Assembly (NCBI GenBank): GCA_015233135.1
Contig: JADFYH010000009.1
Span: 1 to 64,000 of the forward strand
Reading direction: 5' to 3'
Origin: Deltaproteobacteria bacterium
GTDB lineage: Bacteria > UBA10199 > JADFYH01
Length of the DNA: 64,000 nt
Shown here: positions 1 to 64,000 of the stretch, piece after piece
Position numbering within the stretch: the first letter of the stretch is position 1
How the letters are laid out: each line of letters begins with the position of its first letter
Translations under genes and position numbers: made by a program
The notes under the pieces: generated by a model
Databases searched by the model: none
Told to the model about the DNA's origin: nothing
Seen by the model: the letters and a program-made list of their open reading frames with translations, nothing else

Positions 1-232
1 GTTTTGCATAAGTAAACCAAAGGTCAAAAATTCGTGCGTCCGTTAAACATGCGATATATCCAAGCCCGTGAAGCAGAGGCAGCAAGAGGATCAGCGGTAA
101 AAACGAGTTCAGAGCCAAAAATAAAATTGTGTTGATCAAACCGTTAATCACGAAAAAAGACTGCGTAACTCCTAGGAACATCGTCGGCCTTGTCAGCCCC
201 AGAAAAAGAAGATCAGCCGATTCAGTCTTCAT
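1..232 (-). CDS. virB3: VirB3-like type IV secretion protein, 3' end off the left edge
   Basis: The reading frame starts at an ATG at 232 and runs off the window after 77 residues without a stop. The product has the VirB3 layout: a short N-terminus with an LFLGLTRPTMFLGV segment, two closely spaced hydrophobic stretches (about residues 24-40 and 41-55), then a charged DARIFDLWF motif. VirB3 is a small inner-membrane component of type IV secretion channels that works with the VirB4 ATPase. It begins 3 bases after the stop of the VirB2-like pilin gene, the normal virB2-virB3 order, so virB4 is expected just outside the window. TrbD of conjugation systems is the closest alternative name. The match is by motif and gene order, not by alignment. 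Confidence 0.72.
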   Translation of the reverse strand, partial: MKTESADLLFLGLTRPTMFLGVTQSFFVINGLINTILFLALNSFLPLILLLPLLHGLGYIACLTDARIFDLWFTYAK

Positions 233-235
233 GAT

Positions 236-535
236 TTAGGGCCCACCTGAACCCGCAAACATGTCGACGATCTTGGCGGCTCCAAAGACCACCGCAATTG
301 CGACAACAATCTCTAAAGCCCGCCTCCAAGCGATTCGTCCCAGGAAAGCTGCAAAACCAAACCCTACAACGGCCAAAATGGCGATGTAGCGCGCGGTACT
401 GCCGGTGACATAATCAACAATGGTTTTGAGAGCGCCTTCCCAAGCAGGGGCTGCGAAGGCAAAGCTGGGGACTGAACAGAGAAGAAAAAGCAGAAAAGCG
501 AAATAAATATGATTGTTCTTTTTCTGAATATTCAC
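236..535 (-). CDS. virB2: VirB2/TrbC-family pilin subunit of a type IV secretion system
   Basis: A 99-residue protein with a GTG start at 535 preceded by an AGGAG ribosome site (541-545). It has a positively charged N-terminus, a signal peptide ending near AFA at residues 26-28, and two hydrophobic segments (about 51-66 and 73-90) separated by a short RIAWRR basic loop, ending in GSGGP. That is the architecture of VirB2/TrbC pilins, which assemble the conjugative pilus or secretion channel. It is followed at once by the virB3-like gene, which supports the call. A perfect inverted repeat overlaps its ribosome site. Whether the system conjugates DNA or exports proteins cannot be told from two genes. 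Confidence 0.75.
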   Translation of the reverse strand: MNIQKKNNHIYFAFLLFLLCSVPSFAFAAPAWEGALKTIVDYVTGSTARYIAILAVVGFGFAAFLGRIAWRRALEIVVAIAVVFGAAKIVDMFAGSGGP

Positions 536-543
536 GCAGGCTC

Positions 544-576
544 CTGTTTGAAATTTGATTAATGAATTTCAAACAG
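544..576 (-). promoter_or_regulatory. 12-bp perfect inverted repeat overlapping the virB2 ribosome binding site
   Basis: CTGTTTGAAATT (544-555) and AATTTCAAACAG (565-576) are perfect inverted copies with a 9-base loop. In the minus-strand transcript the 3' foot of the hairpin covers the first bases of the AGGAG ribosome site of the pilin gene. It could be an RNA element that limits pilin translation, or the DNA operator of a dimeric repressor. There is no T-run, so it is not an intrinsic terminator. Confidence 0.45.
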
Positions 577-691
577 AATCGCTTAAAGGAGCTTTTTACT
601 CAACGGACAAGGTAGGACTTAAAGGGACTTTTTGGGCCATTTTACCCAATGAACATCGGCATACTGTATAAATAGAGAGGATCTCTACTCA

Positions 692-1036
692 TTAGAGATG
701 AGATGGATTCCCATCAGATTCAAGAAAGCGGGAACGATGATGATCTTCAGATTCCATTTCAATACTGAGTCTTCTGTGGAGAGCCCGTGCAATTTTATCC
801 AGCATCGTTAAAGAATGTCCCTCATAATCAGAATCTTCGAGTCTTGAAATAACAGATTGAGTCGTGCCAACACGTTCGGCAAGTTCAGCTTGAGTAATTC
901 CTTCCGCTTCTCTGGATTGACGAATGATGAGGGCGATAGAGAAATTGATTTTCTCCTCTTCATAGAGTTTTTCTAATTCAGGATCTTTGGCGAAATCTCT
1001 TTTTAAAATTTCTACAGCACTTTTTATTTTAGCCAT
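692..1036 (-). CDS. higA: HigA-like HTH antitoxin
   Basis: A 114-residue protein starting at the ATG at 1036 (MAKIKSAVEILK); a longer frame upstream overlaps the toxin gene and is not needed. The centre is an XRE/Cro helix-turn-helix: GITQAELAERVGTTQSVISRLE, followed by LTMLDKIARALHRRLSIEM. It lies 4 bases downstream of a RelE/HigB-like gene, the toxin-first order typical of HigBA pairs. Such antitoxins bind and neutralise the toxin and repress their own promoter through the HTH. Family assignment is good; the exact subfamily was not checked by search. Confidence 0.82.
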   Translation of the reverse strand: MAKIKSAVEILKRDFAKDPELEKLYEEEKINFSIALIIRQSREAEGITQAELAERVGTTQSVISRLEDSDYEGHSLTMLDKIARALHRRLSIEMESEDHHRSRFLESDGNPSHL

Positions 1037-1040
1037 AAAT

Positions 1041-1412
1041 TTAATCTCCGATAATATACGTATGGAGTTTCGGATTTTTCGAAAACTCCTTTTTCCTTTT
1101 AATTGCCAAATCAATATCTCCAGGAGGAACTTCACGTTCCTTGGTCAAACCTTGCGCTAGAACAACAACTTCACGACCATGAAAAAAATACAAAATCCGA
1201 TAATTGACTGATTGAACTCTCCACCTGAGTTCATAAATATCATCTCGGAGATAATCAGCCTCTGGTCTTCTCAATTCGTGTCCTAGTTCTGCCAAGCGTT
1301 CAATTCGCACTCTAGCTTTAGCGCGAATTTTATTCGGCAGTTCATTAACCCATTTTCTTACAGGAGAAGAGCCATCTTGCTCCTGATAAAATATCACTTC
1401 AACGTTCGGCAT
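1041..1412 (-). CDS. higB: HigB/Gp49-like ribonuclease toxin
   Basis: A 123-residue protein; the start is taken at the ATG at 1412 (MPNVEVIFYQ), because frames further upstream run through the promoter. It shows the phage Gp49-like/HigB pattern: an SPVRKWVNELP motif, a long basic helix rich in Arg, a LRDDIYELRWRV strand, VNYRILYFF and a C-terminal PPGDIDLAIKRKKEF helix. Relatives are RelE-fold ribonucleases that cut mRNA on the ribosome. Its partner antitoxin follows 4 bases later. The predicted -10 box ends only a few bases before the start codon, so the message may be leaderless. Confidence 0.8.
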   Translation of the reverse strand: MPNVEVIFYQEQDGSSPVRKWVNELPNKIRAKARVRIERLAELGHELRRPEADYLRDDIYELRWRVQSVNYRILYFFHGREVVVLAQGLTKEREVPPGDIDLAIKRKKEFSKNPKLHTYIIGD

Positions 1413-1416
1413 AATG

Positions 1417-1446
1417 ATTATAGCAATATTGCGATATGCTTGTAAA
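1417..1446 (-). promoter_or_regulatory. Putative higBA promoter with palindromic operator
   Basis: On the minus strand TTTACA (1441-1446) and TATAAT (1417-1422) are separated by 18 bases. The spacer contains the perfect palindrome GCAATATTGC (1423-1432), placed where a dimeric HTH antitoxin would block polymerase. The predicted start point falls at about 1410, on the toxin start codon. Inference from sequence only. Confidence 0.5.
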
Positions 1447-1506
1447 GTCAAGTTTTAGGGTTTATTTCCTAAGCTTTCTTTAACAATTGCATACTCCTAT
1501 TGCCTC

Positions 1507-1704
1507 CTATTTACTGGTTTTTCTCTTGTTGTGCTTTCTGTCCTGAACCCACCCCATCAAATCAGCTTCTAAAATAATAACCTTCCTGCCAAGTCTCGTA
1601 ACTGGAATGACCCTTAAATATCTTTGGACTGTTTTAGTAGATACTCTCAAAAAAGAGGCAATCTCTTTGTAACCGGATAAAACTCTGTTGTCATGACTCT
1701 CCAT
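1507..1704 (-). CDS. Small excisionase-like HTH DNA-binding protein
   Basis: A 65-residue basic protein. The ATG at 1704 is preferred over an upstream GTG at 1713 because an AGGTG ribosome site sits 6 bases before it. It has a YKEIASFLRVSTKTVQRYLR helix-turn-helix followed by VTRLGRKVIILEADLMGWV, the pattern of MerR-like/excisionase (HTH_17) modules, in which a short wing leads to the second helix. These are found in phage and plasmid excisionases and in small accessory regulators. Its position beside a toxin-antitoxin pair and secretion genes fits a mobile-element region. Its target is unknown. Confidence 0.62.
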   Translation of the reverse strand: MESHDNRVLSGYKEIASFLRVSTKTVQRYLRVIPVTRLGRKVIILEADLMGWVQDRKHNKRKTSK

Positions 1705-1788
1705 AGAGTTCACCTTTTGTGCTTATAAGCGGTTGATTTGTTTAAAAAAACAAAGATAGATACGGGGCGATGGATAATGCCTTGGTTT

Positions 1789-1898
1789 AAGTTCGACCAT
1801 TGAACTTTTGGGGACGCTCTGGAGCAATGGCTCGCACCCATTGCTCCACCAATCACCAATATCGAGGAGACCATTCAATAGGGTCTCCTCTTTTTTTT
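1789..1898 (+). ncRNA. Candidate structured small RNA or leader: three hairpins ending in a terminator
   Basis: The gene-free stretch 1705-2030 holds three successive perfect hairpins on the plus strand: AAGTTC/GAACTT (1789-1794 with 1802-1807, 7-base loop), GGAGCAATGG/CCATTGCTCC (1821-1830 with 1838-1847, 7-base loop) and the terminator stem at 1864-1890. No plus-strand gene lies upstream in the window, so the terminator must end a transcript beginning near here. The second stem is followed directly by ACCA, giving it a look of a tRNA acceptor minihelix, but a full tRNA fold does not form. A 69-codon frame across this region has no coding character. It could also be an attenuated leader of the gene at 2031. 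Confidence 0.4.
1864..1898 (+). terminator. Intrinsic terminator
   Basis: GAGGAGACC (1864-1872) pairs perfectly with GGTCTCCTC (1882-1890) around a 9-base loop and is followed by eight T residues (1891-1898). The T-run is only on the plus strand, so it stops rightward transcription. Confidence 0.82.
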
Positions 1899-1972
1899 GC
1901 TCAAAGTTAAAAAGCCCTCCTAAAAAAAGCGAAGAACTGCCTATTTTCCCTGTTTTTCCCACAACTTTACCT

Positions 1973-1978
1973 TATAAT
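1973..1978 (+). promoter_or_regulatory. Possible -10 box for the gene at 2031
   Basis: A consensus TATAAT lies 53 bases before the start codon at 2031. No convincing -35 hexamer is found 16-18 bases upstream (CTGTTT is the best), so this is a partial promoter call only. Confidence 0.35.
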
Positions 1979-2030
1979 GGGGCGATAATATCTCTAGTGT
2001 TTCAAAAACCGTCTTAAAAGGATTTTAGCC

Positions 2031-3260
2031 ATGCCCACTACAATCAACACCAGGCCCCCTTCAACAACGCCAGTTAATAATAATCAGGACTTGTCTATTG
2101 ATCCGCAAACAGTCGGACCCGGCACAACTCCATCGAATGGAGTGGACCCTTCCTCCCCGGATAGCATAGGAACCGATTTTCAAAGCCGACTCAACGCCAT
2201 GGGACAAGGGACACAAGGATCTGGCACCTCGGACTCTGAGCTTTTAAGCATCGCTAATGACTTTGCTCCCGATTCTTCTGGTGTCGTCGACTTCAGCAAT
2301 GATCCGGGCCAAGCCGCCACCACCGACACTCAAACCCAAATCGCTGATCTCAAAAAACAAGTAACGGCTAGTAAGTTACCAGCCACTGAAAAGACCGATC
2401 TACTTAATAAACTGCAAAAAGCTAAAGCCTCACTCGATTTGAAACAAAATGATCAGGCAAACACCCTATTGTCTGATGCCACTGATTCTTTTAACAAAAT
2501 CAAAGATTTGCCAGAAAGTGTTTTTAAGCTCGCAGAAACTACAAAAACTAGCCTTTCCGATTTAGTGGCTAAAGCTGGAGACGCAGGGATAGATTTACAA
2601 AACTTGCCTAAAACCCCGGACGATAACGTACTGAGTTTTGTAACCTCTTTAACCAAGGCAGATACAGATATTGATGCTTACAAAGCCAAGCAGGATCTTC
2701 GTACCAACAACATGAAGACATTAAAGCAAACCCTGGACCAGCAAACCTCGGATTGGTACAGTAATTCAGAGACGCCACCAAAGCTTGCGGATGCCCAAAA
2801 ATCAGTCTCTTATTTTAAAAGAGAAGACGATGACTTTAAAGCCATGGATGGAGTAGTTTCGACAATGAGAGATAAAGTTTCTGGTGCCTTGTCTGCATTA
2901 GGATATCAGGTAGAAACTCCAAAAGAAGGCCCAAAAAATCAAATTTCTATTGGAGGAAAGCTCCAAGACTTTTTCAATTATAATGATGCCACTTTTAAAC
3001 TCAGCACAAATCATACGGATCTTACTCAAAACCCTGCTGACTTCTCTGCCATGCCTTGCAATCGCGATATGCAAGGGGGAGGCGTTGGATCTATACTAGG
3101 ATCCATATTTACCCTCGGTCAAGGCGGTGAAGATGGTTGGACCGATACTAGACATGATCCAGATGGCGTTAAAGTCAGAAACGGAAATTACTTGGATCTT
3201 GTCAAAGACTCGCCTGGTTATCCCACAAGTCTACACGGTGATGGGAGTATCAATTATTAA
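2031..3260 (+). CDS. Hypothetical Asn/Thr/Pro-rich protein, 409 residues
   Basis: Not recognised. The start at 2031 has an AGGA site about 9 bases upstream. The N-terminal 100 residues are low-complexity, rich in Thr, Pro, Asn, Ser, Gly and Asp, with no signal peptide or membrane segment. Residues from about 100 to 300 look mostly helical with heptad-like Leu spacing (TQIADLKKQVTASKLP, TDLLNKLQKAKASLDL), suggesting coiled coil. The last 80 residues are Gly/Asp-rich and contain several aromatic and HxD-like spots (HDPDGV, SLHGDGSINY). A disordered head and helical body without a Sec signal recalls substrates of specialised secretion systems, but this is only compositional. It converges with, and overlaps by 11 bases, the MurD-like gene. 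Confidence 0.55.
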   Translation: MPTTINTRPPSTTPVNNNQDLSIDPQTVGPGTTPSNGVDPSSPDSIGTDFQSRLNAMGQGTQGSGTSDSELLSIANDFAPDSSGVVDFSNDPGQAATTDTQTQIADLKKQVTASKLPATEKTDLLNKLQKAKASLDLKQNDQANTLLSDATDSFNKIKDLPESVFKLAETTKTSLSDLVAKAGDAGIDLQNLPKTPDDNVLSFVTSLTKADTDIDAYKAKQDLRTNNMKTLKQTLDQQTSDWYSNSETPPKLADAQKSVSYFKREDDDFKAMDGVVSTMRDKVSGALSALGYQVETPKEGPKNQISIGGKLQDFFNYNDATFKLSTNHTDLTQNPADFSAMPCNRDMQGGGVGSILGSIFTLGQGGEDGWTDTRHDPDGVKVRNGNYLDLVKDSPGYPTSLHGDGSINY

Positions 3261-4305
3261 TTTTTTCCAGTTCTTTTATTAAAATTAGGTCTGTATTTAA
3301 GGGGTGACTTGGGGAAATAAGCACACATTCTCCTTCTCCGCTTTTTTTCTTTGAGAGTCTTATCGCGTCTTGCAAACACCTCACCGTATAACACCTCACA
3401 TTGTTTTGATTGTTTGATTTAAACAAATTAAAAATTCTAAAGCGGGCTTTGCCAAAAAATATTATTTTTTTCACTTTTTGCTGAACCACTCCCCATAAAT
3501 CTGTATACCCGTCGCTTATCTCATCTCCTCCCATAATTAATATTAATGGATTCCTAAATGAACTTACTGCCCAAGCGGTCGCTAAAGGATTAGCAGCCTT
3601 TAAATCACTGAAAAAAGCCCTTTCCTGCCACACCCCCACTTTCTTCAAGCGATCAGGAAGTGACTCAAAACCCGCTACACATTTTTGGATTAATGGTTGC
3701 GATACACGAAAACATTTAACCACTGCAATAGCAGCCATCGCATTCAACTTTTGATGTTCCCCTAACAACTTAAAGTGATCCAGAGAAAATTTTTCTATCA
3801 CTTCATTCTGAACATAATTAATTTCATGATTAATTTTTCTGAGAAAGATAGGTGGTAAATCTTGGTTTAAAGTATAGGGAATTTTGTTAGACCAGGCTTT
3901 ATCTACTAAATCTCGTGCTGGCTGGCCTTCGGCATTATAAATTAAAATGTCATTTGAATCCTGATTTCGAAAACTATTTTTTTTCGCCTCAAAATATTCT
4001 GAAACCGTAGCATGTCGCTCGAAATGGGCAGGCACCAAGCTGGTCAGTACTGCGACTTTAGGCTTCAGATTAGGTAGCTTCTGAAGCACAGAGCTTTTTA
4101 ATTCCAAAACTGCCACATCAAAGTTACTTTCATTCCCTTCTATTTTTTCAATAGGCCCAAATTCTGCTCCGGCTAAAAACACTCTTTGCCCTGCTGCTAG
4201 CAACATCTCTTCGATCATTTTACAGACTGAGCTCTTGCCATTGGTACCCGTGACTGCAACAATGGGAACAGCTAATTGTGATAAGATCTCATTGAGTGTT
4301 TTCAT
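3250..4305 (-). CDS. MurD-like Mur ligase lacking the N-terminal UDP-binding domain
   Basis: 351 residues from the ATG at 4305, which has an AGGAG site 7 bases upstream. It has the ATP-binding P-loop VTGTNGKSS at about 18-26, a VPAHFERHATVSEYFEAKK segment corresponding to the DHLDRH...YxxAK motif of MurD, LLGEHQKLNAMAA, and a SLPDRLKK...SDLKAANPLATAWA segment corresponding to the HR/DSKATN region that begins the C-terminal domain. MurD adds D-glutamate to UDP-MurNAc-L-Ala and is normally about 440 residues. Here the P-loop starts at residue 18, so the roughly 90-residue UDP-recognition domain is absent. Substrate is therefore uncertain; a MurD-derived ligase of another amino-acid conjugate is possible. 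The start codon overlaps that of the divergent kinase gene. Confidence 0.72.
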   Translation of the reverse strand: MKTLNEILSQLAVPIVAVTGTNGKSSVCKMIEEMLLAAGQRVFLAGAEFGPIEKIEGNESNFDVAVLELKSSVLQKLPNLKPKVAVLTSLVPAHFERHATVSEYFEAKKNSFRNQDSNDILIYNAEGQPARDLVDKAWSNKIPYTLNQDLPPIFLRKINHEINYVQNEVIEKFSLDHFKLLGEHQKLNAMAAIAVVKCFRVSQPLIQKCVAGFESLPDRLKKVGVWQERAFFSDLKAANPLATAWAVSSFRNPLILIMGGDEISDGYTDLWGVVQQKVKKIIFFGKARFRIFNLFKSNNQNNVRCYTVRCLQDAIRLSKKKSGEGECVLISPSHPLNTDLILIKELEKINN

Positions 4306-5119
4306 GAATAAACTCCTGCAGCAATTTTCCCTATTAAAAGAAATAAAAGAAACAAAATTCAGCATTCTTTATTTGGCTGAAGATCAAAACTCCAGGAAAG
4401 TTCTTATCAAAAAAATCAAAACTCCCTTCGTTTACGATCAGGATGTTTTAGATCTTTTCAAATCCGAATTTGAGACGCTCAGCACCTTAAAGGAATACCC
4501 ATTTTTTATTCAAGCCTACGAATGGATAGAAAAAGACGAAGATAAATTTTTGGTATTAGAATACATTCAGGGGAGAAGTCTTCGAGAAATATTGGATGAA
4601 ATAAAACTAAAACAACGAGCCGCTTTTAAAGCAAAACAATTAAAAACACTGCTCCAACAAGTAAGTTCTGCAATTCATGCCCTGCATCACAACTCCTATT
4701 TAAACTTAATTCACAGTGATCTGAATCCTGGAAATATTCTTCTTTCAAACAATAACGAAATTAAAATCATCGATTTTTCTCGAGTACAAATGATGCAAAA
4801 CTTGCACGGAGCTGTCGATGGCACCTTTCATTTTATTCCCATCTACACAGCACCCGAACTGGTAAAACAGGAACAATTTGATTCGCGTGCCGATCTCTTT
4901 AGTTTGGGAGTTATTTTTTATGAACTTTTAACAGGCCAACTTCCCTACCCTGCGAGAAATTACACAGAACTTTTAATCGTTTTGGAAACAATTGAAATTA
5001 CCGAAAAACAACTTCCAAAAAATACCGACCCCGTTTTATCTAAAATCTTGATCGGCTGTCTTCAAAAAGAACCCGACAAACGCTTTCAAGATATTACAGA
5101 GATATTAAAGCTATTATAA
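4304..5119 (+). CDS. Atypical serine/threonine protein kinase or pseudokinase
   Basis: 271 residues from the ATG at 4304, a bare kinase domain without membrane or sensor segments. Recognisable Hanks-type elements are the VLIKKIK lysine strand, FLVLEYIQGRSL hinge, HSDLNPGNILL catalytic loop, IKIIDFSR metal-binding segment, TAPEL, and DLFSLGVIFYELLTGQLPYP. Several key positions differ: the glycine-rich loop (IKETKFSILYLAE) has no glycine, HRD is HSD, the loop lysine is Asn and DFG is DFS. The catalytic Asp, metal Asn and Asp are still present, so activity is possible but not assured. The start codon overlaps the divergent MurD-like gene by two bases, so the two may be co-regulated. Confidence 0.85.
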   Translation: MNKLLQQFSLLKEIKETKFSILYLAEDQNSRKVLIKKIKTPFVYDQDVLDLFKSEFETLSTLKEYPFFIQAYEWIEKDEDKFLVLEYIQGRSLREILDEIKLKQRAAFKAKQLKTLLQQVSSAIHALHHNSYLNLIHSDLNPGNILLSNNNEIKIIDFSRVQMMQNLHGAVDGTFHFIPIYTAPELVKQEQFDSRADLFSLGVIFYELLTGQLPYPARNYTELLIVLETIEITEKQLPKNTDPVLSKILIGCLQKEPDKRFQDITEILKLL

Positions 5120-5136
5120 AAAAGCACATCTCTCTT

Positions 5137-5158
5137 ATTGATTTTCATGAAAATCAAT
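5137..5158. repeat. 22-bp perfect palindrome before the DUF4143 gene
   Basis: ATTGATTTTCA followed by its exact reverse complement TGAAAATCAAT, centred at 5147/5148 and 14 bases before the ATPase start codon. There is no T-run long enough for a terminator. It may be an operator, a dispersed repeat, or an mRNA hairpin. Confidence 0.6.
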
Positions 5159-5172
5159 AATACAGTTATAGG

Positions 5173-6321
5173 ATGGAATACCTCAAAAGAACTCTGAATT
5201 TAAAAAAACTCCTGCAAAAAAAATCGTTTTTTCTCTTTGGGCCCAGAGCCACAGGAAAAACCACCTTAATAAAAAAAGACCTCCCCGATGCCCGTATTTA
5301 TAATTTGTTAGACACTCGTCTTTTTTCACGACTATTAAAAGATCCTGGACTTTTGGAAGAAGAAAATCGAAATCAAAACAAACTCATCGTCATCGACGAA
5401 ATCCAAAAACTTCCTTCTCTTTTGGATGAAGTCCATCGTTTAATTGAAGAACAAAATAAAACCTTTTTACTCACCGGAAGCAGTGCCCGAAAGCTTAAGC
5501 GAGGAGCTGCAAATTTATTGGCGGGAAGAGCCTGGCAGGCCGAGCTATTTTCTCTCACCTCTCATGAAATTCCCGATTTTAATCTTTTAAAATATTTAAA
5601 TTGCGGTGGCTTGCCCAATGTCTATTATTCAAAATATCCTTCAGAAGAATTAGAAAATTATGTTTCCCTCTACATTAAAGAAGAGATTCAATCCGAATCT
5701 CTCACTCGCAATCTGCCCGCCTTCGTTTCATTTTTAGATGCCATTGCCTTGTCGAATGGTGAAGAAATCAATTTGGAATCCTTTGGGCGTGACTGCGGCG
5801 TGTCCCCAATAACCGTTCGAAATTACATTCAGATTTTAGAAGACACCCTGATTGGATTTTCTCTGCCTGGGTATACAAAAACAAAAAAACGCAAAGCCAC
5901 TTCACGTATCAAACATTATCTATTTGATACAGGTGTAGTCCATACACTCTGTCGACGAGGTAAAATAGAAAATAAATCGGAGTTGTTTGGTAAAGCTTTT
6001 GAACAATTTATTACACAGGAAATAAGGGCCTTTTTGAGTTACAGTCGCCTCAAACTTCCTCTCTGTTATTGGAGATCTCTCTCCCAGTTTGAAGTAGATC
6101 TTATTGTAGGAAACGAACTTGCTCTGGAAATCAAATCCAGCGATCAAATTCAGGATAAACATCTCAAAGGCTTAAGGGCTTTAAAAGAAGAAGGTCTCCT
6201 TAAAAAATACGCGATTGTTTCTTTGGACTCAGAACCCAGAAAGACTTCGGATGGAATCAGTATTTATCCCTGGGAACATTTTTTAAAATCTCTTTGGAAA
6301 GGGGATATTTTCACTTCCTGA
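5173..6321 (+). CDS. AAA ATPase with DUF4143 domain
   Basis: 382 residues. The N-terminal half is an AAA_14 P-loop ATPase: Walker A GPRATGKTTL at about 24-33, Walker B LIVIDEIQKL near 71-80, and sensor TGSSARKLKRG. The C-terminal half is the DUF4143 module with a winged-helix part (FGRDCGVSPITVRNYIQILEDT) and a nuclease-like end with FEVDLIV and LALEIKSS, the ExK-like arrangement seen across this family. The family is widespread in bacteria and archaea, commonly as accessory genes; no function has been firmly assigned. It is a full-length copy. A perfect palindrome lies just upstream. Confidence 0.88.
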   Translation: MEYLKRTLNLKKLLQKKSFFLFGPRATGKTTLIKKDLPDARIYNLLDTRLFSRLLKDPGLLEEENRNQNKLIVIDEIQKLPSLLDEVHRLIEEQNKTFLLTGSSARKLKRGAANLLAGRAWQAELFSLTSHEIPDFNLLKYLNCGGLPNVYYSKYPSEELENYVSLYIKEEIQSESLTRNLPAFVSFLDAIALSNGEEINLESFGRDCGVSPITVRNYIQILEDTLIGFSLPGYTKTKKRKATSRIKHYLFDTGVVHTLCRRGKIENKSELFGKAFEQFITQEIRAFLSYSRLKLPLCYWRSLSQFEVDLIVGNELALEIKSSDQIQDKHLKGLRALKEEGLLKKYAIVSLDSEPRKTSDGISIYPWEHFLKSLWKGDIFTS

Positions 6322-6359
6322 ATTTAAATCAGAAAATCATTGCATCCCTTACACTTTCA

Positions 6360-6953
6360 ATGTCAGAAAACTTTATGTTCAACACCCAAAATATCATCGA
6401 CACACTAAAAATCCGGGGCTTCAGCCTGCTCAATATCCCCATGCTTTTTATCGCAAATCCCAGTGTGATAAAACTCAATGATAAAGAATGCGAAGTCTCC
6501 ATCCCCCTCAATTACCTCACCAAGAACCACGTAGGGAGCATGTACTTTGGCGTGCTGGCCATGGGAGCTGATTTAGGTTGCGGTTTAATGGCCACCGAAG
6601 CTATTCGAAAAAGCGGAAAGAATGTGGTTTTGATTTTCAAAGATTTCAAAGCTACTTTTTTAAAGCGCGCAGAATCGGATGTTCATTTCGTTTGCAAGCA
6701 AGGCAAACGGGTAAATACCTTGGTGAAAAAAGCTATTGCCACGGGTGAAAGACAAAATCAGACTTTTGAAGTTTTGGCACTTACTCCTAAAAAAACCGGA
6801 AAAGAAATTATTGCCAAGTTTGCGCTAACACTTTCCCTCAAATTAAAATCTAAAGACAAAAAAATGCTTCCGAGCTTCGTCGGTTCTATTTCTGACGTTC
6901 CAGACGTTGCAAAAAAACACGACCAATATCTTGGAAAATCTAAGAAAGGCTAA
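6360..6953 (+). CDS. DUF4442 hotdog-fold thioesterase-like protein
   Basis: 197 residues from the ATG at 6360; an earlier in-frame ATG at 6294 would overlap the upstream gene and add a non-conserved leader. There is no clear ribosome site, so the start is uncertain. The core YLTKNHVGSMYFGVLAMGADLGCGLMA with the NHVGSMYFG motif and the later IFKDFKATFLKRAESDVHF strand are characteristic of the DUF4442/PaaI-like hotdog superfamily, whose members hydrolyse acyl thioesters. The substrate is unknown. The C-terminal 40 residues are lysine-rich and probably disordered. Confidence 0.75.
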   Translation: MSENFMFNTQNIIDTLKIRGFSLLNIPMLFIANPSVIKLNDKECEVSIPLNYLTKNHVGSMYFGVLAMGADLGCGLMATEAIRKSGKNVVLIFKDFKATFLKRAESDVHFVCKQGKRVNTLVKKAIATGERQNQTFEVLALTPKKTGKEIIAKFALTLSLKLKSKDKKMLPSFVGSISDVPDVAKKHDQYLGKSKKG

Positions 6954-7053
6954 CTGTTCCAGCTTCGCCTTCATGAAAAAAATGAAAGTTCAAAAAGCAA
7001 TCGCATTGGATAATGATTTTTTAGAAGCTGGGTTTGAATTGATAAATTAGTCA

Positions 7054-9504
7054 GTGAACACTCTCCCTATCGACAATCTCCTCCCGGAAATCTTAAAAAA
7101 AATACAGCACCACCAAAGCCTTGTTATCCAAGCTTCTCCCGGTTCCGGAAAAACAACCCGCATCCCTCCAGCACTCCTGCACTCTAAGATCCTCCAGGAA
7201 AATCAAGAAGTGTGGGTCTTGGTTCCGCGCCGACTGGCTGCAAAATTTGCAGCGCTGCGTGTGGCCCAGGAATTGGGAGAAGAAGTCGGAGAACAGGTGG
7301 GCTATCATTTTCGTTTCGAAAAAAGAATAGGCCCCAAAACACGGCTCAAGTTTTTTACCGAAGGCATGCTGCTGCGTTTGCTGGCAGAAGATCCCCTGGC
7401 CTTCAAGGCAGGAATCATTATTTTAGACGAATTTCACGAGCGTCATCTCCACACCGATTTGGCGCTTTCTTATTTGGTGCATCTCCAAAAAACAAAAAGA
7501 CCCGATCTGAAATTATTAATCCTGTCGGCAACACTCGACGAAAAACCACTCCTTTCTTTTCTTCCAAACTCATACTCTCTCAGGCTAGAAACCGCGCTCT
7601 ATGAGACTCGGCTGACTTATCTCAGTAAAACTTCAGACGAGCCTTTAGATAAATTAATTAAAAAAGCCGTGTTAGAAGCCCTGAAGATTGAACAAGGAAA
7701 AGACCTTTTAGTTTTCTTGCCCGGTATGAGTGAAATTCGAAAATGCCAGGAAATTTTAGAGCGCGAAGTAAAATCAGAGCCTCTCGATATTCTTCCCCTG
7801 CACGGCGATCTTGCCAAAGAAACGCAGGCGCTTATTTTTGAACCGGGTAAAAGACGTAAAATCATTTTATCTACCAACATCGCTGAAAGTTCTCTCACTT
7901 TAGAAAATGTGAATATCGTGATCGACAGTGGCCTCAGGCGTGAGGCCTCTTTTTCCTGGTGGACAGGACTAGCGCAACTTCAAACTAAAAATATCAGTCA
8001 GGCCTCCGCCATTCAACGCTGCGGCCGCTCGAGTAGGACCTCAGCGGGTTATTGTTTCAGGCTCTATACCTTAGGGCAATTTCAAGCCTGGCCTGCCTAC
8101 GATACGGCTGAAATAGAAAAGACAGATCTTTCGCAAAGTATTTTAGAACTTAAAAATTTGGGCCTCCAAAATTTGCATGAACATTTCTGGTTTAAATCCC
8201 CTCCAGCCGTGGCCCTTCAGCATGCGACAGAACTTCTTTTTTATCTGGGAGCCCTGAGTGAAAATAATATTTCCAGTGCCTTAACAAGCACAGGACGTCA
8301 GATGGCCAGAATTCCACTCTCTCCGCGCCTCAGCCGGCTGATGCTCACTGCGCAAGAAGAAGGAATCACAGAAAAAGCCGCCCTTATTGCGGCCAGCTTG
8401 AGTGAAGGTTTTTTAACAGACCTGGATATCTTTTCCATTTTTGAAAGGCGTCTGCCTGAAAATGTCGAAAAGGTGAAAACGAGGATTATCGAAAACGTAA
8501 AAATAAAGCCCGAAAAAAATCCAGGTCGGGGTAGAGCCTTCCAGAACACTCCACAGGACATTGCCAAACTTCGCCACTGCCTGCTCTCCGCTTTTCCAGA
8601 TCATGTCGCTCAAAAGCGAAAAACAAATTCCGAACCGGGTCAAAACATCGCCCTTAATTTCTGCAATGGAGGTTCGGCCTTGGCTCCACGGCATCTACTG
8701 ACCCAATCCCATGATTTTTTTATTGTACTCGAGGCTCAGGAAAATCGTGATCGGGTACAGGTAAAAAGCCTATGTGTTTTGGAAGAAGAAGATCTGCTCA
8801 GCCAGGAAACATGGCTGCACGAAAAAACGATTTTGACTTGGGATACGAAAAGCTTAGGCGTATCTCAAAAATCTGGCTTTTATTATGGGGATCTGATCCT
8901 CAATGAACAATGGGGAACCCCCAGCTCAATCCAGGAGGCCCAAAAAATCTTTCTCGAAAAGGTTTTTCAGCTCAGCAAGCCAGAGCAATCTTTGGATATC
9001 CACCAGTTTATTGAAAAGGCCTCCCGCTTTGAGGATAAAATTCAATTGGAGAACCTGTTGGGTCGTTTAGAGGTGTTTTTTGATAAAAAAATAAGTACTA
9101 TATCCTTCAAGGAGTTAGAAAATATTTTAGAAGGAGTTTATCAGCTAAAACAAGTCCAAGACCTTCCGTTTTCAAAACGTCTTATGCATTGGGTTAGCCC
9201 TCAGAAACAGCTCGAATTTGATCAAAAAGTGCCACTCTATTGGGAAAAAGATAGGAAAAAGAAGTTCAAGATCCATTATCGCCTGGGACAAGCACCCTAT
9301 TTAGAGGCCAGGCTGCAGGATTTTTGGGGAATTCAGGAGACTCCCAAAATCAAGCAGGGGGAAATAGCCCTTACCTTGCATTTACTGGCCCCCAACGGAC
9401 GTCCCCTTCAGGTCACCCAAGATTTGAAAAGTTTTTGGGAGAAGACCTATCCCGATTTAAAAAAACAACTTTCCAGACGTTACCCAAAACATCCTTGGCC
9501 TTGA
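7054..9504 (+). CDS. hrpB: ATP-dependent RNA helicase HrpB
   Basis: 816 residues with a GTG start. It is a DEAH-family helicase: Walker A ASPGSGKTT at 27-35, DEFHERH (motif II, about 125-131), SAT motif LILSATLDEK, the second RecA domain ending in QRCGRSSRTSAGYCFRLY (motif VI), then the helicase-associated region and a long HrpB-specific C-terminal part with TWDTKSLGV and LMHWVSPQ. Length and domain order match HrpB, a bacterial DEAH helicase whose physiological role is poorly defined. The gap before it (6954-7053) contains only a 25-codon frame without support. It stands alone as a transcription unit. Confidence 0.93.
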   Translation: MNTLPIDNLLPEILKKIQHHQSLVIQASPGSGKTTRIPPALLHSKILQENQEVWVLVPRRLAAKFAALRVAQELGEEVGEQVGYHFRFEKRIGPKTRLKFFTEGMLLRLLAEDPLAFKAGIIILDEFHERHLHTDLALSYLVHLQKTKRPDLKLLILSATLDEKPLLSFLPNSYSLRLETALYETRLTYLSKTSDEPLDKLIKKAVLEALKIEQGKDLLVFLPGMSEIRKCQEILEREVKSEPLDILPLHGDLAKETQALIFEPGKRRKIILSTNIAESSLTLENVNIVIDSGLRREASFSWWTGLAQLQTKNISQASAIQRCGRSSRTSAGYCFRLYTLGQFQAWPAYDTAEIEKTDLSQSILELKNLGLQNLHEHFWFKSPPAVALQHATELLFYLGALSENNISSALTSTGRQMARIPLSPRLSRLMLTAQEEGITEKAALIAASLSEGFLTDLDIFSIFERRLPENVEKVKTRIIENVKIKPEKNPGRGRAFQNTPQDIAKLRHCLLSAFPDHVAQKRKTNSEPGQNIALNFCNGGSALAPRHLLTQSHDFFIVLEAQENRDRVQVKSLCVLEEEDLLSQETWLHEKTILTWDTKSLGVSQKSGFYYGDLILNEQWGTPSSIQEAQKIFLEKVFQLSKPEQSLDIHQFIEKASRFEDKIQLENLLGRLEVFFDKKISTISFKELENILEGVYQLKQVQDLPFSKRLMHWVSPQKQLEFDQKVPLYWEKDRKKKFKIHYRLGQAPYLEARLQDFWGIQETPKIKQGEIALTLHLLAPNGRPLQVTQDLKSFWEKTYPDLKKQLSRRYPKHPWP

Positions 9505-9648
9505 TGATTCCTTGACAAAACAGTATTGGACAAGCAAGAGATGAGTCTATACAATGTAAGGAAGTGTTCGTTATTGATGTCGCAGTAGGATGACAAGACA
9601 TCCCGCCTAGAGATCGAACAAGCACTTAATTTAGAATAAGGAAAGACA

Positions 9649-10035
9649 ATGTCCAAAAAACTCTATGTGGGAAATCTCCCCTATGGAATGGGTGAAGATG
9701 CGCTACGCGATTTATTCGCAGCCTATCAACCCAGCTCTGTTTCACTCATCACCGATAAATTCAGCGGCAGATCCAAGGGATTTGCTTTTGTAGAAATCGA
9801 CAGTGATGAACAAGCCGATCAGGCGATCGAAGCCTTGAACGGTAAAGAAGTTGATGGCCGTGCATTAACGGTTAACGAAGCTCGTCCCATGGCACCCAAA
9901 GGCGAACGCCGTGGTGGATTCGGTGGTGGCGGCGGCGGTGGCCGTGGTGGATTTGGCGGCGGTGGTGGTGGCGGTGGCCGCGGTGGATTTGGTGGTGGTG
10001 GAAAACGTGACGGCGGTGGAAGAGATCGCTGGTAG
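9649..10035 (+). CDS. Glycine-rich RNA-recognition-motif protein
   Basis: 128 residues with an AAGGAAAGACA ribosome site. One RRM domain fills residues 1-80, with RNP2 LYVGNL (5-10) and RNP1 KGFAFVEI (43-50), so the aromatic residues that stack on RNA are present. The rest is an Arg/Gly tail of about 40 residues made of GGRGGFGGGG-type repeats. Such proteins occur in cyanobacteria, deltaproteobacteria and others and are often cold-induced RNA chaperones; that role here is inference. It has its own transcription unit ending in a strong terminator. The repeated GGTGGC codons make the tail prone to length change. Confidence 0.92.
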   Translation: MSKKLYVGNLPYGMGEDALRDLFAAYQPSSVSLITDKFSGRSKGFAFVEIDSDEQADQAIEALNGKEVDGRALTVNEARPMAPKGERRGGFGGGGGGGRGGFGGGGGGGGRGGFGGGGKRDGGGRDRW

Positions 10036-10065
10036 TTTAAAACTAAAAATAAAATCCTAAAAATC

Positions 10066-10100
10066 AAAAGCCCCTCGATCATATCGAGGGGCTTTTTTTT
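10066..10100 (+). terminator. Bidirectional intrinsic terminator
   Basis: GCCCCTCGAT (10070-10079) pairs perfectly with ATCGAGGGGC (10083-10092) around a CAT loop and is followed by eight T residues. An A-run precedes the stem, so it can serve the RRM gene on the plus strand and the hydrolase gene on the minus strand, whose stop codon overlaps it. Confidence 0.9.
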
Positions 10101-10974
10101 ATTCCTTCAAAAACTCTTGTATCAGCTCTGCCAATTTCTCTGGCTGCTCATGATGCATCATGTGGCTGCAATTATTTAAAGTAACTCTCTCAGAGGTTTT
10201 TGGAAATTGGTCCAACCTTTCCTCGAGTGCCTTTGCAAAATCAGCAGATTTCATCCATAAATTGGCCTCCGTCTGATCTCCCGTCACCAAAAGACATTTG
10301 GCCTGAATATTATTCCAGAACGCGTATAAAATTTCCCGATTAAAAAGATAAGGCTCGGCTAATTTGTGCAAAGGGTCCGCCGACATTTTATAGCCCCCGG
10401 CTACCCTCCTCACTAAATGCCTGGCCAAAAAAAGGGATTTTTCTTTGCTTAAACGAGGGTTGTTTTTTTGCAAGCGAACAGCAAAGTCGGCATGAGTTTT
10501 AAAAACTCGAAATTGGGGATGAGCAGAAAGAGAAGTTAACCACTCCTGAAGTTTTTGAGGGCCTAATTCCGGTGGATTTGCTCGGAAGGTAAAACCTTCC
10601 AAATTAATAAAACGCTTAACCCGATTTGGAAAGGCACCCGCAAAGATAGAAGCAACAGCCCCTCCAAATGAATGACCCAACAGGTTCAACGGCTTTTTTG
10701 GGGAATAAGTGTCGAATAAGGCCTTAAGATCGGCCACATACTCATAAAAAAAATAACCGAGTTTATTCTTACTCCAGTCACTTTTTCCGTAGCCCCTGAA
10801 ATCGAGACCAATACAGTGAAAATCTTTTTTCAAGTGCTCGCACAAAAAATGAAAACTCACGGCACTGTCAAGCCAACCATGAAAAAGAAATAATCTGGGT
10901 TTTCGGGGAGAACCCCAAAAATAGACCTGTTGCCGCACACCATTGAGCAAAATTTTTTGGGTTTTAAAAGTCAC
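10099..10974 (-). CDS. Alpha/beta-hydrolase
   Basis: 291 residues with a GTG start that overlaps the preceding gene's stop (GTGA). The fold is clear: oxyanion region LFLFHGWLDS (28-37), GLDFRGYGKSD (56-66), nucleophile elbow LLGHSFGGA with Ser102, and a C-terminal NCSHMMHHEQP containing the catalytic His. The acid is probably the Asp of VTGDQTEANLW. It resembles epoxide-hydrolase/haloperoxidase-type esterases with a helical cap at about 140-200. The substrate cannot be predicted. The overlap indicates co-transcription with the rod-like gene. Confidence 0.87.
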   Translation of the reverse strand: MTFKTQKILLNGVRQQVYFWGSPRKPRLFLFHGWLDSAVSFHFLCEHLKKDFHCIGLDFRGYGKSDWSKNKLGYFFYEYVADLKALFDTYSPKKPLNLLGHSFGGAVASIFAGAFPNRVKRFINLEGFTFRANPPELGPQKLQEWLTSLSAHPQFRVFKTHADFAVRLQKNNPRLSKEKSLFLARHLVRRVAGGYKMSADPLHKLAEPYLFNREILYAFWNNIQAKCLLVTGDQTEANLWMKSADFAKALEERLDQFPKTSERVTLNNCSHMMHHEQPEKLAELIQEFLKE

Positions 10975-11300
10975 GCGGGGAAAGATACTTGTTTTTTAGG
11001 TTTATCGATCTCTCTATTCACCACATCCATCATATCCTGAACAACCTGATAAACCCTGGCACTAGCTTTACTGGACACCATCGCAATGGTCTGCTCGGAA
11101 AACTCCTTGGCATAATCGATGGGGGCGGACACTGTATACACCTTGCTTTCTACTCCGCCTGTTTCCAGAGCTTGCTGAAACACTCTTTTTTGCACGGAGT
11201 CTTCTACAGACGCACGGGCAATATTATCCGCGGAAACCTCCAAACGCTTTGAAGCGGCATTTATTCCAGAAAGAGAAGAAGAGAGGGCATCGATTAACAT
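10971..11300 (-). CDS. Miniature flagellar rod/hook-family protein
   Basis: 109 residues. The N-terminus, LSSSLSGINAASKRLEVSADNIARAS, matches the flagellar basal-body rod signature in which a hydrophobic helix leads to NIANA. The C-terminus, EQTIAMVSSKASARVYQVVQDMMDVVN, matches the terminal helix of FlgB/FlgC/FlgG-type proteins. FlgC is about 135 residues, so the central domain is reduced to some 35 residues. No other flagellar gene is present in the window, and it is co-transcribed with a hydrolase. It may be a cryptic rod protein, a remnant, or a component of a flagellum-like export apparatus. Confidence 0.65.
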   Translation of the reverse strand: MLIDALSSSLSGINAASKRLEVSADNIARASVEDSVQKRVFQQALETGGVESKVYTVSAPIDYAKEFSEQTIAMVSSKASARVYQVVQDMMDVVNREIDKPKKQVSFPA

Positions 11301-11368
11301 GAGCTCTATTCTAGACCCTAAAACCAGAATCTACAAGCAGGAGATGGCCCCTGTTAAAGGAACTTGGT

Positions 11369-11953
11369 TTAGGAAAACTCTGAATATTCGAGTAAGGTTT
11401 TGTCTAAAAAAACAAGACATTCTTTCCCCTGAATGATTTGGTCGCCCACTCGTAATGCCGGCAATTCATGGATACCCAACTGCAAGGCCCGCAGAGAGTG
11501 GTGCTTCAACAGTTCTTTGGCTTCCAGCATAAAGGCCTTTTCCCAAAGCTCTTCTGCGTTAATGCCCAAAGAAAGCACTATCATCTTCAGATGATCTTCA
11601 TTTTCCAGGTTAAGTCCCTTGCCCCAGGCGGATTCGATGAGGGTATCTTCCAGAATCTGTCGTTCACTCTCGTTTTCCAAGGCCACACAAAGTCTCTGGG
11701 CAAGTACAGTATTAAAAGGAAATTTGGTGGGAACCACAAAAGGATAAGGCTCTTTTTTCATCTCATCGATTTCTTGCATCAGATGTTCATAAGAGACACA
11801 TCCTGTACCTTCGGGAGAAAAGCTATGTAGAATAAAGATGGACACAGGAACAAATTGGACACTGAGACCCAGCTTTTTAAGAAGCTGGATTCGCTTAAAG
11901 GCCAAGTAAACCCAAGGAGAGAGCGGATCAAAATAAAACTGCATTCCCTGCAT
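11369..11953 (-). CDS. DsbA-family/HCCA-isomerase-like thioredoxin-fold protein
   Basis: 194 residues. The start of the domain, QFYFDPLSPWVYLAFKRI, is the signature of the 2-hydroxychromene-2-carboxylate isomerase / kappa-GST / FrnE branch of the DsbA superfamily, with Ser in place of the CxxC pair. The C-terminal GIHELPALRVGDQIIQGKE contains the cis-Pro loop and final strand. In this branch the Ser activates glutathione or acts in oxidoreduction of small molecules. No signal peptide is visible, so it is cytoplasmic. Its role is unknown. Confidence 0.78.
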   Translation of the reverse strand: MQGMQFYFDPLSPWVYLAFKRIQLLKKLGLSVQFVPVSIFILHSFSPEGTGCVSYEHLMQEIDEMKKEPYPFVVPTKFPFNTVLAQRLCVALENESERQILEDTLIESAWGKGLNLENEDHLKMIVLSLGINAEELWEKAFMLEAKELLKHHSLRALQLGIHELPALRVGDQIIQGKECLVFLDKTLLEYSEFS

Positions 11954-12021
11954 GAAAAACCTTTCATTTTTTTGGTTACAAAATGCTGTACGGTCTAAAA
12001 GAGTAAAACTTTAATTAAAAC

Positions 12022-12050
12022 TTGATGGCCTGCACAAGCTTTGTCATAAA
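12022..12050 (+). promoter_or_regulatory. Possible promoter of the leucine-degradation operon
   Basis: TTGATG (12022-12027) and CATAAA (12045-12050) are 17 bases apart, each matching four of six consensus positions. The start codon at 12057 lies 7 bases after the -10 box, and no Shine-Dalgarno sequence precedes it, so the transcript may be leaderless. Confidence 0.35.
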
Positions 12051-12056
12051 ACGTCT

Positions 12057-13670
12057 ATGTCAGAAATCTTTGAATCCAAAATCAGTGTCCAAGATAACGA
12101 GTTTAAAGCAAATGCACAATATTTGAAACAGCTAGTTCAGGAATTTAAGCAAAAAGTGTCTCAAATAAAGTTGGGAGGCGGTGCAAGCTCTGTCGAACGC
12201 CACCACAAACGAGGAAAATTACTTCCTCGTGAACGCATTGAAAAAGTGCTGGATAAGGCCTCTCCTTTCCTGGAGTTTTCTAGCCTGGCGGCTAATGGCC
12301 TTTACAACGACGATGCCCCGGCTGCGGGAATGGTCACCGGCATCGGCCTTGTTCAAGGGCGTGAGATTTTATTTGTCGCCAACGATGCCACGGTTAAAGG
12401 AGGAACCTATTATCCTCTCACCGTCAAAAAGCATCTGCGTGCCCAGGAGATTGCCCTGGAAAATCATCTCCCCTGCGTTTATTTGGTAGATTCCGGCGGA
12501 GCCTTTTTACCTCTTCAGTCCGAGGTCTTTCCCGATAAAGAACATTTTGGTCGCATCTTTTATAATCAGGCACGCATGTCTGCGGCGGGCATTCCTCAAA
12601 TTGCCGTGGTGCTAGGTTCTTGCACTGCAGGGGGCGCGTATGTCCCCGCGATGAGCGATGAGACCATCATCGTGAAAGGCAATGGCAGCATCTTTTTAGG
12701 AGGGCCCCCTTTAGTAAAAGCCGCCACCGGTGAAGAAGTGAGCGCGGAAGACTTAGGCGGCGCTCAGGTGCATTGTACCAAATCGGGCGTCACCGATCAT
12801 TTTGCAGAAGATGAAGAACATGCCCTGGAAATTACCCGTGAGATTTTATTTCATCTCAACCGCCCTGCTAAAACAGAACTGGACTGGAAAACACCGGAAG
12901 AGCCTTTGTATCCTGCAGAAGAAATCTATGGAATCCTGCAGCGCGACATCCGCAAGCCTTATGATGTGCGAGAAATTATCGCGAGGTTAGTGGACGGTTC
13001 TCGTCTTCACGAATTTAAAAAGAATTATGGAACCACTCTGGTGTGTGGATTTGCGCATATTCTGGGATTCCCTGTCGGCATCATCGCCAACAACGGCGTG
13101 CTTTTTTCGGAGTCGGCTCAAAAGGCCGCCCATTTTATCGAGTTGTGCGACAAACGAAAAATTCCCCTCCTCTTTCTACAAAACATCACCGGATTCATGG
13201 TAGGCAGACAATACGAAAACGGGGGCATCGCGAAGGATGGGGCCAAGATGGTAATGGCCGTCTCCAACGCAAGAGTTCCCAAATTTACGGTGATTATTGG
13301 TGGTTCTTACGGAGCAGGAAACTACGGCATGTGCGGACGCGCTTACGGGCCAAGACAATTGTGGATGTGGCCCAATGCAAAAATTAGTGTAATGGGCGGC
13401 GAACAGGCCTCCAATGTGCTTTTGACGGTGAAGCAAGATCAGTTGAAAGCCGAAGGCAAAGCTCAAATGAGCGAAGAAGAGGCCCAAAAATTTAAAGCCC
13501 CTACTTTGGAAAAATACGAAACAGAAGCCTCGGCCTATTTTTCTACGGCGCGAATTTGGGATGATGGAATTATTGATCCGGTAGACACGCGAAAGGTCAT
13601 TGCGATGGGGATTTCATCCGCCCTGAATGCACCTTTTGCAAAGCAAAATTTTGGAATATTTAGGATGTAA
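12057..13670 (+). CDS. mccB: Methylcrotonyl-CoA carboxylase, carboxyltransferase (beta) subunit
   Basis: 537 residues, the usual length. Strong matches to MCC beta: [87 protein letters not shown], and the second crotonase half with [12 protein letters not shown] and [19 protein letters not shown]. The enzyme transfers the carboxyl group from biotin to 3-methylcrotonyl-CoA in leucine breakdown. It heads an operon with a methylglutaconyl-CoA hydratase and the biotin carboxylase and carrier subunits. Geranyl-CoA carboxylase is the nearest alternative; the operon context favours MCC. Confidence 0.93.
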
Positions 13671-13674
13671 AATT

Positions 13675-14460
13675 ATGACTCCCTACAAAACCCTACTCTT
13701 CGAAATTAAAAATCAAGTCGCCACAGTCACCCTCAATCGACCCGAATTACACAATGCCTTCAACGAAGAACTTATTTTGGAACTGACCCAAGCCTTTCAA
13801 GATATTGCCCAGAATTCCGAAGTGCGTGTGGCACTCCTCACGGGGGCAGGGGCTTCCTTCTCGGCAGGGGGGGATTTAAACTGGATGAAGCGCTCTGCCG
13901 CCGCAACGCGCGAAGAAAATATTCAAGAAGCAAAAAAATTGCATCGCATGCTTACCAGCATTGCCCAATGCCCCAAACCGGTGTTGGCAAAAGTGAATGG
14001 CACTGCAATGGGCGGGGGCGTTGGATTGACGTCAGCAGTCGATATCGCCTTCGCCTATAAAAATGCACTCTTTGCTCTAAGCGAAGTAAGACTTGGACTT
14101 GCCGCTGCAGTAATTTCTCCTTTTGTCATTCGTAAAATAGGTGCTGCAAAATTTAGAGAGTTGGCGCTCACAGCGGAACGCTTTTCTGCCGGGCAAGCCC
14201 GTGAAATAGGCCTTGTACAACAATCTGGTGACCCTGAACAAATCGATGAACTCATTGAAGTAAAAATCGCCGCCATTAAAGCGGGTGGCCCTGAAGCCTT
14301 GGCCGCCACAAAAAAATTGATTGATGAAGTACAATTTTTATCTTTGGACCAAGCTCAGGAAATCACCCCTGTCTATCTCGCAGAGAGACGGGCCAGCAAA
14401 GAAGGCCAGGAAGGTATTGCTGCGTTTTTGGAGAAGAGAAAACCGAATTGGGTATCATAA
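13675..14460 (+). CDS. liuC: Enoyl-CoA hydratase, probably methylglutaconyl-CoA hydratase
   Basis: 261 residues from the ATG at 13675, with AGGATG upstream and 4 bases after the mccB stop. Crotonase motifs: VTLNRPELHNAFN, the oxyanion-hole GASFSAGGDLNWMKRSA, and KVNGTAMGGGVGLTSAVD with the second oxyanion Gly. The GGDLNWMKR form is typical of methylglutaconyl-CoA hydratases, and placement between mccB and mccA fits that step of leucine degradation. Its TAA stop lies within the conserved end of a dispersed repeat element. Confidence 0.87.
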   Translation: MTPYKTLLFEIKNQVATVTLNRPELHNAFNEELILELTQAFQDIAQNSEVRVALLTGAGASFSAGGDLNWMKRSAAATREENIQEAKKLHRMLTSIAQCPKPVLAKVNGTAMGGGVGLTSAVDIAFAYKNALFALSEVRLGLAAAVISPFVIRKIGAAKFRELALTAERFSAGQAREIGLVQQSGDPEQIDELIEVKIAAIKAGGPEALAATKKLIDEVQFLSLDQAQEITPVYLAERRASKEGQEGIAAFLEKRKPNWVS

Positions 14461-14526
14461 CGCCCCCTACCCCCCTCTTATCTTAAGAGGGGGAACTTAC
14501 ACTCCCTCTCTTAGGGTAAGAGAGGG
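14457..14526. repeat. Palindromic repeat, type A, half element plus a second hairpin
   Basis: Two perfect 10-bp hairpins: CCCCCTCTTA/TAAGAGGGGG (14471-14480 with 14484-14493) and CCCTCTCTTA/TAAGAGAGGG (14504-14513 with 14517-14526), each with a 3-base loop. The left part, CATAACGCCCCCTACCC, matches in inverse orientation one end of the elements at 32774 and 54276. The element supplies the stop codon of the hydratase gene and occupies the whole gap before mccA. Confidence 0.85.
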
Positions 14527-14548
14527 TCGGGGTGAGTTACGAATATAT

Positions 14549-16036
14549 ATGTTCAAAAAAATCCTTATCGCCAACCGCTCTGAAATTGCCCGCCGAATTA
14601 TTGCTGCCGCAAAAGAAATGGACATACAAACGGTGGCGATTTATTCAGACCCTGATGCCCAAGCAATTTTTGTGCGGGAAGCCGATGAGGCTTATCCTCT
14701 CAATGGCATTGAAGCGAAAGAAACCTATTTGGATGTAGAAAAAGTTTTGGCCATCGCCAAAACAGCAGGAGTGGATGCTATTCATCCGGGTTATGGTTTT
14801 TTATCGGAGAATGCCGACTTTGCTAGCTCTTGCGCTCAGGCTCAGATCAAATTTATTGGGCCTTCCCCGGAAGTCATCAAAAAACTGGGTTCCAAAACTG
14901 CCTCAAAAGAAATTGCAAAAATAGCAAAGGTCCCCTCTGTGCCAGGGATGCAGACTTTTGATGAAAAGAATATTAAGGAAATCGAAAGTAAAGTGGGTTT
15001 TCCTCTGCTCATCAAAGCGGCCGCTGGGGGCGGTGGCAAAGGAATGCGTATCGTTACAAAAGGTGAAGAATTCACGGAAGCCCTCCAAGCCGCTAAACGC
15101 GAAGGCTTGGCATTTTTTAAAGACGATACGGTTTTTATTGAGCGTTACATCGAAAATCCAAAACACATCGAAGTCCAACTCTTGGGCGATGAACACGGTA
15201 ATCTCATTCATTTATTCGAACGCGAATGTTCCGTGCAGCGCCGTCATCAAAAGATGATCGAAGAATCGCCCTCCCCTTCCCTCAACCCGAAACTTCGTCA
15301 GAAAATTTGTGAAGCGGCCATCAAAATTGCCAAGGCCGCCCACTACTCTTCTGCGGGAACGGCCGAGTTTTTGCTGGATCACCAAGGAAACTTTTATTTT
15401 TTAGAAGTCAACACACGCCTGCAGGTGGAACATCCCATCACCGAAGCGGTGACCGGAATCGATTTGGTAAAAGCTCAAATTCGAATTGCAGCAGGCGAAA
15501 AGCTTTGGCTGAAACAAAAAGATATTGTTCAACGGGGTCATGCCATTGAATGTCGCTTGTACGCGGAAGATCCCGAAAATAATTTTTTACCCTCGGATGG
15601 AAAAGTGGGCCTCCTCTTTGAACCGTCACGCCCGGGAATACGCATCGATTCTGCGCTGGAGCAGGGACAAGACATACTCCCCTATTATGATCCCATGTTG
15701 GCCAAGTTGATTACCTGGGGGGCAGATCGCCCTGAAGCCTTGATCAAAACCAGCAAGATGCTGGCGGACTTTATATTGCTAGGCACCCGGCACAATTTGG
15801 ATTTTCTAGGCTATACCCTTGCTCATCCCGATTTCATCGATGGGACTTATCACACGCACAGTGTAGCCAAGTGGATAGATCCCTATTTAAGCTTACGAAA
15901 AGAAGAAGCTCAAAGACTGGAAGGCCTGGCAGATTTATTGGCAAAGACAAAAACGAATACTGCACAACAGCCGACTAAAAGTTTTGCTGGAAATAATTTC
16001 ACTCTCAAAGAGCTTGAGAATTTTAGGAATGTTTAA
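14549..16036 (+). CDS. mccA: Biotin carboxylase subunit of methylcrotonyl-CoA carboxylase
   Basis: 495 residues from the ATG at 14549 (MFKKILIANRSEIARRI); upstream in-frame codons read through the repeat and are rejected. ATP-grasp biotin carboxylase features are complete: HPGYGFLSENADFA, the AAAGGGGKGMRIV glycine loop, ERYIENPKHIEVQLLGD, ECSVQRRHQKMIEESPSP, FLEVNTRLQVEHPITE, and ALEQGQDILPYYDPMLAKLI. It charges biotin using ATP and bicarbonate. MCC alpha is normally one chain of about 650 residues that also carries the biotin domain; here that domain is a separate overlapping gene. Confidence 0.9.
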   Translation: MFKKILIANRSEIARRIIAAAKEMDIQTVAIYSDPDAQAIFVREADEAYPLNGIEAKETYLDVEKVLAIAKTAGVDAIHPGYGFLSENADFASSCAQAQIKFIGPSPEVIKKLGSKTASKEIAKIAKVPSVPGMQTFDEKNIKEIESKVGFPLLIKAAAGGGGKGMRIVTKGEEFTEALQAAKREGLAFFKDDTVFIERYIENPKHIEVQLLGDEHGNLIHLFERECSVQRRHQKMIEESPSPSLNPKLRQKICEAAIKIAKAAHYSSAGTAEFLLDHQGNFYFLEVNTRLQVEHPITEAVTGIDLVKAQIRIAAGEKLWLKQKDIVQRGHAIECRLYAEDPENNFLPSDGKVGLLFEPSRPGIRIDSALEQGQDILPYYDPMLAKLITWGADRPEALIKTSKMLADFILLGTRHNLDFLGYTLAHPDFIDGTYHTHSVAKWIDPYLSLRKEEAQRLEGLADLLAKTKTNTAQQPTKSFAGNNFTLKELENFRNV

Positions 16037-16419
16037 TGAAACTTCTCAAAACACAAAATAATTCTTTCACTGCTCAATCCGATCAAGAAACTCTTGAAGG
16101 AAAATATTTCATTTCCAAAGATTTCGTCGACGTGCATCTCCCTTCTGGAACTTATCGACTTCCCCTTTCAAACACCAGATCGCGCCAACGCGCAGGGATG
16201 GCCCAATCCGGAAGCCTAAATGCGCCGATGCCTGGCAAAATACTGAAAGTGTTGGCTCAGCCAGGAGATGCAGTAAAATCGGGAGAAACTTTGCTGATTT
16301 TAGAGGCCATGAAAATGGAGCACAAGATTTGTAGCCCCAAAGAAGGCTTGGTCAAAAAAATTTATTTCAACGAAGGAGAACGTGTCACTCAAGGGGACAT
16401 TTTGTGTGAGCTAGAATAA
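16036..16419 (+). CDS. Biotin carboxyl carrier subunit
   Basis: 127 residues. The start shares a base with the mccA stop (TAATG), indicating coupled translation. The C-terminal 70 residues are a biotinyl domain, NAPMPGKILKVLAQPGD, with the biotinylated Lys93 in EAMKMEH. The first 55 residues look like the end of the BT linker domain that joins the carboxylase and carrier parts in fused MCC alpha. It carries carboxybiotin between the mccA and mccB products. Confidence 0.9.
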   Translation: MKLLKTQNNSFTAQSDQETLEGKYFISKDFVDVHLPSGTYRLPLSNTRSRQRAGMAQSGSLNAPMPGKILKVLAQPGDAVKSGETLLILEAMKMEHKICSPKEGLVKKIYFNEGERVTQGDILCELE

Positions 16420-17975
16420 TGATTAACTTCGACCTCATTATTATCGGCGGTGGAATTAATGCTTGCGGAATGGCCAGAGATGCAAGTTTGCGGGGTTTAA
16501 AGGTCGCTGTAGTCGAAAAGAATGACTTGGCCTGTGCCGCTTCGGGCTACAATAGCCAGATGATTCATGGCGGCGTACGCTACCTCTTGGGGGATATGAA
16601 GACCACGAGACTGGCTTGCTTAGACTCGGGCTACATCCAAAAAATTGCTCCTTTTTTACTCTTTCGGATCCCCTTTTTATTTCCGGTTTTGGGAAATCCA
16701 AAATCCCTCTCCAAAAAATTATATTTAGAACTCCTGGAAACTTTTTTTGAGGCCTACGACCATTATGCCCCCTTAAAAAATGGCAAAAAGCATTGTCGCT
16801 TCAGCGCACAAGAATTGCTTCAACTGGAACCGGGCTTAAATCCAGGCCTAGTGGGAGGCATCAGTTTTGACGAGTGGGGGATTGATGCCCCTCGCCTCAC
16901 CGTACTGAATGCGAAGGATGCCCAAGAACATGGAGCTCAGATTTTCACTCACACCAAAGTGGTAGATCTTCTCAAAAAAGAGAATCAAATCCTCGGCGTA
17001 AAAGTTAAAGAACAGAGTACAGGAAAAACCCAGGAACTGTTTAGTAAAATTGTTTTCAACGTGGCTGGCCCCTGGATTCCCAGCATTGCAAAGAGTGCTG
17101 GGGTAGAAGTGAAGCTTCGTCCTGCAAAAGGCATTCATCTTTTATTGGATAGACAAATCATCCACAGTGCTGTCATGTCTAAGGCCATTGATGGGCGATC
17201 CATCTTCATGATGCCTTACCAAAACAGTACTATCCTCGGAACGACCGATGATGATTATTTTGGGGATCCAGACTTACTAGAAGCCACTCAAGACGAAGTG
17301 GAATATTTGCTCGAAGGGATAGAAAGCATCTACCCTAGCATCCGCCAGCATAAAATCATTGATACTTGGGCCGCACTTAGACCTACCTTGTATGAGCGTG
17401 GAAAATATGAAGATGATCTCACGCGCGAATATGAAATTTTTGATCACGAAAAACGGGATGGGCTGAAAGGATTTTTAACTATAGCCGGTGGTAAACTTGC
17501 CAGCTATCGGATCATGAGCGAAGAAGCAATAGATGCGGTTTGTAAAAAATTAAATTTGCAAACAAAATGCAGTAGTCACCTAAAACCGCTACCCGGCGCA
17601 GAGACTGAGTTGGATGTGGAAGATCTTGCAAAAGAAAAAAATATTCCTTTGCTTGCGGCTGCCCGTCTTTATTACCGACACGGAAACCGCGCAGAGCAAG
17701 TCTCAAAACTTTTCCCCTCTCAAAAAATAATCTGCGAATGCGACCCTGTTTTAGAAGCTGAAATCCGTTATGCTATTCGAGAAGAATGGGCTAAAAATTT
17801 CGAGGATGTGGCCCGCAGAACCCGATGGAGTCTTGGCCCTTGCCAAGGACAGCTTTGCTTACAAGCGGGAGCCAGAGTGATTGGAGAAGAATTGGGATGG
17901 TCAGAAAGTGAAACCCAGCTGGCCTTGGAAGAGTACGTTAAGTTGCGGAAGAAAAAAATGCGATGGGTCAATTAA
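16419..17975 (+). CDS. glpA: GlpA/GlpD-type FAD-dependent glycerol-3-phosphate dehydrogenase
   Basis: 518 residues, start codon again overlapping the previous stop by one base. N-terminal FAD-binding GGGINACG (10-17) and VVEKNDLACAASGYNSQMIHGGVRYL; SIFMMPYQNSTILGTTDDD; and a C-terminal cysteine module CECDPVLEAEIRYAI...RRTRWSLGPCQGQLC, the BFD-like [2Fe-2S]-type end seen in GlpA but not in short GlpD. It oxidises sn-glycerol-3-phosphate to dihydroxyacetone phosphate and feeds electrons to the quinone pool. Being last in a leucine-degradation operon is unusual. GlpB and GlpC partners are not in the window. Confidence 0.87.
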   Translation: MINFDLIIIGGGINACGMARDASLRGLKVAVVEKNDLACAASGYNSQMIHGGVRYLLGDMKTTRLACLDSGYIQKIAPFLLFRIPFLFPVLGNPKSLSKKLYLELLETFFEAYDHYAPLKNGKKHCRFSAQELLQLEPGLNPGLVGGISFDEWGIDAPRLTVLNAKDAQEHGAQIFTHTKVVDLLKKENQILGVKVKEQSTGKTQELFSKIVFNVAGPWIPSIAKSAGVEVKLRPAKGIHLLLDRQIIHSAVMSKAIDGRSIFMMPYQNSTILGTTDDDYFGDPDLLEATQDEVEYLLEGIESIYPSIRQHKIIDTWAALRPTLYERGKYEDDLTREYEIFDHEKRDGLKGFLTIAGGKLASYRIMSEEAIDAVCKKLNLQTKCSSHLKPLPGAETELDVEDLAKEKNIPLLAAARLYYRHGNRAEQVSKLFPSQKIICECDPVLEAEIRYAIREEWAKNFEDVARRTRWSLGPCQGQLCLQAGARVIGEELGWSESETQLALEEYVKLRKKKMRWVN

Positions 17976-18002
17976 CTGCGAAGCAACGAAATCACAAAGC
18001 TC

Positions 18003-18416
18003 TCAATCGCGCCTCTGTTTTTTTTCGTTCTTGTCTTCTTCCTTTTTCCGTTCTTCCTGTGCCTTTATTTTTCCTAATTTCCACTCATCGTCCTCCTGGC
18101 CTTCATTAAAGTAGCGTTCGTATTCTGCCAAACCGTACATTGCAGCCAAAAGACGCATGTACTTCGGATCATTCTTTTCATCTTTCGTATCTAAAATATT
18201 CCCAGGAAATACGATGCCATCAGAAAAAAGCTTCATGCCCGAAAAGGGTGCATTTTTATAATTAAAAATATCATCAATCGATTTTTTCAGTTCTTGTTGA
18301 ATTCGAGAACTTGCGGCATTGGGTGCAAGGCTTATTGCCTTCTGAGGGGCGGCTTCGTTGGGATTAATCGAGGGCGGAAGAGGCGGTTGCGCTGTTCCTT
18401 TAATTCGATCGACCAT
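18003..18416 (-). CDS. Hypothetical protein with Pro-rich N-terminus and charged tail
   Basis: 137 residues, not recognised. The first 35 residues are proline- and alanine-rich (GTAQPPLPPSINP), without a signal peptide. The middle is globular with aromatic residues (YMRLLAAMYGLAEYERYF), and the last 25 residues are nearly all Lys, Glu, Asp and Arg. It is followed upstream by two further small unknown genes in the same orientation, likely one unit. The short proline-rich start resembles those of the genes at 19099 and 26866. Confidence 0.55.
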   Translation of the reverse strand: MVDRIKGTAQPPLPPSINPNEAAPQKAISLAPNAASSRIQQELKKSIDDIFNYKNAPFSGMKLFSDGIVFPGNILDTKDEKNDPKYMRLLAAMYGLAEYERYFNEGQEDDEWKLGKIKAQEERKKEEDKNEKKQRRD

Positions 18417-18509
18417 ATAAGATACTCATTTCTATCATCGAGGTATTAAATAAAAAAAAGACCGAGCAGATTGGGAATTAACCAAAATAAACAGCTTTGC
18501 AAACTAAAA

Positions 18510-18785
18510 TCATTTTTTTTGTTGAAGTAGACGGTTGTGATCTTGAATGTGAGAGAGGTTTTTCAAATCCTGATGAGAAATTTGAAAGTTTTCATGCCCT
18601 TCACTTTCACTCTCTTTGGCGTATTTAATGGAGGTAGCCATGAGCCGAAAAACCTTATCATCAAGACCCGAGTAAATTAAATTGTAAAAGCGCTGCATCA
18701 CTTTGACTTGCTGTTCTTTGGGCAGTTTGGCGACTTCCAGCTTGAATTTATTCAAGATGGCTTCGTTGGCCACTTCATTGTTCAT
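18510..18785 (-). CDS. Hypothetical small helical protein
   Basis: 91 residues from the ATG at 18785, supported by a GGGAG site and an ATGA overlap with the upstream gene. Not recognised. It is predicted helical throughout, charged, with no cysteine, signal peptide or membrane segment (EEQ-type KLPKEQQVKVMQRFYNL). The overlap shows it is translated together with the 106-residue protein before it. A chaperone or adaptor role would fit such a size and composition, but nothing shows it. Confidence 0.55.
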   Translation of the reverse strand: MNNEVANEAILNKFKLEVAKLPKEQQVKVMQRFYNLIYSGLDDKVFRLMATSIKYAKESESEGHENFQISHQDLKNLSHIQDHNRLLQQKK

Positions 18786-19099
18786 ACAATCTCCCTTCCA
18801 AGGGCAGCATTGCATAAATTCCGAGTTTGTTCGGGGGACATATTTGGAGGAAGATATTCGGTTCCCCTTTCGAAGAGCGTGGCGGCAGAAGCATCAAGAA
18901 CAGGAGCCATGGGATTGGGCCCAAAGACACTAATTGTACGAACACCCGGAGGGGTCGAAGTTAGTTTTCCAAAACGCGCAGCATCAAAGCGTGAATCGGA
19001 GGGAGTGGTAGGAACTGTTGGAGCCCCAGGAGTGGACAGGTGAGGATCTCCTGTTGCAGGGACCAAAGCGGGGATAGAGGCTCTTTGAATAGGGGGCAT
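18782..19099 (-). CDS. Hypothetical Pro/Thr-rich small protein
   Basis: 105 residues from the second of two tandem ATGs, which is 9 bases from an AAGGAG site (19102 is the alternative). The first half is proline- and threonine-rich (GDPHLSTPGAPTVPTTPSD) and probably disordered; the second half has RTISVFGPNPMAPVLDASAA and an EQTRNLCNAAL helix. No signal peptide. Its stop overlaps the next start (ATGA). Not recognised. Confidence 0.5.
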   Translation of the reverse strand: MPPIQRASIPALVPATGDPHLSTPGAPTVPTTPSDSRFDAARFGKLTSTPPGVRTISVFGPNPMAPVLDASAATLFERGTEYLPPNMSPEQTRNLCNAALGREIV

Positions 19100-19323
19100 C
19101 ATTCTCTCCTTCTTAGCATTCTAACGGTATTTCAGTAATAATTAAAACACTCTTTTATCATTTAATAAGATTGTGGACTGGCATTTTTAACAAGATTTAA
19201 CTTCCCTAAGCTTTTAAGGTTTGAAGCCTTTTTGTTTGCGTCTCTCTCCCAATGCGATTATCGGGCAAACAGATACACTAATTGCTAACAAAATGACGAA
19301 ACCCCCATTTTTTTCGAGGTCTC

Positions 19324-19926
19324 ATGTCCCCGGTCTACAAACGCAAAGATCATTTCTATCAAAAGGCCAAGGGCGAAGGCTTGGCTTCCCGTGCCGTTTA
19401 TAAACTCGAAGAAATGGACAAACGCTTTCGTCTGCTGAGGCTCGGCTCACGGGTTCTGGAGTTGGGTTGTGCCCCAGGAGGCTGGTTACAATATATTGTA
19501 AAAAAAATTGGAACTACGGGTAAAGCCATAGGTGTAGATTTGCTTCCCTTAAAATTAAATTTTCCAAAGCATATTCAGCTGCTTGTTGGAGATATCCTCG
19601 ACTTAAAGATTCAAGATCAAATGATCCGCTTACTGGGTGAGAAAGCCGATGTGGTGCTTTCGGATCTATCCCCCAACCTGAGCGGAGTTCATTTTAGCGA
19701 TCACATCAAATCTGTCGAACTCTGTGAAAAAGCCCTGGAAGTGGCTCAAAAAACTCTAAAGCCCAATGGAGCCCTGGTAGTCAAAATTTTTCCTGGACAG
19801 GACTTAGAAAACTTCAAAAAGAAGCTCAAAGGCTATTTTGGTGAAATGAAACCTTTTATTCCGGAAGCAACACGAAAAAGTTCAAATGAACTTTATTTGG
19901 TGGGGAAATTTTTCAAGCAACTTTAA
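19324..19926 (+). CDS. rlmE: 23S rRNA 2'-O-methyltransferase RlmE
   Basis: 200 residues, the RrmJ/FtsJ length. SAM-binding LELGCAPGGW (46-55), VDLLPL, and the catalytic tetrad K27-D114-K154-E189 in SRAVYKL, VLSDLSPN, LVVKIF and SSNELYLV. It methylates the ribose of the A-loop uridine (U2552 in E. coli) late in 50S assembly. It stands alone. The 220-base gap before it (19103-19323) shows no clear promoter or RNA structure. Confidence 0.93.
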   Translation: MSPVYKRKDHFYQKAKGEGLASRAVYKLEEMDKRFRLLRLGSRVLELGCAPGGWLQYIVKKIGTTGKAIGVDLLPLKLNFPKHIQLLVGDILDLKIQDQMIRLLGEKADVVLSDLSPNLSGVHFSDHIKSVELCEKALEVAQKTLKPNGALVVKIFPGQDLENFKKKLKGYFGEMKPFIPEATRKSSNELYLVGKFFKQL

Positions 19927-21470
19927 GCCCTCCCCCCAGGTCCTTCTTCACGAAGGCCCATGCAGGTTCGGTAAAAGCGACCTTCTTTTATAGCCTCTCG
20001 AATTCCCTGAATGGCCACGTATAAATCTGGATTTTCTTTGATGAGCTCTTTGAGCTTTCTCTCATCATCGGGGTTGGCCAATTCAAAGCGTTGACCATTC
20101 ACAAATACCGACTCTACCCCCAACTGACCCACATCGCGCTCCAGGCCGGCTACTAATTCGTGGGCCCCCATTTCCAGGGCCTCGTCACCACTGGGAATGG
20201 GTAATCCATGATGCGAGGTACCGGAGTAATTGAGGCGATCCCCTTTTACGCGGATGTGCATGCCTGCACCATAGATGACGGCAGAGGCAAAAGCCGCCTG
20301 GGCTACCAGGTTGGAGGATTCGGCGTGGCCAGCATCATTAAACAAAACCGTATGTGCCTCGATGGCCTCACTGAAACTTTCCCAAGGAGCACCGCCCACT
20401 TCACTCTCTCCTTCACCGCCCTTTGATTTCGCACGGGCCATGCGCGCAGACATCGCCCGCCGCAAACTACTGAGCGCATCCCCCTCTTCTACCCCACTCC
20501 CTTCTTCCGTCTCCCCCTCTTCCACCAGGGCTTCTTCGGCCTCCAGCATGTCTTCGACTCCGTCTTTCGCGCCCATTTGTTTGGCCAACTTTTTCTGTTG
20601 AGCACTCATCCCCTGTGCAGTCTGTCCTGCCTTAGCGGTCTGGTTATTTTCCTGCTCCAGCGCAGTCTCCGCCGGCATTTCTTCTGCCAGAGCATTTTCA
20701 CCCGGCATCCCTTCCTGACCCTTAAGAAGTTTTTGGGTCATAATCATCAGCTGTTTTCCACGGGGCCCCACATCCATAAAGGCAGAATAGCCCTTGGGCA
20801 ACGGCATTTTTGAATCGCTCTTTTTCCAGGGGGCATCGGGATTGTCTTTGGTGAGACCTTGAGCCTGGGACCTTAACTTTAAAAGGGGATTTTCCTGAAC
20901 CTGGTTTCCCCGCGCCCTTTCGGCATTCTGTCCACGAGAGGCATCCTGACTTTTTAAAGTTTCCTCATGCTTGGCCATCCACTGTGAAACATCCTTCTGA
21001 CTGCCCGTTAATTGCCTAAATTGATTTTGACGACTGCGATTAATATCATCACTTTGCATCAAGAAGCCCTTTTCAACCATCTTCTGACGGGCCTCGCTCA
21101 TGTCGCGATTGTCTTGAGATTCTTGAGAGCTCTTATTCTCTTGAATATTATCCTGCTGAAGAGTTTCTGCTCCCTGCATGACCATATTGCTATTCATGTC
21201 GCTGAAGAGCTCGGTTTGAGAAAGGGAACTCTGAAGCAAGGATTGGCTTTGAGAGGTGGAAGGACTGTTACTCGGCGGAGGAGGCGGGGGAGCCTGATCG
21301 GACGAAGAAGTGGGCCTGTTAGTAGTTTGAGGGCTTGAATCCCTCGCAATTTGAGGCAAAGAACCTTGCGGACGGGCAGCGGTATCGCTTGTAGGACGAG
21401 GGGCATCACGGGGGGGGCCTGAAATATTACCCCCACCCCCCAACTGAAGTTTGAGAAAAGAGAGAATCAT
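19923..21470 (-). CDS. Hypothetical Ser/Gln/Pro-rich protein, 515 residues
   Basis: Not recognised. Residues 15-90 are low-complexity, rich in Pro, Ser, Thr and Gln with a poly-Pro tract; 90-330 are Gln-, Glu- and Lys-rich and likely coiled or disordered; from about 345 the chain looks folded (SFSEAIEAHTVLFNDAGH, MHIRVKGDRLNY, LGVESVFVNGQRFELANPDD). Only the C-terminal 170 residues seem globular. No signal peptide, though the first ten residues are hydrophobic. A long disordered head with a small C-terminal domain recalls ruler or hook-length proteins of export systems, but the motif T3S4 was not recognised. It converges with rlmE, overlapping by 4 bases. Confidence 0.55.
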   Translation of the reverse strand: MILSFLKLQLGGGGNISGPPRDAPRPTSDTAARPQGSLPQIARDSSPQTTNRPTSSSDQAPPPPPPSNSPSTSQSQSLLQSSLSQTELFSDMNSNMVMQGAETLQQDNIQENKSSQESQDNRDMSEARQKMVEKGFLMQSDDINRSRQNQFRQLTGSQKDVSQWMAKHEETLKSQDASRGQNAERARGNQVQENPLLKLRSQAQGLTKDNPDAPWKKSDSKMPLPKGYSAFMDVGPRGKQLMIMTQKLLKGQEGMPGENALAEEMPAETALEQENNQTAKAGQTAQGMSAQQKKLAKQMGAKDGVEDMLEAEEALVEEGETEEGSGVEEGDALSSLRRAMSARMARAKSKGGEGESEVGGAPWESFSEAIEAHTVLFNDAGHAESSNLVAQAAFASAVIYGAGMHIRVKGDRLNYSGTSHHGLPIPSGDEALEMGAHELVAGLERDVGQLGVESVFVNGQRFELANPDDERKLKELIKENPDLYVAIQGIREAIKEGRFYRTCMGLREEGPGGRA

Positions 21471-21484
21471 AATTTATTCCCGCA

Positions 21485-21506
21485 GGGGCAATTCATGAAT
21501 TGCCCC
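21485..21506. repeat. 22-bp perfect palindrome
   Basis: GGGGCAATTCA followed by its exact reverse complement, with one more G/C-type match partly extending it. It lies in the 79-base gap between the 515-residue gene and nagZ. No T-run follows, so it is more like a dispersed palindromic unit than a terminator. Confidence 0.65.
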
Positions 21507-21549
21507 TACACGGAGCTTATCACTGAATATCACTGCCCATTATCGCACA

Positions 21550-22638
21550 TCACCCCGAGAACTGTTGTGAAAAATCTGCTATTTTTTTCTGAATTTTTTG
21601 AATTCGCTGTAGAGAAAGCTGCCCCTGCTGTGAATTTTTAACTGACAAATCTATCCAGGCTTGAACTCGATTTAACACCTCTAAGCACACTTCTTCATAA
21701 CGACATACTAAGACAATATCTCCCCCCACTTCCAAAAAACGTACAGAGGCCTCAGAAATTCCCCATCTATCCGCAATGGCCTTCATATTAAAATCGTCAG
21801 AGATTAGCACCCCTTCGTAGCCCATTTGTTTTCGCAACAAATCGCCAATTATTTTTTTGGAAAGCGTCGCCGGCCATTCACTGTCCAAGGCCGGATACAT
21901 CACATGGGCGGTCATCAACATTTCAATTTTATTTTGAATGGCCGCTGCAAAGGGCAGCAATTCAAGGGTTTGCAGGCGCTTGAGAGCTTGATCCACTTGC
22001 GGCAATTCGAAGTGAGAATCTTTGGAAGTATCTCCATGTCCTGGAAAGTGTTTGCCACAGGGGATGATTCCCCCTTCGCGCAATCCGCGAATCATTTTCA
22101 AGGCACAATCCGCCACCGTTCGAGGATCCGAACTAAAAGCCCTGTCGCCGATAATAGGATTGATGGGATTCGTATCCACATCCAACACAGGGGCATAGTT
22201 GAGGTTGAAGCCCACTTCGCAGAGTTCACGGGCCATGAGTTTACCGATGGAATAGGGATTTATCCCCTCACCCTGACCCTCTCCCTCAAGGGGAGAGTGG
22301 ATTTTCTTTCCTCCCTCCCCCTCGACGGGGGAGGGTTGGGGAGAGGGTGAAAAATGCCCAATCTCCCTCGCCGTCGGAATTTTTGTAAAGGGCTCCGGCA
22401 AACGAAAAACACGCCCACCTTCATGATCGACCGAAATAATTAAGGGTAAACCTTTTTTAAAAGATTGTAGTTCCAGGTTCAGCTCTTTCAACTGGGCCTT
22501 GGATTCGATGTTGCGCTTGAATAAAATGACGCCGGCCAAATCGTGTTTTGAAACAAGGGTCTTGATCCAGTCGGGAGCGGTCAGACCCTCAAAACCAAAC
22601 ACGCATAATGAAGCTGCAGATATTTTGTGGGAATGCAT
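21550..22638 (-). CDS. nagZ: Beta-N-acetylhexosaminidase NagZ with an in-frame repeat insertion
   Basis: 362 residues, GH3 family. LIISVDHEGGRVFRL (67-81), the signature KHFPGHGDTSKDSH (196-209) containing the catalytic His-Asp dyad, and VLISDDFNMKAI with the nucleophile Asp282. NagZ removes GlcNAc from anhydromuropeptides in peptidoglycan recycling. Residues 97-125, between REIGHF and INPYSIGK, are low-complexity (SPVEGEGG, SPLEGEGQGEG) and correspond exactly to a palindromic repeat at 22264-22350. Removing them restores the usual NagZ spacing, so the insertion is probably tolerated in a surface loop. Confidence 0.93.
   Translation of the reverse strand: MHSHKISAASLCVFGFEGLTAPDWIKTLVSKHDLAGVILFKRNIESKAQLKELNLELQSFKKGLPLIISVDHEGGRVFRLPEPFTKIPTAREIGHFSPSPQPSPVEGEGGKKIHSPLEGEGQGEGINPYSIGKLMARELCEVGFNLNYAPVLDVDTNPINPIIGDRAFSSDPRTVADCALKMIRGLREGGIIPCGKHFPGHGDTSKDSHFELPQVDQALKRLQTLELLPFAAAIQNKIEMLMTAHVMYPALDSEWPATLSKKIIGDLLRKQMGYEGVLISDDFNMKAIADRWGISEASVRFLEVGGDIVLVCRYEEVCLEVLNRVQAWIDLSVKNSQQGQLSLQRIQKIQKKIADFSQQFSG
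22264..22350. repeat. Palindromic repeat, type B, inserted inside nagZ
   Basis: Two hairpins: CTCTCCC/GGGAGAG (22279-22285 with 22291-22297) and CCCTCCCCC/GGGGGAGGG (22313-22321 with 22327-22335), bounded by TCACCCT and AGGGTGA inverted ends. It keeps the nagZ frame open and adds about 29 residues. Confidence 0.88.
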
Positions 22639-22684
22639 ATTGACCTCGGAGAAAATGGGTAATAATTAGAATTCAAAATAAAAA

Positions 22685-23263
22685 ATGAAAACAAAATTTA
22701 AAAAAATCCTCTCTGCCTATGAAAAAAACGCACTCCCCGCTGAGGGCTTAAGGCCTTCGGCAGTTTTAGTGCCCTTGTTCAAAAAAGACAATCAAGATAC
22801 CCTCCTTTTTACCAAGCGCAATCAAAATGTCGCGCATCACAAAGGGGAAATCTGTTTCCCGGGTGGCATGATGGATGACACCGACAAAGACTTAATACAC
22901 ACTGCTTTGCGAGAGGTCTATGAAGAAGTGGGCATCCAACCCGAAGCGGTAGAAATATTGGGAAGCCTGGATGAAATCGTCACTCCCACCGGCTTTCACA
23001 TCACTCCCTTTTTGGGAATTTTTCCTTATCCTTATTCGTTCCAGGTCAACAAAGATGAAATTGATTTATTGCTCGAAATCCCCTTTGAGATTTTTTTGGA
23101 TTCTAAAAAGGTTAGTTATCAAGAAAGAACTTATTCGGGTAAAACCATCCAGATGCCTTTTTACCAATGGCAGGGACACACCATCTGGGGCGCGACTGGG
23201 CTTATTGTAAAACAAATAGTGGATTTGATTTTAAAAGTGGAGCAAGAGAAGCAGAGCGCCTAA
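22685..23263 (+). CDS. Nudix hydrolase, CoA-pyrophosphatase type
   Basis: 192 residues. The Nudix box spans about 60-84 (GGMMDDTDKDLIHTALREVYEEVGI: G...REVYEEVG), preceded by VAHHKGEICFPGG, the UPF0035 motif typical of NudL/YeaB-type coenzyme A diphosphatases. Those enzymes cleave CoA to 4'-phosphopantetheine and 3',5'-ADP. It is soluble. The start at 22685 is the only reasonable one; no strong ribosome site is seen. Confidence 0.88.
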   Translation: MKTKFKKILSAYEKNALPAEGLRPSAVLVPLFKKDNQDTLLFTKRNQNVAHHKGEICFPGGMMDDTDKDLIHTALREVYEEVGIQPEAVEILGSLDEIVTPTGFHITPFLGIFPYPYSFQVNKDEIDLLLEIPFEIFLDSKKVSYQERTYSGKTIQMPFYQWQGHTIWGATGLIVKQIVDLILKVEQEKQSA

Positions 23264-23287
23264 CTTTGTCATTGAATTAAAAAACTT

Positions 23288-23638
23288 ATGAAAAAAACAA
23301 TTCTCCTCCTTATTCTAATCGCCTTCGCCTCTTGCGCAGGTCGCACTCCGAACAATCATACGGCCGAGAAGATCATCAAACACTACTTTAAAAAATACGC
23401 CAAAAAATATCCCAATTCCGAATTTGGAAGAACTGCTGTAGAGAAAATCGAGATCAGTAGTGTCCAAGAAAACCAGAAAAATGTGGCCCATGCCCAGGCA
23501 AAGCTCATTTTGAGTAATGGGGAACAAGTTCCCATTCTCATGGGTTTTCTCTACAAGGCACCTCTGGGCTGGAGAGCTCAGGGTTGGGAGAAGCTAAGTC
23601 CAAAACTCCAGACCGCTGCGAATAGCTCTGCCAAGTAA
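23288..23638 (+). CDS. Putative lipoprotein
   Basis: 116 residues with a lipoprotein signal: MKK, a hydrophobic core, then FASC with lipid-modified Cys16, so it should be membrane-anchored. The mature part is small and basic, with HYFKKYAKKYP and two short strands (AHAQAKLILSNGE, ILMGFLYKAPLGW). Not recognised as a known family. Its last 101 bases overlap the 3' end of comEC on the other strand. Confidence 0.68.
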   Translation: MKKTILLLILIAFASCAGRTPNNHTAEKIIKHYFKKYAKKYPNSEFGRTAVEKIEISSVQENQKNVAHAQAKLILSNGEQVPILMGFLYKAPLGWRAQGWEKLSPKLQTAANSSAK

Positions 23639-26153
23639 GCCTTGGACTTTTCCATTCCAACACAATTTCACCCTCAAGATCTGTTCGCAGCAATTCAATG
23701 TTTCGCGCAGCATAACGCTCCAAAACCACCTGCCGTGGAAAACCAAAACGATTGTTCTGTCCTACTCCCATCAAGGCAATGCGGGGATGAACCCGGTTTA
23801 AAAACACCTCGCTGGAGGAACTGTTGCTGCCGTGGTGAGGCACTTTGAGTATTGTCGAAAAAAGTTCTGTGCGATTCGCCAAAAAGTCTTCACTCTCCTC
23901 TTCAATATCCCCCGGCAACAGCATCGAAAAATTTTGTGACGTTAATTTTAAAACCATCGAACGATTGTTCACGGCGGTGTTGCTGGATTTTTCCAGCAGA
24001 TTTAACTGATCGGGAGGAAAGAAGGCCTCCATTTTTACTCCTTCCAAATTCCAGGGGATATCCCCTTCTTTAATTTTTTTGAGTGCAATTTTTTGCAAGG
24101 CCAACTCTTTTAAAATCTCCTGAAAACTCTCTGTCAGTGCCGTTTCCCCGTTGTACCACAGCTCTTTGATGGGATAATGCTTCAACAAACTCAGAATCCC
24201 CAAATAATGATCGGGATGCGGATGACTGATGACCGCCACGTCGATTTGAGGAAATTGATTTTGTAATAGATAAGGGAAAAGCACGTGTTCTCCCACATCG
24301 GTCTTCGAGCCCACTATTCCTCCGCCATCCAACAGGATTGTTTTGGCACCCGGAAGTTCAAGCAGCATGGCATCTCCCTGCCCCACATCCAAAAAATGAA
24401 TCTTGATTTGATGAGAATAATGCCTTGTAAAATAGGGCTGAACCCAAAGGAACAGATTCCCCAAAAAAACAAAAAACAGGATTTTTTTGAAATGCTTGAG
24501 CGGAGGAAAAATCAGAAGAAGTAAAAACACATAAGCCGCAATACATTGGCTGGCATTAAAACCAGACACCGAAGACGAGGCCCAGGGAAAAGACGCAAAA
24601 AGTTTGAGAATCTGAAGAGAAATACGACCAAAAAAAACCAGGGCTTTCAGCAGAAACAAACTGGGCAGACCCAGACACTTAAACAACATCCAGCTGATTC
24701 CCAAAGGCATGAGGATAACGCTGTAGTAAGGAACTAAAATTAAATTCACCCCCGGTGCGATCCAACTCAGCTGATGAAATGCATGGGCAAGTAGAGGCAG
24801 CAGGCCTATTTGCACGACTAGAGAGGAGAGAAAAAGACTCACTATTTTATGTTTTTTTGAACTCCTATCTACGATTGTTCTCCCCTCTCCCTCCGAGGGG
24901 AGAGGGCCAGGGAGAGGGTGATCCCGCGTGCACTTGAGCTTCACCCTCCCCTGAATCCCCTCCCCTCGAGGGAGGGGAGACTGTGCACTCAAGCAAAATT
25001 CAACTCTTGGCAAAGCTGCCAGAATAAAAAATATAGACAGAAAAGAAAGCTGAAATGAAAGCTCAAAAAGCTGAAGGGGATAAAATACTAAAATCCAGAG
25101 AGCGGCATTAACCAATATAGAAAGCGCATCTGAATTTTTTCGCAAAAGTACTAGCAAACTCAATACAAAAAAACTCAGGATAGAGCGTAAGACCGAGGAG
25201 GAAAATCCCACCAGATAAGCATAAAATAAGACTGGGATAAAGCTGAAGATGAGAGAAAGTTTTTTAACTGACACATGGAGTAACAAGCGAGGAAAAAGAG
25301 AAAAAAAGATTCGAAACAGGGCATAAAAAAATCCGCTCACCATGGCCATATGCAAGCCTGAAACAACAATGAGATGACTGGTTCCCGTTTTTCGAAACAA
25401 CTCCTCGACAGAATCCGGAATTTTTCTCTCGCCCAGCAACAGGGCCTCTATCCATTCTCTTTGATTGGTGTCCGAAACAGTCTGCAGCTCTTGTTTCAAT
25501 TTTTTCAGAATTTTATTTTTTGCTTTTAAAAAGAAGTTTTTTTCTTCCCCAATTTTTACAACAAATTCGGCTTGTTCCACCCAGGCCTGTACCAATACGC
25601 CTTGTCGTTTAAGGGTTTCCTGGTAATTGGGCAGTCCAAAATTTTTGAAGGAAGTGACTTCACCGAAACGACTGACCAGCTGCACCACATCTCCTTCTTC
25701 CACTGCAGGTTCCCCATTTTGCACAGTCAGCCATACATTCCCCCGCACCTCGCTCACCTCATTTTCTCTTTTGATGGCAAGCGCAGAAAGTAAAATTCGA
25801 AAGGGCCCTGGTGCAATCCCTTCGGGCCTTTGTTGAACTCGAGCAATAAGATAAATTTTGGGTGTGTTTAAATAAGAAGACAGGTTAGAACTTTGTACAA
25901 AACTTTTTTGATTGAAATGAGCCGAGAAATTTCCGGCGAAGAAGAAAAGAAAAAAAATACTAAATTCCCTTCTCCTTGAGGAGAAGATGCCCGTAGGGCG
26001 GTTGAGGTGAGGATGCAAATTGCGGGAGGGAAATAATAAAACCAGAAAAAAGATGGAAAGGCTGAGGGAAATTCTCAGAGGGATTTCACAATAAAGAAAA
26101 CTACAAATGCCAAAACAAAAGCCCAACAAGGGCGGCAATAAAGGTCGCTTCAT
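23538..26153 (-). CDS. comEC: ComEC/Rec2 DNA-uptake channel protein with two in-frame repeat insertions
   Basis: 871 residues. N-terminal hydrophobic segments, an OB-like DUF4131 region (about 85-200), the Competence domain with GTSHLIVVSGLHMAMVSG and several transmembrane helices (about 250-560), and a C-terminal metallo-beta-lactamase domain with IHFLDVGQGDAMLLE, HPHPDH and LKVPHHGSNSS. ComEC forms the inner-membrane channel through which single-stranded DNA enters during transformation. Two stretches are foreign: about residues 44-63 and 388-425, encoded by palindromic repeats at 25966-26012 and 24880-24993. Both lie in loops between membrane segments and keep the frame. Confidence 0.92.
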   Translation of the reverse strand: MKRPLLPPLLGFCFGICSFLYCEIPLRISLSLSIFFLVLLFPSRNLHPHLNRPTGIFSSRRREFSIFFLFFFAGNFSAHFNQKSFVQSSNLSSYLNTPKIYLIARVQQRPEGIAPGPFRILLSALAIKRENEVSEVRGNVWLTVQNGEPAVEEGDVVQLVSRFGEVTSFKNFGLPNYQETLKRQGVLVQAWVEQAEFVVKIGEEKNFFLKAKNKILKKLKQELQTVSDTNQREWIEALLLGERKIPDSVEELFRKTGTSHLIVVSGLHMAMVSGFFYALFRIFFSLFPRLLLHVSVKKLSLIFSFIPVLFYAYLVGFSSSVLRSILSFFVLSLLVLLRKNSDALSILVNAALWILVFYPLQLFELSFQLSFLSIFFILAALPRVEFCLSAQSPLPRGEGIQGRVKLKCTRDHPLPGPLPSEGEGRTIVDRSSKKHKIVSLFLSSLVVQIGLLPLLAHAFHQLSWIAPGVNLILVPYYSVILMPLGISWMLFKCLGLPSLFLLKALVFFGRISLQILKLFASFPWASSSVSGFNASQCIAAYVFLLLLIFPPLKHFKKILFFVFLGNLFLWVQPYFTRHYSHQIKIHFLDVGQGDAMLLELPGAKTILLDGGGIVGSKTDVGEHVLFPYLLQNQFPQIDVAVISHPHPDHYLGILSLLKHYPIKELWYNGETALTESFQEILKELALQKIALKKIKEGDIPWNLEGVKMEAFFPPDQLNLLEKSSNTAVNNRSMVLKLTSQNFSMLLPGDIEEESEDFLANRTELFSTILKVPHHGSNSSSSEVFLNRVHPRIALMGVGQNNRFGFPRQVVLERYAARNIELLRTDLEGEIVLEWKSPRLTWQSYSQRSGVLDLASPNPELSSPEVPCRENP
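24880..24993. repeat. Palindromic repeat, type B, inserted inside comEC
   Basis: Hairpins CCCTCTCCC/GGGAGAGGG (24883-24891 with 24898-24906) and CCCCTCCC/GGGAGGGG (24957-24964 with 24970-24977), joined by GGTGATCCCGCGTGCACTT, a segment shared with the copy at the sufD end (34947-34966). A second GTGCACT lies near the right end. It encodes about 37 residues of ComEC. Confidence 0.88.
25966..26012. repeat. Palindromic repeat, type C, inserted inside comEC
   Basis: CTTCTCC ttga GGAGAAG (25969-25986) followed by a GCCCGTAGGGC mini-hairpin and GGTTGAGGTGAGG. It encodes the hydrophilic stretch NLHPHLNRPTGIFSSRRRE between two hydrophobic segments of ComEC. Confidence 0.72.
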
Positions 26154-26218
26154 GAAATAGAAGGATGGGGAAGGCTGAGGCTAAAAAACATGGAGGGAAG
26201 AAATTGGCAAGAAAAACA

Positions 26219-26866
26219 TCACCCCGGCAACTTTGGAGAACTCAAAAGTGCCTCCTGCAAAGGCTTGGCAAGTTCCTCGTCAATCTGCTGACTCAAGTCC
26301 AGAACCAAATTGCGAATACGATCATAGCGGGTGTTGCCGCCCCGATTTCCCAGGACCAGACCTAGGCGAGTACGTAATCCCTTTAAAAAAATTCTGGCCT
26401 TCTGCGTCGGATGGCGCTTCGCCATTTCAATGAAGGCGTGCACGTTAATACCGTTGAGCAAAAGCTGACCTTCTTCAATATAAAAGGCAATGCCATCGAC
26501 GGTTTCATCAAATTTGCGTTTAAGCCGCCCACTAATTTTGGTGAGGATGCCATGCAACATAGCCGCAAAGAGGGCCAGCTGTTCCGGATCTTTGATATTA
26601 TCCATCGCCCAACGGCGATAGGCTTCTAATTTTCGGGAGACATCACTCCAATAAGAGGGGGATAAATGCGAAAGATTTTCCGCGATCATCTTGACCAAAT
26701 CCTGCTTGTTCATCAAGATACGCCCAGCCATGAAATCTAGAGTGCTTCCGTCCATGCTGAACAGCCAACTCTGCGGGGGAAGCGCGTGTTCCTCAATGGA
26801 GGGCTGAGGGACAGAGACTTGAGGTAAGACTGGAGGCAGTTTTATATTGTTATTAAAATCAACCAT
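26219..26866 (-). CDS. Hypothetical helical protein with Pro-rich N-terminus
   Basis: 215 residues, not recognised. A disordered head (KLPPVLPQVSVPQP) without signal peptide is followed by an all-helical body, including ILMNKQDLVKMIAENLSHLSP, a hydrophilic RKLEAYRRWAMDNI segment and an Arg-rich FLKGLRTRLGLVLGNRGG stretch. It starts 12 bases from the divergent ogt start codon, so the two genes have almost no private upstream region. The MVD-type start and proline-rich head resemble the protein encoded at 18003-18416. Confidence 0.58.
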   Translation of the reverse strand: MVDFNNNIKLPPVLPQVSVPQPSIEEHALPPQSWLFSMDGSTLDFMAGRILMNKQDLVKMIAENLSHLSPSYWSDVSRKLEAYRRWAMDNIKDPEQLALFAAMLHGILTKISGRLKRKFDETVDGIAFYIEEGQLLLNGINVHAFIEMAKRHPTQKARIFLKGLRTRLGLVLGNRGGNTRYDRIRNLVLDLSQQIDEELAKPLQEALLSSPKLPG

Positions 26867-26878
26867 GGTTAAATCTCA

Positions 26879-27394
26879 ATGACAAAAAATCACTCTAAAC
26901 TCCTCCACTACACCTTTTTTGATTCCACCTTAGGAAAACTCTGGATCACGTTACACAAAAAAAAACTCTGCGGAATCTATTTTCATTCCAGCGATCTTTA
27001 CTATTTCCAGCACAAACACAAATATACCTTGAAGGCAATTGTCAAACTTCCCTCAGTGCTGGAAAGAGAGCTGACGGATTATTTTAAGGGCAAATTAAAA
27101 AAATTCCAATATCCCATTTGCTTTTTAACAGGCACTGCTTTTCAACAAAAGGTTTGGCAAGTCCTAACAAAAATTCCTTATGGCCGCACCAAAACCTATG
27201 GAGAGGTCGCCAAAGCGGTAAAATCCCCCAAGGCAGCACGAGCAGTAGGCTCAGCCAATGGCTCTAATCAAATTCCGATTGTCGTTCCCTGTCACCGTGT
27301 TGTAGCATCTAAGTCCCTCGGTGGGTACTCGGAGGGATTGGATATTAAAAAACAACTTCTGCAATTGGAATCAGGTATAAGGTTTAAGGTTTAA
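26879..27394 (+). CDS. ogt: Methylated-DNA--protein-cysteine methyltransferase
   Basis: 171 residues. The DNA-binding part IPYGRTKTYGEVAKAV and the active site VVPCHRVV with acceptor Cys138 are exact for Ogt/MGMT. It removes alkyl groups from O6-guanine in one suicidal transfer. The last codons and the stop lie in a TTTAAGG repeat cluster, so the natural C-terminus may have been altered. No ribosome site precedes the start at 26879. Confidence 0.93.
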   Translation: MTKNHSKLLHYTFFDSTLGKLWITLHKKKLCGIYFHSSDLYYFQHKHKYTLKAIVKLPSVLERELTDYFKGKLKKFQYPICFLTGTAFQQKVWQVLTKIPYGRTKTYGEVAKAVKSPKAARAVGSANGSNQIPIVVPCHRVVASKSLGGYSEGLDIKKQLLQLESGIRFKV

Positions 27395-27460
27395 GGCGTA
27401 AGGTATAAGGGAAGAAGATTTCCTTACCCTGTGCCTTAAACCTTATACCTTAAACCTTAC
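27373..27460. repeat. AGGTTTA-type repeat cluster forming a long inverted repeat
   Basis: Direct copies of AAGGTTT and AAGGTATA on the left arm (27373-27411) are mirrored by CCTTAAACC and CCTTATACC units on the right arm (27422-27460). The RNA would form one long imperfect hairpin. It contains the ogt stop codon and fills the gap to the next gene. A sister element is at 36203-36288. Confidence 0.85.
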
Positions 27461-27465
27461 ATGAA

Positions 27466-28380
27466 ATGCCACTTCCCCTCAAAGAAACCCCTCAAGGGGT
27501 ACTCATCGGAGACGTAGAATTCGTTTGGGCACGCAACGCCAAGGAGTTTTTCTTTTCCAACTCCATTGTGGTTCACACCCCCGATGCTTTGGTGGTGGAC
27601 CCCTCCGCCAACTTCAGTTTTTTTGAGCACCTCGCTTCTCAAAACAAGGTGCGCACCGTAGTCAATTCTCATTATCACATCGACCATCGCTCGCTGAATC
27701 ATCTCTTCAGCAACGCCCAGTTTTTGTGTCACGAAAAAGACCGGGAGGCGATACTATCGTTTGATAATTATCTTAAATATGCCGATCAAAATCAGGATTC
27801 GTCTTATGTGATGTGGCTGAAAGGCATTTTTTCTTCTCTGGAAATTGATCGAGAAGTGATTCACGAAACGCTGAAAGACAAACAATATCTGCCGGTGAAA
27901 GGGCTTAAAATTGAAGTAGTGCATTTACCCGGACACACCCCCGGCCACATGGGTTTTTATTTTGAGGCTTTGAAAATTCTCTATGTTTCGGACATCGATC
28001 TCACCCCCACTGGCCCTTGGTATGCCAATATTTCCTCCAACATTGATCAATTCATTGCCTCTATAGCACGCATCAAGGCTATTCCAGCCGACTATTACAT
28101 TAGTTCTCATGGGGAACGCGTATATGAACCTGAAAAGTTTTTGGAAAAACTTTCACGTTTTGAAGTGGCTTTTGAAAAGAGAGACCAACGAATTTTGGAG
28201 AGCCTAAAAGAAGCACCCAAAGATTTAGAAACACTTTCAAAGGTGGGAATTATTTATAAAAGCTCTCAGCTCACAGATCCACTACGCAGTTGTTTCGAAC
28301 GGCAGATGATAGAGAAACATCTAGAGCGTTTGGAGAAGCAAGGAAAGATTAGACAGGAAAAGAGCTTGTTTATGCTCTAA
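27466..28380 (+). CDS. Metallo-beta-lactamase-fold hydrolase
   Basis: 304 residues. Metal-binding motif HYHIDH (HxHxDH form, His69-His74), HLPGHTPGHMGFYF, YVSDIDLTP and SSHGERVY give the full set of zinc ligands. The C-terminal 90 residues are helical with ERLEKQGKIRQE, as in LACTB2-like members that add a winged-helix-like end. Such enzymes include nucleases and thioester hydrolases; the substrate is not predictable. It ends 4 bases inside the convergent small-protein gene. Confidence 0.85.
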   Translation: MPLPLKETPQGVLIGDVEFVWARNAKEFFFSNSIVVHTPDALVVDPSANFSFFEHLASQNKVRTVVNSHYHIDHRSLNHLFSNAQFLCHEKDREAILSFDNYLKYADQNQDSSYVMWLKGIFSSLEIDREVIHETLKDKQYLPVKGLKIEVVHLPGHTPGHMGFYFEALKILYVSDIDLTPTGPWYANISSNIDQFIASIARIKAIPADYYISSHGERVYEPEKFLEKLSRFEVAFEKRDQRILESLKEAPKDLETLSKVGIIYKSSQLTDPLRSCFERQMIEKHLERLEKQGKIRQEKSLFML

Positions 28381-28688
28381 TGAAGAACCACCAAAGGCAC
28401 AATCACCCCACCCAAAGCCAAAATACCAGCGAGGATACCAATGATCATCACAGTATGCCTCTCTCCTTTGGTTTCATAAGAACCTGTATCCAACTCTTGC
28501 GCCTTACCTGAAAAATTTCCTTCAGGCAGATCTTGATAAGTCAGCTCCATTGAAGCCCCCCTCTCCCTTGCTTGCCCGCCAGTCTTTTGGAGGGAGGGAA
28601 GGGGGTGATCAGTCCCTCGAGCGAAAGCAGGGGTATTTGAAAATATTAAAAAAGAGAAAAGAGAAAAGAAAAGGAGAGTTTTTTTCAT
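28377..28688 (-). CDS. Small exported membrane protein with in-frame repeat insertion
   Basis: 103 residues from the ATG at 28688. A signal peptide ends near AFA (about residue 22), and a C-terminal transmembrane helix (MIIGILAGILALGGVIVPLVV) would anchor it. Residues 24-44 (THDHPLPSLQ-type, rich in Gly, Gln and Arg) come from a palindromic repeat at 28555-28620; without it the protein would be about 80 residues. It follows iscA in the same orientation after 12 bases, so it may belong to the iscS-iscA unit. Function unknown. Confidence 0.62.
   Translation of the reverse strand: MKKTLLFFSLFSFLIFSNTPAFARGTDHPLPSLQKTGGQARERGASMELTYQDLPEGNFSGKAQELDTGSYETKGERHTVMIIGILAGILALGGVIVPLVVLH
28555..28620. 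repeat. Palindromic repeat, type B variant, inside a small membrane protein gene
   Basis: CCCCCCTCTCCCT at 28556-28568 and AGGGAGGGAAGGGGG at 28591-28605 are inverted arms, followed by GGTGATC, the same junction found after the repeats in comEC and sufD. It is read in frame. Confidence 0.7.
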
Positions 28689-28700
28689 AGATAACAATCA

Positions 28701-29024
28701 TTAAACCGAAAAACTAGTGCCACACCCGCACGAACTTTTCGCATTGGGATTATGAAAGGTAAATCCTGAACTCATCAAGTCGGAATGATAATCAATGGTC
28801 ACGCCATTTAAAAATAAATAACTTTTAGGATCGAGAAGGATCTTCACTCCATTTTGCTCCACCACTTGATCCTCCTCAGTGGCCTTTTCTTCAAAAGTAA
28901 ACTTATAGGAAAGGCCCGCGCACCCCCCTCCCACAACTCCCACACGGACGGCAGAATCGGGGGTGTTCTGCTCAGTCAGCATTTTTTTGACATGATTGAC
29001 AGCTTTTTCGGTGAGTGTAATCAC
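28701..29024 (-). CDS. iscA: A-type iron-sulfur carrier (IscA/SufA/ErpA family)
   Basis: 107 residues with a GTG start that overlaps the iscS stop by 4 bases. The three conserved cysteines are Cys35 (VGGGCAGLSY), Cys99 and Cys101 (SSCGCGTSFSV). These carriers receive clusters from the scaffold and hand them to apoproteins. The overlap with iscS shows coupled expression. ErpA and SufA are not separable from sequence by eye. Confidence 0.9.
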   Translation of the reverse strand: MITLTEKAVNHVKKMLTEQNTPDSAVRVGVVGGGCAGLSYKFTFEEKATEEDQVVEQNGVKILLDPKSYLFLNGVTIDYHSDLMSSGFTFHNPNAKSSCGCGTSFSV

Positions 29025-30211
29025 AATTCCTCCTTTGCCATTTCGTACTCTATAGACGAAGTTCGAATTTTATCAACCCCCTCTTTAATTCTCTGGGTGG
29101 CATAAGCTATTTCTTCTTCATTTGTAAGGCGGCCCAAACTAAAACGGGCACTCCATTCAACTTCTGCCTTACTCAATCCCAAGGCTTGCAAAACGTGAGA
29201 AGGCTTTGCTTTTACAGAGGTGCAAGTCGCCCCCGCAGAAAAAGCCAGGTCGCGCACTTCCATCATCAATTGCTGCACAGGCACATAATCGAAACGAACA
29301 TTCAAATTATTGGTCAGACGATTTTCCAAGACCCCATTCAAATGAACATCTTCTATTTTATCTTGTAGCTGCTGCCAGAACATGTCTCGCAAACTTTTTA
29401 GCCTGATATTTTCAGAATCCATTTCCCGTTGCGCAATTTCACAGGCCTCCCCCAAACCAACAATTCCAGGGACATTGAGGGTGCCTGAACGCAAGCCGCC
29501 TTCATGCCCCCCTCCAAAAATAACGGGGCTCATATTAATTTTTGGATTTTTCGATCGAACATACAAAGCACCAATGCCCTTAGGTCCATAAATTTTGTGG
29601 CCCGAAAGAGACAAAAGGTCGATGCCCATTTTTTCAACATCAATTTTAATTTTTCCAAGGGCCTGTGTGGCATCACAATGAAAAGCAAGCCCATGCTGCC
29701 TGGCAATCTTTCCAAGATCCTCGAGAGGATGCAAGCTGCCAATTTCATTATTTGCTCCCATGAGGCTGATCAAAAGGGTTTCGGGACGAAGATTCTTTTG
29801 TAGCTCCTCCAGATTTATTTTCCCCTGGGAATCTATGCTCAAGAAACTCACTTCAAAACCTTCCTCTGTCAAATGACGAAGAGGATCTAACACCGCAGAA
29901 TGTTCACTCACACAACTGAGGAGATGATTTCTTCTCTCACGATTCGCACGCGCATACCCCAAAATCGCCAAGTTATTGGATTCAGTCGCACCCGAAGTAA
30001 AATAGATTTCCTCTTTTTGAGCCCCCAAAAGAGAAGCAACTTGCAATCTGGCATTTTCTACAGCGGCTTCCGCTTCCCAGCCAAAGGCATGGGTTTTACT
30101 GGAGGCATTTCCAAATTTTTTAAAAAAATAAGGAAGCATAGCCTCTAAGACCCGTGAGTCTACAGGAGTGGTAGCATGATAATCGAGATAGATAGGAGTT
30201 TGGATTGGCAT
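29021..30211 (-). CDS. iscS: Cysteine desulfurase, IscS/NifS group I
   Basis: 396 residues. PLP lysine K206 in SLSGHKIYGPKG, TSGATESNNLA, HCDATQALGKI, GGGHEGGLRSGT, and the mobile catalytic Cys330 in SAGATCTS followed by PSHVL. Group I desulfurases produce persulfide sulfur from cysteine for clusters and thiolation. A separate group II enzyme, SufS, occurs at 34976, so the region carries two desulfurases. It shares a GTGA overlap with iscA. An Rrf2-like operator half-site lies upstream at about 30256. Confidence 0.93.
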   Translation of the reverse strand: MPIQTPIYLDYHATTPVDSRVLEAMLPYFFKKFGNASSKTHAFGWEAEAAVENARLQVASLLGAQKEEIYFTSGATESNNLAILGYARANRERRNHLLSCVSEHSAVLDPLRHLTEEGFEVSFLSIDSQGKINLEELQKNLRPETLLISLMGANNEIGSLHPLEDLGKIARQHGLAFHCDATQALGKIKIDVEKMGIDLLSLSGHKIYGPKGIGALYVRSKNPKINMSPVIFGGGHEGGLRSGTLNVPGIVGLGEACEIAQREMDSENIRLKSLRDMFWQQLQDKIEDVHLNGVLENRLTNNLNVRFDYVPVQQLMMEVRDLAFSAGATCTSVKAKPSHVLQALGLSKAEVEWSARFSLGRLTNEEEIAYATQRIKEGVDKIRTSSIEYEMAKEEL

Positions 30212-30255
30212 AATAGAAATTAAAATACCGCTTTACTTAAAATAAAAATCTCTTT

Positions 30256-30274
30256 TAGACTATTCTGGTCTCTC
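30256..30274. promoter_or_regulatory. Putative Rrf2 operator between iscS and the divergent secreted-protein gene
   Basis: GACTATTCTGGTCT (30258-30271) shares GAC, a TGGTCT right half and the spacing with the rrf2-suf site GACCTTGATGGTCT. It overlaps a possible -10 (TAGACT, 30256-30261) for the plus-strand gene, with TTTACT as -35 at 30232. The centre resembles IscR type I sites, GACT-N4-xAGTC. Confidence 0.45.
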
Positions 30275-30302
30275 TTCAACATTTTTTTCTACAGGAGTTC
30301 TT

Positions 30303-30776
30303 ATGAAAATTAAAACCTTTGCCTTATCTTTCAGTCTGGTGGCCTTTGGTTTCGTCTCTCTAGCTTTTTCACAGGGCTATGACAAGGCGGCTCAAGAAAA
30401 AGCAGCCCGGGACAAAGAAGAAATCGTCAAAAGAGGACAAGCTCAGCAGCAATATAACCAACCCACCCAAGCTCCTCAATATAATAAACAAGAGCCAAGC
30501 CCTCCCGTTTACCAAAACACCCCAGGATCAAAATCTGCCCAATTCATTCCCTGCCCGGTTACACAAATCGAGGCCAAAATCACCTCCAGTGTTCCCTCGG
30601 ATTGGTGGGATACCCCTCAAGTAGGCAATCTGCAAAACACCCAAGTGACCAATATTGGCGGGATTCCTACCCTTCAATGCCTTTACTGGGCTTATGGAAC
30701 AAACATCCCTCTGATGAAACGAGTCCCTGCGGGTTTGCAGTGTTCTGCCCAAAGTAACGGATTCCAATGCCAGTAG
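30303..30776 (+). CDS. Hypothetical secreted protein
   Basis: 157 residues with an AGGAG ribosome site and a signal peptide ending near AFS (about residue 23). The mature N-terminus is Lys/Gln/Pro-rich (QQQYNQPTQAPQYN). The C-terminal 65 residues look folded, with four cysteines (FIPCP, LQCLYW, LQCSAQ, FQCQ) that could make two disulfides, and a DWWDTPQVGNLQNT motif. Not recognised. It lies between iscS and rrf2 and may be under the same operator. Confidence 0.68.
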   Translation: MKIKTFALSFSLVAFGFVSLAFSQGYDKAAQEKAARDKEEIVKRGQAQQQYNQPTQAPQYNKQEPSPPVYQNTPGSKSAQFIPCPVTQIEAKITSSVPSDWWDTPQVGNLQNTQVTNIGGIPTLQCLYWAYGTNIPLMKRVPAGLQCSAQSNGFQCQ

Positions 30777-30812
30777 AGGGCGCGCGATAAACAGCGCCCC
30801 CTCAATCACCGC

Positions 30813-30858
30813 TTGACACCCCGCGCCACTCTCCAATATACGACCTTGATGGTCTTAT
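30813..30858 (+). promoter_or_regulatory. rrf2-suf promoter with overlapping Rrf2 operator
   Basis: TTGACA (30813-30818) is a perfect -35. ATATAC/TATACG at 30836-30842 is the -10 at 17-18 bases. The inverted repeat TACGACC-ttgat-GGTCTTA (30839-30857) begins on the -10, and its core GAC-N6-GGTC matches the IscR-type pattern. This suggests autorepression by the product of the first gene. A second palindrome TATAAGCTTATA (30867-30878) lies between it and the start codon. Confidence 0.6.
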
Positions 30859-30887
30859 AAAGAAGGTATAAGCTTATAACCAACGCT

Positions 30888-31328
30888 ATGCTTCAACTCA
30901 ACCGAAAAACGGAATATGCCTTGTTGTCGCTCGAGCACATCGCTCGAAAGGGAGGGGATTCTGAGCGGGTTTCAAACACCCGTGAAATCTCAGAGGCCCA
31001 TCACATCCCTTATCCTATCCTGGGGAAGGTCTTGCAAAAGATGGCCAGCAAGGGCCTGATCAAGTCTGTTCAAGGTATCAACGGGGGCTATGTGTTAGCC
31101 CGCAAGCCGGAAGACTTGAGCGTGATGGATATTATTCAGATTTTTGACGGAAAATTTGCCGTGGTTGGATGCTTCAAAGAAGGCCGCTGTGATTGCCCTC
31201 AATGGAAAGGCTGTCATATTAAAGATCCTCTTTCCGAGCTCAACCACAAGATTTACCGTCTCATTGCTCAAACAAAATTGAGTGATCTTCTGAGTCCTCC
31301 TGAAAAAATTGAAAGGAGGAGCGCATGA
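30888..31328 (+). CDS. Rrf2-family iron-sulfur regulator of the suf operon
   Basis: 146 residues. The winged helix spans 1-80 ([38 protein letters not shown]), with four cysteines at 95, 101, 103 and 109 positioned to hold a cluster ([15 protein letters not shown]). This is the IscR/SufR-like arrangement: the holo form represses suf genes when clusters are abundant. The stop overlaps the sufB start (ATGA). No ribosome site stands directly before the ATG at 30888, so translation may depend on the leader hairpin. A suf-specific name is not certain. Confidence 0.88.
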
Positions 31329-32761
31329 ATAACTCTGCCCTACGGGCCCTCACCCAACAGGAATATAAATATGGTTTTGTGACCTCGGTTGCAGCAGATC
31401 GCATCCCCAAAGGCCTAAGCGAAGAAGTCATCCGACTCATTTCGAGCAAAAAAAATGAACCGGCTTTTATGCTGGAATGGCGGCTCAAGGCCTTTAGACA
31501 TTGGCAAAAAATGCGGGAACCCACTTGGGCACATCTGCATTTTCCAAAAATCGATTATCAGGACATTTGTTACTACTCGGCTCCCAAGCCTAAAAAGCAG
31601 TTGAATAGTTTGGAGGAAGTGGATCCTGAAGTTTTGGAGACCTTCAATAAATTGGGGATCTCTCTCAAGGAACAGGAGCGGCTAAGCGGCATTGCGGTCG
31701 ATGCCGTCTTTGATAGTGTCTCGGTGGGGACCAGCTTCAAAAACAAGTTGAATGATCTGGGAATTATTTTTTGTTCCTTTTCGGAGGCCGTACAAGAACA
31801 TCCCGAGCTGATTCAAAAATATCTGGGGACAGTCGTTCCTTACACCGATAATTTTTACGCCACTTTGAACACCGCTGTTTTTAGCGATGGATCCTTCGTC
31901 TATATTCCCAAGGGCGTCAAATGTCCGATGGAGCTCTCTACCTATTTCAGGATTAACGCCTCCGAAACCGGGCAGTTTGAACGCACTTTAATTATTGCCG
32001 ACGAAGGCAGCAGCGTCAGCTATCTGGAGGGTTGCACGGCTCCAATGCGAGATGAAAATCAGCTGCATGCCGCCGTGGTCGAACTGATTGCGCTGGACCA
32101 CGCGACCATCAAATATTCTACCGTGCAAAACTGGTATCCCGGTGACAAGAACGGTAAAGGTGGCATTTACAATTTCGTCACCAAACGCGGCAAATGCATG
32201 ACCCATGCAAAAATTTCCTGGACCCAGGTGGAAACCGGCTCTGCCATCACCTGGAAATATCCGAGCTGCATCCTGCAGGGAGACCATTCGATTGGCGAAT
32301 TTTATTCAGTTGCCGTTACCAACAATTATCAGCAGGCCGATACCGGCACCAAGATGATTCACATCGGTAAAAATACGAAGAGCACCATTGTTTCCAAAGG
32401 CATCTCTGCAGGACATGGACAAAATTCTTATCGCGGGCTGGTCAAAATCATGAAAAGCGCGGAAGGCGCGCGCAATTATTCGCAATGCGATTCACTGCTG
32501 ATGGGCGATGAATGCGGCGCGCATACCTATCCGTACATGGAGATAAAAAACAACCGTGCCCAAATCGAACACGAAGCCAGCACCAGCAAGATCAGTGAAG
32601 ATCAGCTTTTTTATTGTCGTCAACGCGGACTCTCAAACGAAGATGCCGTCAATTTAATCGTGAACGGATTCTGTAAACAGGTCTTCAAGGAACTTCCCAT
32701 GGAATTTGCGGTAGAAGCGCAAAAGCTGTTGGGAGTGAGTTTGGAAGGCTCAGTGGGATAA
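31325..32761 (+). CDS. sufB: Fe-S assembly scaffold subunit SufB
   Basis: 478 residues, full length. Typical SufB segments: [107 protein letters not shown] and the C-terminal [22 protein letters not shown]. It forms the SufBC2D complex, where clusters are built. The ATG overlaps the rrf2 stop. Confidence 0.95.
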
Positions 32762-32773
32762 TACCATTATATT

Positions 32774-32878
32774 CCCCCTCTTAAGATAAGAGGGGGCCAG
32801 GGGGCGTTATGAACAATTGGATTCAATTTGATCTTATTGACATAACTCCTCCTAACCTCCTCTTAGCTTAAGAGGAGG
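32774..32878. repeat. Palindromic repeat, type A, full 105-bp element between sufB and sufC
   Basis: Hairpins CCCCCTCTTA/TAAGAGGGGG (32774-32783 with 32787-32796) and CCTCCTCTTA/TAAGAGGAGG (32856-32865 with 32869-32878) flank a linker with GGGGGCGTTATG, CAATTGGAT and CATAACTCCTCC. The reverse complement of the element at 54276-54373 matches it along its length. The AGGAGG in the last arm is the nearest purine-rich tract to the sufC start codon. Confidence 0.9.
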
Positions 32879-32889
32879 AAGCTAAGGTT

Positions 32890-33648
32890 ATGTTAACTAT
32901 TCATCAGCTCCACGTCGAAGTGGAAGGTAAAAAAATTCTGAATGGCATTAACCTCAATATCAATGCCGGTGAAGTGCATGCCATCATGGGGCCGAACGGC
33001 TCTGGAAAAAGCACATTGGCTCAGGTGTTGGCGGGACGAGAGAACTATGTCGTCACACAGGGCAAAATTTTATACGAAGGCAAAAATCTTTTGGATCTGC
33101 CTGCAGAAGAACGCGCCCGCGAAGGAATTTTTTTAGGATTTCAATATCCCATTGAAATTCCTGGTGTCTCCAATTCCTATTTTTTAAAGGCAGCGCTTAA
33201 TGCCATCCGCAAACACCGCGGCGAAGCAGAAGTGGATGCCCTGGATTTTCTGGCCTTGATTAAAGAAAAAATGAAGCTACTGCAGATGGACCCAAAATTT
33301 CTCTCCCGAAATGTGAATGAGGGTTTTTCGGGGGGTGAAAAAAAGCGGAACGAAATTCTGCAAATGGCCTTGCTGGAACCCAAACTGGCAATTCTGGATG
33401 AAACCGATTCCGGCCTGGATATTGATTCTTTGAAAATCGTGGCAGAAGGAGTGACTGCCCTGCGTAGCCCAAAACGGGCCATTTTGCTGGTCACGCATTA
33501 CCAACGATTACTCGATTACATCGTTCCGGATTTCATCCACGTGCTGTCAGGTGGAAAGATTGTGCTTTCAGGAGACAGATCTCTCGCCCTGAAATTGGAA
33601 AAAGAAGGCTATGCGTGGTTGGAGAAGTTAGAGAAGGTTGCGAGTTAG
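32890..33648 (+). CDS. sufC: SufC ATPase
   Basis: 252 residues, ABC-type ATPase: Walker [18 protein letters not shown]-loop [13 protein letters not shown], signature [11 protein letters not shown], Walker [13 protein letters not shown] and [12 protein letters not shown]. It energises the SufBCD scaffold. Its ribosome site appears to be supplied by the repeat arm and lies 11 bases from the start, so the element may influence sufC translation. Confidence 0.95.
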
Positions 33649-33669
33649 CGATGAGAGGGCGCTTTATTT

Positions 33670-34938
33670 ATGTCTACATTCCTTCAACAACTCGAAAAAG
33701 ATTCCCAAAGTTTGATGCAACTCTGGAATCCGGAGCTGCGTCAAAAGGCCTACGCGGCCTTTTTGAATCAGGGGCTCCCCAGTACTAAACTGGAAAGTTG
33801 GCGCTACACTTCTCTGCAAAAAATGGCGGAGCTTCCCTTTGAATCGAAATCGTCTGTGCATCAAGCCGAGCTTCCGAGTTTGGAAAAGCGTTGCAGAATC
33901 ACATTAATCAATGGGCAATTTTCGCGCGAACATTCTTCACTCCATTTACCCGCAGGAGTAGAGTTCAAGCCCTTGAGCGAGGCTCTTAAAAATGGACTAC
34001 AGCTTGAAGCCCTTGCTACAACGCCCGAAAATGCCTTGAATAATCTGAATACCGCCTTCTTCTTGGATGGGGCGTACTTGCGAATCTCCGCAAATACCCA
34101 GGTAGAGGAAGTGCTCGAAATCTTATGCATCCAGGATGCCTCGCACTTGCAGGCCTTCTATCCTAAAAATGTGATTGAGCTGGAAAGTGCTGCGTACGCT
34201 CATGTGCAGGAACGTTACATTTCTCTCCATCACGAATGCTATTTGATGAATGCCAGCACCGAAATCAAATTGGGCGACAACGCCGAACTTCATTATTATC
34301 GCAGCCAGGAAGAAGACAAAAAGGCCTTTCATCTTTCTTCGGTACGCGTGTCGCAAAAACGCAACTCCCGCTTTTATTCTTATGGATTATTTTTAGGTTC
34401 CGGCCTCAACCACAATCATCTGCAAAGCAGCCTCAAAGAAGAAGGTGCCGAGTGCAATCTGCTGGGGCTCTATCTTGGCGGGGAAACTCAGCATTTGGAC
34501 AATTACACCTTGATCGATCATGCCACTCCTCATTGTCGTTCCAACGAGCTCTACAAGGGCATTCTGGAAGAAGAGGCCTCGGCCAGCTTTCAGGGGCACA
34601 TTTTAGTGCAGCCTCATGCAGTGAAAACAGAATCGAGGCAGCTCAATAAAAATCTGCTGCTTTCTCCCAAAGCGAGCGTTAACACCAAACCCCTTTTGGA
34701 AATTTATAATAATGATGTGAAATGCAACCACGGAGCCACCATCGGAAAGCTGGATGAAAAGCAGCTTTTTTATCTGCGCTCTCGCGGGCTGGATGCCCAG
34801 GAGGCTAAATCGTTGCTCACCCTTGCCTTTGCCAGCGACTGGCTTTCAGAAATAAAGCAGGATTTACTCTTCAAGGAATTTCGCTGCAGGATATTGACGC
34901 ATTTTTTCCCGAAGACTGTCCTCTCCCCTCTCCCTTGA
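33670..34938 (+). CDS. sufD: Fe-S assembly scaffold subunit SufD
   Basis: 422 residues. SufD/SufB-type beta-helix: LESWRYTSLQKMAELP near the start, AHVQERYISLHH, SEEGAECNLLGLYLG-type strands, HCRSNELYKGILEEEASASFQGHILV and EIYNNDVKCNHGATIGKLDEKQLFYLRSRGL. The final residues (VLSPLP) and the stop come from a palindromic repeat that begins at 34920, so the original C-terminus has been replaced or trimmed. It follows sufC closely. Confidence 0.93.
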   Translation: MSTFLQQLEKDSQSLMQLWNPELRQKAYAAFLNQGLPSTKLESWRYTSLQKMAELPFESKSSVHQAELPSLEKRCRITLINGQFSREHSSLHLPAGVEFKPLSEALKNGLQLEALATTPENALNNLNTAFFLDGAYLRISANTQVEEVLEILCIQDASHLQAFYPKNVIELESAAYAHVQERYISLHHECYLMNASTEIKLGDNAELHYYRSQEEDKKAFHLSSVRVSQKRNSRFYSYGLFLGSGLNHNHLQSSLKEEGAECNLLGLYLGGETQHLDNYTLIDHATPHCRSNELYKGILEEEASASFQGHILVQPHAVKTESRQLNKNLLLSPKASVNTKPLLEIYNNDVKCNHGATIGKLDEKQLFYLRSRGLDAQEAKSLLTLAFASDWLSEIKQDLLFKEFRCRILTHFFPKTVLSPLP

Positions 34939-34966
34939 GGGGAGAGGGTGATCTCGAGTGCACTTA
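34920..34966. repeat. Palindromic repeat, type B, at the sufD-sufS junction
   Basis: CCCTCTCCC/GGGAGAGGG (34926-34934 with 34940-34948) around a TTGAG loop that contains the sufD stop, followed by GGTGATCTCGAGTGCACTT, the same tail as in the comEC copy. Confidence 0.88.
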
Positions 34967-34975
34967 GGTACCACC

Positions 34976-36196
34976 ATGACTCTTAACATTCAAAAAATCC
35001 GAAAAGACTTCCCTATTCTTTCCCAAATCATTCGTGGCAAACCCTTGGTGTATCTGGACAATGCCGCGACTACTCAAAAACCCCAAGTGGTTTTGGATCG
35101 CCTCACTCAATACTATGAAAAAGAAAATGCCAACATCCACCGCGGGGTACATTTTTTAAGTGAACGCGCCACCGAGGAATATGAAAAAGCCCGGCGTTTC
35201 ATCCAGAAATTTTTAAACGCAAAATTTCCTCATGAAATTATTTTCACCCGAGGCACCACAGAAGGAATCAATTTAATCGCTTCGAGTTTTGGAAAAAAAT
35301 TTATCCGTGAGGGGGATGAAATCCTCATCTCGGCCCTGGAGCATCATTCCAACATCGTCCCCTGGCAAATACTTTGTGAAGAAAAAGGCGCGAAGCTGAA
35401 AGTAATCCCCATCAACCTGCAGGGCGAAATTATTTTTGAGGAATTCGAAAAATTACTCACTCACAAAGTGAAGCTGCTTTCGCTGCTTTATATCTCCAAT
35501 GCCTTGGGGACTGTAAACCCCGTCAAAAAAATGATTAAAAAGGCCCATGAAAAAAACATCCCCGTATTAATAGACGGTGCGCAGTCTACAGCGCATTTGA
35601 AAGTGGATGTTCAGGCCTTGGATTGCGATTTCTACGCGTTTTCGGGTCATAAAACCTTTGGCCCCACTGGAATTGGGGTGCTCTACGGAAAAGAAAAATG
35701 GCTGGAAGAAATCCCTCCTTATCAAGGCGGAGGGGATATGATTGCCTCGGTGAGTTTTGAAAAAACCACTTACAATGTTCTTCCCTATAAATTTGAGGCA
35801 GGCACCCCCAATATTGCCGGAGCAATTGCCCTGCAACCTGCCTTGGAATATCTTGAGAATTTGGGTTTGGACCAGATTGCCAATCATGAGGCAGGGCTTT
35901 TATCTTATGCCATTCAGGAAGTTTCAAAAATTGACCAATTGAGATTCATAGGACAGGCCAAAGAAAAAGCGAGCGTCCTGTCTTTTATTTTTGAGGACAT
36001 ACACCCTCACGATATAGGCACCGTGCTGGATAGCGAAGGAATTGCCATTCGCACCGGTCATCATTGCGCCATGCCCGTGATGACTTTCTTTAAAGTGCCG
36101 GCCACAGCCAGGGCCTCTTTTGCGTTCTACAACACGCGCAAAGAAGTGGATATCCTGGTGAAGGGTTTGGAAAAAGTTAGGAAAGTTTTTAGTTAA
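34976..36196 (+). CDS. sufS: Cysteine desulfurase SufS
   Basis: 406 residues from the ATG at 34976; an in-frame ATG at 34958 lies inside the repeat and is rejected. Group II signature: YLDNAATTQKPQVVLDRL, HRGVHFLSERATEEYE, ALEHHSNIVPWQIL, YAFSGHKTFGPTGIGVLYGK with the PLP Lys, FEAGTPNIAGAIAL, and RTGHHCAMPVM with the catalytic Cys. It provides sulfur to SufU and SufBCD. Confidence 0.95.
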   Translation: MTLNIQKIRKDFPILSQIIRGKPLVYLDNAATTQKPQVVLDRLTQYYEKENANIHRGVHFLSERATEEYEKARRFIQKFLNAKFPHEIIFTRGTTEGINLIASSFGKKFIREGDEILISALEHHSNIVPWQILCEEKGAKLKVIPINLQGEIIFEEFEKLLTHKVKLLSLLYISNALGTVNPVKKMIKKAHEKNIPVLIDGAQSTAHLKVDVQALDCDFYAFSGHKTFGPTGIGVLYGKEKWLEEIPPYQGGGDMIASVSFEKTTYNVLPYKFEAGTPNIAGAIALQPALEYLENLGLDQIANHEAGLLSYAIQEVSKIDQLRFIGQAKEKASVLSFIFEDIHPHDIGTVLDSEGIAIRTGHHCAMPVMTFFKVPATARASFAFYNTRKEVDILVKGLEKVRKVFS

Positions 36197-36202
36197 AGAG
36201 GC

Positions 36203-36288
36203 AGGTTTAAGGTTTAAGGTTTAAGGTTTAAGGTTTAAGGGTGTGTCTTTCCCTTATACCATAAACCTTATACCTTAAACCTTATCCC
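36203..36288. repeat. AGGTTTA tandem repeat and inverted arm between sufS and sufU
   Basis: Five head-to-tail AGGTTTA units (36203-36237) are followed by an inverted arm of CCTTATACC, ATAAACC and CCTTAAACC units (36251-36287). It would fold into one hairpin in the suf message. It is related to the element at 27373-27460. Confidence 0.85.
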
Positions 36289-36295
36289 TCTACCC

Positions 36296-36766
36296 ATGGA
36301 ACTCCGAGATCTCTATCAGGAAGTGATTTTAGATCACAACAAGCATCCTCGTAATTTTAATAAGGCCATCCCCGCCAATTTAAAAGCGGAAGGCTTTAAT
36401 CCTTTGTGTGGAGACCACATCACGGTACTGCTGCAAATAAAAAACAACAAAATTTGCGACATCAGTTTTGAAGGATCGGGCTGCGCCATTTCCAAGGCCT
36501 CCAGCTCCATGATGACTGAAGCACTAATCGGAAAAAGCAAGGAAGAAGCCCTCAAACTCTTTGAGTCCTTCCATGCCATGCTGATGAGCAATTCGGCAGA
36601 AACTCTCCCCGAAAATCTGGGGAAACTTGCAGTTTTTTCCGGGGTGTGGGAGTTTCCGGCCCGCGTGAAATGTGCTTCTCTCGCCTGGCATGCCGTGAAA
36701 TCGGCCCTTGAAGGAAAAGGCGAATGCGTGACCACTGAAGAAGCCGATATGAGAGAAGGAGCTTAA
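36296..36766 (+). CDS. sufU: SufU-type scaffold or sulfur-transfer protein
   Basis: 156 residues. MELRDLYQEVILDHNKHPRN is the IscU/SufU start; the conserved ligands are Cys38 and Asp40 (LCGDHITV), Cys63 (GSGCAISKASSSMM) and Cys126 (VKCASLAW). The insertion between the second and third Cys (ESFHAMLMSNSAETLPENLGKL) marks the SufU rather than IscU subgroup. In Firmicutes SufU is a zinc-dependent sulfur shuttle for SufS; that role is likely here. Confidence 0.92.
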   Translation: MELRDLYQEVILDHNKHPRNFNKAIPANLKAEGFNPLCGDHITVLLQIKNNKICDISFEGSGCAISKASSSMMTEALIGKSKEEALKLFESFHAMLMSNSAETLPENLGKLAVFSGVWEFPARVKCASLAWHAVKSALEGKGECVTTEEADMREGA

Positions 36767-36788
36767 AATCTCCCCTCTTAAAGCATTT

Positions 36789-37115
36789 ATGCAAATATCT
36801 TCAGAACAAATTCAAAAAATCGAAGAACATGTCCTCGACACCTTGAAGACCTGTTACGACCCGGAAATTCCGGTCAATATTTATGATCTGGGACTCATCT
36901 ACGAACATGGGGTAAGAGACGACGCGACAGTGTATGTAAAAATGACCCTCACTTCTCCCTCTTGTCCGGTGGCTGAAACCCTGCCTCCGGAAATAGAAAT
37001 GAAACTTCGTGGAATCCCCGGAGTAATAGACGTCAATGTAGAAGTGATTTGGGATCCTCCCTGGACCCCTGAAAAAATGTCGGAGGCCGCAAAACTGGAA
37101 TTGAATATGATGTAG
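36789..37115 (+). CDS. sufT: SufT-like DUF59/MIP18 protein
   Basis: 108 residues, DUF59 fold. YDPEIPVNIYDLGLIY and MTLTSPSCPVAETLP with the conserved Cys, and IPGVIDVNVEVIWDPPWTPEKMS at the end match SufT/PaaD-like maturation factors that help deliver clusters. It is a separate gene in the suf operon, 22 bases after sufU. Confidence 0.9.
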   Translation: MQISSEQIQKIEEHVLDTLKTCYDPEIPVNIYDLGLIYEHGVRDDATVYVKMTLTSPSCPVAETLPPEIEMKLRGIPGVIDVNVEVIWDPPWTPEKMSEAAKLELNMM

Positions 37116-37127
37116 GGAGAAAATAAA

Positions 37128-37406
37128 ATGGATGCAGAGTTTGAATGGGATTGGGAAAAATATATCCTTAATTTAAAAAAACATGGAATTAGTTTAGAAG
37201 AAGCAGAAACAGTATTTGATGATCCACTTTCTCTTGTTGTTCATGACGAATCTCATTCAGAGGAAGAAGATCGATATTTAATAATTGGAGAATCTTGCAA
37301 AGGGAAATTATTAGTTATAAGTCATGTCTACAGGAGGGATAAAATTCGTATTATTAATGCAAGATTTGCATCTTTGAAGGAGAAAAAAAATTATGAAAAA
37401 AAATAA
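37128..37406 (+). CDS. brnT: BrnT-family ribonuclease toxin
   Basis: 92 residues. The BrnT pattern is clear: FEWDWEKYILNLKKHGISLEEAETVFDDP, an HSEEEDRYLIIGES segment, LLVISHVYRRDKIRIINARFAS and a charged C-terminus. BrnT toxins are RelE-like ribonucleases paired with BrnA antitoxins. It begins 12 bases after sufT and its end overlaps the next gene by 14 bases. The codons are more A/T-rich than the surrounding suf genes, in keeping with recent insertion. Confidence 0.87.
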   Translation: MDAEFEWDWEKYILNLKKHGISLEEAETVFDDPLSLVVHDESHSEEEDRYLIIGESCKGKLLVISHVYRRDKIRIINARFASLKEKKNYEKK

Positions 37407-37623
37407 AAAATTGGCCTACGATGAAATGCTTCCTGAATATGATTTTTCTAAGGGTGTTCGAGGAAAGTATGCCAATCTCATTAAACGCAGCCAAAATTAT
37501 GTTATTCTAGAACCTGATATTGCAAAAAAATTCAAAAGCTCTCAAGTCGTTAATAATGTTCTCAGACTCTTTTTAGACGTACAAAATCAACTCACTAAAA
37601 AAACGAAACAAATCACATCATGA
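37393..37623 (+). CDS. Putative antitoxin partner of BrnT
   Basis: 76 residues, overlapping brnT by 14 bases and mrp by 4 (ATGA). It has YDEMLPEYDFSKGVRGKYANL, then a stretch YVILEPDIAKKFKSSQVVNNVLRLFLDVQ. This differs from classic BrnA (which ends in a CopG-like ribbon-helix-helix) but resembles small antitoxins often found with RelE or BrnT toxins that carry an MxxEYDFSxGxRGKY motif. Its DNA-binding part may be the C-terminal helix. The role rests on position and this remembered motif. Confidence 0.75.
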   Translation: MKKNKKLAYDEMLPEYDFSKGVRGKYANLIKRSQNYVILEPDIAKKFKSSQVVNNVLRLFLDVQNQLTKKTKQITS

Positions 37624-38690
37624 ATACAGAACTCATCCTCAACGCCCTCAAAAACGTAAAAGACCCTGAAATTGGCAAAGACTTAGTCACGCTCGACATG
37701 ATTAAGGATATAAAAATCACAGGCAGTAAAGTCAGTCTGCGCGCTGTTTTGACGACACCTGCCTGCCCTTTGAAAAAGAAAATTGAAGACGATATTCGTC
37801 AAGCCGTACTGGCAGTCCCTGGAGTATCCGAAGTGGAAATACTCATGGATGCGCAGGTGAAGAAATCCGCGACGCTGAGTTCTTCCGAAAGATTGGCGGG
37901 AGTAAAGAATATCATCGCCGTGGCCAGCGGAAAAGGTGGCGTGGGAAAATCAACGGTGGCGGTCAATCTTGCCATTGCCCTTTCTCTGAGTGGTGCAAGG
38001 GTGGGCGTGCTCGATACCGATATTTATGGCCCCAGCATCCCTACCCTTTTTGGATTAAAAGATAAAAAGCCTGCGGTGGATCAGGAAAAACAAAAGATTA
38101 TCCCTCTGGAAAAATATGGCCTCAAGATTATGTCGATTGGTTTTATGATGCGCGAAAACGATGCCGTGATGTGGCGTGGGCCCATGATCCATAAAATGCT
38201 GCAACAGTTTTTGGATGATGTGCTTTGGGGTGAACTCGATTATCTGGTTTTGGATTTGCCTCCGGGAACCGGAGATGCCCAACTTTCGCTTTCTCAACTC
38301 ATTCCCATTTCCGGGGCAGTCATTGTGACTACGCCGCAGGATGTGGCCTTAGCCGATGTGGTGAGAGGCATCGCGATGTTTCAACAAGTGCATGTCCCTG
38401 TATTGGGCGTCATTGAAAACATGAGTTTCTTCGAATGTCCCAACTGTCATCATCACAGCGAAATTTTTTCAAAAGGCGGCGGAAAAAAGAAGGCCGAAGA
38501 AATGAAGGTTAATTTTTTGGGAGAACTCCCTCTGGATATCCCTACCCGCGAAGGATCAGACAGCGGTGAACCGATTACGATGAAATCAACCCACTATACT
38601 CAATCCATTAGATTTAAGGAAATAGCGCAAAAAATAGCAGGGCAACTTTCAGTGATTCAGAGTACAGAACCAATAAAAATTTCATTGTAG
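37620..38690 (+). CDS. apbC: Mrp/ApbC/NBP35-type Fe-S carrier ATPase
   Basis: 356 residues. An N-terminal DUF59-like domain (1-80, with PACPLKKKIED) is fused to a deviant Walker A P-loop ATPase, GKGGVGKST at 104-112, TDIYGPSIPTLFG, and the CPNC motif in MSFFECPNCHHHSE that holds a bridging cluster between two subunits. It takes clusters from the scaffold to targets. Its start overlaps the antitoxin stop, so it is translated with it even though the pair is an insertion. Confidence 0.93.
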   Translation: MNTELILNALKNVKDPEIGKDLVTLDMIKDIKITGSKVSLRAVLTTPACPLKKKIEDDIRQAVLAVPGVSEVEILMDAQVKKSATLSSSERLAGVKNIIAVASGKGGVGKSTVAVNLAIALSLSGARVGVLDTDIYGPSIPTLFGLKDKKPAVDQEKQKIIPLEKYGLKIMSIGFMMRENDAVMWRGPMIHKMLQQFLDDVLWGELDYLVLDLPPGTGDAQLSLSQLIPISGAVIVTTPQDVALADVVRGIAMFQQVHVPVLGVIENMSFFECPNCHHHSEIFSKGGGKKKAEEMKVNFLGELPLDIPTREGSDSGEPITMKSTHYTQSIRFKEIAQKIAGQLSVIQSTEPIKISL

Positions 38691-38696
38691 GGCTTC

Positions 38697-39230
38697 TTAC
38701 CTTTTCTGAATCAGATTTTTAATTTTCTGGATTACTGCCGCTTCAGACCAGTCTTGGGCTCCAAGGGTTTCTTCAACAACTGTCCCTTTTTGGTCAATCA
38801 AATAAGTTTGTGGAATGTGATCAACGCTGTATAAATCGGCAACTTTGAATTCTGCGTCCAGGACGATCTTAAAAGAGACCAGATGCAATTTTTTGAATTC
38901 CTCAATGGGCGTCCATCCCTCTTCATCCATGCTCACACCTAATATTTCAAACTCATCTCGAGGAAAACTTTGATAAAGTTTTTCCAAACTAGCCATTTCA
39001 CTCACACAAGGAGGGCAAGTCGTTGCCCAAAAATTCAAGAGAACTACTTTTGGTCTAAATTGGGACAGCTGTACGGCATGCCCCTCATGATCTTTTAAGT
39101 CGAAATCCGGAGCCGTTTTCCCCTCTTGAATAGCAGAAGAACTCCCCTGGGGCCCCTGCTGAAATAGCCACCAGAGTCCAGCGCCTAACACACTTAGCAG
39201 AAGTATCTGTAAAAATATTCTAACTTTCAT
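38697..39230 (-). CDS. TlpA/ResA-like thiol-disulfide protein
   Basis: 177 residues from the ATG at 39230; a longer frame upstream would run through the rplQ terminator. A membrane anchor (about residues 5-24) is followed by a periplasmic thioredoxin-fold domain with the CxxC site C72-P-P-C75 (NFWATTCPPCVSEM), LGVSMDEEGWTPI and the cis-Pro loop IPQTYLIDQKG. TlpA/ResA proteins reduce cytochrome c or other exported cysteines. The target is unknown. It converges with apbC 6 bases away. Confidence 0.88.
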   Translation of the reverse strand: MKVRIFLQILLLSVLGAGLWWLFQQGPQGSSSAIQEGKTAPDFDLKDHEGHAVQLSQFRPKVVLLNFWATTCPPCVSEMASLEKLYQSFPRDEFEILGVSMDEEGWTPIEEFKKLHLVSFKIVLDAEFKVADLYSVDHIPQTYLIDQKGTVVEETLGAQDWSEAAVIQKIKNLIQKR

Positions 39231-39243
39231 ATTTTCTGACAAC

Positions 39244-39282
39244 GTAAAAAAAGGCATCCCCCCCAAAAGGAGACGCCTTCTT
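39244..39282 (-). terminator. Terminator of the ribosomal protein supercluster
   Basis: On the minus strand AAGGCGTCTCC pairs with GGGGGATGCCTT (two G-T pairs) around a short T-rich loop, followed by seven T residues. It lies 30 bases after the rplQ stop and ends the 25-kb minus-strand run. Confidence 0.85.
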
Positions 39283-39311
39283 TTTAAAAACTTAAAATCA
39301 TACTCAAACTA

Positions 39312-39884
39312 CTACTTTTCTTCTTTTTTTATTTTCTTCTCGCTAGTTTTTTTCGTTACTTTTTTCACCTTTTTCTCCGCCGCTTCCTTCTTGGGCTTCG
39401 CAACCTTTTTTACTTTTTTTTCTTTTGTCTCCTCAGCAGCCACCACCTTTTTTTTAGCAGCGGGCTTTTTCTTCTCGGCCTCTTTATCTGCTGACTTGTT
39501 CAGCTCGGCATTTATTTTTTCGGAAGGGTCGTAATCTACATATTCAATGAGTGCCATGGGAGCCGCATCGCCCAAGCGAAAGCCCAATTTAAGCACCCGA
39601 GTATAGCCGCCTTTACGGTCTTTAAACCTTTCCGCAAGATCTGAGAAAAGCTTGGCTACCGCTGCTTTAGTGCGAACAATAGCGACCGCACGACGTCTGG
39701 CATTGAGACTGCCCTCTTTCCCCAGACTAATCATCTTTTCGGCGAGCTTACGCAATTCCTTCGCCTTGATAACAGTGGTTTCAATCCTCTCATGCTCAAT
39801 CAGTGAGGTGACCATATTTCTCATCATGGCAATTCGGTGCGAAGTGGAACGCGAAAATCTTTTTTTTGCTACGCGATGTCTCAT
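39312..39884 (-). CDS. rplQ: 50S ribosomal protein L17 with long lysine-rich tail
   Basis: 190 residues against about 120-130 in E. coli. The first 125 residues are standard L17 (MRHRVAKKRFSRSTSHRIAMMRNM; ALIEYVDYDPSEKINAE). The last 60 residues are almost only Lys, Ala, Glu and Val, probably disordered RNA-binding tail. It is the last gene before the terminator and lies 3 bases after rpoA. Confidence 0.95.
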   Translation of the reverse strand: MRHRVAKKRFSRSTSHRIAMMRNMVTSLIEHERIETTVIKAKELRKLAEKMISLGKEGSLNARRRAVAIVRTKAAVAKLFSDLAERFKDRKGGYTRVLKLGFRLGDAAPMALIEYVDYDPSEKINAELNKSADKEAEKKKPAAKKKVVAAEETKEKKVKKVAKPKKEAAEKKVKKVTKKTSEKKIKKEEK

Positions 39885-39887
39885 GGC

Positions 39888-40904
39888 TTACAGCTCTTCC
39901 TTTTTGGTTTCATCTTCCGCAGGGTAAACCCATGAATCGAGCTTCATACCCAAAGAAAGATTCATTTCTGACAAAATTTCCTTAATCTCATTGAGCGACT
40001 TACGACCAAAATTTTTAGTTTTCAACATTTCGGATTCAGTCTTTTGAACCAACTCTCCAATGTGTCTGATATTGGCATTTTGAAGACAATTGGCAGACCT
40101 CACGGAAAGTTCCAACTCCTCTACCCGCTTGTTCAGATTTTCGTTGATACGGGGGCCATCCGAAATAATTTCTTCCACGGGCTCATCTTCTTCTTCGAAG
40201 TTCACAAACATACTGAGTTGATCTTTTAAGATCTTCGCCGAATAAGAAACAGAGTCTTCCGGGGTAACCGAACCATCAGTCCACACTTCCAAAGTGAGCC
40301 TATCGTAGTCAGTATCTTGCCCTACGCGTGCATTGGCTATCGTATAATTCACCTTGGTAATAGGAGTAAAAATTGCATCGATGGGAATCATTCCGATAGG
40401 ATCTTTTTCGCTTTTGTTACGATCTGCAGGGGAATATCCTTTTCCCAAACGCACCACTAATTCCATATTGAGCTTTGCATCGGCGGATAAAGTAGCAATA
40501 TGTAAATCCGGATTCAGCACTTCAATATTAGCCGAAGCAACGATATCGGAGGCCTTCACTTCTTTAGGGCCCACCGCATCAATGCGCACTACTTCACGTT
40601 CGACACCACTCAACCTTAAGCGGAGCTGCTTGAGGTTTAAAATAATATCCGTGACATCCTCTGTAACTCCAGGAACGGACGAAAACTCATGCTGCACACC
40701 CTCAATTTTAATATTTGTGACTGCGGCACCTTGAATGGAAGACAACAATACCCTTCTTAGGGCATTCCCCAGCGTAAGACCAAAACCCCTCTCTAAAGGT
40801 TTAACAACAAACTTACCGAAGTTATTTCCCTCGCCATCTCTTTCGACATCCAGCTTTTTAGGCTTAATCAAACCTCTCCAATTTTTAGCCACTAGAGTAT
40901 CCAT
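39888..40904 (-). CDS. rpoA: RNA polymerase alpha subunit
   Basis: 338 residues with the full two-domain layout: N-terminal dimerisation domain ([28 protein letters not shown]) and C-terminal domain beginning near 265 ([34 protein letters not shown]). It assembles the polymerase and contacts upstream DNA and activators. Confidence 0.97.
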
Positions 40905-40934
40905 CTTACGACCTCCATTTGATCTCTTGAAATC

Positions 40935-41561
40935 TTATTTAGAATATAATTCAACGATGAGCTGCTCTTGAATAGGCAAAGTAAGATCAGAACGCTGTGG
41001 AAGCGTTTTTACAACACCCTTAAAATTTTGCTTATCCAATTCCAACCAGGAAGGAATTCCTCTACGGTCAACCGATTCGATGGCCTGAACGATACGAGCC
41101 ACCTTACGGCTATTTTCTTTCACTTCCACCAAATCGCTAGGACGACAGATGTAAGAAGGAATATTCACTTTTTTGGTGTTTACCGTAAAATGCCCATGCC
41201 TCACCAGATGCCTGGCCTCCGCTCTCGAGTTTGCAAAACCAAATCGGTACACCATGTTATCCAGACGCGATTCCAAATCGAGTAACAAATTCTCACCCGT
41301 CACACCTTTTTTGCGATCAGCTCTTTGAAAGGCAAGTCGGAAAGGACGCTCGAGTATACCATAAATTCTTTTCACCTTTTGCTTTTCACGAAGCTGAGTC
41401 CCATACTCGGACTTCTTGGTACGCCCTTGCCCATGCTGTCCGGGCGGATAAGCACGACGATCTATCGCACACTTTTCAGTATAACAACGATCGCCTTTCA
41501 AAAACAACTTCATGCCTTCCCGACGACAAAGCTTACAAACTGAATCTGTATACCTAGCCAT
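40935..41561 (-). CDS. rpsD: 30S ribosomal protein S4, zinc form
   Basis: 208 residues. The start, [29 protein letters not shown], keeps four cysteines for zinc binding, unlike the E. coli protein. [10 protein letters not shown] and the S4 RNA-binding fold with [17 protein letters not shown] are present. It begins one base inside the rpsK stop. In many bacteria S4 also represses the alpha operon. Confidence 0.97.
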
Positions 41562-42001
41562 TACACTCTTCTCCTCTTAGGGGGTCTGCAACCATTGTGA
41601 GGAATAGGGGTTACATCCCGAATCATTGTTACCTTTAAACCTGCCTGAGCCACTGCCCTTAACGCAGATTCTCTGCCACCACCTGGGCCATTGACATAAA
41701 CGGTCACCGTCCTTAGACCATGTTCCATAGCCTTTTTCACTGCATCTTCAGAAGCAATCTGGGCCGCAAAAGGAGTGCTCTTTCTAGAGCCCTTGAAACC
41801 TTTTGAACCCGCAGAGGACCAAGACACAACATTGCCCGAAACATCCGTCACCGTAATAATGGTATTATTAAAACTGGCTTGAATATGAACAAGACCAACC
41901 GACAATTGTTTTTTATTTTTCTTTCTTTTTGGAGCTTTGGCTGCGGCTTCCTTTTTTTCTTCCGGGGCAGCACTGACTTCAGTAGATTTTGTAGAACCCA
42001 T
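41561..42001 (-). CDS. rpsK: 30S ribosomal protein S11 with N-terminal extension
   Basis: 146 residues against about 129. The last 120 residues are standard S11 ([49 protein letters not shown]-like end [11 protein letters not shown]). The first 25 residues form an Ala/Lys/Glu-rich extension, a pattern repeated in L17 and L30 here. Confidence 0.96.
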
Positions 42002-42029
42002 AGTTTTTCCCTAAAAAATAACGAGTGAA

Positions 42030-42413
42030 TTATTTACCGCTTGGAGCCTTCTTTCGACCTGCTACCGTCTTGCGGGGACCTTTTCGGGTCCTTGAGTTGG
42101 TCTTCGTCCTTTGACCTCTTACAGGAAGACCCTTACGGTGCCTCGTTCCACGATAGGCGCCCAAATCTTGAAGCCGTTTAATACTCAACCCGACTTCACG
42201 GCGCAAATCCCCTTCCACTTTAAAATTGGAATCCATATATTCGCGAATCTTCGCGATATCGGCATCCGTCAATTTCTCTGCACGAAGGTTTGGATCAATA
42301 CCTGTTGCTTCTAAGATTTCTTTACAACGGGACCGCCCTACCCCAAAAATATAGGTTAAAGCAATCTCCATTCTTTTCTTCGAAGGAATATCAACACCGG
42401 CTATACGTGGCAT
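42030..42413 (-). CDS. rpsM: 30S ribosomal protein S13
   Basis: 127 residues, standard: [58 protein letters not shown] and a basic tail. It sits in the subunit head and contacts the P-site tRNA. A hairpin just upstream may be a regulatory site. Confidence 0.97.
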
Positions 42414-42422
42414 AAATTATCG

Positions 42423-42446
42423 ATGTGTAGGTCGTATCCTACACAT
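42423..42446 (-). promoter_or_regulatory. Intercistronic hairpin before rpsM
   Basis: ATGTGTAGG (42423-42431) and CCTACACAT (42438-42446) pair perfectly around a 6-base loop, between the rpmJ stop and the rpsM start. It has no T-run. In enterobacteria S4 represses this operon by binding near the rpsM start, but I cannot see the S4 pseudoknot here, so this is only a candidate. Confidence 0.35.
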
Positions 42447-42559
42447 TACCCTTGTTTCTGTTTGTGTCTTGGATTTTCACAAATAACCCGAACGGTACCT
42501 GACCGTCGAATCACCTTACATTTAGGACATATTTTTTTGACAGAGCTTCTGACTTTCAT
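42446..42559 (-). CDS. rpmJ: 50S ribosomal protein L36, zinc form
   Basis: 37 residues: [19 protein letters not shown], then [15 protein letters not shown]. The C-x2-C-x12-C-x4-H zinc pattern is intact. It lies between infA and rpsM, the standard place, and its stop coincides with the foot of the hairpin at 42423-42446. Confidence 0.97.
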
Positions 42560-42589
42560 AGTGGGTCTCTTTTAAATCTAGGTTCAAAT

Positions 42590-42808
42590 TTATTTAGCAC
42601 GATAAATAATTCTTCCCCGCGTTAGATCATAGGGAGACAGCTCTACTTTCACTCGATCACCAGGAAGAATCTTGATGAAATGCATCCGCATCTTCCCCGA
42701 TATATGAGCCAATATCTTGTGGCCATTTTCGAGTTGCACCCTAAACATGGCATTTGGGAGCGGCTCTGTTACCACTCCTTCAACTTCAATACAATCTTCT
42801 TTTGACAC
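42590..42808 (-). CDS. infA: Translation initiation factor IF-1
   Basis: 72 residues with a GTG start. OB-fold pattern [39 protein letters not shown] and the ending GRIIYRAK are standard. It blocks the ribosomal A site during initiation. An AGGA site lies 11 bases upstream. Confidence 0.97.
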
Positions 42809-42826
42809 TGTTGTTAAATTCCTTTC

Positions 42827-42849
42827 GTTTCAAACCCCAGGTTTGAAAC
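42827..42849 (-). promoter_or_regulatory. Intercistronic hairpin between map and infA
   Basis: GTTTCAAACC and GGTTTGAAAC pair perfectly with a CCA loop, starting at the last base of the map stop. There is no T-run on the minus strand, so it is probably an mRNA stability or processing element rather than a terminator. Confidence 0.4.
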
Positions 42850-43598
42850 TAAAACATACTTAAAATCTCGGGGCCATTTTCGGTAACGACAACGGTATGT
42901 TCAAAATGCACCGATAAACCTTTGTCTTTTGTAATGACCGTCCAACCATCCTCTAAAGTTTTAACCTCATGCGTCCCTTCATTGATCATGGGCTCGATGG
43001 CAAATACCATCCCCGCCTTCAAACGAAACCCAGTTCCTGCCTCGCCATAATTGGGCACCTGAGGTTCCTCATGCAACTTTGTCCCTATGCCATGCCCCAC
43101 ATAATCTCGAACAACCGAATAACCATGAGCTTCCACATAAGTCTGTATAGAGGCTCCAATATCAAACAACCTTTTTTTAGGAAGCATTTGCTCAATGCCC
43201 TTAAAAAGGCTTTCCTGCCCAACTTTCAAAATTCTGGCAGCTCTTTCGGATACCTCTCCTACTGCATAAGTATAAGCGGCATCTCCATAATAACCCTCGA
43301 TCATAGCTCCGCAATCCACTCCAATCACATCTCCCTCCTTCAAAATACGTTTGGAAGAAGGAATTCCATGCACAACCTCATGATTTATGGAAGTGCACAA
43401 AGTAGCCTGATAACCCATGTAGCCCTTGAAGGCTGGACTCGCGCCTGCTTCACGGATACACCGCTCAGCCACCTGATCAAGTTCTAAGGTAGAGACACCG
43501 GGCCGAACATACTCCTTTATTTTTAAAAGAACCTGGGCCACTACTTTGGAGGCCTTTTTAATCTTCTCAATCTCCGCCGCTGATCGAATAACAACCAT
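42849..43598 (-). CDS. map: Methionine aminopeptidase type I
   Basis: 249 residues. Metal ligands occur in GVDCGAMIEGYYGDAAYTY, the GHGIGTKLHEEPQVPNYG loop, AIEPMIN and the C-terminal HFEHTVVVTENGPEIL. It removes the initiator methionine. The start lies 2 bases from the adk stop. Confidence 0.97.
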   Translation of the reverse strand: MVVIRSAAEIEKIKKASKVVAQVLLKIKEYVRPGVSTLELDQVAERCIREAGASPAFKGYMGYQATLCTSINHEVVHGIPSSKRILKEGDVIGVDCGAMIEGYYGDAAYTYAVGEVSERAARILKVGQESLFKGIEQMLPKKRLFDIGASIQTYVEAHGYSVVRDYVGHGIGTKLHEEPQVPNYGEAGTGFRLKAGMVFAIEPMINEGTHEVKTLEDGWTVITKDKGLSVHFEHTVVVTENGPEILSMF

Positions 43599-43600
43599 AG

Positions 43601-44263
43601 CTAAGAATGGCCTTGTGATCTGCTTTCTAAAATCTTTTCAATCTTTTTTAAGATCAAGGCCACTTCACCACTCCCATTGATAGATTCCAGTATTTTTTCC
43701 TGTTTATAAAAATTAATTACTGGCTGAGTTTTGTCTACATAAACTTTTAATCGCTGTCGGATGGTGCGCTCCTGATCATCATCACGCTGAAAAAGTTTTG
43801 AAGCACAGACATCACAAACTCCCTCTTGCTTTGGAGGGCTATACAATACGTGATAGGCCTTCTTGCACTTTTCACACTGCCTTCTTCCAGTCAGACGAGC
43901 CACCAATTCTTCTTCATTCACTTCAATATTAACCACACAATCTATTTTTTTACCCTGGGCTTTCAACATTTCCTTCAAGGCGGATGCCTGTTCCAAGGTC
44001 CTTGGGAAACCATCTAAAATAAAACCCTTATTACAATCCTTCTGCTTCAAACGTTCGTCCATCAAACTCACTATCACCGAATCTGGAACCAGTTTACCTT
44101 CAGACATGAACTTTTCAGCTTCCAGCCCCAAAGGGCTCTTTGCTGTTCTTGCCTCTCTCAGCATGTCCCCCGTAGAAATTTGAGGAATACCGTAAATCTG
44201 CTGAACTTGTTGTGACTGGGTCCCCTTACCAGCACCCGGAGGCCCAAAAAAAATCAGATTCAA
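43601..44263 (-). CDS. adk: Adenylate kinase, zinc form
   Basis: 220 residues: P-loop GPPGAGKGTQ, QISTGDMLR, FILDGFPRTLEQA, and a LID domain with four cysteines (CEKCKKAYHV...CDVCASKLF) that bind zinc. It balances ATP, ADP and AMP. It follows secY after 1 base. Confidence 0.97.
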   Translation of the reverse strand: MNLIFFGPPGAGKGTQSQQVQQIYGIPQISTGDMLREARTAKSPLGLEAEKFMSEGKLVPDSVIVSLMDERLKQKDCNKGFILDGFPRTLEQASALKEMLKAQGKKIDCVVNIEVNEEELVARLTGRRQCEKCKKAYHVLYSPPKQEGVCDVCASKLFQRDDDQERTIRQRLKVYVDKTQPVINFYKQEKILESINGSGEVALILKKIEKILESRSQGHS

Positions 44264-44264
44264 C

Positions 44265-45557
44265 TTAACCTCTCCTCCCTTTAAACTTTCCTGCCTTCTG
44301 ACCTAAAAATCCATCATAATGATGACTCAGAAGATGAGACTCCATTTGGGCTACGGTATCCATGGCCACCCCTACAATGATAAGAATGGAAGTCCCTCCA
44401 AAAACAGAAGCCAAGGTACGAGGTATTCCAAAATGATTCATCAATAGTTCGGGTAACACACAAATCGCTGCTACATAAACTGCACCCCCTAAAGTAATGC
44501 GAGTTAACACTCTATCAATGAAATCCGAAGTAGGTTTTCCGGGCCTTACACCGGGAATAAAACCCCCATTTTTACGCACATTGTCTGCCACATCTACGGG
44601 GTTAAAGGCCACAGCTGTATAAAAAAAAGCGAAGAAGATAATCAAAAACACATAAAGAAAAGTATGCAACCAACCACTGGTCAGAGAAGTCGCAATCCTC
44701 TGAAAAAACTCCACATGAAAAAATTGCGCAATCGTCGCAGGAAATAAAATAAGAGAAGACGCAAAAATGGGCGGAATAACTCCAGCCGTATTTATTTTTA
44801 GAGGCAAATGCGTGGTCTGTCCTCCAAACATTTTTCTACCTACTACTCGCTTGGCAAAACTAATAGGAATCCTTCTTTGACCGCGTTCACAAAAAGCAAT
44901 GAGTGCAATGACCACAGCAATAAAACCAAGAAGCAGCAAACAAGTAAATCCAGTTTGAGTTTTTAAAGCATCTCGGAATGCAGAGGGGATTCGTGCAACA
45001 ATTCCAGAAAAAATAACCAAAGAAATTCCATTGCCTATACCGCGTTCCGTAATTTGCTCTCCCAACCACATCACAAAACTCGTCCCCGCTGCCAAGGTGA
45101 ACATGCTTGTAAAACAGAAAAGGATGCCTCCCTCGCCCGGCAACAAAACCCCTTGCCGTTCCAGTCCATAACTAAAGCCAAAACCTTGAACCAAGGCCAA
45201 GACCACAGTGCCATAGCGTGTGTACTGGGTAATTTTTTTACGCCCTTGCTCGCCCTCTTTTTGCAACTTTTCAAGACTGGGAATCACGACAGTCAAAAGC
45301 TGCATAATAATGGAGGCACTGATGTAGGGCATAATGGAAAGTGCAAAAACCGAAAATTTTTCGAAAGCACCCCCTGAAAATAAATTGATAATTTCAAAGA
45401 TCGTCCCTTGAGACAAAAACTTTTTTAATGCCACTGGATCTATCCCTGGGGTAGGTATAAAGCAGCCCAAACGATAGACAGCCAACATCATCAACGTAAA
45501 CAGAATACGCTTCTTTAACTCCGGGATTTTTGTAATATTTCCAAGACTGGTCGACAC
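44265..45557 (-). CDS. secY: Protein translocase subunit SecY
   Basis: 430 residues with ten predicted transmembrane helices. Typical segments are YRLGCFIPTPGID, SIMPYISASIIMQLLTVVIPSLEKLQKEGEQGRKKITQYTRY and the plug/pore regions, with FFYTAVAFNPVDVADN and GFIPGVRPG near the cytoplasmic loops. It forms the Sec export channel. Confidence 0.97.
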   Translation of the reverse strand: MSTSLGNITKIPELKKRILFTLMMLAVYRLGCFIPTPGIDPVALKKFLSQGTIFEIINLFSGGAFEKFSVFALSIMPYISASIIMQLLTVVIPSLEKLQKEGEQGRKKITQYTRYGTVVLALVQGFGFSYGLERQGVLLPGEGGILFCFTSMFTLAAGTSFVMWLGEQITERGIGNGISLVIFSGIVARIPSAFRDALKTQTGFTCLLLLGFIAVVIALIAFCERGQRRIPISFAKRVVGRKMFGGQTTHLPLKINTAGVIPPIFASSLILFPATIAQFFHVEFFQRIATSLTSGWLHTFLYVFLIIFFAFFYTAVAFNPVDVADNVRKNGGFIPGVRPGKPTSDFIDRVLTRITLGGAVYVAAICVLPELLMNHFGIPRTLASVFGGTSILIIVGVAMDTVAQMESHLLSHHYDGFLGQKAGKFKGRRG

Positions 45558-45560
45558 AGA

Positions 45561-46019
45561 TTATTGGCCTTTTACCTGGAGAAGTTCTACGGTTCCGCCA
45601 CTTTTTTGAATCTTCTCAGCGGCGCTTTTTGAAAACTGGTGGGCCTTAACTACTAGAGAATGCGGGAGTTCCCCTTCGCCCAAAATTTTAAGAGGCAATT
45701 GTTTCTTCCGCACTAGACCTTTTTTCAATAAAGCATCTAGATCGACTACAGCCCCAGAAGAAAACTGGGCCAACTCCCCCACATTAACTATATTAAATTC
45801 CACTCGAAAAGGATTATGAAAGCCTCGCTTGGGAACACGCCTCGACAAGGGCATTTGCCCCCCTTCGAAGCCTGCTTTATGAAATCCACCCGACCTTGCA
45901 TGCTGCCCTTTATGGCCTTTGGTCGAAGTCCCCCCATGACCGCTGGAATCTCCTCTTCCTAGTCTTTTTTTCTTTTTATTCGCGCCCGGAGGACTTTCTA
46001 AACAAGATAACCAGTTCAT
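45561..46019 (-). CDS. rplO: 50S ribosomal protein L15
   Basis: 152 residues: KKRLGRGDSSGHGGTSTKGHKGQHARSG and GQMPLSRRVPKRGFHNPF are standard L15. The start overlaps rpmD by 4 bases (ATGA). Confidence 0.96.
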   Translation of the reverse strand: MNWLSCLESPPGANKKKKRLGRGDSSGHGGTSTKGHKGQHARSGGFHKAGFEGGQMPLSRRVPKRGFHNPFRVEFNIVNVGELAQFSSGAVVDLDALLKKGLVRKKQLPLKILGEGELPHSLVVKAHQFSKSAAEKIQKSGGTVELLQVKGQ

Positions 46020-46309
46020 TTCTTCACCTTGGCTGTTTTTTTCTTTTTTGTTTTCGCTTTTACTTCACCCAAAACATATTCGGGATTTGAATGAAACGCC
46101 GTGACAGGCTCTTTTTCCTCTAACGAAGTCACAGGTTCTACTTTTAAAAGATAAATTACATTTTGAATCATCCCCCGTACAGCAGGTGTATCTTTCAAAA
46201 TACGGGATTGATGCCGATGCCCCAGGCCCAAGGCCTTTACGGTTCTCTTGTGGTTTTCAGGAGTGGCAATCACTCCTTTTTCGAGGGTAATACGAATTAA
46301 ACCAGACAT
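46016..46309 (-). CDS. rpmD: 50S ribosomal protein L30 with C-terminal extension
   Basis: 97 residues, whereas L30 is normally about 60. The first 60 match L30 (LIRITLEKGVIATPENHKRTVKALGLG; TPAVRGMIQNVIYLLKV); the last 37 are an extra tail ending in a Lys-rich run. Confidence 0.93.
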   Translation of the reverse strand: MSGLIRITLEKGVIATPENHKRTVKALGLGHRHQSRILKDTPAVRGMIQNVIYLLKVEPVTSLEEKEPVTAFHSNPEYVLGEVKAKTKKKKTAKVKK

Positions 46310-46310
46310 G

Positions 46311-46796
46311 TTAAACCGCCTTCTTTAATGCTAAATACTTTTCAGGAATTTTCATTCGGACAAGACCATCAAAGGTTGCTTTGACCACGTTGTGCGGATT
46401 GTTTGTACCAATACACTTGGTCAGGATATCGTGAACGCCCACCGCTTCTAACACTGCACGAACAGCCCCCCCGGCAATCACCCCGGTACCAGCCGATGCG
46501 GGCTTTAAAAGCACTCGTGCTGAACCAAAACGACCTATGATTTCATGGGGCAACGTCGCCTCTTTTAAAGGGACCTTAATTACGTTTTTACGCGCCTGCT
46601 CTCCCGCCTTACGAATGGCTTCGGGAACTTCTTTTGCTTTTCCCAAGCCAGCCCCCACATGGCCATTCGCATCACCTACCACTACCAAGGCACTGAAACT
46701 AAATCGCCGTCCACCCTTTACTACTTTTGCGGTACGGCTAATGTTAACCACACGTTCCGTAAGTTCCAATTCTGAGAAGTTGTTTTTTTCTTTCAT
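46311..46796 (-). CDS. rpsE: 30S ribosomal protein S5
   Basis: 161 residues: [49 protein letters not shown] and [29 protein letters not shown]. Both halves (dsRNA-like and S5 C-terminal fold) are present. Confidence 0.97.
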
Positions 46797-46801
46797 GACA
46801 A

Positions 46802-47155
46802 TTAGAATTCGAGTCCTTTTTCTCGTGCTGCGTCAGCCAAGGCTTTAACGCGGCCATGGTAAATGTATCCGTTACGATCAAACACAACTTTTTTAATTCC
46901 TTTTTCCAAAGCCAAGTTCGCCAGGAACTCTCCCACTTTTTTTGCAGCACTTACATTTCCCCCACTAGTTCCAAAAGCCTTGGAAGCGGAAGAGAAGGAC
47001 ACCAAGGTTTGTTGCTTGGCATCATCAATAATTTGCGCATAGATATGGTTCAGACTGCGGAACACCGAAAGCCGAGGCCTTTCGGTGGAGCCCAACACCT
47101 TCTTTCGAATACGCTGTTTTCTCTTTAATCGTGATTTAAGCTTTTGAAGTGACAT
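46802..47155 (-). CDS. rplR: 50S ribosomal protein L18
   Basis: 117 residues: [42 protein letters not shown] and [26 protein letters not shown]. It binds 5S rRNA. Confidence 0.97.
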
Positions 47156-47158
47156 ATG

Positions 47159-47713
47159 CTATTTCCCTTTTGAACCACCCGCTGCAGATTTACCGGCCTT
47201 ACGTCTTACAGTTTCATCCGAGTAACGAACTCCCTTGCCCTTGTAAGGTTCGGGGGGCTTTACCCCTCTTACTTCTGAAGCAACCTGTCCCACTAATCTT
47301 TTATCGGCCCCTGTGATAGTAATGTGGGTTTGCTTTTCAACAATAATTTTAATCCCCTGAGGAATTGGATAATTAACAATATGGGAAAAACCTAAGGTTA
47401 AAGAAAGATCCGAACCTTTAATTTCAGCCCTGTAACCCACCCCACTGATATCCAGTTCTTTTTTAAAACCCTCGGAGACCCCTTTCACCAAGCCCTGAAT
47501 AATAGCCCGTGTTAGGCCATGATTGGCTCGCGCTACACGGCCATCATTGGCACGCTTCACCAAAATTTCTTTTTCAGAAATGTCCAATTGAACTTCCGTG
47601 GGCAAATGCAAAGATAACTTTCCCAAAGGCCCTTCAACCCAAACATCTCCTTGGTTGACCTGCACCTTAACTTTCGCGGGTAGAACTATAGGTTGTTTTC
47701 CGATTCTTGACAT
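47159..47713 (-). CDS. rplF: 50S ribosomal protein L6
   Basis: 184 residues from the ATG at 47713 (MSRIGKQPIVLPAKVKV); the longer upstream frame overlaps rpsH and is rejected. The duplicated L6 fold and the VRGVKPPEPYKGKGVRYSDE signature are present. Confidence 0.96.
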   Translation of the reverse strand: MSRIGKQPIVLPAKVKVQVNQGDVWVEGPLGKLSLHLPTEVQLDISEKEILVKRANDGRVARANHGLTRAIIQGLVKGVSEGFKKELDISGVGYRAEIKGSDLSLTLGFSHIVNYPIPQGIKIIVEKQTHITITGADKRLVGQVASEVRGVKPPEPYKGKGVRYSDETVRRKAGKSAAGGSKGK

Positions 47714-47718
47714 AATAA

Positions 47719-48111
47719 TCACCAAATTGTGCAAACAATTTCGCCACCTAATTTAGATTCCTTCGCTTTTTTATCGCTCATTACACCCTTTGAGGTAGAA
47801 ATAATGGAGAGGCCTAAGCCTCCCAAAACCGGCTTTAAAGCATCGCAATGGGCATAAACTCTTCTCCCAGGCTTAGACACCCTCTTCAGAAAAGATATCA
47901 TCGGTTCTTTTTGAGACCCATATTTCAACGTCACGACAATACGAGATTTATTCGCCTCTGAAATAACACTCACGGACCTCACATACCCCTCTTCTTCTAG
48001 AACTTTCAGAACACCCAATTTAAAGAGTGAATGAGGCAATTCAACCCGCTCATGTTTTGAACCTACCGCATTTCGAATTCGGGTTAGCATATCCGCTACT
48101 GGATCTGTCAT
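47719..48111 (-). CDS. rpsH: 30S ribosomal protein S8
   Basis: 130 residues from the second of two ATGs (MTDPVADMLTRIRNAV). GLGLSIISTSKGVMSDKKAKE is the C-terminal signature. In E. coli S8 regulates the spc operon; no such site was identified here. Confidence 0.96.
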   Translation of the reverse strand: MTDPVADMLTRIRNAVGSKHERVELPHSLFKLGVLKVLEEEGYVRSVSVISEANKSRIVVTLKYGSQKEPMISFLKRVSKPGRRVYAHCDALKPVLGGLGLSIISTSKGVMSDKKAKESKLGGEIVCTIW

Positions 48112-48130
48112 CATAAAATAAACTCCCTTA

Positions 48131-48316
48131 TTACCAGCTGGCTTTCATCACTCCAGGGATTTCTCCTCGTCTAGCCAGCAACCTGAAACACAAACGACAC
48201 ATTTTGAACTTTCTAAGAAAAGCGCGAGGCCTTCCACACAGCGGACAACGATTATATCCCCGAACAGAAAACTTGGGACTACGTTTTGCTTTCACCATTA
48301 AAGACGTCTTAGCCAT
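48131..48316 (-). CDS. rpsN: 30S ribosomal protein S14, type Z
   Basis: 61 residues from the ATG at 48316. The short, zinc-binding form: [45 protein letters not shown], with two C-x2-C pairs. The upstream in-frame extension is not conserved. Confidence 0.97.
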
Positions 48317-48393
48317 AACTCTTACTTTCTTTTTCAGGAACTTTCTGATTGGGATGAGATGCAAAACGAAGCAGATCGCCCAATCAGAAAGTT

Positions 48394-48939
48394 CTAATTA
48401 CGAAAAGGCATTCCTAAAGCCCTGAGCAAAGCACGGGCCTCATCATCCGTTTTTGCATTCGTACAAAAGGTAATATTCAAGCCTCGAATTTTTTCAACTC
48501 GATCATAGTTAATTTCCGCAAATATGATTTGCTCGGTAATGCCCATCGTATAATTTCCGCGTCCATCAAAAGACTTTGCAGACACGCCCTTGAAATCGCG
48601 CACACGAGGAAGTGCCACATTGACGAGACGATTAAAAAACTCAAACATCTTCTTTTTTCTCAAAGTGACACAAGCCCCTATGGCTTGCCCCTCACGCAAT
48701 TTAAAGGCGGCGATTGATTTCTTGGCACGGGTAATAACGGGTTTCTGTCCCGTTATTTGGGCAATTTCCGCGGCAGCAGAATCTAAAACCTTTGCATTTT
48801 GTGTCGCTTCGGAAATCGAGGTGTTCACTACAATCTTCAGTAGCTTTGGGATCTGCATGACATTCTTGTATCCCAAATCCTTCATCAACTGTGGCACTAC
48901 CTGCTTTTTATAATATTCTTCAAAAACACTTGTAGACAT
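48394..48939 (-). CDS. rplE: 50S ribosomal protein L5
   Basis: 181 residues from the ATG at 48939; earlier in-frame codons lie within the rplX gene. [35 protein letters not shown] and the C-terminal [23 protein letters not shown] are standard. It binds 5S rRNA. Confidence 0.96.
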
Positions 48940-48952
48940 AATGAGATCCAAA

Positions 48953-49285
48953 CTAATTAATTGAGGGAATAACCCCACTGCACTTTTTACAAACTCTTTG
49001 TTTTTTACCATCCACAATTTTACTCCCCACACGCACACCTCTATTACACTTGGGGCAAACCAAAAGTAGATTGGTTAAATGAATACCCAATTCCTTTTGG
49101 ACAATCCCCCCCTGGCGATTTGCTGCATTGGGTTTTTTATGAACTTTAACCACATTCAATTTTTCCACTACCGCCCGTTGCTGACTCACAAGAACCTTTA
49201 AAACCTTACCGGTTTTACCCTTTTCTTTTCCAGTCAAAACGGAAACCTGGTCATTTCTTCGGATATTGGTTTTTTCAGCCAGCAT
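48953..49285 (-). CDS. rplX: 50S ribosomal protein L24, zinc-ribbon form
   Basis: 110 residues from the ATG at 49285. KOW motif [19 protein letters not shown], then [17 protein letters not shown], and a C-terminal zinc ribbon CPKCNRG...CKKC. Confidence 0.96.
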
Positions 49286-49286
49286 T

Positions 49287-49655
49287 TTATAAGACCTCCG
49301 GAGCAAGTGAGATAATCTTCATAAATTTCCTAGCTCTCAGCTCTCGTGCCACGGGACCAAAAATACGAGTCCCCAATGGCTCTCCGTTTGCGTCTACCAA
49401 GACAATGGAATTTTCATCGAAGGAAATATAAGAACCATCTGTGCGCCTAATTTCTTTTTTTGTGCGAACGATCACACCTTTTTTCACATCCCCTTTTTTC
49501 ACCTTACCTTCGGGCAAGGCCTCTTTTACAGAAACCACGATGATATCACCCACGCTGGCGTATCGACGACGCGAACCACCCAGAACCTTGATGCACATCA
49601 ATTTCTTTGCACCGGTATTGTCTGCTGAATTTAAGACAGATAACATCTGGATCAT
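49287..49655 (-). CDS. rplN: 50S ribosomal protein L14
   Basis: 122 residues: [28 protein letters not shown] and [13 protein letters not shown], exactly the normal length. It interacts with 16S rRNA across the subunit interface. Confidence 0.97.
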
Positions 49656-49657
49656 AA

Positions 49658-49921
49658 TTATGCCGCTGCCTTTCTAAGAACACCCTTCAATCTCCATCGC
49701 TTTGTTTTCGACAAAGGACGACTCTCAATAATCTCAACCTGATCCCCAGTTTTAGAAGTATTTTGCGGATCGTGAATTTTGTAATTTTTGGTTCTCTTGT
49801 AGTATTTCTTAAAAACGGGATGTAACACAACTCGATCGACTGCTACCACACGAGTCTTATCCATTTTGTCTGAAACCACTACACCCACTCTGATTTTCTT
49901 GTTTTCTTTCTTCTTTTCCAT
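49658..49921 (-). CDS. rpsQ: 30S ribosomal protein S17
   Basis: 87 residues from the ATG at 49921, which has an AAGGTG site; an alternative ATG at 49936 overlaps the rpmC stop (TAATG) and adds five residues. [18 protein letters not shown] and KNYKIHDP...[17 protein letters not shown] are standard. Confidence 0.95.
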
Positions 49922-49935
49922 TACCCACACCTTCA

Positions 49936-50121
49936 TTATTGTTTAGAGCGCAAAACGGTCATTGCTCTCGCAACATTTTTTTTAAGCTCCGATAAACGGT
50001 GGGTTTTTTCCAATTGCCCCGTCGAATGCTGGAGCTTCAACTTAAAAAGCTCTTCTTTCGATTCTCCCACCCATATTTTAAGATCACTTTCAGATTTATT
50101 TCTCAATTCATCAGGCGTCAC
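49936..50121 (-). CDS. rpmC: 50S ribosomal protein L29
   Basis: 61 residues from the GTG at 50121, 7 bases after a GGGAG site; a longer frame would overlap rplP more. [17 protein letters not shown] and the second helix [30 protein letters not shown] are L29. It overlaps the rplP end by 11 bases. Confidence 0.94.
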
Positions 50122-50533
50122 GGTAGTTCTCCCTTGCCACAAATTTGGTTTTTAAGGGTAATTTATGAGCTGCAAGCGTCAGGGCCTCTTTAGCCATCTC
50201 AGTCGTCACCCCTTCCATCTCATAAAGGATTCTTCCAGGCTTTATGACGGCCACCCACTCTTCAGGATTCCCTTTTCCCTTACCCATGCGGGTTTCTGCA
50301 GGTTTCTTGGTAACAGGTTTGTCGGGGAAAATCCGAATCCAAATCTTTCCACCCCTTTTAACAAAACGAGCAATTGCAATACGGGCAGCTTCAATCTGAC
50401 GACTGGTAATCCTTCCACATTCCACAGATTGTAAAGCAAAGTCACCAAAGCTTAAATTACAACCGCGATAAGCCTTACCTCTCATCTTCCCCTTTTGTTG
50501 CTTTCTATATTTAACACGAGCGGGCATTAACAT
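50111..50533 (-). CDS. rplP: 50S ribosomal protein L16
   Basis: 140 residues from the ATG at 50533 ([17 protein letters not shown]). [30 protein letters not shown] and [22 protein letters not shown] are standard. Confidence 0.97.
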
Positions 50534-50545
50534 ATTCAAATCTCC

Positions 50546-51190
50546 CTAAGCGGCAACCTTATCTTTACTAAAAATTTCACCTTTAAAAATCCAAACCTTT
50601 ACGCCGATAATCCCGTAAGTGGTATGAGCTTCAGCAAAACCGAAATCGATGTCTGCCCTTAAGGTATGCAGGGGCACACGCCCCTCTCGATACCATTCTA
50701 CGCGAGCAATTTCAGAGCCACCCAAGCGTCCCCCCACCTGAACTTTAATACCAGCCGCACCCATCTTTAGTGCAGATTGGACCACTCTTTTCATAGCGCG
50801 TCGAAAAGCAACACGTCGTTCCAATTGTAATGAGACATTTTCAGACACCAATTGAGCATCCAGCTCCACTTTGCGAACTTCCTGGATGTCCAAAAAAACT
50901 TCATTCTTGGTCAATTTTTGCAAATCAGCACGGAGCGCATCAATTCCAGCCCCTTTTTTCCCGATAACGAGACCAGGTCTGGCCGTATGAATAATAATTT
51001 TTACCTTGCTTGCGGCCCTTTCAATCTCAATCTTCGCAACACCAGTAGTGTAAAGCTTTTCCTTAATAATCTTCCTAAACTTAATATCTTCGTGAACCAG
51101 GTCCGCGTAGTTTTTTTGGCTATACCATTTGGACAACCAAGGCTTGCTTATACCGACACGAAATCCGTAAGGATGAACTTTCTGTCCCAT
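50546..51190 (-). CDS. rpsC: 30S ribosomal protein S3
   Basis: 214 residues: [27 protein letters not shown]-domain [18 protein letters not shown] and the C-terminal [32 protein letters not shown]. Confidence 0.97.
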
Positions 51191-51192
51191 TT

Positions 51193-51531
51193 TTATTTCT
51201 CCGCTAAAACGACAGTAATATGACTAGTACGTTTAAGAATTGGTGATGCTGACCCTCTTGCCCGGGGAAGTGACCTTTTTAAAGTAGGGCCCTGATCCAC
51301 ATAAAGAGTGTTGACGTGCAATTTATCTACATCCACGCCTCCCTTGTGGTTTGCATTAGAGAGAGCAGACTGTATCAATTTCATCAAGTCCCTGGAACAG
51401 CCTCGTTTGGTAAAACGCAAAAGGTCTATTGCTTCCTGAACTTTTTTTCCACGAACTAAATCGCAAACCAAACGAACCTTCCGTGGAGATACCCTCAGAT
51501 GACTTATTTTTGCTTTAATTTGATTTGCCAT
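51193..51531 (-). CDS. rplV: 50S ribosomal protein L22
   Basis: 112 residues: [33 protein letters not shown] and the loop [26 protein letters not shown] that lines the exit tunnel. Confidence 0.97.
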
Positions 51532-51546
51532 AATGAAAACCCAAAA

Positions 51547-51834
51547 TTATTTTGCCCCTTCAGCCTTCACTTTTCGATCTCCTGAATGCTGAACAAAGGT
51601 CCGTGTCGGGGAAAATTCACCAAACTTGTGCCCCACCATATTCTCAGTTACAAAAACCGGAATAAATTTTTTCCCATTGCTCACAGCAAAGGTAAAACCA
51701 ACAAATTCTGGAACAATGGTAGAACGTCTGGACCAGGTTTTTACCACCTTCTTGGTATTCGCCTCCACCATTCGATTGACCTTCTTCGCTAAACTATCAT
51801 CTACAAAAGGACCTTTTTTTAATGAACGTGCCAT
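51547..51834 (-). CDS. rpsS: 30S ribosomal protein S19
   Basis: 95 residues: [54 protein letters not shown]. Standard in length and sequence. Confidence 0.97.
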
Positions 51835-51846
51835 AGTTAAACCTGC

Positions 51847-52677
51847 TTATAATTTTGCCCAACGGTCTTTCACAATAAATTTGTCAGTTCGTTTGTTATT
51901 ACGAGTTTTAAATCCCTTAGAAGGTTGCCCCCAGGGACTCTGAGGGTGATTCCCTCCCTTACTTTTACCTTCACCCCCACCATGAGGATGATCCACGGGG
52001 TTCATCGCCACACCTCTTACAGTAGGACGCACACCTTTCCAACGTGTACGACCGGCCTTGCCCGCCGCTATATTTTCATGCTCCGCATTACCGATTTCAC
52101 CAATAGTCGCCCTGCATTCTAAAAGAACCTTCCTCACCTGTCCCGAAGGAAGCTTCACCATCGCATAAGCACCCTCTTTAGCCATCAACTGTGCATAAGT
52201 CCCCGCACTACGGGCCATTTGGCCGCCTTTACCCACTTTAAGTTCGATATTACAGATATTCGTCCCTACAGGGATGTTTTTGATCTTAAGAGAATTGCCC
52301 GGCAGAATATCCGCTTTTTCGGAAGACACAATTTGAGAACCCACTCTAATATTATTGACGGCTAAAACATAACTCTTCTCACCATCTGAATAATTCAATA
52401 AAGCAATATGAGCACTTCGATTTGGATCATACTGCAAACTCGCTACCTTTGCCGGAATGTCGATCTTCTCCCGCTTAAAATCAATCAAGCGATATTTTCT
52501 TTTATGCCCACCACCAATATGACGAGTGGTGATATGACCCATATTATTTCGGCCACCGGTTTTAGAGAGGCTTTCGAGTAAAGCCTTAGAGGCCTTCACC
52601 TTGCTTAAGCCCGAATAATCTGCCCCACTCATCCCTCGTCTACCAGGAGTTACTGGATTATATTCTTTAATAGCCAT
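51847..52677 (-). CDS. rplB: 50S ribosomal protein L2
   Basis: 276 residues: [36 protein letters not shown], and the conserved peptidyl-transferase-side [21 protein letters not shown] loop. One base overlaps the rplW stop. Confidence 0.97.
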
Positions 52678-52967
52678 TAGGATACACCTTCAAAAAATTC
52701 AATTTTCTGACCCTGTTTTAGAGTAACGATCGCCTTTTTCCAATTAGACCTTCTACCAAAATTTCTTCCGACTCGCCTTGTTTTACCCCGAACATTGAGC
52801 GTGTGAATATCAAGAACATCCACTTTAAACAAAGACTCCAACGCTTCGCAAATCTGATATTTATTCGACTTTGGATCGACCTCAAAAGAATAGCGATTCA
52901 TCAATTCTTTTTGAGCCGAACTCTTCTCTGTAACAAGCGGACGCTTAATAATTTGACTGAGGTTCAT
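52677..52967 (-). CDS. rplW: 50S ribosomal protein L23
   Basis: 96 residues: [40 protein letters not shown] and the loop [23 protein letters not shown]. It docks trigger factor at the tunnel exit. Confidence 0.96.
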
Positions 52968-53581
52968 TAGACTAATCTCCCTTCAATCTTGCTTAAAGCA
53001 TCCTGGGTAATAACCAAATAGTTGTAGCGCAATATATCGTAAACATTCAAACCTTCAGCCCTCAACACCTTAAAATGAGCTAAATTACGAACCGATTTCT
53101 CTAGCTTTTCATTTTTTTCATTCACCACAAGCAAGGCCTGGTTTAGCCCCAAATTTTTAAAGTACTCCAAGGCCTTTTTGGTTTTGATTTCTCCGAAAGA
53201 AAATTGATCTACCACCTTCACAAGCCCCTCTTTCGTTTTGAGAGCAAGGGCGGATTTCAAGGCCTGTCGGCGTGAAGAAGAAGGCATACGATAAGAATAG
53301 TCACGAGGAAGAGGGCCAAAAGCCTGACCTCCACCTGCGAAAATAGGAGCTTTTATATCCCCATGTCGGGCATTCCCTGTCCCTTTTTGACGATAAATTT
53401 TCCGAGTAGAACCTCTTACATTCGATCGTGTTTTTGTGGAAGCAGTCCCCGAGCGGCGAGTCGCCATCTGCATCTTCACATATTCCCAAATAAGCGCCTT
53501 ATTTACTTTACCTTGAAAAGGCTGAGGCAACTCCAACTGGGAAAGCTTCTTCCCTTCTTGATTCAATACATCGATAGCCAT
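52967..53581 (-). CDS. rplD: 50S ribosomal protein L4
   Basis: 204 residues from the ATG at 53581. [44 protein letters not shown] is the tunnel-lining loop; [11 protein letters not shown] and [26 protein letters not shown] follow. L4 represses the S10 operon in enterobacteria. Confidence 0.96.
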
Positions 53582-53598
53582 GTTCACTAAGAGCGCCG

Positions 53599-54255
53599 TT
53601 AAACCTGCGCATCTTCCTTCCTTTGTTCAAAATCTTTACATTGATTACGAATAACGACGTATCCTTCATTCGCCCCCGGCACCGACCCCTGAACAAATAA
53701 CAAATTTTCTTCAGGCCGAATTTCCATAAGCTCAAGGTTTTTAATTGTGACCTGTCTATCACCCATATGCCCAGGAAGTTTCATGTTCTTGAAGACTTTT
53801 CCAGGATAAGTACGCTGACCAATGGAACCCGTGGTACGGTGAAAACCAGAGCCGTGTGTCTTAGGTCCACCCGCCTTATGGTGTCTTTTGATGACCCCCT
53901 GAAAACCCTTACCTTTAGAAACACCGGTCACATCCAAAAAATCACCCGTCTTGAATCGCCTTGAGGAAATCACATCCCCCACATTGAAAGAATCTTCCTT
54001 TTCAACACGGAATTCCTTGAGCAGACGATAGGCCTTTTGCTCTTTCTTTTGAAAATGCCCCTTTAAGGCCTTATTTAGCTTTCTAAACTCCACCTCGTCA
54101 AAACCCAATTGAACGGCGCTGTACCCTTCTTTTTGCTGAGTTTTCTTTTGAATCACCACGCAGGGCCCCGCTTGTAAAACGGTGACAGGGATAGAACGAC
54201 CGTCTTTGGTGAAAATTTGGGTACAACCAATTTTTTTTGCCAGAATTCCAGCCAT
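53599..54255 (-). CDS. rplC: 50S ribosomal protein L3
   Basis: 218 residues from the ATG at 54255, 9 bases after an AAGGA site; the longer frame translates the repeat element. MAGILAKKIGCTQIFTKDG, VTGVSKGKGFQGVIKRHHKAGGPKTHGSGFHRTTGSIGQRT and VTIKNLELMEIRPEENLL are standard. Confidence 0.96.
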   Translation of the reverse strand: MAGILAKKIGCTQIFTKDGRSIPVTVLQAGPCVVIQKKTQQKEGYSAVQLGFDEVEFRKLNKALKGHFQKKEQKAYRLLKEFRVEKEDSFNVGDVISSRRFKTGDFLDVTGVSKGKGFQGVIKRHHKAGGPKTHGSGFHRTTGSIGQRTYPGKVFKNMKLPGHMGDRQVTIKNLELMEIRPEENLLFVQGSVPGANEGYVVIRNQCKDFEQRKEDAQV

Positions 54256-54275
54256 ACAATCAATTCCTTCATTCA

Positions 54276-54373
54276 CTCCTCCTCTTAAGCTAAGAGGAGG
54301 ATGGGAGGAGTTATGATCAATTTGCATCCAATTGCCATAACGCCCCCTGACCCCTCTTAGCTTAAGAGGGGGA
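54276..54373. repeat. Palindromic repeat, type A, full element between rpsJ and rplC
   Basis: Hairpins CCTCCTCTTA/TAAGAGGAGG (54278-54287 with 54291-54300) and CCCCTCTTA/TAAGAGGGG (54351-54359 with 54363-54371) joined by GGGAGGAGTTATGATC, CCAATTG and CATAACGCCCCCTGA. It is the reverse complement of the sufB-sufC element with a few base differences, and nearly fills the 125-base gap. Confidence 0.9.
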
Positions 54374-54380
54374 ATTTATA

Positions 54381-54704
54381 TCAAACCATTTTAATTTCAA
54401 CCTCAACACCTGCGGACAAATCGAGCCTCATCAGGGCATCTACTGTCTGCTGGGTAGGATCCAGAATATCCAAAAGTCTCTTGTGTGTTCTGATCTCAAA
54501 CTGCTCTCGTGATTTCTTATCTCCGTGGGGAGAACGCAAGACCGTATAGCGCTCAATTTTCGTCGGCAGGGGGATAGGACCCGCAATGCGTGCTCCTGTT
54601 CTTTTTGCCGTTTCAAAAATCTCTCCGGCAGATTGATCTAGCAGACGGTGATCAAACGCCTTTAAGCGAATACGAATTTTTTGACCTTGATATTCTTGAA
54701 CCAT
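54381..54704 (-). CDS. rpsJ: 30S ribosomal protein S10
   Basis: 107 residues: [73 protein letters not shown]. Standard; also a subunit of the NusB antitermination complex. Confidence 0.97.
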
Positions 54705-54714
54705 AATTGAACAA

Positions 54715-54745
54715 CAGTTGTCAGCTGTCAGTTGTCAGTTGTCAG
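54715..54745. repeat. Short tandem repeat, 7-bp unit
   Basis: CAGTTGT, CAGCTGT, CAGTTGT, CAGTTGT, CAG: four full units and a partial one, in the tuf-rpsJ gap and within a few bases of the rpsJ start codon on the minus strand. Confidence 0.85.
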
Positions 54746-54791
54746 AAGCAAATTCTAAAACTGGCACCAGAAAGCCGACTCTCTGCAAAAA

Positions 54792-55997
54792 CTACGCAAT
54801 AATTTCTGTAATAACGCCCGCACCCACCGTTCGACCACCCTCGCGGATCGCAAATCGCAATTCCTTTTCCATCGCGATAGGTGTGATCAATTCCACTTCA
54901 ACCGCCAAGTTATCTCCAGGCATTACCATTTCTACGCCTTGAGGAAGCTTCACTACACCAGTGACGTCCGTGGTACGGAAATAAAATTGAGGACGGTATC
55001 CATTAAAGAAAGGAGTGTGACGACCCCCCTCATCTTTGTTTAAGATATAAATTTCAGCCTTAACCTTGGTGTGAGGAGTAATAGAACCCGGCTTGGCACA
55101 AACCATTCCTCGCTCCACTTCTTCTTTCTTTGTACCGCGAAGAAGTAACCCAACGTTATCGCCTGCACGACCCTCATCCAGCAACTTTCGGAACATTTCA
55201 ACCCCAGTCACAACGGTTTTCTGGGTTGGACCAAAACCGACAATTTCAATTTCCTCACCTACTTTTATAAGGCCCCTTTCAATACGACCCGTCACTACGG
55301 TTCCACGACCCGAAATACTAAACACGTCTTCAATGGGCATAATGAAAGGCTTATCGATAGGTCTTTCAGGAACAGGGATATAGGAATCCAAAGCATCAAA
55401 CAGTTTCTGGAAAGCAGGGACACCCAACTCTCCTGTGTCTCCCGCCAAGGCCTTGGTAGCACTTCCACGAATAATAGGAATATCGTTTCCAGGAAATTTA
55501 TATTGGGTGAGTAATTCGCGAACCTCAAGTTCAACCAGATCTACCAACTCATTGTCGTCGACCAGATCTACTTTATTGATAAAGACAACGATGTAGGGAA
55601 CACCCACCTGACGCGCCAAAAGAATGTGCTCACGCGTCTGGGGCATAGGCCCATCCACAGCGGAAACAACCAGAATTGCGCCATCCATTTGAGCCGCACC
55701 CGTGATCATGTTTTTGACATAATCTGCATGTCCAGGACAATCCACATGGGCGTAATGTCTCTCTTTGGTTTCATACTCAACGTGGGAAGTGGCAATAGTA
55801 AGAATTTTGGTAGGATCACGACGCCCCTGAGATTCGGAGGCTTTGGCCACCTCGTCATAAGGGACATACTTTGAATAACCTAGAGTGCTAGCAACTTTGG
55901 TTAATGCGGCAGTCGTCGTGGTTTTACCATGATCGACATGACCAATTGTTCCAACGTTTACATGCGTTTTTTTTCGTTCATATTTTTCTTTTGCCAT
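54792..55997 (-). CDS. tuf: Elongation factor Tu with atypical switch I
   Basis: 401 residues. P-loop GHVDHGKT (19-26), DCPGHADY (86-93), NKVDL and GSATKAL are normal, as are domains 2 and 3 with the GRTVGAGVI end. The effector (switch I) region is not: instead of the RGITIN motif it reads [24 protein letters not shown], with about five more residues than the E. coli protein. The Thr that binds Mg in the GTP state is kept (T67). EF-Tu brings aminoacyl-tRNA to the ribosome. No second tuf gene is in the window. Confidence 0.97.
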
Positions 55998-56058
55998 ACT
56001 AAATTCCTCCTCTTATCTTTTTAATAAGCCTTTTTATAATAAACATCCCACAGCTAAA

Positions 56059-58140
56059 TTAATAAAACCTACCCGTCAATCGCCCCACTATTTCCTCGGA
56101 AATAGCCGCGGGCACCACATCGTAATGATCAAACTGCATACTAAATGTAGCTCTACCTTGAGTTTGAGACCTTAGGTCTGTTGCATAACCAAACATATTT
56201 GCCAAGGGCAATTGAGCATCAATTACTTGATACATCGCTCTCATCTCTGTTTTTAAAATCCTACCTCGTCGCGAACTCAAATCCCCCGCTACTGCTCCAA
56301 AAAAATTTTCCGGTAAAACAACCTCCACGTTCATTATGGGCTCTAGGAGAAGCGGACCAGCAAGCTTACAAGCCTCTTTAAAACCTATGGACGCTGCTAT
56401 TTTAAAGGCCATCTCAGAGGAATCCACCTCATGAAACGAGGCGTTGAAGAGAGTCACCTTCACGTCAACCACTGGATAACTAACAAGCACCCCATTATCC
56501 AGTGATTCTTCTACCCCCTTTTTTATAGCCGGCAAATACTGACTGGGGATCAAACCCGGCACCAACTCATCGACAAACTGAAAACCTTTTCCTCTTTCAA
56601 GGGGTTCAACCCTCAAACAAACATGACCATAATGGTTTCTTCCACCCGTCTCGCGAATATATTTTCCTTCCACTTCAACCTTTTTTTGAATCGTCTCTCT
56701 ATAGGCAACTTGAGGCTTCCCAATATTTGCCCCCACCTTAAATTCACGCAGAAGCCTATCTACAATAATCTCCAAATGGAGTTCACCCATACCAGAGATC
56801 AGGGTTTGCCCTGTCTCTTCGTCTATTCTTACCCGAAAAGAAGGGTCTTCCATCGAAAGCCGCTGAAGCGAAACGGCCAACTTTTCCTGGTCTGCTTTGG
56901 TCTTAGGCTCTATCGTGATAGAAATAACAGGTTCTGGAAATTCTATTTTTTCTAACAAGATTGGATTTGCTTCTTCGCACAAGGTATCGCCTGTGGTCGT
57001 AAATTTCAAACCCACCGCCGCCACAATGTCCCCCACTACCGCCTCAGCAAGATCTTCCCGCTTATTCGCATGCATTCGAAGCAGGCGACCAATTCTTTCT
57101 TTTCTTCCCTTTGTAGAATTGTACACATGCGACCCCGAACTTACTTTACCAGAATAAACCCTAAAATAAGTCAAGGTCCCCACAAAAGAATCTGACATGA
57201 TTTTAAATGCCAGCGCAGAGAAAGGGGCATCAGGATCGGCCAACCTTGTTTCCAGCTCTTCAGAATCTCTAGATAAAACCCCTTTCACAGGAGGAACATC
57301 CAAAGGGGAAGGCAAGAAATCAACCACCGCATCCAAAAGCTGCTGAATTCCTTTATTCTTGAAGGAAGCCCCGCACAAAACCGGCGTAATCTTCAGAGAT
57401 AAAGCTGCCCGCCTCGCCACTTCCAAAATCAAATCGTTCTGGATTTCGGCACCACTCAAATATAGATCCATCAGGTGATCATCGTGCTCAGATAAGGACT
57501 CCAATAATTTCTCACGGTATTTCAGAGAAACAGCCTTAAGCTCACCGGGGATATCTACCACCGCAAAGCGTTCTCCCAAGGTCTCTTCTTCAAATTCCAA
57601 GGCCTTCATTCTAACCAAATCCACAACTCCCTTAAATGAATCTTCAGAACCCCAAGGGATTTGAAAGCACACTGGATTAGCCCCAAGACGCTCCACCATC
57701 ATCGTCACCACCCGGAAAAAATCTGCGCCAATCCGATCCATCTTGTTCACAAAAGCAATCCGCGGAACATGATATTTATTTGCTTGCCGCCACACCGTTT
57801 CAGATTGGGGCTCAACCCCTCCTACAGAGCAAAACACCCCAATCGCACCATCCAATATTCTCAAAGAACGCTCTACTTCTATCGTAAAATCAACATGACC
57901 CGGTGTATCAATAATGTTTATACCACAATCTCTCCAACAACAACTTGTCGCAGCAGAGGTAATCGTAATCCCTCTTTCCTGCTCCTGAAGCATCCAGTCC
58001 ATGATCGCAGTACCCTCATGAACCTCACCCATCTTATGGGAAACCCCCGTATAGTATAAGATACGCTCTGTGGTAGTCGTCTTCCCTGCATCAATATGGG
58101 CCATAATGCCAATATTGCGTATCTTGTCTAAGCGAGACAT
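56059..58140 (-). CDS. fusA: Elongation factor G
   Basis: 693 residues: GTPase motifs [56 protein letters not shown] and [10 protein letters not shown]; then domains II-V with [18 protein letters not shown]. It drives translocation and recycling. Its switch I, unlike that of the neighbouring EF-Tu, is typical. Confidence 0.97.
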
Positions 58141-58147
58141 ATTTTAT

Positions 58148-58618
58148 TTACCAACGATAATGCGCAAAGGCCCTATTCGATTCAGCCATTTTATGAACAT
58201 CTTCCTTTTTCTTAATGGAAGCCCCACGGTTATTGAGAGCATCCAAAATCTCCATCGCTAAACGCTCTCTCATGGTTTTTTCTCCACGACTACGGGAATA
58301 AGCCACCAACCAACGCAGCCCTAAAGAAACACGGCGATCGGGACGAACCTCCATCGGAACCTGATAAGTTGCCCCCCCCACACGCCGAGAACGAACCTCC
58401 AAAACCGGCTTCAAATTATCCAGGGCCTGCTTAAAAACCTTCAAAGGTTCATCGTTTGCTTTTTCCTGAAGAATGTCAAAAGCACCATAGACCACTTGCT
58501 CCGCCAAACTCTTTTTCCCTTTTTCCATCAGCTTGGTCACAAGTTTCGAAACCAATTTATCGTGAAACTTAGGATCTGGAATGACTTTACGTTTTGTTGC
58601 AGGACCTTTTCTCGACAT
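58148..58618 (-). CDS. rpsG: 30S ribosomal protein S7
   Basis: 156 residues: [49 protein letters not shown] and [21 protein letters not shown]. It nucleates the 30S head. Confidence 0.97.
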
Positions 58619-58648
58619 GACAACCTCAAAAAATATTTGACTTAAAAA

Positions 58649-59020
58649 TTATTTGGCTTTTTTTGCACCGTATTTAGAACGACTTTGCTTACGTTTCGCC
58701 ACACCCTGAGTATCCAAGGCCCCACGAATTGTATGATAACGAACCCCCGGGAGATCTTTCACACGACCTCCGCGAATCAGCACTACAGAATGCTCCTGAA
58801 GATTATGACCTTCTCCTGGAATATAACTACTCACTTCCGTATTATTCGTAAGGCGAACACGAGCGACTTTTCGCAGTGCAGAGTTGGGTTTTTTGGGAGT
58901 ACTGGTATAAACACGAACACAAACCCCTCTTTTTTGAGGACAAGACTGAAGCGCGGGAGATTTTGTTTTCCACTCTGCTTGTTGACGACCGCTTCGAACA
59001 AGTTGATTAATCGTTGGCAT
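58649..59020 (-). CDS. rpsL: 30S ribosomal protein S12
   Basis: 123 residues: [74 protein letters not shown]. The PKKPNSA and [11 protein letters not shown] loops of the decoding centre are wild type. Confidence 0.97.
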
Positions 59021-59124
59021 AGCCGTACTTTCCCTTTATGAAAACGCTCTAAATTTTTACTAAATTCACTTGAAATTCCAACAGGTTAAAAGATAAAACC
59101 TGGTGAAAGAAAAAACGAGGGCGT

Positions 59125-59153
59125 TAGATAGCAAATGCTTTTTTTTATGTCAA
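59125..59153 (-). promoter_or_regulatory. Possible promoter of the str (rpsL) operon
   Basis: On the minus strand a perfect TTGACA (59148-59153) and TATCTA (59125-59130) are 17 bases apart in the rpoC-rpsL gap. The -10 is only half matching. A hairpin CAGGTT/AACCTG (59082-59087 with 59097-59102) lies in the resulting leader. Confidence 0.4.
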
Positions 59154-59178
59154 TTGAATTGACTCACCTAATAAAAAA

Positions 59179-62100
59179 TTATGCGCTCAGACTGACTAAT
59201 TTCGTTTCTTCGTCATCTTGCTCGACCACATCATTCACCTTAAGACGCATTTCACGATACTTCTTTAAACCCGTACCCGAAGGGATCAAACGCCCCATAA
59301 TGACGTTTTCTTTGAGTCCTTTGAGAGTATCTATCTTTCCAATAATGGCTGCCTCGGTAAGTACACGAGTGGTCTCCTGGAAGGATGCCGCAGAAATAAA
59401 GCTCTCTGTAGACAAGGAGGCCTTAGTGATTCCCAAGAGCAAGGGCTCGCCTATTGCCGGCTTATGCCCCTTCTTTTTCATCGCCTCATTTTCCTTTTCA
59501 AAAATGCTTTTTTCCACCTGTTCATCAATCAAGAACCCTGTGTCCCCAGGATGTTTTATGCGAATACGCCGCAGCATCTGGCGAACGATCACTTCAATGT
59601 GTTTGTCGTTAATTTTAACCCCCTGCAAGCGGTATACTTCCTGAATTTCATCGACCAAGTATTTAGCCAGGGCCTTTTCACCCAGCACTTTCAAAATATC
59701 ATGAGGATTTGCAGAGCCATCCATCAAAGGCTCGCCGGCCTTTACCCCATCCCCTTCTCGCACAGCGACATGCCTACCTTTTGCGACGAGATATTCTTTA
59801 GATTCACCCACTTCAGGGGTAATGAGGATCTTGCGTTTTCCTTTGGTATCTTTACCGAAGCTAACTACCCCATCAATTTCGCTGATAATGGCGGATTCTT
59901 TGGGTTTGCGGGCTTCGAACAATTCGGCCACACGAGGAAGACCCCCGGTGATATCCTTGGTTTTGGTCGTTTCACGAGGGATTTTTGTAATGACATCTCC
60001 CGCTTGGACCTGCTCCCCTTCTGCCACAACGATGTTGGCACCAATAGGAAGCAGATATCGCGCCTCAGTATTTGAATTGGGTAATCGACGGGTGTTTCCC
60101 TTCTCATCCTTAATGGAAACACGAGGGCGTAAATTCCCTTTGGATTTGGACTCAATAACCACCTTACGCGACAAACCAGTCACTTCATCCACCATTTCTT
60201 GGATGGTTGCCCCTTCTAAGAGGTCTCCATATTTTACAATCCCATTCACTTCCGTCAGGATAGGAATCGTGTAAGGATCCCATTCGGCAAGCAGAGTCCC
60301 TGCCGCCACTTTTTGTCCTTCTTTTACAAATAGTTTTGCTCCATAAATCAAACTATAGCGTTCACGTTCTCGACCCGAATCATCCACAATAGCAAGTTCC
60401 CCATGGCGGTTCATTACGGTCAGACTTTTTTCCTTATTCTGAACCGTTACCACGTTGATGAAGACTACTTTACCTTCATTGCGATTGTCTAAGGCAGATT
60501 GCTCCGCTCGTCTGGAAGCGGTTCCCCCAATGTGAAAGGTACGCATGGTGAGCTGGGTTCCGGGTTCACCGATGGATTGGGCTGCGATAACTCCCACCGA
60601 TTCCCCTAAATTAACCGATTGCCCTCGGGCAAGATCACGACCGTAACATTTGATACAAACGCCGCGAGGCGATTGACAGGTAAGAGGGGAACGGATCTTT
60701 ACTTTTTCTACCCCTGCTTCCTCAATTAAATTAACTTTCTCTTCGTCAATTTCTTCTCCAGACTTAAGGAGGACTTTATTGGTAAAAGGATCCCGAATTT
60801 CTTCCAGAGCCACTCGACCCAAAATACGATCTCCGACGGGTTCAATCACTTCACCCCCTTCAACCAGAGGCGTCATGACAATACCGTCCATCGATTCACA
60901 ATCTCTCTCGAACACCACCATGTCCTGGGCCACATCCACCAAGCGGCGAGTGAGATACCCGGAGTTGGCTGTTTTTAAGGCCGTGTCGGCCAGTCCTTTG
61001 CGGGCTCCGTGAGTAGAAATAAAATATTGAAGCACGGTGAGACCTTCGCGGAAATTTGCGGTGATGGGAGTTTCAATAATTTCACCAGAAGGTTTGGCCA
61101 TCAAACCGCGCATACCGGCCAGCTGACGCATCTGCTGAGCGGATCCGCGGGCACCCGAGTCGGCCATGATGTAAACGGAGTTGAAAGAAGGAACAATTTT
61201 CTTGTTTCCCTTATCGTCGCTCACCTCTTCGACGCTGAGTTCTTTCACCATTTCATTAGCAATGTATTCGGTAGTTCTGGCCCAGATATCGACAATTTTA
61301 TTATAACGTTCCCCTTGAGTGATGAGCCCTTCCAGATATTGATCTTCCACTTCCTTCACTTCTTTATTGGCTGATCCAATGTGTTTTTCCTTACCCGAAG
61401 GGATGAGCATATCATCGATACAAATAGAAATTCCGGCCTTACAGGCGAATGAGAATCCCATGGACTTGAGACGATCGGCCAGCAGGACAGTTTCTTTATC
61501 TCCGCATTGGCGATAGGTCAGATCTACCAACTCGGCGATGGCTTTTTTGTCCATGACTTTATTGATTTTTTGAAAGGAAATGCCGGAAGGAACAATCTCA
61601 CTCAGCAAAACGCGACCCACAGTCGTTTCAACCAAAGTAGCATTCATGCGTACTTTAATATGGGCGTGCAATTCAATCTCCCCGCTATCATACGCAATAC
61701 GGACTTCTGAGGGACCCGAAAAGATTTTTCCTTCCCCTTTTGCAAACACTTTTTCACGTGTAAGATAGTAGAGGCCCAGAACCATATCCTGGGTGGGAAC
61801 AATGATGGGCTTGCCATTTGCGGGAGAAAGGATGTTGTTGGTACTCATCATGAGCACCCGAGCTTCAATTTGGGATTCCAAAGAAAGTGGAACGTGGACA
61901 GCCATTTGATCCCCGTCGAAGTCGGCATTGAAAGCTGCACAGACCAGAGGATGCAATTGAATGGCCTTACCCTCAATGAGTATGGGTTCAAAGGCCTGAA
62001 TTCCAAGGCGATGCAGAGTGGGTGCACGGTTCAACAAGACAGGATGTTCTTTAATCACTTCTTCGAGCACATCCCAAACTTCTGGCTTCTGTTTCTCAAC

Positions 62101-63300
62101 CATCTTCTTCGCACTCTTGATGGTAGAAACATAGCCCTTCTGCTCCAGTTTTCCATAGATAAAAGGCCGAAACAATTCTAACGCCATGATTTTAGGCAGA
62201 CCACATTGATGTAATTTTAATTCAGGCCCCACGACGATGACGGAACGACCGGAATAATCGACACGTTTACCGAGCAAGTTCTGACGGAAACGGCCTTGCT
62301 TCCCTTTGATCATATCGGAAAGAGAACGAAGAGGGCGTCGATTAGGACCCGTAAACACCTTGCCACGGCGACCATTGTCAAACAAGGCATCGACCGCTTC
62401 CTGCAACATGCGTTTTTCGTTACGAATAATAATTTCAGGGGCAGACAATTCCATGAGCCGTTTTAACCGATTATTTCGGTTGATGACGCGGCGGTACAAA
62501 TCGTTCAGATCACTGGTCGCAAAACGCCCCCCTTCGAGAGGAACCAAAGGACGCAAATCGGGAGGGATCACGGGAACAACTTCCATCATCATCCACTCGG
62601 GCCTGTTGCCGGATTCTTTCAAAGCCTCAATTACTTTTAAGCGTTTGGAGAGTTTCTTTTTGACGGTCTCCGAAGAGGTCTTTTCAATATCTTTTCGCAA
62701 TTTCTTAGAAAGCTCCACAAGATCTAATTTCTTAAGCAGCTCTAAAATAGCTTCCCCACCCATCTTCGCCACGAATTGACCTGGACCAAAATCTTCCAGG
62801 GCCTTTTGATAGCGGTCTTCCGAAAGAACTTCTGCTTCGGTCAACTTGGTGGTGCCTGGATCTAGCACAATGTGAGATTCACAATAGAGAACTTTCTCTA
62901 AATCTTTGAGGGTCAAATCCAACACGGTTCCAATACGGGAAGGCAAACTCTTCAAAAACCAGATATGCGCCACCGGGGTCGCCAAATTGATATGCCCCAT
63001 CCTTTCGCGACGCACTTTGGATTGAATGACCTCCACCCCACATTTTTCACAAACAATTCCCCGATGCTTCATGCGTTTGTATTTGCCGCAATTGCATTCA
63101 TAATCTTTCACTGGACCGAAAATCTTTGCGCAAAAAAGACCATCTCGTTCGGGCTTGAACGTACGGTAGTTGATGGTTTCCGGTTTCTTGACTTCCCCAT
63201 GAGACCAGGAGCGAATCTTTTCAGGTGAAGAAAGAGAAATTTTTATCCCTGTGTAGCAAAGAGGATTTTTAGGTTTTTCGAAAAAGGCTTGAATATCCAA
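59179..63300 (-). CDS. rpoC: RNA polymerase beta' subunit
   Basis: 1373 residues. Zinc-ribbon cysteines at the start ([19 protein letters not shown]), catalytic [16 protein letters not shown], the bridge-helix and trigger-loop region ([18 protein letters not shown]) and the second zinc site [20 protein letters not shown] are present. No split or large insertion is evident. It is co-transcribed with rpoB. Confidence 0.97.
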
Positions 63301-63329
63301 GGGACTTCACTCCTTCAAATAGTGAGAGC

Positions 63330-63363
63330 GTCTGGAAACTAAAAGACTATTTAATTTCCAGAC
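63330..63363 (-). promoter_or_regulatory. Hairpin in the rpoB-rpoC gap
   Basis: GTCTGGAAA (63330-63338) and TTTCCAGAC (63355-63363) are perfect inverted arms with a 16-base loop, about 30 bases upstream of the rpoC start. It may be an RNase III-type processing or stability element. No T-run. Confidence 0.35.
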
Positions 63364-63398
63364 CCTTCACATTTAAAATAAAAATGACAAAGCGTAAC

Positions 63399-64000
<602 letters not shown>

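Follow-up and report, generated by a model that had tools for sequence, protein, structure and literature searches.

The nagZ gene of the window (the whole 64-kb stretch of DNA that was analysed) carries an in-frame palindromic element that, judged by its sequence, is a copy of the BoxC or G/C-rich triplex-motif (TM) repeat. The nagZ case is one example of something that occurs across the genome and across the class. Tolerated selfish DNA is the preferred explanation (probability about 0.85): a dispersed palindrome of the BoxC/TM kind would have spread, landed in nagZ and been translated as a loop.

nagZ (21550-22638, minus strand) encodes a 362-residue GH3 beta-N-acetylhexosaminidase, assigned with Pfam (PF00933, E=1e-75) and by comparison with PDB entries by sequence and by fold. 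Codons 97-125 of this reading frame correspond exactly to positions 22264-22350 and encode the 29 residues SPSPQPSPVEGEGGKKIHSPLEGEGQGEG. The 87-bp insert (minus strand) is an inverted pair of G/C-rich palindromic BoxC/TM units. Unit 1 (22265-22297, minus strand) has the minus-strand sequence CTCTCCCCTTGAGGGAGAGGGTCAGGGTGAGGG, reads ...SPLEGEGQGEG and matches GGGAGAGGGNNNGGGNGAGGG exactly. Unit 2 is inverted (22310-22347, plus strand; CCTCCCTCCCCCTCGACGGGGGAGGGTTGGGGAGAGGG), reads SPQPSPVEGEGG on the minus strand and has one mismatch to the unit core. The original prediction of an in-frame palindromic repeat inside nagZ, between conserved NagZ flanks and within an open frame, was thus confirmed. 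Its description as a double hairpin holds in that both halves are palindromic, but the RNA fold favoured for the insert is one long hairpin formed from both halves, not two separate ones. RNA folding gave -58.9 kcal/mol (z -4.1) for the plus strand of the insert and -63.7 kcal/mol (z -4.6) for the sense strand with short flanks, each matched by 0 of 200 shuffles.

The spacer between the conserved flanks was compared among NagZ homologues. It measures 36 aa here. Within the class, 21 of 29 sequences (of which one is an incorrectly called ORF) have a spacer of 14 aa, and in other lineages 48 of 57 sequences have one of 10 aa. About 7 host residues are left in the spacer, so that NagZ has a net gain of some 22-26 aa compared with relatives; the 29 residues expected earlier are all encoded, but they overstate what was added. 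Homologues that lack the repeat and still have the same residues had been named as the observation that would speak against an insertion; in the aligned stretches, the repeat-derived residues occurred in none of the 29 same-class sequences, the 57 sequences from other lineages or the PDB chains. Columns invariant among homologues are retained. NagZ alone retrieved nothing in a contig search; 80 homologues were obtained when an alignment was used as the query. Structure modelling was performed with AlphaFold using a 58-sequence alignment (mean pLDDT 91.7). As a structure model had been expected to reveal, the insert appears as a low-confidence segment in an otherwise confident fold: over residues 101-120, which lie between helices 90-95 and 128-141, the block means of pLDDT are only 60 and 51. 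The loop is accordingly predicted to be flexible by the model.

The unit plan, CCCTCTCCC-loop-GGGAGAGGG-NNN-GGGTGAGGG, is the same as that of the TM motif in Table 1 of PMC4666352 (Holder et al. 2015), where the G/C-rich triplex motif is connected to BoxC; TM_ECO no. 2 of that study served as comparison for unit 1. Unit 1 contains the exact 21-bp core and unit 2 a core with one mismatch. As cited in PMC4666352, Hoyne et al. 2000 dealt with potential intrastrand triplex or BoxC elements. The second loops of the nagZ copy are TCA and TTG, and the BoxC/TM types are defined by TTA (type A) and CCG (type B); TTA is common in other copies of the host genome, where CCG is also present. Of 5,426 E. 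coli genomes, 4,278 had BLAST matches to the repeat. The matches with the best coverage overlapped no annotated feature, and some others reached gene ends. BoxC/TM repeats and the repeat described here share a nearly identical unit, an occurrence as singles and inverted pairs, and numerous copies per genome. In E. coli K-12, the 23 TM copies are reported to be intergenic without exception and to include five inverted pairs (PMC4666352). This placement is a property reported for K-12 and not part of the sequence definition; it does not apply here, as nagZ and 25 other clusters (26 of 88) lie deep in genes and in frame. Exact cores in the host genome are about four times as numerous as K-12 BoxC/TM copies. 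An Rfam scan of the window gave no match, and a repeat search over 600 bp did not report the nagZ palindrome pair.

Within the window, the 9-mer CCCTCTCCC occurs 8 times versus 0.5 expected, and the host genome contains 93 exact cores (209 with up to two mismatches); the nagZ repeat is therefore not a chance palindrome. A second in-frame copy (24880-24980, minus strand) is situated inside comEC (ORF 23538-26153) and consists of two palindromes that face each other across a spacer containing GTGCACT; the Pfam Competence domain runs across it. A short, apparently intergenic palindromic copy (34924-34950, plus strand; family D4) has the stretch GGGAGAGGGTGATCnCGnGTGCACTT in common with the comEC copy, and a weak, possibly degenerate copy (28559-28608, plus strand) retains a single CCCTCTCCC arm. 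Arrays of GGTTTAAGG-like repeats with 14-bp spacing, followed by their own reverse complement, were observed at 27358-27459 and 36188-36298 (families D1 and D2), and another small palindromic family, CCCCTCTTAnCTTAAGAGGGGGAA, has three copies at 14472-14499, 32857-32884 and 54351-54378 (family D3).

For the genome census, 63 stretches around cores of the 2.61-Mb host genome (64-contig draft, 98% complete) were analysed together with the window, yielding 88 clusters that contain an exact core. Because of the near mirror symmetry of the unit, a reversed-pattern control was invalid for the core search. Intergenic positions account for 54 clusters; another 26 are located 40 codons or more within a gene, 5 are close to a gene end and 3 span one. 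All 26 deep intragenic clusters are read through in frame. By the same simple gene caller, 81% of the census DNA is coding, so that genic copies are fewer than chance placement predicts, yet far from zero. About 25 decorated genes were identified by Pfam. They include the repair genes uvrA (two sites), uvrC, mutL and an HhH-GPD glycosylase, leuS (a clear site and, in addition, a purine-rich one), enolase, metH (three sites), ATP sulfurylase, RNase E/G, pdxA, ddl, pyruvate dehydrogenase E1, an aminotransferase, a nucleotidyltransferase, a CN-hydrolase and comEC of the window. Alignment with solved structures located extra residues in UvrA (about 29 aa at 242-270, and another stretch near 471-511), LeuRS (365-404 and 560-595), ATP sulfurylase (near 105-120) and enolase (about 13 aa).

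Exact units in genes use five of the six possible readings and give unrelated peptides; the thing repeated is therefore the DNA and not a peptide. Loop triplets were counted by reading. In the reading in which TTA would make TAG, 0 of 9 units have it; in the one in which either TTA or TCA would produce a stop, all three units have TTG. Outside deep gene positions, TTA and TCA together account for 52 of 64 loops. The absence of stop triplets fits selection for open frames; the count is in part circular, since an open frame was the means of recognising in-gene copies.

Ten elements between same-strand genes were checked for split genes by testing their flanks with Pfam, and none was apparent. 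In seven pairs both flanks were identified and proved to be different genes or subunits each time (secD/secF, two ABC transporter pairs, lepA/lepB, ATP synthase beta/epsilon, argH/decarboxylase and class II tRNA synthetase/FtsX-type permease); in the remaining three, one or both flanks were without Pfam match. Many non-genic copies occupy such short same-strand gaps, for example those of secD-secF, lepA-lepB and ATP synthase beta-epsilon, where they could influence mRNA processing.

Among 46 genomes of the class, 29 have the exact core, and the host genome is one of them. Elsewhere in the class, the repeat lies in frame within ligA, carB and leuA (genome G029), in the PDH E2 linker, ribD (two sites), uracil-DNA glycosylase and a GMC oxidoreductase (G037), in glmS (G014) and in a CN-hydrolase (G042). 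The G042 CN-hydrolase insert is in a different sequence context from that of the host-genome CN-hydrolase, which points to separate insertions.

A mobilising enzyme for the repeat was not found in the host genome. A Y1 transposase was considered as mover but found no support (sole weak match of 25.4 bits; no unit arms within 3.2 kb around it). The repeat pair can be carried, because about 18 copies in the host genome sit as the core of a MITE of about 207 bp with inverted ends TTGAGTTCCGCAGATTTTA / TAAAATCTGCGGAACTCAA and target duplications of mostly 6-9 bp. The nagZ copy is without these ends, and inspection of 22255-22360 by eye revealed neither terminal inverted repeats nor a target-site duplication.

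Among known systems, the Rickettsia palindromic elements (RPE) and Wolbachia coding palindromes (Ogata et al., in PMC2229807) resemble the present case: they are in frame in many unrelated core genes, use different frames and add residues missing in homologues. The same is found here, as several unrelated genes contain the palindromic repeat in frame and their homologues lack it. The bacterial lineage differs from that of RPE, and so probably does the repeat sequence, the unit being of the BoxC/TM kind. For RPE, expressed proteins have been demonstrated and an RPE-bearing guanylate kinase is still active (PMC2229807), whereas for the insert described here an expressed protein is predicted from the gene. 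Intragenic GTAG/CGTC REPs (PMC3733652) are likewise short palindromes arranged as singles and inverted pairs, some of which lie inside genes, code for 20-30 aa and have repair genes among their hosts; unlike these, the present unit is without the GTAG/CGTC tag, and no tyrosine transposase flanked by units was found. The Cod-2 stem-loop repeats (PMC2267715) are a different family, and that study lists E. coli BoxC separately from Cod-2 and without a genic class. No earlier report of translated BoxC/TM copies was found in the open-access literature, which does not prove absence. By analogy, the mode of action would be RPE-like or intragenic-REP-like, with a different repeat in a different lineage.

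On the preferred explanation, a dispersed BoxC/TM palindrome would spread through the genome, presumably by insertion, and land in nagZ. The copy would survive there since it preserves the frame, has no stop in the frame of nagZ and occupies a tolerant spacer. Transcription and translation would then turn it into a loop rich in Gly, Pro and Glu, without disruption of the TIM-barrel fold. We infer that the insert is translated into protein and is near-neutral for the enzyme. The original prediction had called the element a direct example of a repeat creating new protein sequence; this is upheld at the level of DNA and gene, but "direct" is too strong, and new sequence is not the same as new function.

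A new function of the NagZ loop is not likely. Co-option, in which the inserted loops would serve binding, regulation or stability and be kept by selection on the peptide, could draw on the persistence of inserts in core genes, in many genes at once, and on the number of repair proteins decorated (uvrA, uvrC, mutL and HhH-GPD here, ligA and uracil-DNA glycosylase elsewhere; compare other REP families in PMC3733652). This repair excess is weak, however (3-4 of the roughly 25 decorated genes; P about 0.001-0.13, varying with a gene share that was guessed). Since readings vary by gene with unrelated peptides, homologues manage without the residues and the NagZ insert is modelled at low confidence, co-option is considered very unlikely. 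Removal of the segment at the RNA level or skipping by the ribosome would yield a protein without it, for which the very stable hairpin predicted in nagZ mRNA might be an indication. Such a process could operate without an open, in-phase frame, but every deep intragenic copy found was open and in phase (a partly circular observation), and 0 of 10 elements between genes resembled an interruption with stop or frameshift; this route is therefore given hardly any credence. Just as improbable is a decaying nagZ or a misassembly of the repeat into it. Repeats can mislead assemblies, and the genome is a 64-contig draft, but the columns invariant among homologues are kept, the NagZ model is confident, and the same in-frame pattern recurs in normally essential genes (leuS, enolase) and in several other genomes.

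Tolerated selfish DNA in nagZ may belong to a proteome-wide invasion by coding palindromes independent of that in Rickettsia, a wider reading that is only slightly favoured. In this uncultured bacterial class, the BoxC/triplex repeat would then be mobile now or have been so recently and would enter genes and spacers alike, with only frame-preserving, stop-free copies at tolerant sites surviving, and repeat-derived loops would be present in dozens of core enzymes, including several DNA-repair proteins. BoxC/TM has been described as intergenic structural DNA; here it would also be a source of new protein segments in core enzymes, provided that the copies are translated. As the lineage is unrelated to Rickettsia, the tolerance of proteins towards selfish insertions becomes a more general question. 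With many copies in several frames, the genome offers a natural insertion experiment on where folds accept roughly 13-40 extra residues.
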